A stretch of 27,631 nucleotides of DNA from the IMG/VR virus record IMGVR_UViG_3300042691_003342, positions 1 through 27,631 of that record; one strand, 5' to 3'. The position numbers were made by a program, and so were the translations under genes. This stretch comes from a virus. The notes under the pieces are model-generated. The model saw only the letters and a program-made list of their open reading frames with translations. It was not told where the DNA came from and made no database searches. This document shows, piece by piece, positions 1 to 27,631 of the stretch (its first letter is position 1; each line of letters opens with the position of its first letter).

Positions 1-25
1 CTCTGTCACTTATGAAAGGTTGGAT

Positions 26-352
26 ATGGCATACACACTAACAACTCCGTACCAGTGGCAAACCTGGGGCACAGGATATAACGAGTTCACTCCATACTCA
101 CGCCTTGCAGGACGTCGCTTTATCGGTGGAACTATTGATGGTCCTATCGCGCCTAGTATGACAGATGTAGCACGTGGTCAAACAATTATTGTTAATGGAA
201 CTAATGTTACTTTGACACTGACTCCAAGCCAAGATGATTTAGCAGCAGCAAGTTACTACTTCCTTGGTGGACACGAGTACGAGATCAGTGACTACCAAGC
301 ACAAGTTCTTATTGATGCTGGTCTAGGCGATTATGTGACACCAGTTGTATGA
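26..352 (+). CDS. Hypothetical virion-region protein, possible 5' truncation
   Basis: A 108-residue protein beginning MAYTLTTPYQWQTW. ATG at 26 is chosen because GAAAGG lies at 14-19, six bases upstream. The frame stays open to the left edge, however, so a longer protein starting outside the window cannot be excluded; a TTG at 20 is a weaker alternative. The protein is polar and beta-rich, with no signal peptide or membrane segment, and has a Gly/Tyr-rich centre. I do not recognise the family. It sits directly upstream of other small virion-module genes and its stop overlaps the next start (ATGA type), so it is probably co-translated with them. A capsid decoration or head-associated role is only a guess from position. 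Confidence 0.7.
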   Translation: MAYTLTTPYQWQTWGTGYNEFTPYSRLAGRRFIGGTIDGPIAPSMTDVARGQTIIVNGTNVTLTLTPSQDDLAAASYYFLGGHEYEISDYQAQVLIDAGLGDYVTPVV

Positions 353-621
353 GTTTACATAGACGAACAACGCACCTTGAGTATGTCGAAGGCTGCTTCG
401 GCTGCAAGATAGGCGAACTAGAGTTGAGCGTAGGTGCTGCTAACCACAGAGGAATACCTACTGCTAAGCAACACGATAGGGAACTACAGTCCTATTACGA
501 TGCAACACGACAAGGTATAGAACCACGTTCAACAAAGAGTAAAGATATAGATGCAGCAGTCCAACTTTCCAATGAGGCTGGTAAAGCCTTTGACGGAATC
601 TCAATGACATTTAAGGAGTAA
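349..621 (+). CDS. Hypothetical protein with a CxxC motif
   Basis: A 90-residue protein whose ATG overlaps the preceding stop by four bases, indicating translational coupling. A GCFGCK motif (Cys16, Cys19) near the N-terminus looks like half of a zinc site, and a later HDRELQSYYDATRQG stretch is probably helical. The C-terminus ends KAFDGISMTFKE. The arrangement resembles small conserved phage proteins I have seen beside head genes, but I cannot name a function. Strand, spacing and the good AAGGAGT Shine-Dalgarno for the next gene inside its 3' end support a real gene in an operon. Confidence 0.75.
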   Translation: MSLHRRTTHLEYVEGCFGCKIGELELSVGAANHRGIPTAKQHDRELQSYYDATRQGIEPRSTKSKDIDAAVQLSNEAGKAFDGISMTFKE

Positions 622-623
622 CA

Positions 624-752
624 ATGCCAAACGTAAACGGAAAAGAATTCCCATACACAGCAAAAGGTATGGCAATGGCAAAGATGGAAGCCAAGAAGAC
701 TGGCAAGAAGATGATTAAGAAGCAGACTAAGAAGATGGGGAAGAAGAAGTAA
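624..752 (+). CDS. Very small Lys-rich basic protein
   Basis: A 42-residue ORF with ATG at 624, preceded by AAGGAGT at 613-619. The C-terminal half is almost wholly Lys, Met, Thr and Gly, ending KKMGKKK, so the protein is strongly basic. Its TAA overlaps the ATG of the next gene (TAATG), which argues for a true coupled gene. No known domain is recognisable. Its charge suggests nucleic-acid or membrane contact, perhaps as a virion-packaged peptide; that is inference. It is one of several Lys-rich small proteins in this module. Confidence 0.6.
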   Translation: MPNVNGKEFPYTAKGMAMAKMEAKKTGKKMIKKQTKKMGKKK

Positions 753-874
753 TGGAAAACTACGAAGAAGATATCACAAAGTACCCAACACCTGATAAGC
801 AGTACGAAGGTGCAATGAAGTTTCAGTCTTACGAATCAGTGCAAACTGGTGCGATGGGTAAGTCTGCTAAGTAA
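752..874 (+). CDS. Small hypothetical protein
   Basis: A 40-residue ORF starting at an ATG that shares bases with the preceding TAA and ending immediately before the next ATG at 875. It begins MENYEEDITKYPTPDKQ and ends GAMGKSAK, acidic at the front and weakly basic at the back. No domain is recognisable. Support comes from its gap-free position in the operon and shared codon use with neighbours; without homology it stays tentative. Confidence 0.5.
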   Translation: MENYEEDITKYPTPDKQYEGAMKFQSYESVQTGAMGKSAK

Positions 875-1153
875 ATGGCAAAGTCTCCAGCGTGGCAAAG
901 GGCAGAAGGTAAGAACCCCAAGGGTGGCCTGAATGCAAAAGGTCGTGCCTCTGCCAAGGCGCAGGGGATGAACCTCAAGCCTCCAGTTAAGAAGGCTGAG
1001 GCTGCTAAGTCTCCTAAGTCTGCAGCAAGGCGCAAGTCTTTCTGTGGTCGTATGTGTGGGATGAAGGCCAAGAACACTTCTAGTAAGACAGCCAAAGATC
1101 CGAACTCAAGAATAAACAAGTCGCTTCGCGCTTGGGATTGTAGTTGCAAATGA
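875..1153 (+). CDS. Small basic conserved phage protein (possibly DUF6321-like)
   Basis: A 92-residue, Lys/Ala-rich protein starting directly after the preceding stop. The N-terminal SPAWQRAEGKNPKGGLNAKG and the C-terminal FCGRMCGMK plus SRINKSLRAWDC segments match, from memory, a small family common beside phage head-tail genes and labelled a domain of unknown function; the DUF6321 name is recalled, not checked. The Cys residues at FCGRMCG and the terminal CSCK could bind metal. Its TGA overlaps the ATG of the next gene (ATGA), so translation is probably coupled. Function unknown; a DNA-contacting or virion role fits the charge. Confidence 0.75.
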   Translation: MAKSPAWQRAEGKNPKGGLNAKGRASAKAQGMNLKPPVKKAEAAKSPKSAARRKSFCGRMCGMKAKNTSSKTAKDPNSRINKSLRAWDCSCK

Positions 1154-1314
1154 AAAAGAAAGCAGCATTCTGGGACACAAAGAATCCTAAAGAGAAGTCA
1201 AGTAAATTAACGCCAGCACAAAAGGCGTCAGCAAAGGCACGGGCTAAGGCAGCAGGACGACCTTATCCAAATCTAGTAGATAACGCAGCAGCATCTCGTA
1301 AAAAGAAGAAGTGA
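1150..1314 (+). CDS. Small Lys/Ala-rich protein
   Basis: A 54-residue protein coupled to the previous gene by an ATGA overlap. It begins MKKKAAFWDTKNPKEKSSKL, then has a helical LTPAQKASAKARAKAAGRPY stretch, and ends SRKKKK. Similar short basic proteins with an LTPxQKxxAKxRAxAAGRPYPN core recur in phage structural modules, as recalled; none has a function known to me. The strongly positive charge and helix suggest nucleic-acid contact or packaging into the virion as an inference. Confidence 0.65.
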   Translation: MKKKAAFWDTKNPKEKSSKLTPAQKASAKARAKAAGRPYPNLVDNAAASRKKKK

Positions 1315-1323
1315 GGTAGATAG

Positions 1324-1608
1324 GTGGCACTAGGACAATACGGTACAACGCTATTAGATGAACTGAATCGTTTGGCTAATGGTGGCACCTATCGAGCACC
1401 AGGTGAGATGGTTGACCAAGCGTTGGCTGCTCGTCAATGGGCAGCAGCACGTGCAGTATCAACAAATTTAACAGACACAGTAGGAGTTCTAAATGCGATT
1501 GCGGGTACGACTAGCGATAACCGTCTTGATTACAATGGCGTATGTAATCTCATCGCTGGTACTTTTCAACTACCTGCAGCGCAGGCTCTCAGAGCGGTGT
1601 CATCTTGA
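1324..1608 (+). CDS. Hypothetical structural-module protein
   Basis: A 94-residue protein. The GTG at 1324 follows GAGG at 1313-1316 with a spacing of seven bases. The sequence is largely helical and Ala-rich (ALAARQWAAARAVS), without membrane segments or a signal peptide. I do not recognise the family. The stop overlaps the TTG start of the next gene by three bases, so it is co-translated with an Ig-like tail protein, which places it in fibre or neck assembly by context only. Confidence 0.65.
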   Translation: MALGQYGTTLLDELNRLANGGTYRAPGEMVDQALAARQWAAARAVSTNLTDTVGVLNAIAGTTSDNRLDYNGVCNLIAGTFQLPAAQALRAVSS

Positions 1609-1946
1609 GTGCTAAATTTAACTTGGTCTGTGACCAAGCAACCACATTTAACTTTCAGTTTCAGATTCTCAACGACAATACTCCTTGGGATCTAACTGGC
1701 TATACAGGCACTATGACTGTGCGCCCATTCGTAGGTGCATCTACTACTACTGTAGTAGCCAGCACTGATAATGGTCGTATGGTATTTGATGCACTCAATG
1801 GTCGAATTACAGTAACTATTGATGCAACGACTACTGGCAACATTGCAGCAAGTCGCTATGCCTATGATTTAGTTTTAGATTCAGGTGGAACGATTACTCG
1901 TATCCTCGAAGGTAAATTTGTGGTAACAGGAGCGGTGACTGTATGA
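1605..1946 (+). CDS. Beta-sandwich (Ig-like) tail or baseplate-type protein
   Basis: A 113-residue protein starting at TTG 1605, inside the stop of the previous gene. Alternating hydrophobic strands, a [14 protein letters not shown] segment, [11 protein letters not shown] and a late [19 protein letters not shown] segment are typical of the small all-beta domain seen at the N-terminus of phage baseplate upper proteins and in free-standing phage tail proteins. It probably anchors or spaces a fibre. Its stop overlaps the start of the collagen-like fibre gene, suggesting the two products are made together. Confidence 0.65.
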
Positions 1947-2986
1947 CAACAATAATTGTTATTGAGAACATTACGCCACAAGTAGCAGTAGAATTTTCGC
2001 AAGACCAAGGACCACAAGGTGGTCAAGGTGTCACTGGACCTACAGGACCCACTGGTCCTGCGGGAGCAACAGGACCAACTGGTTCTACAGGGGCAACTGG
2101 TGTCACTGGAGCCACTGGAGTAACAGGAGCAACAGGTGTTACAGGAAGTACTGGACCGACTGGCGCGACGGGTGCCACGGGTGCTACTGGAATTACAGGA
2201 GCCACAGGCCCTGCAGGAGCAACGGGCGATACGGGAGCAACAGGTGCGACAGGACCTGTTGGCGCTACAGGAGTCACGGGAGTTACTGGACCTACGGGAC
2301 CAGTTGGCGCAACTGGAGCAACAGGAGACACAGGTGCGACAGGACCTGCGGGAGCGACTGGCCCACAAGGGGCCACAGGCCCACAAGGTGTAACTGGAGA
2401 CATCGGACCTACTGGTATACAAGGTCTAACAGGCCCTACAGGGCCTATAGGAGCCACTGGAGCGACAGGTCCACAAGGTGTTACAGGAGATATTGGTCCT
2501 ACAGGACCTGCTGGTGCAACTGGCCCCGCTGGTGCAACTGGTCCTGTTGGAGCAACTGGAGCCACTGGCCCTTCTGGAATAGATGGGGTTACTGGTCCTA
2601 CAGGACCAACAGGTCCTTCAGGTACCGCAGGTGCAACAGGAGCAACTGGCCCAACAGGTGCTGCTGGTTCCGCCGCTGCAATCTCATATTCATACAGTGC
2701 CACCGCAGGACAAACAACATTTAGCGGTACCGATCTCAACTCACTGACTCTTTCATACACAGTTGGAGCAGAGCAGGTTTATCTTAACGGTGTGCTTCTT
2801 GTACGCACTACCGATTACACCGCTACCAACGGAACATCAGTTGTGTTGGCATTGGCAGCAACATTAAATGACACACTGGTTGTGGTTGCTTATGGAACTT
2901 TCCTTACTGCCAACACTTACACAATTGCACAGACAGATGCACTTCTTCAAAGTTCTACAATCGCTGACATAATGGATCAATACTAA
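1943..2986 (+). CDS. Collagen-like tail fibre protein
   Basis: A 347-residue protein in three parts. Residues 1-22 form a short N-terminal head. Residues about 23-240 are roughly 70 uninterrupted Gly-X-Y triplets, mostly GAT, GPT, GPA and GVT, which would make a collagen triple helix and thus a long trimeric stalk. The last 105 residues form a beta-rich tip with a [19 protein letters not shown] stretch common in phage fibre heads. There are no Cys residues in the stalk. Triplets are Thr-rich rather than Pro-rich, as in other phage and bacterial collagen-like proteins. It is ATGA-coupled to the upstream Ig-like protein, a possible anchoring partner. The opposite-strand ORFs here are artefacts of the repeat. 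Confidence 0.9.
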
Positions 2987-3006
2987 TGGAAGGTAAGTTG
3001 TAACTA

Positions 3007-3312
3007 ATGGCAACTACATCAAAGGCACTCTTTCGCGGTGCTGCAACAACAACAACGACAACAACACTTTATACAGTGCCAGCATCAACAACTACTGTTG
3101 TCACTGACATTGTTGTTACCAATACCGCAGCAACTGCTGGTACATTTACAATGTCATTAGATGATGTTTCTATTGCAACGACAGTTTCTGTTGGTGCTTA
3201 TGATTCAACTGTCATCCCACTCAAGCAAGTTTTGGCAACAACTAAGACAATCAAGGGTGGCGCATCTGCCACCACAATTAACTTTCACATTTCAGGTGTT
3301 GAGATAGCCTAA
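3007..3312 (+). CDS. Small beta-rich fibre-associated protein
   Basis: A 101-residue, Thr/Val-rich, all-beta protein. It starts MATTSKALFRGAAT and contains a TLYTVPASTTTVVTDIVVTN stretch followed by FTMSLDDVSI and a terminal FHISGVEIA. This pattern recurs, as I recall it, in small proteins beside phage fibre genes, probably a trimer-forming or tip domain. No catalytic residues are visible. It shares its last base with the start of the first of three paralogous fibre proteins, so it belongs to the fibre cassette. Confidence 0.7.
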   Translation: MATTSKALFRGAATTTTTTTLYTVPASTTTVVTDIVVTNTAATAGTFTMSLDDVSIATTVSVGAYDSTVIPLKQVLATTKTIKGGASATTINFHISGVEIA

Positions 3313-3908
3313 TGCCATATATCTATAAGATGAGTAACGCAGGTGGAATGTCCACCGTCACACGTTATACAGATATGTTGGCTGGCAATACTGCCTTTGT
3401 AGATCCTGCTTTTGAATCTATTGCTACCACTACAGTAGGAGCAGGTGGTGCAGCAACTGTTACATTTAGTAGCATTCCTAGTACCTATACGCATTTGCAA
3501 ATTAGAGCAATTCTACAACCAGCATCAACTGACTATACTGGTATGCGCTTTAATAGCGATAGTGGCAATAACTACGCAGCACACATTTTGCGAGGTAGTG
3601 GTTCAGCCGCTAGTTCATCAGCGTTCACAACTCGTTCAGATGCTCTATTAAATGACAACACAACAGGAACATCTGGCAGTATTTTCAACGCAGTTATTGT
3701 GGATATTTTAGACTACGCCAATACGAATAAATATAAAACCGTTAGAACACTTGGCGGCGTAGATGCCAATGGTAGCGGTTATGGTATTTCGTTTGCTTCT
3801 AGTCTTTGGCAATCAACCACCGCAATTTCAACAATAACTTTAACAAATGGCAACGCTTCTAACTTTGTTCAATACTCATCATTCGCCCTATATGGAATTA
3901 AGGGGTAA
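3312..3908 (+). CDS. Fibre/receptor-binding-like protein, paralogue 1 of 3
   Basis: A 198-residue protein. After about 33 unique N-terminal residues it has a roughly 165-residue domain beginning FESIATTTVGAGGAATVTF and ending with LWQSTTAISTITLTNGN and FALYGIKG. The same start and end signatures occur in the next two genes, showing a tandem triplication. The alternating polar and hydrophobic pattern and lack of charged catalytic residues suggest a beta-sandwich or jelly-roll host-binding tip. The extra N-terminus may be the piece that docks to the virion. Function is inferred from position and composition. Confidence 0.75.
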   Translation: MPYIYKMSNAGGMSTVTRYTDMLAGNTAFVDPAFESIATTTVGAGGAATVTFSSIPSTYTHLQIRAILQPASTDYTGMRFNSDSGNNYAAHILRGSGSAASSSAFTTRSDALLNDNTTGTSGSIFNAVIVDILDYANTNKYKTVRTLGGVDANGSGYGISFASSLWQSTTAISTITLTNGNASNFVQYSSFALYGIKG

Positions 3909-3910
3909 CA

Positions 3911-4420
3911 ATGCCAACAACATACGAACCGATTGCAACTACTACTTTAGGTAGTGCTGCTGCAGATGTTACCTTTTCTAGCATCTCAGGGGCTTATACC
4001 GATTTGGTTTTAATAGTAAGTGGTCGTTCTGCAAGAGCAGCAACCGATGATTCACTTTATATTCAATTTAATTCAGATACGGCAAGCAACTATTCTTATA
4101 CTGAATTAAAGGGAAATGGAAGTACTGCTTCCTCGGCTCGTGCATCAAGTCAAACTTTTTTAAGACCAGCAGCCAATATAGATGCAGCATCTCAACCAGC
4201 AGGAACTTTTACGCCAGTTATTATTTCAATTAACAATTATTCAAATACAACTACATACAAAACAGCATTATCTCGTAATAATATGGCTGCTGCTGAAGTT
4301 ACCGCAGTTGTTGGTTTATGGCGAAGTACCTCGGCAATAACTACTATTAAGGTCTATGCGGCATCTGCAAATCTTGCTACTGGATCTACCTTCACTCTCT
4401 ATGGAATAAAGGCGGCTTAG
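3911..4420 (+). CDS. Fibre/receptor-binding-like protein, paralogue 2 of 3
   Basis: A 169-residue protein, ATG at 3911 with the preceding stop serving a GGGGTAACA leader. It shares with its neighbours the opening IATTTLGSAAADVTFSSI, a central IQFNSDTASNYSYTELKGNG element and the closing LWRSTSAITTIKVYA and FTLYGIKAA. It lacks the N-terminal extension of paralogue 1. No signal peptide or membrane segment. The middle of the domain is much more divergent than the edges, as expected for a binding surface under selection. Likely an alternative or co-assembled receptor-binding tip. Confidence 0.7.
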   Translation: MPTTYEPIATTTLGSAAADVTFSSISGAYTDLVLIVSGRSARAATDDSLYIQFNSDTASNYSYTELKGNGSTASSARASSQTFLRPAANIDAASQPAGTFTPVIISINNYSNTTTYKTALSRNNMAAAEVTAVVGLWRSTSAITTIKVYAASANLATGSTFTLYGIKAA

Positions 4421-4423
4421 ACT

Positions 4424-4933
4424 ATGGCAGATACATTCAAAAAGATTGCATCTGTTACAGTCGGTGCAGGTGGTGCTGCAAGTATGGCTTTTACTTCTAT
4501 CCCAGCAATTTATACAGATTTAGTAATTAAGATTAGTGCCAGAAGTACAACTGGCGGTGCTTTTACTAATTTACTTATTGCTTTTAATGGGTCAAGTGCT
4601 GATTATACTTTAAGATGGCTAGGTGATGCTGGGGGTTCTGTCGTGAGTTATACACAAGCCGCCTTTGGTTCAAATCATTTGTTTTATATTCCAGCATCAA
4701 CTGCAACCGCAAACACATTTGGCAATGGTGAAGTTTATATTCCAAATTATACATCAGCAAATTTCAAATCAGTAAGTGCAGACGGTGCAAATGAAAATAA
4801 CACAAGTACTATTTATCAAGGAATGTCTGCTGGCCTTTGGTCACAAACCGCAGCAATTACTTCTTTAACTTTTACAGGTAGCACCTTTGCTCAATACTCA
4901 ACAGCAACGCTTTACGGCATATCGAAATCATAG
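4424..4933 (+). CDS. Fibre/receptor-binding-like protein, paralogue 3 of 3
   Basis: A 169-residue protein with the same frame as its two upstream paralogues: IASVTVGAGGAASMAFTSI at the start, LIAFNGSSADYTLRWLGDAG in the middle, LWSQTAAITSLTFTGS and ATLYGISKS at the end. Only the edges are well conserved between the three. By eye the DNA of paralogues 2 and 3 is richer in A and T than the later virion genes, which could reflect recent acquisition or relaxed composition. Likely part of the host-recognition apparatus; direct evidence is lacking. Confidence 0.7.
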   Translation: MADTFKKIASVTVGAGGAASMAFTSIPAIYTDLVIKISARSTTGGAFTNLLIAFNGSSADYTLRWLGDAGGSVVSYTQAAFGSNHLFYIPASTATANTFGNGEVYIPNYTSANFKSVSADGANENNTSTIYQGMSAGLWSQTAAITSLTFTGSTFAQYSTATLYGISKS

Positions 4934-4942
4934 GGAGAAACA

Positions 4943-5167
4943 ATGACAACAGCAATCGAAGTTAACTGCGCTACAGGCGAAGTAACAGAGCGCCCATTAA
5001 CAGCAGAAGAACTTGCCCAGCGTGAGGTTGATGCTCAGGCAGCAGCGGCAGCAGAGCACGAAGCAGAAGTTAAGGCAGCAGCAGATGCTGAGGCCAAGGC
5101 ATCTGCCCAATCTAAGTTGTCAGCACTAGGTTTAACCGCCGAAGAAATCGCCGCACTTTCTAAGTAA
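4943..5167 (+). CDS. Small Ala/Glu-rich coiled-coil protein, fibre cassette
   Basis: A 74-residue protein preceded by a GGGAGAAACA ribosome site. It opens MTTAIEVNCATGEVTERPLT, followed by a long Ala/Glu helix (about residues 20-60) that should form a coiled coil, and ends LGLTAEEIAALSK. The opening motif recurs in short phage proteins next to tail fibre genes, which are often thought to help fibre assembly. I infer a fibre chaperone or small structural role; no enzyme motif is present. Confidence 0.65.
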   Translation: MTTAIEVNCATGEVTERPLTAEELAQREVDAQAAAAAEHEAEVKAAADAEAKASAQSKLSALGLTAEEIAALSK

Positions 5168-5176
5168 GGGATACCA

Positions 5177-6181
5177 ATGACACGATCTAGAGATGTAGCC
5201 GACACACAAGATAACCTCGGCGGTGCGGTTGCGCCGTTTGTGGCAGGCAAGAATAAAATCATTAACGGAGATTTTGGTATTTGGCAACGGGGTACAAGTT
5301 TTTCAGCAAATGGATACACTGCTGACAGATGGTCTTGTAACTTTTCAGGAGCAACTGGAACTGTATCTCAACAGACATTTACTCCAGGAACAGCGCCAGT
5401 AGCAGGTTATGAAGGTCAATTCTTTTTAAGACTAGCAACAACAGTTGCCGATGATAATAGTCGCATTGAACAAAAAATAGAAAATGTTAGAACCTTTGCT
5501 GGACAAACTGTGACAGTATCATTGTGGGCTAAAGCAGATAGTGCAAGAACTATTACTCTTAATCCCTATCAAAGTTTTGGTTCTGGTGGTTCAGCAGATG
5601 TGAGCATAACAGGTCAAACAATAAGTGTTACAACTTCTTGGACAAGGTTCACAAAAACATTTGATGTGCCTAGTGTGGCTGGTAAAACAATTGGAACTGG
5701 CAGTTTTTTTAGTTTAGAACTACTCCACGCTCCTAATGCCACATTTACTCTTGATCTTTGGGGCGTACAGGTCGAAGCGGGCAGCGTAGCCACACCATTT
5801 ACAACCGCAACTGGAACTATTCAAGGGGAATTAGCCGCTTGCCAGCGTTACGCTTATGTTTTGCAGCCAGCAACAACAGACCCGACTCCTTACGCAACTG
5901 GTCAGGCTCTTACAACAACTCGATGCATCACTCAAGTACAGTTTCCTGTCACAATGAGAGTAACTCCAACTCTTACTGTTACAAATACGGCAAACTGGTT
6001 CAATATGACTTCTGGTTATTTGGTAGCCGTTGCCAATACTTTAAGTGCTTATAGATTGACTTCAATCAATGCAAGTATGGATTTAAGTGTTGCAGTTGCA
6101 TCTTTTACTGCTGGCAATGCCTCAGCCTTTGGCGCAAATGGCTCAACAGCAGCCCAACTTCTATTTAGTTCGGAGTTATAA
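5177..6181 (+). CDS. Tail fibre protein with carbohydrate-binding-like domain
   Basis: A 334-residue protein. After a short leader it has NKIINGDFGIWQRGTSF and YTADRWSC, a signature seen at the N-terminal edge of beta-sandwich domains in many phage fibres, followed by VSLWAKADSARTITL and a LDLWGVQVEAGSVATPF segment, typical of a galactose-binding-like/CBM fold (about residues 25-210). A GELAACQRYAYVLQ linker leads to a second beta-rich domain (about 230-334). It probably contacts host surface glycans. It follows the tandem fibre genes and precedes a glycosyltransferase, so a glycan-recognition theme runs through this cassette. Confidence 0.8.
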   Translation: MTRSRDVADTQDNLGGAVAPFVAGKNKIINGDFGIWQRGTSFSANGYTADRWSCNFSGATGTVSQQTFTPGTAPVAGYEGQFFLRLATTVADDNSRIEQKIENVRTFAGQTVTVSLWAKADSARTITLNPYQSFGSGGSADVSITGQTISVTTSWTRFTKTFDVPSVAGKTIGTGSFFSLELLHAPNATFTLDLWGVQVEAGSVATPFTTATGTIQGELAACQRYAYVLQPATTDPTPYATGQALTTTRCITQVQFPVTMRVTPTLTVTNTANWFNMTSGYLVAVANTLSAYRLTSINASMDLSVAVASFTAGNASAFGANGSTAAQLLFSSEL

Positions 6182-6182
6182 A

Positions 6183-6308
6183 ATGATTCAATACACTGTC
6201 TTAGAAAATGGTTATATTCTTATGGATAACAATGGAGTTATTTCAACAATTCCTAACGACCCAGCCAACTCTGACTATCAGGCATACCTCAAATCCCTAG
6301 AGGTCTAG
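6183..6308 (+). CDS. Short fibre-associated protein
   Basis: A 41-residue protein starting one base after the fibre stop. It reads as one small beta hairpin with an IPNDPANSDYQAYLKSLEV tail; similar IPxDPANxDYQxYL tails occur in small phage proteins near fibre genes and in fibre-assembly proteins of the XkdW type. A longer frame opening upstream is rejected because it would run back through the fibre gene. Likely a fibre-assembly helper or the fibre's detached C-terminal piece; function is inferred. Confidence 0.65.
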   Translation: MIQYTVLENGYILMDNNGVISTIPNDPANSDYQAYLKSLEV

Positions 6309-6322
6309 TGTAGGATTCTCCT

Positions 6323-7384
6323 ATGAGATTCCACGTTATGAGTCTGCCTCACACGCAGACAACCAAAGATTATGTCAACTGTGCCTATACAGAAAAAGTA
6401 CGTCGATTCTGTATGATGATGAAAGGGTTAGGCCACACGGTCTACCTCTATGCTAGCGAAGACAATGAAGCACCAGTAGATGAACTGATTACTTGCATCA
6501 CTAAAGAGCAGCAGCAAGAGGCTCTGGCTGGTAAGCACTTCACCGAGGCAGAGTTTAATAATGAACTACCTCACTGGCAGATCTTCAATGGCAACGCCAT
6601 TAAGGAGTTAGGCAAGCGCCTAGAGCAGAAAGACTTTATCTGTCTTATTGGTGGTGCTTCACAGAAACCTATTGCAGATGCTTACCCAAACCATATCAGC
6701 GTAGAGTTTGGTGTGGGTTACGGTGGAGTCTTTAGCAAGTACAAAGTCTTTGAATCCTATGCTTGGATGCACAGCATCTATGCAATGTTTAAGAACCCAA
6801 CAAGTGTAGATGGCAATTTCTATGATGCGGTTATTCCAGGGTATTTGGAACCTGAGATGTTTCCATTGCAAGAGAAGAAAGAAGATTACTACCTTTACGT
6901 AGGGCGTATGGTAGATCGCAAAGGTCTTATCGTTGCTCAACACGTATGCAAGGAACTAGGCTTAAAGTTAATTATGGCAGGACCTGGTAAAAATCCTAAG
7001 ATTGAATACGGTGAATGGGTTGGACCAGTAGGAGCAGAAGAACGAGCAAAGTTAATGGGCGGTGCTATTGCCCTGTTTGCTCCAACACTTTACATAGAAC
7101 CTTTCGGTAACGTTGTTATCGAAGCACAAGCCTGTGGAACTCCAACGATTACCACAGACTGGGGTGCATTTACAGAGACTAATCCACAAGGTGTTACTGG
7201 ATACCGTTGCAGAAATGCAATGGAGTTTGCAGTAGCAACAGAGTGGGTTAAAGAGTTAGACCCAGTAGCAATACATAAGCGAGCAGTATCTCTCTATTCG
7301 TTAGATGCTATCGCACCACAATATGAACAATACTTTGCAAGACTTCTCACTCTATGGGGAGACGGCTGGTATGAGAGGAAATAA
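6323..7384 (+). CDS. GT4-type retaining glycosyltransferase (GT-B fold)
   Basis: A 353-residue protein with the features of a GT4 family enzyme, which moves a sugar from a nucleotide-sugar donor to an acceptor with retention. The C-terminal Rossmann half has YYLYVGRMVDRKGL, then LKLIMAGPGKNPKIE and the canonical EX7E motif in IEPFGNVVIEAQACGTP, which contacts the donor sugar and phosphate. The N-terminal half is less conserved, as expected for the acceptor side. There is no signal peptide or membrane helix. It lies between the fibre cassette and the connector-like gene, overlapping the latter's start (TAATG). Possible acceptors are a virion protein, host cell-wall polymer or modified DNA; the sequence does not decide. 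Confidence 0.85.
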   Translation: MRFHVMSLPHTQTTKDYVNCAYTEKVRRFCMMMKGLGHTVYLYASEDNEAPVDELITCITKEQQQEALAGKHFTEAEFNNELPHWQIFNGNAIKELGKRLEQKDFICLIGGASQKPIADAYPNHISVEFGVGYGGVFSKYKVFESYAWMHSIYAMFKNPTSVDGNFYDAVIPGYLEPEMFPLQEKKEDYYLYVGRMVDRKGLIVAQHVCKELGLKLIMAGPGKNPKIEYGEWVGPVGAEERAKLMGGAIALFAPTLYIEPFGNVVIEAQACGTPTITTDWGAFTETNPQGVTGYRCRNAMEFAVATEWVKELDPVAIHKRAVSLYSLDAIAPQYEQYFARLLTLWGDGWYERK

Positions 7385-8286
7385 TGCCAACACTAAACGA
7401 ACTGGTAGACGAGGTAAAGGCTAACCTACAAGGTTACGCACTTCGACAAGATCGTATTACTTATGTCGCTAATCAAAGCGGTCTGACTACAACAAGCACG
7501 GAAATTCAAGTTGGTTCTTCTTCTAACTTGGCAAAGGGTACCATCGAAATTGATGATGAACTTATATGGATTGATTCCTTTGATAAGGCTAACAACACTC
7601 TTAACGTTATTCCAGGGTTTGGTCGTGGCTACCAAGGTACCACTGCAACACCTCACGCACAGTATGCACAAGTTACTCTGGCTCCTACATTCCCACGCAA
7701 CTCCATTAAGAAGGCTATCAACGATACGATCAATAGTTTCTATCCTAAGTTGTGGATTATTAACTCTTACACATTTACCTTTAACGCATCTCAGACTACA
7801 TACCCATTGCCTGATGACTGCGAAGGCGTACTCTTTATCTCGTGGCAGACCACTGGTTCTAGCCAGGAATGGTTACCAGTAAACCGTTGGCGCTTAGATG
7901 GTATGGCAAATGCTGCTACCTTTAATACACAGAATACGATAAACATTTATGAGAACGTACAACCTGGTCGTACAATTCAAGTTTGGTACACAGCAACGCC
8001 TAACACTCTTGACGCAAACACAGATGATTTTGCTGACGTATCTGGCTTGCCTGAGTCTTGCAAGGATGTTGTCGTACTCGGCGCAGCATACAAACTACTG
8101 TCTTATATTGACGCAGGACGAATCAATCTCTCTAGTGCTGAAGCAGATCTAAACGACTCCAAGATCCCATCATCTGCTGGCGTTGCTGCATCTCGTTATA
8201 TCTTTGCTCTATACCAACAGCGTCTTAATGAAGAGGCTCTTAAACTTTCAGACAAGTATCCAATCCGTATCCACTACACTCGATAA
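7384..8286 (+). CDS. Head-tail connector / adaptor-like structural protein
   Basis: A 300-residue protein. Residues about 35-100 form a small beta domain (IEIDDELIWIDSFDK, then GRGYQGTTATPHA). From about 105 a helix (SIKKAINDTINSFYPKLW) is followed by beta strands with YPLPDDCEGVLFISW and a helical C-terminus with ALYQQRLNEEALKLSDKYP. This layout resembles phage adaptor or tail-tubular proteins that sit under the portal, but the match is from memory of general pattern. The start overlaps the stop of the glycosyltransferase gene by one base. The N-terminal domain resembles part of the next protein. Confidence 0.6.
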   Translation: MPTLNELVDEVKANLQGYALRQDRITYVANQSGLTTTSTEIQVGSSSNLAKGTIEIDDELIWIDSFDKANNTLNVIPGFGRGYQGTTATPHAQYAQVTLAPTFPRNSIKKAINDTINSFYPKLWIINSYTFTFNASQTTYPLPDDCEGVLFISWQTTGSSQEWLPVNRWRLDGMANAATFNTQNTINIYENVQPGRTIQVWYTATPNTLDANTDDFADVSGLPESCKDVVVLGAAYKLLSYIDAGRINLSSAEADLNDSKIPSSAGVAASRYIFALYQQRLNEEALKLSDKYPIRIHYTR

Positions 8287-8295
8287 GGCAGACAA

Positions 8296-8940
8296 ATGAC
8301 ACGTAAGTTCTCTAGCATCAGCGTACAAACAACGCTTGCTTCAGGCATTTCTAATACAGCAACAACTATGACAGTGGCTACTGGTACTGGATCTGCTCTT
8401 ATGGGTGGTGTGACACTAGCAACTGGCAACATTGACCAGTTCACAGTAGCCCTTGACCCTGATACACAGAGCGAAGAAATTGTATTTGTTACCGCAGTAT
8501 CTAGTGACACGCTTACAATCGTTCGTGGTCAGGCTGGCTCAAGCGCTATCACGCACTCAGGCGGTGCAACAGTCAAGCACGTACTGACATCTAGTGACCT
8601 TACTGCTTTTGAAGCAGGTCTTAATGAGACTATCCCGCTGAATACACAGACAGGAACTACATACACTCTAGTTGCTGCCGATGCTGGTGACCTAGTTACC
8701 CTTACTAACTCATCTCCAATTACCGTAACTGTGCCAACTAACGCTTCAGTTCCATTTGCAACGGGCTCACAAATTACAATTATCCAGTCTGGCTCAGGCA
8801 ACGTAACAGTTGTTGGAGATACTGGAGTTACAGTTAGTTCAGCAGACGGAGATCTCAAACTTAGAACTCAATGGTCAGCAGCAACTCTTATTAAGACAAA
8901 TACAAATAACTGGGTTCTCATTGGGGATATCAAAGCCTAA
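8296..8940 (+). CDS. Beta-rich virion structural protein
   Basis: A 214-residue, Thr/Ser/Val-rich protein preceded by a weak AAGGCAG site. Residues about 10-100 contain a small beta domain with EEIVFVTAVSSDTLTIVRGQ and AITHSGGATVKHVL, similar in plan to the N-terminal domain of the preceding protein. The second half (ITIIQSGSGNVTVVGDTGV, then NWVLIGDIKA) is the common fibre-type beta domain used for trimerisation or receptor contact. No membrane segments. It probably belongs to the tail. The TAA overlaps the ATG of the next gene. Confidence 0.65.
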   Translation: MTRKFSSISVQTTLASGISNTATTMTVATGTGSALMGGVTLATGNIDQFTVALDPDTQSEEIVFVTAVSSDTLTIVRGQAGSSAITHSGGATVKHVLTSSDLTAFEAGLNETIPLNTQTGTTYTLVAADAGDLVTLTNSSPITVTVPTNASVPFATGSQITIIQSGSGNVTVVGDTGVTVSSADGDLKLRTQWSAATLIKTNTNNWVLIGDIKA

Positions 8941-10100
8941 TGAAACTACCTGGTTCAATAGCATCTTCTAAGAGAGATAAACCTAATGCGCCAACTTCTG
9001 TTTCAGCAACTAACGTTGGAACAGGTCGTGCATACAACAATGGCAGGATAGATGTAACCTTTACCCCACCAGTTTATGATGGTGGCGAGGCTATTACTGG
9101 CTACATCGTTACCTCAACTCCTGGCTCTATCACTGCAACTGGAACAGCATCTCCTATTTCAGTAACTGGTTTAGCATCTAATACTTCGTATACATTTACA
9201 GTATCTGCTATCAACAGCGTTGGAACTGGTACTCCATCTAGTGCATCAAGTGCTGTTACTGCAACTACCGTTCCACAGGCTCCAACTATTGGTACTGCAA
9301 CAGGTGCTAACACAACAGCGTCAGTTGCCTTTACTCCAGGAGCAACAGGTGGCGCGGCTGTCAGCACCTACACCGCTACATCCACACCAAGCAGTATCAC
9401 TGGTTCTGCTGCATCATCTCCTATTACTGTCAGTGGTCTAACCAATGGCACTGGCTATACCTTTACTGTTACAGCAACCAATGCCAATGGAACTTCTCTG
9501 GCATCGGCTGCTTCTAACTCTACAATTCCAGCAACAGTTCCTGTGGCACCTACAATTGGAACCTTGTCTCCTACAGCAAATGTAGCCTATGGATCTACAC
9601 CAACAATGAGTATTTCATTTACTGCAAATGGTGATGGTGGAGCAACGATTACTTCATACAAGTATTCAACCAATGGTGGTACAACTTATGCAACTGCATC
9701 TGGAACTACGAGCCCACTGACATTAGCAACACAGAGTACTGGATCAGCGTTTACTGCTGGAACTTCATACTCTGTACTCCTCAAGGCTGTGAACTCTATA
9801 GGTGATTCATCTGCAAGTAGTGCATCTAATTCGACTAATGCCTGCACAGTTCCTCAAGCACCACAGTCTGCATCTGTATCGTGGACAACTGGTGGTACCA
9901 CAGCAACAGCAACCTTTACTGCTGGCAACTCTGGCGGTAGTGCGATAACTGGATATATCTTTACTGGATTCCCTATCGCTTTCCAGGTAACAGGAGCATC
10001 ATCTCCATTAACAATTACTGGTTTAACACCTTTACCAAGTAATCAAACGTTTGGGCTTTATGCAACAAATGCTTGTGGACAATCACAGAGTGGAGTGTAG
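8940..10100 (+). CDS. Fibronectin type III repeat protein of the virion
   Basis: A 386-residue protein made mostly of four fibronectin type III-like beta-sandwich repeats (about residues 18-110, 111-198, 199-305 and 306-386). Each opens with a Pro-rich VPxAP-like segment and carries an ITGLxxxTxYTFTVxAxNxxG-like strand pair. Phages often carry such domains on tail or capsid proteins, where they are thought to bind cell-surface polysaccharide weakly. There is no anchor or signal sequence. It overlaps the preceding stop and lies just before the large tail protein. Confidence 0.85.
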   Translation: MKLPGSIASSKRDKPNAPTSVSATNVGTGRAYNNGRIDVTFTPPVYDGGEAITGYIVTSTPGSITATGTASPISVTGLASNTSYTFTVSAINSVGTGTPSSASSAVTATTVPQAPTIGTATGANTTASVAFTPGATGGAAVSTYTATSTPSSITGSAASSPITVSGLTNGTGYTFTVTATNANGTSLASAASNSTIPATVPVAPTIGTLSPTANVAYGSTPTMSISFTANGDGGATITSYKYSTNGGTTYATASGTTSPLTLATQSTGSAFTAGTSYSVLLKAVNSIGDSSASSASNSTNACTVPQAPQSASVSWTTGGTTATATFTAGNSGGSAITGYIFTGFPIAFQVTGASSPLTITGLTPLPSNQTFGLYATNACGQSQSGV

Positions 10101-10103
10101 TCA

Positions 10104-12011
10104 ATGGCTTATGGCGATGATATTACCGAGGGAATACCTTACGTACTTTCCAATCCAGTAGGTGCTACTAACTACGCAGCAACTGGAGAAGCCTACGATA
10201 TTGCTATCGCTGGTTTACCGTTCTTCCTTGCAGCATCTGATGATAACCCTTACCGTCGTGTAACAGCGCAGTATCGTAAGCAACAGATTGACCAGACAAG
10301 AGAAGCAGGCGAGCAGTCTATTACTGGTTGGTGGCTACGATCACAGTCATCATTCCACTACGGCGCTGGTATCAAGTTCTTTGAACCTATCCAAGATGAG
10401 TCACTTAGATTCCAGTACACAGAGTCAAAGGGTATAGATGTCTGGACACGAGGACAGGCAACTCTTCTCAACGACACTGCTCTTTTGTACACAGGTTCTA
10501 ATGGAGCACAACTCATTGGTGTCAATGATGGAACCAATGATGTCATCTATGTAACAGATGGCAGTGCATTAAAGAAGATTACAACAGGTGGTACAACAAG
10601 CACCATCACTCAGGCAGGTACGCCTTCTACTATCTATAGCCTTACTACTGATGGAACTAACTACTACTTTATCAATGGTACCCACGTTCATAGAGGCTCT
10701 CTGGGAGCAACCCCTGCCGATACTGAGATCTATAACGCATCTGGTACTACTCGTGCCACTATTCGTTACGTTAAGCAGCGTCTTATCGCTGCTATTGGCA
10801 ACTCTATTTATGAACTAAATGCCAACCACGCATCAGGCTCACTTCCTTCGGCCTTGTATACCCACCCTAACGCTAACTGGGTATGGTCATCTATTGCAGA
10901 AGGACCACAGGCTATCTACGTATCGGGGTATGCTCCTAACGGAACATCATCATCTGTTTTTAAGATTACCTTGGATGCAACAAATCCTAATGCTTTAGGT
11001 TTCCCAACACTTAATACACCTACAGTTATTATTGATATGCCAGTAGGTGAACAGATCAATGACTTTGATGTCTACCTTGGAGCCTATGCAGTCCTTGCAA
11101 CTAGCAAGGGATTCCGTGCTGGTATTGCAGATACTACTGGAGATGTTCAGTATGGTCCATTACTCTTTAGTGATGCAGCGTGTAACGCTATTACGTTCAA
11201 GGATAGTTTTGCTTGGCTTGCTACCACCGTTGATGGCGAAGCAGGATTAGTACGCTGTGATTTATCAACTACAGTCCTAGCAAATAGCCTGTATTTCCCT
11301 TGGGCTTGGGACTTAGTGGCTACTGGTACAACAGTCAAGGCAAGTCAAGTTGCCTTCTTTGGTAACTCAGATCGTCTGGCATTTGTAACTGGCGATACAA
11401 CCTATGCTGAATCTACTACTCAGGTAGTAGCAGAGGGTTACCTGCGTACAGGCTACATCCGCTACAACACACTTGAGTCTAAGATCTATAAACTAATGCA
11501 AGCACGAGTAGATACCACCAATGGTGGACTCGTTGTTGATTCCATTGACAGCCAGAATACTGAGTACACAATTGCTCAGTTCTCACAAGGTGAACTCACG
11601 CCTGAAGTTAACATTAACTACCCACAACAGGCTCAAGAGTATTTAGGATTTAAGTTTACTCTTCTTCGATCATCTACAGATGTAAGCAAGGGGCCATTGT
11701 TTACTGGCTATCAACTCAAAGCATTACCAGCGATCCCACGCCAGCGTCTTATCCAGTACCCACTGTTCTGCTATGACCACGAGAGCGATCACTTTGGGGT
11801 TGAGGTTGGCTACGAAGGCTCTGCCTATGCTCGTATGTCACAGTTAGAAACCGTCGAAAACAACGGAGACAGTATCCGTGTTGAAGACTTTAGAACTGGT
11901 GAGTCCTTCATTGGACTTATCGAAGAGATGGATTTCTCTAACCGTACCCCATCCGATAAGCGATTCTCTGGTTTCGGGGGCTTGCTCTTAGTAACCATTA
12001 GGACGATCTAA
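10104..12011 (+). CDS. Large tail protein, possibly nozzle-type
   Basis: A 635-residue protein. After an N-terminal region with PFFLAASDDNPYRRVTAQY and WWLRSQSSFHYGAGIKFFEP, the middle (about residues 110-420) is a run of short beta repeats with DGTNDVIYVTDG, IYSLTTDGTNYYFINGTHV and similar blade-like strands, suggesting a beta-propeller. The C-terminal third is beta-rich with DRLAFVTGDTTYAESTTQ. Short-tailed phages have a propeller-bearing nozzle protein of this size; assignment here is by size, position and strand pattern only. A minor tail tip protein of a longer tail is the alternative. It overlaps the start of the holin-like gene. Confidence 0.6.
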   Translation: MAYGDDITEGIPYVLSNPVGATNYAATGEAYDIAIAGLPFFLAASDDNPYRRVTAQYRKQQIDQTREAGEQSITGWWLRSQSSFHYGAGIKFFEPIQDESLRFQYTESKGIDVWTRGQATLLNDTALLYTGSNGAQLIGVNDGTNDVIYVTDGSALKKITTGGTTSTITQAGTPSTIYSLTTDGTNYYFINGTHVHRGSLGATPADTEIYNASGTTRATIRYVKQRLIAAIGNSIYELNANHASGSLPSALYTHPNANWVWSSIAEGPQAIYVSGYAPNGTSSSVFKITLDATNPNALGFPTLNTPTVIIDMPVGEQINDFDVYLGAYAVLATSKGFRAGIADTTGDVQYGPLLFSDAACNAITFKDSFAWLATTVDGEAGLVRCDLSTTVLANSLYFPWAWDLVATGTTVKASQVAFFGNSDRLAFVTGDTTYAESTTQVVAEGYLRTGYIRYNTLESKIYKLMQARVDTTNGGLVVDSIDSQNTEYTIAQFSQGELTPEVNINYPQQAQEYLGFKFTLLRSSTDVSKGPLFTGYQLKALPAIPRQRLIQYPLFCYDHESDHFGVEVGYEGSAYARMSQLETVENNGDSIRVEDFRTGESFIGLIEEMDFSNRTPSDKRFSGFGGLLLVTIRTI

Positions 12012-12205
12012 TGCAGGCACAAGACTACGCAACGGTTGCTGTTGCAGTAATGACAATCATCGGTGGCTTTGCTGGCGCAGTTCGTTGGCTAGTAAAGCAT
12101 TACCTTAATGAACTCAAGCCTAATGGTGGCTCAAGCCTAAAGGATTCAGTTAAAAGATTAGAAGACCGCATAGATGACCTGTACCGACTGGTCGCAGAGA
12201 AATGA
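12011..12205 (+). CDS. Putative holin-like small membrane protein
   Basis: A 64-residue protein with a single hydrophobic helix at about residues 6-28 (ATVAVAVMTIIGGFAGAVRW), then a charged helix (SVKRLEDRIDDLYRLVAEK) that looks like a short coiled coil. The one-helix-plus-coil plan matches small phage holins or holin accessory proteins of the XhlA kind in general form. The ATG overlaps the previous stop (TAATG) and the endolysin follows seven bases later, so it heads the lysis cassette. Exact role relative to the second membrane protein at 12736 is unclear. Confidence 0.65.
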   Translation: MQAQDYATVAVAVMTIIGGFAGAVRWLVKHYLNELKPNGGSSLKDSVKRLEDRIDDLYRLVAEK

Positions 12206-12211
12206 GTAACG

Positions 12212-12739
12212 ATGAAACCTGTTGCCAAGAAAGCCACGCCTGCCGCTATTGCTGTACTTCGACAAGCCACGGCGATATCACCTTCTCGGAAGAAAGCCTC
12301 AGATGGATTGCTTCCATCGGCAGCGCACCTCAAACAGAATCCTAATAGCGACCACAACACAGGCTATGCAGTTGATTTAACGCACGACCCTAAGCACAAC
12401 ATTGACTGTGCTGAGATATTTAAGCAGTTACAAAAGGATCCACGAGTTAAGTATTTAATCTTTAACCATAGGATTTGGACACCACAACAGGGTGTTGATA
12501 TCTACACAGGTTCTAACCCGCATACGAAGCACATCCATATATCAATCAACGACAAGTATGGCAGCGATACTTCTGATTGGTTTACTTGGTTAGGTAAGCC
12601 AAAGAAAACCCCTAGAACAATAACAAAAACAGCAATCGCTAAAGTCCAAAAACCGAAAAAGAAGTTAGTCAAGACGGGCAACGACAAGTTGCGTAGCAAG
12701 TCTTTGCTGACATTATTGCTCAAGAAAGGCAAGAAATGA
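12212..12739 (+). CDS. Endolysin, M15-type peptidase
   Basis: A 175-residue cytoplasmic enzyme without signal peptide. The SDHNTGYAVDL motif (His48, Asp55) and the later HTKHIHISI (His107, His109) are the zinc-binding signature of D-Ala-D-Ala carboxypeptidase/L-Ala-D-Glu peptidase family M15, which cuts peptidoglycan stem peptides. The preceding segment has SDGLLPSAAH, typical of the same family in phages. The last 50 residues are very Lys-rich and may bind the anionic cell wall in place of a formal binding domain. It lies between two membrane proteins that would release it. The Shine-Dalgarno is weak, so reinitiation after the preceding stop is likely. Confidence 0.85.
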   Translation: MKPVAKKATPAAIAVLRQATAISPSRKKASDGLLPSAAHLKQNPNSDHNTGYAVDLTHDPKHNIDCAEIFKQLQKDPRVKYLIFNHRIWTPQQGVDIYTGSNPHTKHIHISINDKYGSDTSDWFTWLGKPKKTPRTITKTAIAKVQKPKKKLVKTGNDKLRSKSLLTLLLKKGKK

Positions 12740-12960
12740 ATAAGTTAAAAAAGAAAATACAGAGCAAAGAATTTAAGGCTGCCTTTAAGTCTTACTTGCG
12801 AGCAGTATTAGCATCAGCAGCAGCGATGGGCATTGCATTGCTTACAGATATTGCTCCTGAATATGCCATCCTTATCGGTGGTCTTACGGCTCCCATTGTA
12901 AAATGGGCAGACAAAACTGAGGAAGATTTTGGCCGTAAGTTTGATAAGGCTGCCAAGTAA
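12736..12960 (+). CDS. Putative holin, r1t-like
   Basis: A 74-residue protein beginning with a basic helix (MNKLKKKIQSKEFK), then hydrophobic segments at about residues 22-40 (YLRAVLASAAAMGIALLT) and 43-58 (EYAILIGGLTAPIVKW), and a charged tail. This layout resembles actinophage r1t-type holins. Its ATG overlaps the endolysin stop (ATGA). It is the last gene before a strong terminator, so it closes the late operon. Whether this or the gene at 12011 is the true holin cannot be decided here; a holin plus antiholin pair is possible. Confidence 0.7.
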   Translation: MNKLKKKIQSKEFKAAFKSYLRAVLASAAAMGIALLTDIAPEYAILIGGLTAPIVKWADKTEEDFGRKFDKAAK

Positions 12961-12977
12961 TTAAACATTGACTGCGA

Positions 12978-13024
12978 GGCACAAGAGGCTCACCCCGAAA
13001 GGGGTGGGCTTCTTTTTTTGTGCC
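12978..13024 (+). terminator. Rho-independent terminator of the rightward late operon
   Basis: A 12-bp stem (12985-12996 with 13001-13012, two G-U pairs) is capped by a GAAA tetraloop and followed by seven Ts at 13013-13019. An outer arm, GGCACAA at 12978-12984 with TTGTGCC at 13018-13024, can extend pairing across the U-tract. It lies between convergent operons. The opposite strand has no comparable T-run, so it should act mainly rightward. Confidence 0.85.
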
Positions 13025-13030
13025 ACAAAA

Positions 13031-13381
13031 CTAATTAATGCCTGAGTTGCTATCCCCTGAGAGGTGCGTTTTAAGCCTGTGGCAGTTAGCACAGAGGGTT
13101 TGGAGGTTGGCTGGATCATTGTTAAAGCGGTCACCGTCTATGTGGTCTACATCCAACTGGCTGATATGTACTGGCTTGAAGTCACAGTGCTCGCAGTAAT
13201 CTTTACGGTGAGCGTGGTAAGGAGAACGTGCCTTCATCTGATTGATCTTGTAGATAGTATTACAACGGTACCTACCTGATACTGGCTTAGACTTATCTCG
13301 TATCTTTATTCTTGTGGGGCCACAAACTGAGCACAATCCTGTGCGTTCTTCTTCGTTAATCTCAGAGAGTTTGTGCTTCAT
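13031..13381 (-). CDS. HNH endonuclease
   Basis: A 116-residue protein whose C-terminal half is an HNH nuclease. It shows CEHCD (Cys63, Cys66), the DVDHIDGDRFNN core (His80 as general base), ANLQTLCANCH (Asn92, Cys97, Cys100, His101) and a trailing RLKT. Two more Cys in CSVC at residues 17-20 could form an extra zinc site. HNH enzymes in phages act in packaging or as free-standing homing endonucleases. The gene sits in a leftward island between late and replication modules, not beside the terminase, which favours a homing or mobile role. It overlaps the upstream zinc-ribbon gene by 20 bases and its Shine-Dalgarno is weak. Confidence 0.85.
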   Translation of the reverse strand: MKHKLSEINEEERTGLCSVCGPTRIKIRDKSKPVSGRYRCNTIYKINQMKARSPYHAHRKDYCEHCDFKPVHISQLDVDHIDGDRFNNDPANLQTLCANCHRLKTHLSGDSNSGIN

Positions 13382-13658
13382 CTTTATCTACTGGACAGGG
13401 AACAACTACTAGATTCCCACAGTTGACACAGGTTGCATCTAAGAAGTACCAGACCAGTTCGTAATCTTCAAAGGAACACATAACATTAAAGACTTGTGAG
13501 CCGCAGGGACAGACGTGTACTGGACCTAGACCTCGTAGATCAGAACCAAATTTATCTGGTAGTTTGTGCCTAAATTTCGGCAGCCTTGGTAGACGGAACC
13601 GCACAGTCAGTACTGCACCATCGTGCCCTTCTAGGGCACCCTGTTTTATTCGCCTCAC
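13362..13658 (-). CDS. Conserved phage zinc-ribbon protein
   Basis: A 98-residue protein starting at GTG 13658. It carries two Cys pairs, CPC at residues 50-52 and CVNC at 77-80, that should form a zinc ribbon around a GPVHVCPCGSQVFNVMCSF core. I recall similar small proteins in actinophages and other environmental phages but know of no function. The start is uncertain: a second in-frame GTG (residue 19) would give a shorter protein, but a TACAAT box seven bases before GTG 13658 fits leaderless initiation. Its first codons also span a small hairpin (13623-13639). Confidence 0.65.
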   Translation of the reverse strand: MRRIKQGALEGHDGAVLTVRFRLPRLPKFRHKLPDKFGSDLRGLGPVHVCPCGSQVFNVMCSFEDYELVWYFLDATCVNCGNLVVVPCPVDKDEAQTL

Positions 13659-13671
13659 GGCTCATATTGTA
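13656..13671 (-). promoter_or_regulatory. Leaderless-type -10 box for the zinc-ribbon gene
   Basis: On the minus strand TACAAT (13671-13666) is followed by seven bases and then GTG at 13658. A -10 box at this distance places transcription start at or next to the start codon, and there is no Shine-Dalgarno. Leaderless mRNAs are common in Actinobacteria. No clear -35 is visible. Confidence 0.5.
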
Positions 13672-13681
13672 GTAACTAGTA

Positions 13682-13702
13682 GTGTCGCTAACGCGACGAC
13701 AC
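13682..13702. promoter_or_regulatory. Inverted repeat between divergent promoters (candidate operator)
   Basis: GTGTCG (13682-13687) and CGACAC (13697-13702) form a dyad with a second nested one, GTCGC-TAAC-GCGAC (13684-13697). It lies between the two opposed -10 boxes, in the -35 region of both, where a single regulator could act on both genes. The same TGTCG half-site occurs in the palindrome at 13682 and at 23558. Confidence 0.45.
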
Positions 13703-13714
13703 GCCGATCTCTAG

Positions 13715-13728
13715 TATGATTCTACCTA
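13715..13728 (+). promoter_or_regulatory. Leaderless-type -10 box for the HslV-like gene
   Basis: TATGAT (13715-13720) is followed by seven bases and the ATG at 13728, the same geometry as on the opposite strand. The ATG at 13716 lies inside the box and is therefore an unlikely start. No Shine-Dalgarno precedes 13728. The -35 region has no clear match to TTGACA. Confidence 0.5.
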
Positions 13729-14285
13729 TGACAACAATCGCAGCGCTTGAGGGAATCGATTACGCTGTACTAGTAGCAGACTCACAGATCACAGAAGATA
13801 ATCTCGTGACACTTGCAACTAGTACACCCAAGATCGTTGAGGTAGGTAAGTACCTGATAGGTATCTCAGGGGACACAAGGCCAGGAGATATCCTTGCCTA
13901 TAACTGGAAGCCACCGTTGTATCGTGGCGAAGATCCAGCACAGTTTATGGGACGCAAGATCATTCCCAGTATTAACCAAGCATTTGCAGACAACAACTAC
14001 GACTACAACAAGGCGGACAAAGATGGTGGTTTCGATTATCTCATTGCTTTTAACGGCAATATCTTTCGTATTGCTTGTGATCTCTCTTTTTTCCAAGCAA
14101 ATCACGGAGCGTATGGCATTGGTAGTGGGGGTCAACTTGCTCTTGGCTACCTGTATTCAATTGTCAAACCTGATATGGAGTTAGCCTACGCCAAGCGACA
14201 CGCACGAAAGGCAGTAGAGATTGCATCAGTACTTGACGCGAACACTGGTAAGCCCATACAGTTAGTGGTCCAGGAAAGGATGTAA
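13728..14285 (+). CDS. HslV/proteasome-beta-like N-terminal-nucleophile hydrolase
   Basis: A 185-residue protein beginning MTTIAALEGIDYAVLVADSQ. Removal of Met by methionine aminopeptidase would expose Thr as nucleophile without a propeptide, as in HslV. In that numbering Thr1, Asp17, Lys34, Gly47, Ser132 (in GIGSGGQLALG) and Asp169 (in SVLDANTG) fall at or close to the classical proteasome beta positions Thr1, Asp17, Lys33, Gly47, Ser129 and Asp166. The C-terminal helix pair and strand (RKAVEIASVLDANTGKPIQL) also fit the fold. A peptidase assembled as a ring is expected of the family; whether it pairs with a host ATPase is unknown. An upstream in-frame ATG at 13716 adds four residues and would spoil the N-terminal Thr, so 13728 is chosen. 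The Cas4-like gene follows without a gap. Confidence 0.85.
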   Translation: MTTIAALEGIDYAVLVADSQITEDNLVTLATSTPKIVEVGKYLIGISGDTRPGDILAYNWKPPLYRGEDPAQFMGRKIIPSINQAFADNNYDYNKADKDGGFDYLIAFNGNIFRIACDLSFFQANHGAYGIGSGGQLALGYLYSIVKPDMELAYAKRHARKAVEIASVLDANTGKPIQLVVQERM

Positions 14286-15227
14286 ATGACAGACCCAAAG
14301 GAACTATTATTAACTGCACTTAAAGCAGGTGATGCAAAGCGTTCACGTTCTACACAGGTACAGATAGGACCATCAGAGTTAGGTGGTTGCCGTCGTAAGG
14401 TCTGGTATAGATTAAACGATCAGCCAGAGACTAACGAGAACGAGATGAAACTTGCTGCGATTATGGGTACTGCTATCCACGCAGAAATTGAAAGAGCACT
14501 AGCAGATAACCCAGATGTAATGATTGAAACATCGGTTGAGTACAACGGTATGAAGGCACACATTGACTGCTATGTACCAGGTACTGGTGATGTTATTGAC
14601 TGGAAGACAAGCAAGGTGAAGAATCTTAGTTACTTCCCATCGACACAGCAACGCTGGCAGGTACAGACATACGGTTACCTACTAGCAAAGAATGGCTACG
14701 ATGTAAAGCGCGTATCACTGGTTGCTATTGCACGTGATGGTGATGAGCGAGATGTCAAAGTACACACAGAACCTTACGATGAAACCATTGCACTACAGGC
14801 ATTGAACTGGTTGGAGGCTATCAAGGTGGCAGATACTGCACCAGATCCAGAACGTGATGCTTCTTATTGCAAACACTATTGCAAGTTCTATGACGCATCA
14901 GGTGAGATGGGATGCGTTGGTATAAAAAAAGAACTTACACCAGCAACTGACCTAGTAATTGATGATGCTGATATTGACAAGAATGCACTGCTGTACTTAC
15001 AGTTAGCAGCACAGATCAAGGTACTAGAGAAGGAACAAGATTCACTGAAGACTTCTTTTGAAGGACTGCTAGGAGTAACGCCTAGTGGAATAGAAGTCAG
15101 TTGGACAACTGTCAAGGGACGTGAAAGTATTGACAGTGAGGAAGTAGAAAAACTTATTGGGTATGTGCCTAAGAAGTTTGGTAATGAATCACAAAGGTTA
15201 TCAATCAGACAAACTGGAGGAAAGTAA
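14286..15227 (+). CDS. Cas4/RecB-like PD-(D/E)XK nuclease with Fe-S Cys set
   Basis: A 313-residue protein. The nuclease core has GTAIHAEIERAL (His65), AHIDCYVPGTGD (Asp94), VIDWKTSK (Asp105, Lys107) and a QVQTYGYLLA helix (Gln127, Tyr129), the order seen in Cas4 and RecB-family exonucleases. One N-terminal Cys (Cys35, in GGCRRKVW) and three later ones (Cys195, Cys199, Cys210) match the four-Cys pattern that holds a 4Fe-4S cluster in Cas4. It probably resects or processes DNA ends for recombination and replication. The last 100 residues are helical with a QLAAQIKVLEKEQDSLK coil. No cas1, cas2 or repeat array is nearby, so it is a phage recombination nuclease rather than a CRISPR gene. Confidence 0.85.
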   Translation: MTDPKELLLTALKAGDAKRSRSTQVQIGPSELGGCRRKVWYRLNDQPETNENEMKLAAIMGTAIHAEIERALADNPDVMIETSVEYNGMKAHIDCYVPGTGDVIDWKTSKVKNLSYFPSTQQRWQVQTYGYLLAKNGYDVKRVSLVAIARDGDERDVKVHTEPYDETIALQALNWLEAIKVADTAPDPERDASYCKHYCKFYDASGEMGCVGIKKELTPATDLVIDDADIDKNALLYLQLAAQIKVLEKEQDSLKTSFEGLLGVTPSGIEVSWTTVKGRESIDSEEVEKLIGYVPKKFGNESQRLSIRQTGGK

Positions 15228-15611
15228 ATGGCAACAGAAGGCACAAAGTATCAAATCAATTACAAGTTAAATGATGGAACGCTAATCAATCTCTATGCAA
15301 AAGATGTCAAGGATTTAGAGACAGGTCTTGCAGATCTAGGTATGGTTGCAACACTTATCAAGTCAACTAGTAATGACTTACACGGTGGAGCACCAGCACC
15401 AACAGTTGCATCAGTTGCTGAATCATTTGGTGGTACACCAGTAACATCTGCACCTGCACAACCACAGGTGGTAGAAGGACAGGCACCCACCTGTAAGCAC
15501 GGCAATATGACTTACCGTACTGGTACATCTGCACGTGGACCTTGGAAAGCGTGGATGTGTTCTGCACCAAAGGGTGCAGCAGATAAGTGCGACGCTATCT
15601 TCTTAAGATAA
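15228..15611 (+). CDS. Zinc-ribbon protein, replication/recombination module
   Basis: A 127-residue protein. The N-terminal half is a small alpha/beta unit (YQINYKLNDGTLINLYAKDV), the middle is a flexible Ala/Pro/Val linker, and the C-terminal 40 residues look like a zinc ribbon with CKHGN, an AWMCSAPK Cys and a CDAIF Cys. Such ribbons at the end of short proteins often bind single-stranded DNA in phage replication modules. The AGGAAAG ribosome site at 15217-15223 is good. Function is inferred from domain plan and its place beside the Cas4-like nuclease. Confidence 0.7.
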   Translation: MATEGTKYQINYKLNDGTLINLYAKDVKDLETGLADLGMVATLIKSTSNDLHGGAPAPTVASVAESFGGTPVTSAPAQPQVVEGQAPTCKHGNMTYRTGTSARGPWKAWMCSAPKGAADKCDAIFLR

Positions 15612-15615
15612 TACG

Positions 15616-15885
15616 ATGCGGGAGCCTCGTGAGTACGAGAACCCGCTATGTGCAGAGATAGGTGGTGACTTCTGGTTTCCTGATAAAGATAAGGAATCAG
15701 TAAGTTACATTGAAAGTCAGTATGCAAAGTCAATCTGTAAACGTTGTACTCATAGAACCGAATGCGCTGAGTGGGGAATCCATAAGGAACAGTTCGGTAT
15801 ATGGGGTGGGCTTGCACCACGTGAACGTCTTGCAGTAAGGAGACAACGCAGAATAAATCTTGGAGGGGATGGGGAAGTTGCTTAA
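15616..15885 (+). CDS. WhiB-family (Wbl) transcription factor
   Basis: An 89-residue protein with the full Wbl signature: Cys12, Cys41, Cys44 and Cys50 (C-X28-C-X2-C-X5-C) for a 4Fe-4S cluster, the GIWGG turn at residues 61-65, and a basic C-terminus (RLAVRRQRR) for DNA contact. Wbl proteins bind region 4 of the host primary sigma factor and alter promoter choice; phage copies such as that of mycobacteriophage TM4 can block host WhiB function. The family marks an actinobacterial host. It follows the zinc-ribbon gene by four bases and its 3' end overlaps the helicase start region. Confidence 0.93.
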   Translation: MREPREYENPLCAEIGGDFWFPDKDKESVSYIESQYAKSICKRCTHRTECAEWGIHKEQFGIWGGLAPRERLAVRRQRRINLGGDGEVA

Positions 15886-16693
15886 TCTAAAGCGGGCGAT
15901 GGGCGGTAGCCACACCAAGGCTATACCGTTGCCTGATGTATGGACTGGCCTTGCTGGTGAGTCCATTAAGTTTAGACGTGGGCAAGTATGTATGGTCGCC
16001 GCTGCACCTAATGCTGGTAAGAGTATGTTTGCTCTTGTCTATGCAATCAGGGCTAAGGTACCAACTCTTTTCTTTTCAGCCGATACTGATACTGCAACAG
16101 TGTTGATGCGGTCTGCAGCGCAGATCTCAGGGCACACGCAGTTAACCGTTGAGTCCAATATGGAATACAAGGAAGACTTCTACGGTGAACACCTATCAAA
16201 GATGTCACACATACAATGGGTATTCGATTCAAGTCCATCATTAGATGACATTGAATTGGAGATTAAAGCCTACGTTGAACTGTATGGAATAGCACCTGAG
16301 TTAATTATCATTGATAACTTAATGAATGTTGCTGCCGAAACAGACAATGAATGGGCAGGGCTACGTGCAATTATGATGGAGTTGCACGATATGGCACGCA
16401 AGACTCAGGCTTGCGTCTTAGTACTCCATCACGTCAGCGAGCAGAGTGAGTATGGATCACCGAGTATGCCACCACCGCGTCGTGCTATTCACGGTAAGGT
16501 CAGCCAGTTACCTGCGCTGATACTCACATTGGGTTATGACCCAGGTCAAGGGATGTTGCGTGTGGCTGCGGTGAAGAATCGCTTTGGTCCACACACAGCA
16601 GATGCCTCTAAATGGGCTACACTATTTGTTAACTTTGCAGCGTGCCAGATAGGAGATCAAGATGCACAAGGTAGGGCCTACTTACGTGTTTGA
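15869..16693 (+). CDS. DnaB/RecA-like replicative helicase ATPase
   Basis: A 274-residue protein with a RecA-type ATPase core: Walker A AAPNAGKSMF (about residues 45-54), Walker B ELIIIDNL (about 144-151) and an ACVLVLHHVSEQ strand with the sensor His. Only the motor domain is present, with no DnaB N-terminal domain, so it resembles compact phage helicases. It should load at the fork with the split primase downstream. The start is uncertain: TTG 15860, ATG 15869 and TTG 15878 are in frame and the GGAGGGG at 15862-15868 sits too near 15869 but well placed for 15878. It overlaps the WhiB gene. Confidence 0.8.
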   Translation: MGKLLNLKRAMGGSHTKAIPLPDVWTGLAGESIKFRRGQVCMVAAAPNAGKSMFALVYAIRAKVPTLFFSADTDTATVLMRSAAQISGHTQLTVESNMEYKEDFYGEHLSKMSHIQWVFDSSPSLDDIELEIKAYVELYGIAPELIIIDNLMNVAAETDNEWAGLRAIMMELHDMARKTQACVLVLHHVSEQSEYGSPSMPPPRRAIHGKVSQLPALILTLGYDPGQGMLRVAAVKNRFGPHTADASKWATLFVNFAACQIGDQDAQGRAYLRV

Positions 16694-16711
16694 TATTCAG
16701 GTGGTGCGCTA

Positions 16712-17062
16712 ATGGCTAATCCCAATGGAAGAAAAGGTTCTCAGTTCGAGACAGATGTAATGAAATGGCTACGCAAATGCGGAGTTATGGCAGAACGTTT
16801 GACTAAGGCTGGGGCAAAAGATGAAGGGGATATGGTTGCGATCATCGCGGGGAAAACCTATATCCTTGAACTCAAGAACAGGGCAACCCTTTCCTTGCCT
16901 GAGTTCTGGAGAGAAGCAGAAGTTGAGGCGCTTAACTATGCCAATGCTCGTGGCCTTGGGGAAGTTCCACTGCATTACGTTGTAGTTAAGCGTCGCAACT
17001 CTGGAATAGAAAATGCCTGGGTCATTCAAGACCTAGCACAATGGATAAAGGAGAAACAATAA
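16712..17062 (+). CDS. Holliday-junction-resolvase-like PD-(D/E)XK nuclease
   Basis: A 116-residue protein with GSQFETDVMKWLRKCGV at the start (Glu13), a KAGAKDEGDMVA turn (Asp40) and the catalytic YILELKNR strand (Glu53, Lys55). This order matches small archaeal-type and phage Holliday junction resolvases of the PD-(D/E)XK class. It would resolve branched DNA before packaging. Length is normal for the family. Its TAA shares a base with the next ATG (17062). Confidence 0.75.
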   Translation: MANPNGRKGSQFETDVMKWLRKCGVMAERLTKAGAKDEGDMVAIIAGKTYILELKNRATLSLPEFWREAEVEALNYANARGLGEVPLHYVVVKRRNSGIENAWVIQDLAQWIKEKQ

Positions 17063-17169
17063 TGCCAGTACCAGAAGGTGAAATCACCACAACAGATATC
17101 CTAGTACCAGAAGAAGTGGTTGAAGAATCAACTACTGAAGAAGAGGCAGATGATAGTACGCCTGAGTAG
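17062..17169 (+). CDS. Very small acidic protein
   Basis: A 35-residue ORF with ATG at 17062 overlapping the previous stop and preceded by AAAGGAG at 17047-17053. It is strongly acidic (EEVVEESTTEEEADDS) with no recognisable domain. Its last 20 bases overlap the start of the next gene. Good ribosome site and coupling support it, but composition alone cannot prove it is made. An inhibitor or DNA-mimic role is only speculation. Confidence 0.5.
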   Translation: MPVPEGEITTTDILVPEEVVEESTTEEEADDSTPE

Positions 17170-17632
17170 GGATGAAGTAAGAGTTTGTACACTGCTTGCA
17201 ACAGAGCGTTGGCTTGCCAAGTATGGGTCAGTAGATAGACCTAACTATGCAGAGGGTAAGAAGAACGGCTACTTAGAGCACGAACTTCTTGCCAATGTCC
17301 GAGCCAACGTCTCTGAGTGGGCTGTTGCATCTCTCACTGATACCGCTTGGAATGTACCTTGGTATCCTAATGAACTACATCCTCGTCGTGCTAAGTTGCC
17401 TGATGTTGGTGTTAACTTTGAGGTACGTACAGTACGCACACGTGATTCGATTCCGTTCTGGAGCAAAGATAGTGGCAAGATAATAGTAGGAACTAAGATC
17501 CTTGATGAAGATTATTACTCACAGGTTGAAGTCTATGGTTGGTGTAACCCTGAAGAGTATGCAACTATGCAGTACAGAGATGAAGCCATCGGTGGATGGC
17601 GTGTACCAGTAACAGAACTAAAGGAGTTCTAA
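17150..17632 (+). CDS. Conserved hypothetical protein of the replication module
   Basis: A 160-residue soluble protein. ATG 17150 (MIVRLSRDEVRVCTLL) is preferred over an upstream in-frame TTG at 17120 because AAGAGG lies just before it. The core has WLAKYGSVDRPNYAEG, LEHELLANVRANVSEWAV and PDVGVNFEVRTVRTRDSIPF, then KIIVGTKILDEDYYSQVEVYGW. The PDxGxxFEVRTVR stretch followed by a Lys-rich strand hints at a restriction-type nuclease or a DNA-modification-related fold, but I cannot place it. The gene lies between the resolvase-like and primase genes and overlaps both neighbours slightly. Confidence 0.7.
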   Translation: MIVRLSRDEVRVCTLLATERWLAKYGSVDRPNYAEGKKNGYLEHELLANVRANVSEWAVASLTDTAWNVPWYPNELHPRRAKLPDVGVNFEVRTVRTRDSIPFWSKDSGKIIVGTKILDEDYYSQVEVYGWCNPEEYATMQYRDEAIGGWRVPVTELKEF

Positions 17633-17811
17633 TGATTTGTCAGAACTGTCACAAGGCAGGGGAAGAGAACACTCTAACCCATTACAAACGTGCTTCTAAT
17701 TGGCACGAGAAGTGCGACGACAAGGGGTGTGTATGCCAGCACAAGACTGGTCCAGGGTACGTAAAGCGGGACGGTTCAAAGGTGCCGTTGATGCAAACAC
17801 AATCCCCATAG
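17632..17811 (+). CDS. Small zinc-ribbon protein
   Basis: A 59-residue protein, ATG at 17632 overlapping the preceding TAA, with AAGGAG at 17621-17626. CQNC (Cys3, Cys6) and a later CDDKGCVCQH set (Cys28, Cys33, Cys35) form a likely zinc-binding pair. A longer frame starting at 17596 is rejected because it lacks a ribosome site. Its last 79 bases overlap the primase zinc-finger gene in another frame. Function unknown; nucleic-acid binding is plausible. Confidence 0.65.
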   Translation: MICQNCHKAGEENTLTHYKRASNWHEKCDDKGCVCQHKTGPGYVKRDGSKVPLMQTQSP

Positions 17812-18110
17812 GAGCAATAGTTCTGCACTACGGAGGGGAAGTACGAGAGGGTAGGTCTGCATCTGTAAGGTGCTGCATCCATCCTGATAAAAGAAGAAGC
17901 GCTGTCATCAATACCTATGACAACTTGTTCTTCTGCCACACCTGCGGGAAGGGTGGTAATGCAGTCAATGTCGTAGGTATCATAGAGAACTTGGAGTTTA
18001 AGGATGCACTCGCACGAGCAATCGAGATCGTTGCTGGAAGCGGTCAATCATTACAGCAAAAACCTGGACACAAGGGCGCTAGAGTATCTCGAAGGACGTG
18101 GGATCTCTGA
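17733..18110 (+). CDS. Primase zinc-binding (CHC2) subunit of a split DnaG-type primase
   Basis: A 125-residue protein. ATG 17733 follows AAGGGG with suitable spacing; the longer frame from 17700 uses a poorer TTG. CxxH (Cys47-Cys48-Ile-His50) and CHTC (Cys68, Cys71) form the CHC2 zinc finger that lets DnaG-type primases read the template. A GKGGNAVNVVGIIENLEF helix follows, then the reading frame leaves the family pattern at about residue 103 and ends in unrelated residues. The TOPRIM half continues in another frame from 18004, overlapping by 107 bases. No RNA-polymerase catalytic residues are in this half. Separate expression of the two halves or a programmed frameshift are both possible. 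Confidence 0.8.
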   Translation: MPAQDWSRVRKAGRFKGAVDANTIPIGAIVLHYGGEVREGRSASVRCCIHPDKRRSAVINTYDNLFFCHTCGKGGNAVNVVGIIENLEFKDALARAIEIVAGSGQSLQQKPGHKGARVSRRTWDL

Positions 18111-18645
18111 AGATGTTGCCCAACAGTTTTCGTTGGGTGTAGTAACAGACCCAATCAATGGTCACGAAACCCACGCGGGCTGGCTTTCTGTGCCCTATCT
18201 GACCGCACTTGGTATGTGTGTGGGCGTTAAGTTTCGCAGGCTAGATGATGGCAAGCCTAAGTATGGTGCACCGACAGGACAGAAGGGTCACCTCTATAAC
18301 GTGGCTGATGTCACCATTGATTCATCTAGTATCGTGGTGTGTGAAGGTGAGTTAGATGCAGTAGTTGTATCAGGTATCTTGAACCTGCCAGCAGTAGGAG
18401 TACCAGGAGTGCAGGCTTGGAAGCCACACTTTACTAAGTTATTTACAGGCTATGACATCGTGTACATAGTCGGTGACAACGACATCAAAGAGGACGGTAC
18501 TAACCCAGGTGCTGAGTTCTCCCGCCGTGTGTCACAAGAGGTAATGAACTCACGCATAGTATCATTGCCCGCATCAATGGACATCAATGATTACTACCTT
18601 GCGTACGGTAAAGAAGAATCGTTGAAATTATTTGGAGGTGTGTGA
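18004..18645 (+). CDS. Primase catalytic (TOPRIM) subunit of a split DnaG-type primase
   Basis: A 213-residue protein with ALEYLEGRGISEDVAQQF, a conserved primase spacer, followed by the TOPRIM core: VVCEGELDAV (Glu114, Glu116), IVYIVGDND (Asp158, Asp160) and a LPASMDINDYY motif. These residues bind the metals used in RNA primer synthesis. GGAG at 17993-17996 sits seven bases before ATG 18004, so independent translation is credible. The first 15 or so residues look like the out-of-frame reading of the upstream helix, so the family-like part starts near residue 16. It lies one frame (+1) from the CHC2 gene. Confidence 0.85.
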   Translation: MHSHEQSRSLLEAVNHYSKNLDTRALEYLEGRGISEDVAQQFSLGVVTDPINGHETHAGWLSVPYLTALGMCVGVKFRRLDDGKPKYGAPTGQKGHLYNVADVTIDSSSIVVCEGELDAVVVSGILNLPAVGVPGVQAWKPHFTKLFTGYDIVYIVGDNDIKEDGTNPGAEFSRRVSQEVMNSRIVSLPASMDINDYYLAYGKEESLKLFGGV

Positions 18646-19058
18646 TGTATGACGATGACCGAGAACGAGTGGGTCATAATGTTACAGACTTTGCAGCATA
18701 TGGGCTTTCACATCTTGCACCAGGACAGGATGAGCCAGACAATACTGATACGCCCACAGCCAACCCGTTAGTAGATCACGCTGCTGTTACTGGGTATCGT
18801 GCGATGGGTGTATCAACTGAGGACTTAACATCCTTCATCGAATCCTTTGCATCTCTTCGTGCTATGCGAGTCAAAGGTGTGGGTCACGACCAATACTCAC
18901 ACGCTAAGGGTCAGAAGTTTGAGTCCTTTACTACCTCAGATACCATCAGAGAACTGATCGAAGAGTTAGCAGATGCCAGTAATTACATTGACTTCCTTGC
19001 TATCAAACTACTTAACATCCAACACACTATAGATTTGGTGCTACCTGACTGTGACTGA
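18645..19058 (+). CDS. Conserved phage protein, possibly MazG-like
   Basis: A 137-residue, mostly helical protein. ATG 18645 follows TTTGGAGG with six-base spacing; the GTG at 18642 is less likely. The C-terminal helix RELIEELADASNYIDFLAIK (Glu106, Glu107, Asp110, Asp116) resembles the EExxD...D metal site of all-alpha NTP pyrophosphatases (MazG), which cleave nucleoside triphosphates, but the first helix pair is not clear enough to be sure. HDQYSHAKGQKFE precedes it. The stop of the primase overlaps its start and its end overlaps the sigma-like gene by eight bases. Confidence 0.6.
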   Translation: MYDDDRERVGHNVTDFAAYGLSHLAPGQDEPDNTDTPTANPLVDHAAVTGYRAMGVSTEDLTSFIESFASLRAMRVKGVGHDQYSHAKGQKFESFTTSDTIRELIEELADASNYIDFLAIKLLNIQHTIDLVLPDCD

Positions 19059-19683
19059 GCCACACCCAGCAATCAATGACATCGTACCCAGCGTGGTGAC
19101 CTTAGTTCATCGTCGCTATCGTAAGTATGTAGATCGTGTTGACCTGACGCAAGAGGCATACGCTTGGGTAATGACACGCATCTCATACTTTAATGCTTTA
19201 CTAACAGAAGATAACGAGGCTGTACGTCTGGCTAACCAAAGGCGTATCGGTTGGCAGATGAAGCGTGCTATCGAACGCTATGCCCGCAAGGAGAAGGCTG
19301 CTAAGTCAGGCTACCAACCCAATGATGAAACCTTTTATGATGTCATCACTATCGCACAACTCTTGCCGTATGTAATTGCAAGCGTGGTCAATGAGACTGC
19401 TATTGAACAGGCACAGAACCTTGTCAATGATGGCACACCACGTAAGCCTGCAGCACCAGCAGAAGGTGGCAACCTATTAGCCACACTCATCGATATCAAG
19501 AAGGCATACGAGTTACTAGATGAAGATGAGAAGACCATCCTACGCCTGCGCTATCACGAGAACTACACACTGCAACAGTTGAGTGAGACTATCGAATGTG
19601 CTATCTCTACTGCTGATCGTAGATGTGGCAATGCACTACGTAAACTACTTAACTTTATGGGAGGAGAGTCGCCTTACCAATGA
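19051..19683 (+). CDS. Sigma-70-like transcription factor
   Basis: A 210-residue protein. The N-terminal helices (VHRRYRKYVDRVDLTQEAYA) resemble sigma region 2 in a degenerate form. The C-terminal third is a good region 4 helix-turn-helix: YELLDEDEKTILRLRYHEN, then LQQLSETIECAISTADRRC and GNALRKLL. It could recruit host RNA polymerase to phage promoters, with the WhiB protein as possible partner. The start is GTG 19051, eight bases inside the previous gene. The linker (about residues 115-145) is longer and more flexible than in ECF sigma factors, so DNA-binding protein is an alternative. Confidence 0.75.
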   Translation: MTEPHPAINDIVPSVVTLVHRRYRKYVDRVDLTQEAYAWVMTRISYFNALLTEDNEAVRLANQRRIGWQMKRAIERYARKEKAAKSGYQPNDETFYDVITIAQLLPYVIASVVNETAIEQAQNLVNDGTPRKPAAPAEGGNLLATLIDIKKAYELLDEDEKTILRLRYHENYTLQQLSETIECAISTADRRCGNALRKLLNFMGGESPYQ

Positions 19684-19853
19684 TGTATGACTATCGTTGT
19701 CCTGACTGCAATACCGAACTAACTATTGAACGTAGTATCCACGAGCAACCACGTGAGCCATCCTGTTTTGAGTGCCACATCCCAATGATACGCAAATGGG
19801 ATTCTCCTTCTATTACCTTCAAAGGTAAAGGCTTCTACTCCACGGACAAATAA
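19680..19853 (+). CDS. FmdB-like zinc-ribbon protein
   Basis: A 57-residue protein with adjacent ATG codons at 19680 and 19683; either could be used. YDYRCPDCNTE (CxxC), a second CFEC pair and a SITFKGKGFYSTDK ending match the small FmdB-family zinc ribbon, whose phage members are common and of unknown function. GGAGGAG precedes by about 13 bases. It is the last gene of the rightward replication module and is followed directly by a hairpin. Confidence 0.8.
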   Translation: MMYDYRCPDCNTELTIERSIHEQPREPSCFECHIPMIRKWDSPSITFKGKGFYSTDK

Positions 19854-19890
19854 AGAACCCCACCGCAGGAAGGGTAGCGGTGAGGTTCTT
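19853..19890. terminator. Hairpin terminator between convergent operons
   Basis: A 14-bp stem with one mismatch (19853-19866 with 19877-19890) and a ten-base loop. Rightward it is followed by a short TTTGTG; leftward the stem is followed by a T-rich TTCTTTATTTG stretch. It lies between the FmdB-like gene and the leftward operon, so it may terminate both. Confidence 0.7.
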
Positions 19891-19922
19891 TGTGCCCGAA
19901 AGGAGGATGCACTTAAAGTGTA

Positions 19923-20366
19923 TCAGTACCAGCCTCGTCTGTCACTATGGCCGAGAGCGCGACACGCACTCCCTCCGTAGCGATGACTAAGGTATCGTAA
20001 GCCGTGAAGGATTTGTAATTCAGGCTGTCCACTACGTTCTCTAAGGAGTTGAGCAATTCCAAAAGCCGTGCTTCTTGGTTTGCCCGAAGCGTCTCTTGGG
20101 CGAGCCAAGTGGTCGAAGCGGGATTCACGGGACCATAAGGTGAGGAGACATTTGACTTGGTTGTCGTTGTAACCGAGTGCCTTTGAGTAACTAATGACAA
20201 GTGCCTTGTTCTCACGCTTCTCCTCCATCGTTGCCTTCGTTCGTTCCTTTATGTATGTCTTCTTTGAGGACAGGTGCACCTCTTCCTTCTGCTGTGCGTA
20301 CACGAACGCCGACAACAGGGATAGTATTGCCATCAAGATCAAGCCACGTTTTGCCTTCTTGTTCAT
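19923..20366 (-). CDS. Exported lytic transglycosylase (SLT domain)
   Basis: A 147-residue protein with an N-terminal Sec signal (basic MNKKAKRGL, then hydrophobic ILMAILSLLSAFVYA and cleavage expected near Ala24-Gln25). After a charged linker, the C-terminal domain has CLLTLWSRESRFDHLA (Glu81 catalytic), STAFGIAQLL and LQILHGLRYLSHRYG, ending HSDRRGWY: the layout of the short SLT/resuscitation-factor-like muramidases of actinobacteria. It would act outside the membrane on peptidoglycan, separate from the late lysis cassette. ATG 20366 follows GGAGAAG; the longer frame from 20423 lacks support. Its 5' end overlaps the upstream gene by 155 bases in another frame. Confidence 0.8.
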   Translation of the reverse strand: MNKKAKRGLILMAILSLLSAFVYAQQKEEVHLSSKKTYIKERTKATMEEKRENKALVISYSKALGYNDNQVKCLLTLWSRESRFDHLARPRDASGKPRSTAFGIAQLLRERSGQPELQILHGLRYLSHRYGGSACRALGHSDRRGWY

Positions 20367-20517
20367 CTGTCTTCTTCTCCATTTCGAGCAGTTGCTTATA
20401 GGTATCAGGGTATAGATGAGCAAGGCGCACTAACGCACGATCTCTTGCCCTTCTGTAGTTGCGCTGGCGTACCGCTTGGTTAGCAGCACCTCGCAATCGT
20501 TTATTTTCAGTCTCCAT
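20212..20517 (-). CDS. Hypothetical basic helical protein
   Basis: A 101-residue protein starting METENKRLRGAANQAVRQRN and continuing through Arg-rich helices (YRRARDRALVRLAHLYPDTY) and an acidic/basic tail. ATG 20517 is preferred over an upstream ATG at 20541 by GGGAGG distance. I recall similar NYRRARxRAL proteins in actinophages without assigned role. The strongly basic first half suggests DNA or RNA contact. Its 3' part overlaps the start of the transglycosylase gene by 155 bases in a different frame, yet both carry convincing sequences. Confidence 0.65.
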   Translation of the reverse strand: METENKRLRGAANQAVRQRNYRRARDRALVRLAHLYPDTYKQLLEMEKKTDEQEGKTWLDLDGNTIPVVGVRVRTAEGRGAPVLKEDIHKGTNEGNDGGEA

Positions 20518-20593
20518 TGTTGGTCTTATCCTCCCATACAATCAGGACATAAGCCACTAACATCACGAACATCAAGCCTAGAACATAGGTCAT
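20507..20593 (-). CDS. Tiny membrane protein
   Basis: A 28-residue ORF with ATG at 20593 overlapping the upstream TGA (ATGA), after AGGTG at a suitable distance. It is one hydrophobic helix (YVLGLMFVMLVAYVLIVWED) with a short charged tail, so it should sit in the inner membrane. Its stop overlaps the next gene's start. Coupling at both ends supports it, but at 28 codons it needs direct evidence. Confidence 0.5.
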   Translation of the reverse strand: MTYVLGLMFVMLVAYVLIVWEDKTNNGD

Positions 20594-20844
20594 TGGACAC
20601 CTGCCATCACAGCAAAGACAATCTTTGTGATGTCAATGGGTTCGATTATCAATCGCGCATCCTCTTCCCCTGCCTCCCAGCAGGACACCAATAGGCGTGA
20701 GTTGAGAGGTGATTGGCGTAGCCATTGCACTGCGCTATGCGGATCTTCCCCGCCCCATACTGCGTTGCCTTCTGCCGTTGCTATCTCGTAGAAGTTCACG
20801 AGTTTATTCTTGGGATGAAATCCCACTACGTTGTCCTCGCTCAC
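20590..20844 (-). CDS. Conserved hypothetical protein
   Basis: An 84-residue soluble protein, GTG at 20844 after a strong AAGGAGG. It contains NVVGFHPKNKLVNFYEIATA, WGGEDPHSAVQWLRQSPLNS and RLIIEPIDITKIVFAVM. I recall this family in actinophages, always short and in early clusters, with no known function. The start overlaps the preceding stop (GTGA) and the end overlaps the next start (ATGA). Confidence 0.65.
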   Translation of the reverse strand: MSEDNVVGFHPKNKLVNFYEIATAEGNAVWGGEDPHSAVQWLRQSPLNSRLLVSCWEAGEEDARLIIEPIDITKIVFAVMAGVQ

Positions 20845-21011
20845 TTGCTTTCCTCCTTCAGACTATCAATCAAGACTTTCATTTGGTTATAGGTAATGAC
20901 ACTATCTAACCTTGCTGCAAGGTACTCATCAGCGTTGTCTCCCCATACCTTGCGTGCTAACTGCACGAGGTTATAGACGGTGTACTCTAACTCAACCTCT
21001 TTAATTGTCAT
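20841..21011 (-). CDS. Small hypothetical helical protein
   Basis: A 56-residue ORF starting MTIKEVELEYTVYNLVQLAR, after AAGGAGG with five-base spacing. It is predicted to be two helices, with RLDSVITYNQMKVLIDSL as the second. Slightly acidic, no motif. The ribosome site, coupling to both neighbours and position in a uniform operon make it credible. No function can be assigned. Confidence 0.6.
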   Translation of the reverse strand: MTIKEVELEYTVYNLVQLARKVWGDNADEYLAARLDSVITYNQMKVLIDSLKEESK

Positions 21012-21177
21012 CACTTCCTCCTTCGTTAAATGTATCTACCATAGACAGAGCGTGCACCATACGCATCAAGTTCATACCTGCCTCCTTCTCTGTCTCTTCA
21101 TCCTCAATCTGTATTAGTGCAAGGTCACGACATAACTGCGCCTTGGCTTTCCAGTAGTCTACCGTAGGTTCAGACAT
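21001..21177 (-). CDS. Small hypothetical acidic protein
   Basis: A 58-residue ORF starting MSEPTVDYWKAKAQLCRDLA, continuing with an acidic helix (IEDEETEKEAGMNLMRM) and ending in a Gly/Asp tail. It overlaps the next gene by 11 bases and the previous by 8. Probably helical, with an EDEETEKE patch. No family recognised. Confidence 0.55.
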   Translation of the reverse strand: MSEPTVDYWKAKAQLCRDLALIQIEDEETEKEAGMNLMRMVHALSMVDTFNEGGSDDN

Positions 21178-21343
21178 TAGTTATCTCCTCCACCTCAAAG
21201 TAATACTCCACCGCGTTGTCATCTAACAGTTCTTTGTACTTATCACGTTGAGCAGCAGCCCACATCCGAGCCTCTAACTCAGTATTGAACTCATCAGTTG
21301 TGCGGTACACAACCTTGGCAATACTAATCTCAAACTCCTTCAT
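21170..21343 (-). CDS. Small hypothetical protein
   Basis: A 57-residue protein, ATG 21343 chosen over a GTG nine bases upstream because AAGG stands about eight bases before it. It has two acidic helices (LEARMWAAAQRDKYKELLDD) flanked by short strands, ending YYFEVEEITNV. Overlaps the genes on both sides. Function unknown. Confidence 0.55.
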   Translation of the reverse strand: MKEFEISIAKVVYRTTDEFNTELEARMWAAAQRDKYKELLDDNAVEYYFEVEEITNV

Positions 21344-21575
21344 CTTCCACACCTTCCTTGATTACATCATTGATGGTCTTCTCCACCTTGTCCGTTGGTA
21401 GTTCGATCTTGGATAGCGCCTCACCTAGCGCCGTGCGCCAGTTGCTACCCTCACCTGCTGCGATTAGAGCAGGCTCATCACCTGCAAAATCCCACAGTTC
21501 TACTTCGTATCGCTTGTTGTCAGGCACAATCACCACGGTGAATACAAACTGCGCCGTCTTATCCTGCTCACTCAT
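21330..21575 (-). CDS. Small hypothetical acidic protein
   Basis: An 81-residue protein after an AAAGGAGG ribosome site. It opens with a beta hairpin (FVFTVVIVPDNKRYEVELW), followed by NWRTALGEALSKIEL and an acidic helical end (KTINDVIKEGVEDEGV). Small, soluble and negatively charged, as is common for early phage proteins that bind host factors; that is inference only. Confidence 0.6.
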   Translation of the reverse strand: MSEQDKTAQFVFTVVIVPDNKRYEVELWDFAGDEPALIAAGEGSNWRTALGEALSKIELPTDKVEKTINDVIKEGVEDEGV

Positions 21576-21722
21576 CTATTCTGCCTCCTTTGGGCAATCG
21601 TTGTACGGGTTCTCTTGTCCTTCATTGTCTTCACACATACACCAGTTGAACCGTTCAACCTGCGTTGCGTGTGTTAGTTGTGCCAACTCAGCCCAACTCA
21701 TAGAGTCTTGGTCAGTTGTCAT
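21576..21722 (-). CDS. Small Cys-containing hypothetical protein
   Basis: A 48-residue ORF after AAAGGAGG. The sequence (MTTDQDSMSWAELAQLTHAT) begins with a short helix and then holds CMCEDN and a later Cys. Three Cys in so small a protein could bind metal but do not match a known motif. The stop directly abuts the next ATG. Confidence 0.55.
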   Translation of the reverse strand: MTTDQDSMSWAELAQLTHATQVERFNWCMCEDNEGQENPYNDCPKEAE

Positions 21723-21828
21723 CTTCTCCTCCTCCTTTGGTTATCATTCTCTCCAGCCAATAGGCTATTGCACATATTGGGATACCGTATAGTAACAGTA
21801 AGCCCCATAGGACTATCGCATCATTCAT
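21712..21828 (-). CDS. Tiny single-span membrane protein
   Basis: A 38-residue ORF with ATG at 21828 overlapping the preceding stop (ATGA) and GGGAGG upstream. Residues about 4-24 (IVLWGLLLLYGIPICAIAYW) form one membrane helix; the tail is ERMITKGGGEDDN. It could alter the membrane early in infection. Coupling supports reality, but size limits confidence. Confidence 0.5.
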   Translation of the reverse strand: MNDAIVLWGLLLLYGIPICAIAYWLERMITKGGGEDDN

Positions 21829-22094
21829 TGTTGCCTCCCTCGTGCCAGTTGATAGCCTTTATTCTCTACTTCGTACTCTTCACACTCATCACAAGCACAC
21901 CGCAAAACTACCCAGTCTCCACCGTCGTAGCCCTCTCCTATCGCTAGATATTCCTCTCGCGTGAGCCAGAAGAAGACACTATCGTCCACTTCATCTAACT
22001 GTTGGGCGTTTGGTTCTATCTGCCCTTCATCTAGCACACCAAAGCGGTGCACTTCTTCCTCTTTGCTATCCTTCCATTGAATCAAGAACTTCAC
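21825..22094 (-). CDS. Small hypothetical protein with Cys pair
   Basis: An 89-residue protein starting at GTG 22094 within the previous stop (GTGA). It has a helix-strand core (MKFLIQWKDSKEEEVHRF, then FFWLTREEYLAIGEGYDGG) and a CACDEC segment that may bind zinc, followed by a basic tail. No family recognised. Confidence 0.6.
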   Translation of the reverse strand: MKFLIQWKDSKEEEVHRFGVLDEGQIEPNAQQLDEVDDSVFFWLTREEYLAIGEGYDGGDWVVLRCACDECEEYEVENKGYQLARGRQQ

Positions 22095-22423
22095 GCCTTG
22101 ACCTCCTTCTTCTCCGCAATTAATAGCCCTGTATGTATGCCCGCGATTAATTTGCGTAGGCTATGGGCTGCTTCTGCCTTGCTCCCGCCTAGATAATCGC
22201 TGAATCCGCGAGGCTCCCAATGTCCTGAGCCGTACTTACTGCCTCCTGTAAAGTGGATACGCCAAGCGCGTCCGTATGTCTTGCTCCCCTCCTGTAACAC
22301 TAGGTGCGGGCGCTTCATAGACTCATAAGGCGCATCCTCCACCACTTCACCCTCGAATAAGGGTTGAATCAATTCCTCCAGCACTTTCACAAGGCTTCTG
22401 ACTTCTTCCATTGTTGTTTGCAT
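22091..22423 (-). CDS. Conserved hypothetical protein
   Basis: A 110-residue protein starting MQTTMEEVRSLVKVLEELIQ, an amphipathic helix, then YGRAWRIHFTGGSKYGSGHW and a C-terminal helix (AEAAHSLRKLIAGIHTGLL). It is ATG-coupled (TAATG) to the gene upstream. The Gly-rich centre and terminal helix suggest a small alpha/beta fold. Function unknown. Confidence 0.6.
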   Translation of the reverse strand: MQTTMEEVRSLVKVLEELIQPLFEGEVVEDAPYESMKRPHLVLQEGSKTYGRAWRIHFTGGSKYGSGHWEPRGFSDYLGGSKAEAAHSLRKLIAGIHTGLLIAEKKEVKA

Positions 22424-22632
22424 TACTTTGCCCCTCCTTCTAGGATTTCCTTTAGTCGTGCCCTTGCCTGTCGTAATCCATAGACATCTTCTATGTGTTG
22501 ATCTCCTTCTTCTGTGCGCTCACCGATTGAGTAGCAAACCTTCGAGTGCCCTCCCTTGTACTCACCGAAGAGATAAAATCTCCCGTTGTGAGTCTCCCAG
22601 CGTTGGTCACCTGTTCGCGTTAGTAGCGCCAT
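22423..22632 (-). CDS. Small hypothetical protein
   Basis: A 69-residue protein with ATG 22632 (TAATG overlap and AGGGGG upstream); a longer frame from 22692 is less likely. It has a short strand (WETHNGRFYLFGEYKGG), a SIGERTEEGDQHIE turn and a basic helix (LRQARARLKEILEGGAK). Slightly basic, no motif. Confidence 0.6.
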   Translation of the reverse strand: MALLTRTGDQRWETHNGRFYLFGEYKGGHSKVCYSIGERTEEGDQHIEDVYGLRQARARLKEILEGGAK

Positions 22633-22796
22633 TAGTTGCCCCCTAGTTCCTTGATGTATTCTGCCCCGAAGTCTGCGTCTATAAAGCCCCATTCTATCAA
22701 TACGCTTACCGCTTGGTCTAGGGCTTGGGGTGTGGTCACCGCGTCGGCTAGGTCGTGCATTAGCACGTGTTGATGTAAGTCCACGTCGTAATTCAT
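22632..22796 (-). CDS. Small hypothetical acidic protein
   Basis: A 54-residue ORF with ATG 22796 overlapping the previous stop (TAATG). Mostly helical (MNYDVDLHQHVLMHDLADAV, then VSVLIEWGFID) and acidic. The His-rich LHQHVLMH stretch might bind metal. The gene joins neighbours without gap, supporting its place in the operon. Confidence 0.55.
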   Translation of the reverse strand: MNYDVDLHQHVLMHDLADAVTTPQALDQAVSVLIEWGFIDADFGAEYIKELGGN

Positions 22797-22984
22797 TAGT
22801 TCACCCCGCAAGCATCTAGGAAGCGGGCGCGATCAAAGCGGGGATTGTCTCCCTCTAAGGCGCGGGCTAACTCTTCTGCAACTTCTGCAAGGCTTGGAGA
22901 GTGAGCAAATGCGCCCTTGTCTCTCTGCTCCCCGCGTAGGTTTGCGATTACTTCTGCTATGATTACATAGTCCTTGCGTGTCAT
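22796..22984 (-). CDS. Conserved small phage protein (MTRKDY type)
   Basis: A 62-residue protein with ATG 22984 after AAGGAGG at five-base spacing. The start MTRKDYVIIAEVIANLRGEQ and end NPRFDRARFLDACGVN are typical, as I recall, of a short family widespread in actinophages and other environmental phages with no known role. A longer frame upstream is rejected. It is the first gene after a GC-rich leader (22985-23078). Confidence 0.75.
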   Translation of the reverse strand: MTRKDYVIIAEVIANLRGEQRDKGAFAHSPSLAEVAEELARALEGDNPRFDRARFLDACGVN

Positions 22985-23078
22985 TCTATCCTCCTTGTTT
23001 GGTGGCGGGGTAGTTCCCTCCACTCGTGCCCCGCTCCGAATCGAATCGGCACGCCCTAGGCGGGCGGGGCTGGCGTTC
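22985..23078 (-). other. GC-rich structured leader between early genes
   Basis: No coding signal. The stretch is richer in G and C than its surroundings and contains a stem (GCCCCGC at 23028-23034 with GCGGGGC at 23064-23070) enclosing a CCGA/TCGG mini-hairpin (23036-23049). It could be an attenuator, a processing site or a weak terminator for the upstream gene. No clear promoter is visible. Confidence 0.4.
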
Positions 23079-23405
23079 TTAGCCGTAGATCACTTTCCCG
23101 AACATAGCCACCTGAAGAACTGCGTCAGAGCAAATCGAGTCATACTGATCGAAGTTAAACAAATCCATATACACCTGCTGGTTGGCGATTGGCAAGGCGT
23201 TTGCCAAATCTTTGACTGTCAAAGTCTTGGTGACTTCCTTGTCATTTTCATCTAAACCTGTTACCTTAATTCGTCCGAGTGTTTCCCAGTTCGCTTTGCC
23301 GAGGTATTCAGCCTCTGTAAAATGATCTCCAAATGAGAAGGGACTTGACCCGAAAACAGTCTCCCAAAGTAGTTGATCTTCTACTTCAAACTTGATTGTT
23401 GCCAT
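23079..23405 (-). CDS. Conserved hypothetical protein, first gene of leftward operon
   Basis: A 108-residue acidic protein with ATG 23405 after GAGGAG. It reads MATIKFEVEDQLLWETVFGS, then FSFGDHFTEAEYLGKANWE, IKVTGLDENDKEVTKTLTV and LANALPIANQQVYMDLFNFD, ending MFGKVIYG. I recall close relatives as first genes of early operons in actinophages, function unknown. It lies about 40 bases downstream of the predicted transcription start of a near-consensus promoter, so it is probably among the first proteins made. Confidence 0.75.
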   Translation of the reverse strand: MATIKFEVEDQLLWETVFGSSPFSFGDHFTEAEYLGKANWETLGRIKVTGLDENDKEVTKTLTVKDLANALPIANQQVYMDLFNFDQYDSICSDAVLQVAMFGKVIYG

Positions 23406-23452
23406 TTGTTGCTCCTCTTGGGTTAGTTCAAACCGTTTGGCTTGATGAGATA

Positions 23453-23481
23453 AATGTATGCGGTTGTCTACCGTATGTCAA
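23453..23481 (-). promoter_or_regulatory. Near-consensus sigma-70-type promoter for the leftward operon
   Basis: On the minus strand TTGACA (23481-23476) and TACATT (23458-23453) are separated by exactly 17 bases. Transcription would start near 23446 and give a leader of about 40 bases to the gene at 23405. It faces away from the palindrome-rich region and so can drive all genes to 19923. Confidence 0.75.
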
Positions 23482-23497
23482 GCCCAAACAAGGCTTA

Positions 23498-23517
23498 TTT
23501 GATAACAGTTTGATAAC
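23498..23517. repeat. Tandem TTTGATAAC repeat
   Basis: Two copies of TTTGATAAC (23498-23506 and 23509-23517) with an 11-base period, one helical turn. They lie just upstream of the leftward promoter, where they could bind a regulator on one face of the DNA. Confidence 0.6.
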
Positions 23518-23557
23518 GTTTACCTGAATGATTCCTGAGAATGTTAAGGGATAGCCG

Positions 23558-23573
23558 TGTCGATAAGTCGACA
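23558..23573. promoter_or_regulatory. Perfect palindrome, candidate operator
   Basis: TGTCGA-TAAG-TCGACA is a perfect 6-4-6 inverted repeat. The TGTCG half-site also occurs at 13682 between the divergent promoters, so one regulator might act at both. Confidence 0.45.
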
Positions 23574-23589
23574 ATTGTAAAGGCGTTTG

Positions 23590-23603
23590 GTTGAAGATTC
23601 AAC
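23590..23603. promoter_or_regulatory. Perfect palindrome, candidate operator
   Basis: GTTGAA-GA-TTCAAC, a 6-2-6 inverted repeat, lies 17 bases after the previous palindrome. Confidence 0.35.
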
Positions 23604-23611
23604 TATCTATT

Positions 23612-23627
23612 GTTACTCGCGGGTAAC
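23612..23627. promoter_or_regulatory. Near-perfect palindrome, candidate operator
   Basis: GTTACTCG and CGGGTAAC form a 16-base dyad matching at seven of eight positions on each arm. It is third in a close series with the palindromes at 23558 and 23590. Confidence 0.35.
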
Positions 23628-23654
23628 TTAGCAGGATATAACAAGGTAGACAAT

Positions 23655-23679
23655 TAAGGGTTGAATGTCTAAGGGTTGA
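23655..23679. repeat. Direct repeat TAAGGGTTGA
   Basis: Two exact copies of TAAGGGTTGA (23655-23664 and 23670-23679) with a 15-base period. A partial third copy (TTAAGGGAT) is at about 23544. Short iteron-like repeats next to DnaA boxes are common at origins, but the copy number is low. Confidence 0.45.
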
Positions 23680-23760
23680 GTAAAGGTTTATTAATGGACA
23701 TATGATAGTGATATGTATACCCGCCGAAAGTAGAGCCCTCCCTCTTACTTTACATAATAC

Positions 23761-23811
23761 TTATCCACAGGGTTATCCACAGGCTGTGCAGGGGGTGGGG
23801 GGTTATCCACA
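23761..23811. other. Cluster of three perfect DnaA boxes
   Basis: TTATCCACA, the consensus DnaA box, occurs exactly at 23761-23769, 23773-23781 and 23803-23811, all in the same orientation, with 12- and 30-base spacing. A/T-rich DNA follows at about 23865-24010. Together with the repeats to the left, this is the best candidate for a replication origin in the window. A regulatory use of host DnaA is the alternative. Confidence 0.6.
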
Positions 23812-23931
23812 GGCGCAAAAAACCCTTCCCCCAGGTGTTAAGTTCAGCACCCAGTACATACATACTCCCCAGAGAAAAATTTGCGCTAAAGTGAGATCCC
23901 CGTAAATGTCCTAGTTTGTACACATATTAAA

Positions 23932-23945
23932 GTGACCTTGGTCAC
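23932..23945. promoter_or_regulatory. Perfect palindrome GTGACC-TT-GGTCAC
   Basis: A perfect 6-2-6 inverted repeat within the A/T-rich stretch between the DnaA boxes and the terminase leader. It has the form of a dimeric regulator site. Confidence 0.45.
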
Positions 23946-24012
23946 AAATAGAAAATAAAATCTACCGTAGACGGGAAATGGGCTATTTTTTCTGCCTTAT
24001 ATATAGTAGGGA

Positions 24013-24232
24013 GTAAAACGATCCACTACTAGTTTTACGACCGATACTCGCTACGTTGGCACTACGCGAGTCCCCCTAGGACGAGCACCAACTTACCCCT
24101 CGCTGCGCTGTGGCTTGCTCGGGCGTCAAGCCCGACTGTGCGGTGCGTGGCACCGCTTTTAGTGGGGATAGTTCTATCTCCAGTATAGAGATCTTCCCCT
24201 CCAGTATAAAATTTTTTTCGCGCCTACGGCGC
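24013..24232 (+). other. Hairpin-dense leader upstream of the terminase gene
   Basis: No credible gene. At least six short stems follow one another: GTAAAAC/GTTTTAC (24013-24038), ACTCGC/GCGAGT (24046-24071), CGAGCA/TGCTCG (24082-24121), CGGGC/GCCCG (24120-24134), GCGGTG/CACCGC plus TTTT (24140-24160), GGGGATAG/CTATCTCC (24164-24181), and GCGCC/GGCGC (24220-24232). The exact repeat CTCCAGTATA occurs at 24178-24187 and 24199-24208, 21 bases apart. The block could be a packaging site, a structured RNA leader or an attenuator. Confidence 0.5.
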
Positions 24233-24250
24233 TCTACTAGAGGAGACTAC

Positions 24251-26110
24251 GTGGCTGAGAAGTCCAGTGACATCGCCAAGCGTCTGATCCTTTCAGGTGT
24301 AGCAGAAGGTCTAACTATCGAGGCAGCCACGGCTGCTGCTGGTAAATCCTATAAGACCTACGAGTACTACCGTCGCACAGACAAGATCTTTGCTGACAAG
24401 ATGGACCGAACAAGACTAGGTTTGAAGGATAAGAACTTCGCCTCATCCGATGTCCACGACTTAACCTTTGCCGAGTTTCGCCAGCGCTACCTACACTCTC
24501 AGACCTTTGCTCACCAGCAGAACCTGATCGATGTGATTGAGGGGCGTGAACCTTCCTGGCTACATCCCAGTATGAAGTACGAACCAGGTCTGGCGTCAAA
24601 CCGTATCCTTGTTAATATCCCGCCCAACCACGCCAAGTCGATGACGGTCACTATCGATTACGTCACCTGGCAGGTTTGTCAGAACCCTAACTTTCGTGTG
24701 CTGATTGTCTCTCAGACTCAGCAACTAGCAGCAGACTTTCTCTACGCCATCAAGCAACGCCTGACACATCCTAACTATGAAGCACTGCAACAGGCTTACG
24801 CTGCTGGCGTAGGGTTTAACTCTAAGACCGCCTCTTGGCAGGCTACCCGCGTTACCTTTGGTGATGAACTCAGAGAGTCATCTGAAAAGGACCCAAACAT
24901 CGAAGCCGTCGGTATCGGCGGTCAGATCTACGGTAAGCGTGCAGATATGATTATCGTAGACGATGCGGTGACATTAAAGAACGCAAACGAGTTTGAGAAA
25001 CAGATCCGTTGGTTAACCCAGGATGTGCGTTCTCGTCTTAACCCTACTGGTAAGTTAATCATTATCGGTACCCGCGTTACAGCAATTGATCTTTACAAAG
25101 AACTACGTTCCGAGGACCGCTACCCAGGTGGCCTTGTACCTTGGAAGTACCTGGCTATGCCAGCATTGCTTGAGACACACGAAGACCCCGACAAGTGGGT
25201 TACCCTGTGGCCCGCAAGTGATGCTCCCTTTGATGGGCAGATGGAATCTGATAAGAACGAAGATGGACTTTACCCCCGCTGGAATGGTCGTAACCTTTAC
25301 AACGAACGTCAAGCAATGGATGCATCTACTTGGGCGCTGGTCTACCAGCAACAAGATATCTCCGATGATGCAATCTTTGACCCAGTATGTGTGAGAGGTT
25401 CTATCGATGGTATGCGTAAAGCAGGTCGCCTTGTTCCTGGTCACCCAGGTCATCCGCGTGACCTTAGCGGCTTTTCTATTATTTGTGGTCTTGATCCCGC
25501 TATGGTTGGTGATACAGCCGTCGTTTGCTACGCTATCGATAGGACTAGTCACAAACGTTATATCGTTGATGCTATTAAGATCACTAGGCCTACGCCTGCT
25601 GCAATCCGTCAAATAATCTTTGACTGGACTGCGCTATACCAGCCTACCGAGTGGATAGTGGAGAAGAATGCCTTCCAATCATTCCTTACTCAAGATGAGG
25701 GTATTCGACAGAATCTGGCCTCGCGGGGTGTGTTACTGCGAGAGCACCACACAGGTAGCAACAAATGGGACTCAGGCTTCGGTGTTGCATCAATGTCAAC
25801 TTTGTTCGGCACCAAGCAACACGACGGTAAGCACCACAGAGACAACCTTATTCACTTACCTTCTGACCAAACTGAAAACATTAAGGCGCTCATCGAGCAA
25901 CTAATTACCTGGTCGCCTACTACTAAAGGTAAGACCGATATGGTGATGGCGTTGTGGTTCTGTGAAATCAGAGCACGTGAGATGCTCAACCAAGGTATGC
26001 ACAAGACACACCATATGAAGAATCCATTCCTGTCTCGTAGTGAGATAGGCAAACGAACAGTTATCAACATAGATGAACTGCTCGCAGAAAAAGATCGTAC
26101 GTTCATCTAA
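24251..26110 (+). CDS. terL: Terminase large subunit with N-terminal helix-turn-helix
   Basis: A 619-residue packaging motor. GTG 24251 is chosen because AGAGGAG stands just upstream; the frame extends to 24110 but through the hairpin leader with no ribosome site. Residues about 5-55 (KRLILSGVAEGLTIEAATAA, then KTYEYYRRTD) look like the helix-turn-helix of small terminases. The ATPase follows: deviant Walker A IPPNHAKSM (about 123-131), Walker B MIIVDD (233-238) and coupling motif IIGTR (271-275). The RNase H-like nuclease has GLDP (Asp415), IVEKN (Glu471) and KTDMVMAL (Asp563). It translocates DNA into the prohead and cuts it. No separate small terminase is visible. Confidence 0.95.
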   Translation: MAEKSSDIAKRLILSGVAEGLTIEAATAAAGKSYKTYEYYRRTDKIFADKMDRTRLGLKDKNFASSDVHDLTFAEFRQRYLHSQTFAHQQNLIDVIEGREPSWLHPSMKYEPGLASNRILVNIPPNHAKSMTVTIDYVTWQVCQNPNFRVLIVSQTQQLAADFLYAIKQRLTHPNYEALQQAYAAGVGFNSKTASWQATRVTFGDELRESSEKDPNIEAVGIGGQIYGKRADMIIVDDAVTLKNANEFEKQIRWLTQDVRSRLNPTGKLIIIGTRVTAIDLYKELRSEDRYPGGLVPWKYLAMPALLETHEDPDKWVTLWPASDAPFDGQMESDKNEDGLYPRWNGRNLYNERQAMDASTWALVYQQQDISDDAIFDPVCVRGSIDGMRKAGRLVPGHPGHPRDLSGFSIICGLDPAMVGDTAVVCYAIDRTSHKRYIVDAIKITRPTPAAIRQIIFDWTALYQPTEWIVEKNAFQSFLTQDEGIRQNLASRGVLLREHHTGSNKWDSGFGVASMSTLFGTKQHDGKHHRDNLIHLPSDQTENIKALIEQLITWSPTTKGKTDMVMALWFCEIRAREMLNQGMHKTHHMKNPFLSRSEIGKRTVINIDELLAEKDRTFI

Positions 26111-26123
26111 CAAGGAGATACTG

Positions 26124-26483
26124 ATGCCAAAGATTGGTCCAAACAAAGTTTCTGTTGATCCAAAGGCTTACGCTGCAAGAATTACCAGGGCTAAGAAAGT
26201 TGTAGAAGCAATGGATCCTGCAACAAAAGCAAAGATTAAAGATATGTACCCATCTGTTAAGAAAGAGGCAATTGTGAATAAGGCATTAGACCCAAAGCGT
26301 GGCAAGAAGGCTGCAGCAAAACCAATGGCTAAGCCTACAACAAAGGCTCCTACTAAGACAACTACTAAGGCACCTGCTAAAACTCCTATGCCTAAGACTA
26401 CAAAGAAGCCAGAGAAGATGACTCCTCAAGATGCAGCAATGAAGAAGATCCTTGAGAAGAAGTACGGCAAGATCTATGGCTAA
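26124..26483 (+). CDS. Lys/Pro/Thr-rich basic protein
   Basis: A 119-residue protein starting at ATG 26124 after AAGGAGA; the longer frame from 26073 overlaps the terminase and is rejected. A short N-terminal helical domain (ARITRAKKVVEAMDPATK) is followed by a low-complexity stretch of Lys, Thr, Pro and Ala (about residues 55-100) like histone H1 tails, and a helical end. It could bind packaged DNA or be ejected with it; inference from composition and from position between terminase and portal. Confidence 0.7.
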   Translation: MPKIGPNKVSVDPKAYAARITRAKKVVEAMDPATKAKIKDMYPSVKKEAIVNKALDPKRGKKAAAKPMAKPTTKAPTKTTTKAPAKTPMPKTTKKPEKMTPQDAAMKKILEKKYGKIYG

Positions 26484-27171
26484 GAAAAAAGATAGCAACG
26501 TTAAAAAGGTTGGTCGCTTTGTAGCCAACGAGATGCTAGGCATTGATGATGCTAAGCGTGCTCTTTCTAAAGCACGTAAAGGAGATATCAAAGGTGCTAT
26601 CAAGTCTGCAGCAACTGCAGCATTTGAAGCAGGCACAACAGTATCTGGTGCAGGTCTTGCAGCAAAGGCTGGTGCCAAGATTGGTGCAACCGCTGGTAAA
26701 GCAGCAGCAAGAACAACCTCTAAGAAGGTTGGCAAAGAAGTTTTGAAAAGTTCTAATAAGGCAAGAGGTTCTGGCTCTATGGTTTATCCTAAGCCAGCAA
26801 TGGGTAAGAAGACAGCAACTGCTCCTAAGCGTGATGTTGTTGTCAAGACAGACGACAGAGTAATTCCTATTAAGGATAAAGGTTACATCAGTAAGACTGG
26901 TGAAAAGTCAATTAAGACAAACACTAGAAAGCCTACTGTTCGACTTGTAGAAAAAGAAGTTACACGCGATATGGCAAATATGCGTACCGCTCAATCTAAT
27001 AGATTACGTTATGGAAATGCAAAAGCAGATGCTGCTCGTGCACGCGATGCATCAGTAAAGGCTTCAAAGAAACCAACAGCGGGTAAAATCGTAGGTGGTG
27101 CTGCTGGCGCTGCAGCAGGTGCTCCAGCACGTGCAGCCGTAACTAATTCTAATAAGAAAAAGAAGAAGTAA
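26476..27171 (+). CDS. Large basic Ala/Lys-rich protein, terminase-portal interval
   Basis: A 231-residue, strongly basic protein. ATG 26476 overlaps the previous stop; the longer frame from 26452 is not needed. It is rich in Lys, Ala and Gly, with KGAIKSAATAAFEAGTTVSG, GAKIGATAGKAAART and a C-terminal KIVGGAAGAAAGAPARAAV stretch that might insert into a membrane or self-associate, ending KKKKK. It resembles DNA-binding or ejected virion proteins in composition only. No enzyme motif is visible. Placed directly before the portal. Confidence 0.65.
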   Translation: MAKKKDSNVKKVGRFVANEMLGIDDAKRALSKARKGDIKGAIKSAATAAFEAGTTVSGAGLAAKAGAKIGATAGKAAARTTSKKVGKEVLKSSNKARGSGSMVYPKPAMGKKTATAPKRDVVVKTDDRVIPIKDKGYISKTGEKSIKTNTRKPTVRLVEKEVTRDMANMRTAQSNRLRYGNAKADAARARDASVKASKKPTAGKIVGGAAGAAAGAPARAAVTNSNKKKKK

Positions 27172-27180
27172 GGAATCAAA

Positions 27181-27631
27181 TTGTTATCAACTAAAGAGGT
27201 AGTAGCCAAGGTTAATCGCCTACAGACGCGCTACTCCGCACGTGACCAGAGAATGCGTGATGTGCTCTCTGTACGTCAGGGAGACATTAGCAAGGTTTAC
27301 CCTGCAATGTTTTCAGAGGAGTACCCAAAGCCTCTAGTTGCTAACTTCATTGACGTAGCAGCACGTGACCTTGCAGAAGCAATGGCACCGCTACCATCAT
27401 TTAACTGCGCTGCAACCAATATGGTTTCAGACTCAGCACGCAAGGCTGCAGATACTCGTACTCGTATTGTTAACCATTACATCAGTGCATCTGAACTACA
27501 AATTCAAATGTACACAGGTGCTGACTGGTTTAATACCTACGGTATGTTGCCAGGTATGGTGGAGATGGACTATGAAACCAATAATCCGAGAATACGTCTG
27601 CTTAATCCTTTTGGTACTTATCCTGAAATTG
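27181..27631 (+). CDS. Portal protein, N-terminal part (runs off the window)
   Basis: An open frame from TTG 27181, after AGGA at 27171-27174, continues to the right edge without a stop (150 codons). It begins LLSTKEVVAKVNRLQTRYSA and has a YPKPLVANFIDVAARDLAEA helix and a NNPRIRLLNPFGTYPEI segment, typical of phage portal N-terminal regions. The portal forms the ring at one head vertex through which DNA enters and leaves. Its position after the terminase fits normal phage order. The exact family cannot be fixed from this fragment. Confidence 0.8.
   Translation, partial: MLSTKEVVAKVNRLQTRYSARDQRMRDVLSVRQGDISKVYPAMFSEEYPKPLVANFIDVAARDLAEAMAPLPSFNCAATNMVSDSARKAADTRTRIVNHYISASELQIQMYTGADWFNTYGMLPGMVEMDYETNNPRIRLLNPFGTYPEI

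Follow-up and report, generated by a model that had tools for sequence, protein, structure and literature searches.

A proteasome-like N-terminal-threonine peptidase of freshwater actinophages: a putative exchangeable accessory enzyme in probable phages of 'Ca. Nanopelagicales'

Proteasome homologues are already known from phages as members of the families PPH (phage/host proteasome homologue) and AAH, and the consulted sections of the survey covering them speak of 'limited clues' to the function of the phage homologues (PMC8665760). According to those sections AAH is a group I homologue of compact build, with neither propeptide nor C-terminal extension, a Thr1/Asp17/Lys33/Gly47 set and known phage members, PPH is smaller, at about 140 residues, and is without helix H2, and no Actinobacteria-specific phage with AAH was found. 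HslV (ClpQ), whose name annotators give to phage members, pairs with HslU, and a Salmonella jumbo phage is described, in the part of the source available to us, as having HslV without HslU (PMC7823757). Annotations of phage-borne members also exist for DSL-LC01, Pumpernickel and others; the accessible portion of the DSL-LC01 main text uses none of the words HslV, protease or proteasome (PMC10611076). The first phages of 'Ca. Nanopelagicales' to be brought into culture are Planktophila phages E7 and F5, isolated on strain LanE-43, and the main text describing them includes genes degrading host proteins among those annotated and does not mention a proteasome- or HslV-like gene (PMC10202952). A literature search covering few subscription journals found no functional study of a phage-borne proteasome homologue.

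The homologue described here lies in a viral DNA of 27,631 nucleotides (IMG/VR record IMGVR_UViG_3300042691_003342), the whole of which we call the window (Table 1). Its large terminase subunit is 46% identical over 607 aa to that of Planktophila phage F5, its helicase 42% and its primase 38%; other genes are also held in common, and a sigma factor is encoded as well. The first-pass annotation, made from the sequence alone, had taken the DNA for that of an actinobacterial phage, and the WhiB-like regulator together with the genes shared with the Planktophila phages bears this out. These affinities indicate that the phage probably infects 'Ca. Nanopelagicales', very common freshwater bacteria. 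F5 (LanE43-AprF5) and E7 (LanE43-AprE7) each carry a homologue of the peptidase. The window further encodes a collagen-like repeat protein (1943-2986) that matches collagen-like adhesin models below their cut-offs; for E7 and F5, collagen-like proteins are reported from a variable island.

Table 1. Features of the window discussed in the text
Feature	Position	Strand	Evidence or remark
Divergent gene, 98 aa, no Pfam family	13362..13658	-	homologue divergently upstream in 82/88 window-type loci
Palindrome GTCGC/GCGAC between divergent genes	13684..13697	.	likely operator or promoter element
-10-like TATGAT of a likely leaderless promoter	13715..13720	+	sequence; ends 7 nt before ATG
Proteasome-like N-terminal-threonine peptidase gene, 185 aa	13728..14285	+	PF00227, phrog_1040, AlphaFold, Z 19-20
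Thr2 codon, predicted catalytic Thr1 once Met is removed	13731..13733	+	T in 197/197; structural alignment register
Cas4-like PD-(D/E)XK exonuclease, next in operon	14286..15227	+	PF01930 2.3e-8, PF12705 1.1e-7; phrog_1674 exonuclease 3e-30
WhiB-like regulator, actinophage marker	15616..15885	+	PF02467 1.2e-13
DnaB-like replicative helicase, same operon	15860..16693	+	phrog_243 5e-71
Terminase large subunit, tie to Planktophila phages F5 and E7	24110..26110	+	phrog_38 9.3e-66
Portal gene start, truncated at window end	27181..27631	+	matching longer record G001

The program-made list of open reading frames starts the peptidase gene at 13716, giving 189 aa. A start at 13728 is likelier because the relatives begin with MTTI and the stretch upstream of this point is promoter-like and of variable length among them. 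The resulting N-terminus reads MTTIAALEG, and loss of its Met would likely leave a Thr in the terminal position; this Thr directly follows the start codon in 197/197 relatives, in agreement with the earlier suggestion that no propeptide is needed. In the numbering of the mature protein, without Met, the residues of interest are Thr1, Asp17, Lys34, Gly47, Ser132 and Asp169, corresponding to T2, D18, K35, G48, Ser133 and Asp170 of the translated gene. When the protein was shuffled, T2, D18, K35 and G48 co-occurred in 4 of 200,000 shuffles.

The protein matches the Pfam Proteasome family (PF00227) with an E-value of 3.2e-11 and 43.7 bits, above the gathering cut-off of 22.4, its gene being the sole such match in the 27.6-kb window record, which is a fragment, and it matches PHROG 1040, 'peptidase HslV family', with an E-value of 1.8e-27. 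An AlphaFold model built from 19 sequences (mean pLDDT 87.5, pTM 0.84) has strands and four helices (51-59, 70-88, 135-145 and 152-169) in proteasome order and ends in a strand at 178-183, with no S12/H5. Against solved structures Foldseek places BPH at the top (TM 0.76), followed by HslV and 20S beta. With VIA-align the 20S beta and BPH chains give Z 19-20 at rmsd 2.5-3.4, among them a 20S core-particle chain, 7tej (Z 20.2, rmsd 2.9, 151 aligned), and BPH 5ovt (Z 19.7, rmsd 2.8, 172 aligned, 25% identity); residue 2 of the model falls on chain residue 1 in BPH and in most of the beta alignments. Viral structure models give 41 matches at E <= 0.001; a protein of a Gordonia phage and a 'proteasome subunit beta' of a Caulobacter phage are among them. 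The model thus supports a proteasome-type alpha-beta-beta-alpha fold, and the sandwich expected from comparison with HslV and proteasome beta is found, with Z about 20 to 20S beta. Pfam, PHROG, fold and residue invariance agree with the first-pass identification of a proteasome/HslV-like peptidase with intact Thr1, Asp17 and Lys34.

The proposed kinship with HslV holds for the fold and the nucleophile and fails for HslV proper, whose NCBIfam models score 19.0 bits against a cut-off of 137 (NF003964) and 18.1 against 157.75 (TIGR03692). Archaeal proteasome beta is likewise rejected (TIGR03634, 30.2 bits against 224), and the best phmmer match to solved proteasome beta chains has an E-value of 0.08. 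BPH (PDB 5ovs, 5ovt and 5ovu) represents the nearest solved structures by both Foldseek and phmmer, at 21-25% identity, but the sequence match is weak (phmmer E 0.013) and BPH is cellular, whereas the window protein is phage-borne. PPH is likewise phage-borne, of group I and endowed with the same catalytic triad, but identity with it is ruled out by the 185 residues and the four modelled helices, H2 among them; four unlabelled phage proteins that appear PPH-like on inspection (L086-L089) branch apart from the window protein in the tree. Two of these, L087 and L089, relatives from Pseudoalteromonas and Vibrio phages, continue far beyond the peptidase domain at their C-termini (total lengths 388 and 288 aa) and are encoded near PhoH and ribonucleotide reductase genes. 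With AAH the window protein shares the compact group I build, the want of a propeptide and the Thr1/Asp17/Lys/Gly47 set; four helices, no S12/H5 and no propeptide are features that other group I members have likewise. Judged from size and build, its closest fit is among the group I proteasome homologues published in 2021, as an AAH-like protein. A tblastn search of plasmids with the peptidase gave just weak Rhizobium and Paraburkholderia matches in 10 records, a scan of proteins from genome contigs confirmed no cellular relative, and PADLOC returned no match for the peptidase.

T2, D18 and K35 are kept in 150/150 distinct proteins drawn from 219 loci, three of them in the window's own record. 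They are equally invariant in a wider set of 197 distinct relatives, to which further loci had been added and from which proteins shorter than 165 aa were dropped before counting. G48 is kept in 193/197, the four exceptions being phage proteins of MTCI type. The two remaining residues vary: mature position 132 is S in 166/197 and T in 28/197, and position 169 is D in 121/197, N in 40, T in 27, S in 8 and V in 1. Consequently Ser132 and Asp169 are weaker evidence than the first reading implied; of the catalytic set it listed, Thr1, Asp17 and Lys34 stand, and their conservation in close phage homologues, on which it had made its proposal depend, is complete. Among 87 distinct close genes the median dN/dS is 0.076 and the maximum 0.19 (3723 of 3741 pairs, limited to dS >0.1), which shows the protein to be under purifying selection. 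Scanning IMG/VR with the window protein gave at least 590 stretches encoding a relative among at least 599 candidates, and with the F5 protein 199 among 235. The enzyme type is common here and strictly conserved at its active site.

In the window the peptidase gene follows a divergent gene, and the exonuclease gene begins at the very next base after its stop codon. That it heads a rightward replication operon, as first proposed, is correct for the window phage, with its divergent gene upstream, but does not extend to the cultured relatives, in which it follows the portal gene. A -10 hexamer just before the ATG is the layout of a leaderless actinobacterial promoter. Among 77 distinct upstream sequences of close relatives a TANNNT hexamer occurs at the exact TATGAT spacing in 42; 35 differ, some of them by a shift of merely one base. 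The palindrome, in the form GTYGC..GCRAC, recurs in 71 of the 77, with a paired change to GTTGC/GCAAC in seven, and probably serves the two divergent genes as an operator or promoter element. The intergenic region 13659-13727, which also contains the well-conserved string TTCGCCTCACGGCTCATATTGTA, is likely an early control region of such phages. Given the promoter layout and the conserved palindrome, the peptidase of the window clade is probably switched on together with the exonuclease, WhiB and helicase genes. In two close relatives (L042 and L045) the gene starts with TTG and the sequence before it is quite different, so that the promoter-like region is missing. Also nearby, an HNH endonuclease gene (13031-13381, minus strand; PF01844 2.2e-6) lies beside the 98-aa gene, and 16712-17062 in the replication operon gives a weak match, below cut-offs, to Hjc-type Holliday junction resolvases.

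The gene occupies two different sites. Among 171 distinct loci, the portal gene lies directly upstream in 73, the window arrangement (the divergent 98-aa gene upstream and/or the exonuclease downstream, with some loci cut by contig ends) is present in 88, and 10 show neither. In F5, TerL is separated from the portal by two small genes; the peptidase comes directly after the portal, and behind it lie three small genes, a protein of 1711 aa, another two genes, a scaffold-like protein and MCP. In G001, the longer record matching the window, small genes and a protein of 1611 aa come after the portal, and no peptidase follows it. Loci gathered with the window-type portal as seed have no peptidase there (0/80, 61 of them with more than 1 kb downstream of the portal). 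When whole records from this set were searched the peptidase was present in 13 of 25, namely in 6/6 records of at least 36 kb and in seven shorter ones, three of which show a contig-end piece only; the 12 others are fragments of 15.7-25.9 kb. In three of the six long records (G024-G026) this replication slot is filled by versions about 60% identical. With the F5 portal as seed, by contrast, the peptidase directly follows the portal in 68 of 80 loci and is absent from 12, two of these being too short to tell. The other 10 F5-type records (5.8-39.9 kb) have no peptidase match at E <= 0.001, bearer controls being positive in 7/7. Two of the non-bearers, G040 (39.9 kb) and G045 (37.5 kb), have about the length of F5 (38.9 kb), and 33 ORFs of G040 match G045 at 90% or more. 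Compared with these two, the bearer G050 is 97% identical in MCP, 87-88% in the portal and 83-85% in the scaffold-like protein.

Portal and peptidase are both long enough for comparison in 62 of the 68 bearer loci; there the portals are at least 81% identical, and the peptidases form four groups of 38, 15, 5 and 4 members with no between-group link at 50% identity. As four types of peptidase, or none, can thus follow the portal while the MCP is 97% identical regardless, an exchangeable accessory peptidase is likelier than an obligate capsid protease. Such swapping would be in keeping with accessory genes exposed to shifting pressure from the host. In the tree the replication-slot forms are a single clade (100/99) joined to the portal-slot forms through L350, and the direction of the move between slots is unsure because this join is flagged as a possible long-branch effect. 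A coupling of the peptidase to the type of a large head-module protein was considered and dropped, the post-portal bearers having either type. The large protein itself, of 1.6-1.9 thousand residues between portal and scaffold (L083 19470-24605, L397 8452-14085, G001), is strongly variable: G040 and G045 share 24% identity in it with portals 97% identical, yet it is 79-88% identical among some F5-type phages. A PHROG of unknown function is all that the F5 copy matches, and the two copies scanned gave no confident Pfam family. The protein may lie within an 8-kb island in which E7 and F5 are reported to differ and is possibly an ejected internal protein.

Taken together, we favor an AAH-like group I enzyme, a compact N-terminal-threonine peptidase with no propeptide, whose gene is an exchangeable accessory of probable 'Ca. 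Nanopelagicales' phages and which forms its own ring and acts in the takeover phase, a reading to which we give a probability of roughly 0.55. Host methionine aminopeptidase would strip Met1, Thr being a permitted second residue for Met removal, and the exposed Thr1, with Asp17, Lys34 and the oxyanion hole at Gly47, would attack peptide bonds by the chemistry expected of the fold. The peptidase probably forms a ring of its own kind that would cleave unfolded or loosely folded proteins and either need no dedicated ATPase or use an unfoldase of the host. In the window phage it would be transcribed from the head of the replication operon, which makes action during host takeover and genome replication most likely, with host or phage proteins being turned over. 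In F5 relatives it is instead placed among the head genes, a position that better fits a late or virion role and so speaks against early takeover. Also against this reading, the presence of the gene in all six portal-seeded window-clade records of at least 36 kb makes it look less dispensable than an accessory gene, and 76/197 relatives have a residue other than D at position 169, which belongs to the extended catalytic set. The model of an F5-type protein (L139, pLDDT 88.5) keeps the fold, again with BPH as top match, with helix H4 shortened to 11 residues from 18. H3 and H4 hold the main contacts between beta rings in proteasomes, as stated in the consulted part of PMC8665760, so assembly may differ between the types.

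The choice among other readings turns on partners and on genomic position. Prohead proteases usually occupy the slot directly after the portal, which is where the F5-type peptidase sits (73/171 distinct loci, 68/80 portal-seeded loci), and among 16 records the S78 prohead protease is matched in DSL-LC01 alone and ClpP in none, so that the 15 small genomes lack a match to either; an N-terminal-nucleophile enzyme might then mature capsid or virion proteins in their stead. This is nevertheless unlikely, since G040 and G045 do without the peptidase although their MCP is 97% identical to that of a bearer, the window-clade gene lies at a distance from the head genes and is linked to those for replication, and DSL-LC01 carries both a proteasome-like enzyme and the S78 match. 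A prohead protease should be present wherever its cognate head proteins occur, and G040 and G045 break this rule; they may have a replacement protease, for which a Pfam search of two proteins from each yielded a LysM domain in one and nothing else. That the peptidase docks on a host unfoldase and redirects host protein degradation is unlikely to a similar degree. The earlier statement that no ATPase partner is encoded nearby holds, an HslU/ClpX-type AAA_2 domain (PF07724) being matched in 0/18 related phage records, unlike the HslV-HslU pairing, and the Salmonella jumbo phage with HslV and no HslU offers a parallel (PMC7823757, as far as seen); against docking, no co-occurring AAA+ partner was found for the new homologues in the sections of PMC8665760 available. 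The generic AAA domain (PF00004) is matched in 8 of the 18 records by proteins that on inspection appear RecA/DnaB-like (F5-type) or a CobS/MoxR-like ATPase (DSL-LC01), and these were rejected as an HslU/Mpa partner.

The fold and nucleophile might also have been kept for other chemistry, as in a site-specific ligase, amidase or transpeptidase. The family includes a protein ligase, connectase (PMC8665760, consulted in part), and both the variation at Asp169 and the short H4 of the F5 type would suit such a change; however, the two-helix insertion that connectase has between S3 and S4 is absent from the model and, of the solved folds, those of BPH, HslV and 20S beta come closest, which leaves this reading distinctly improbable. 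Interference with a host proteasome, which the first-pass annotation had raised, for instance by mixing into its 20S rings, has in its favor only the general point that many Actinobacteria have proteasomes, and the low similarity to solved proteasome beta chains makes it hardly credible.

The enzyme type itself was already known from phages; the present analysis shows its commonness, its strict active site and its exchange at two genome sites. The homologues of F5, E7 and DSL-LC01 are 30-36% identical to the window protein, and gp135 of Microbacterium phage Pumpernickel ('protease') is 34% identical to that of F5 and unmatched by the window protein itself. Their sites differ: after the portal in E7 and F5, beside whiB in DSL-LC01 and after thyX in Pumpernickel. 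The AAH survey had no Actinobacteria-specific phage, in contrast to the present actinophage carrier of a putative AAH, and these phages probably fill that gap as actinophages encoding a protein of the AAH kind. It is conceivable, if doubtful, that such swappable, fast-diversifying and self-compartmentalising peptidases, whether post-portal or at an operon head, serve as an unfoldase-independent takeover weapon whose types track host proteins or defences. If so, some of the commonest freshwater phages would carry an ATP-free class of 'viral proteasome'. The homologue is now tied to a group of which two phages, and a host for them, are in culture; with these, and with near-identical head proteins accompanied or unaccompanied by the gene, the role of a viral proteasome homologue becomes directly testable.
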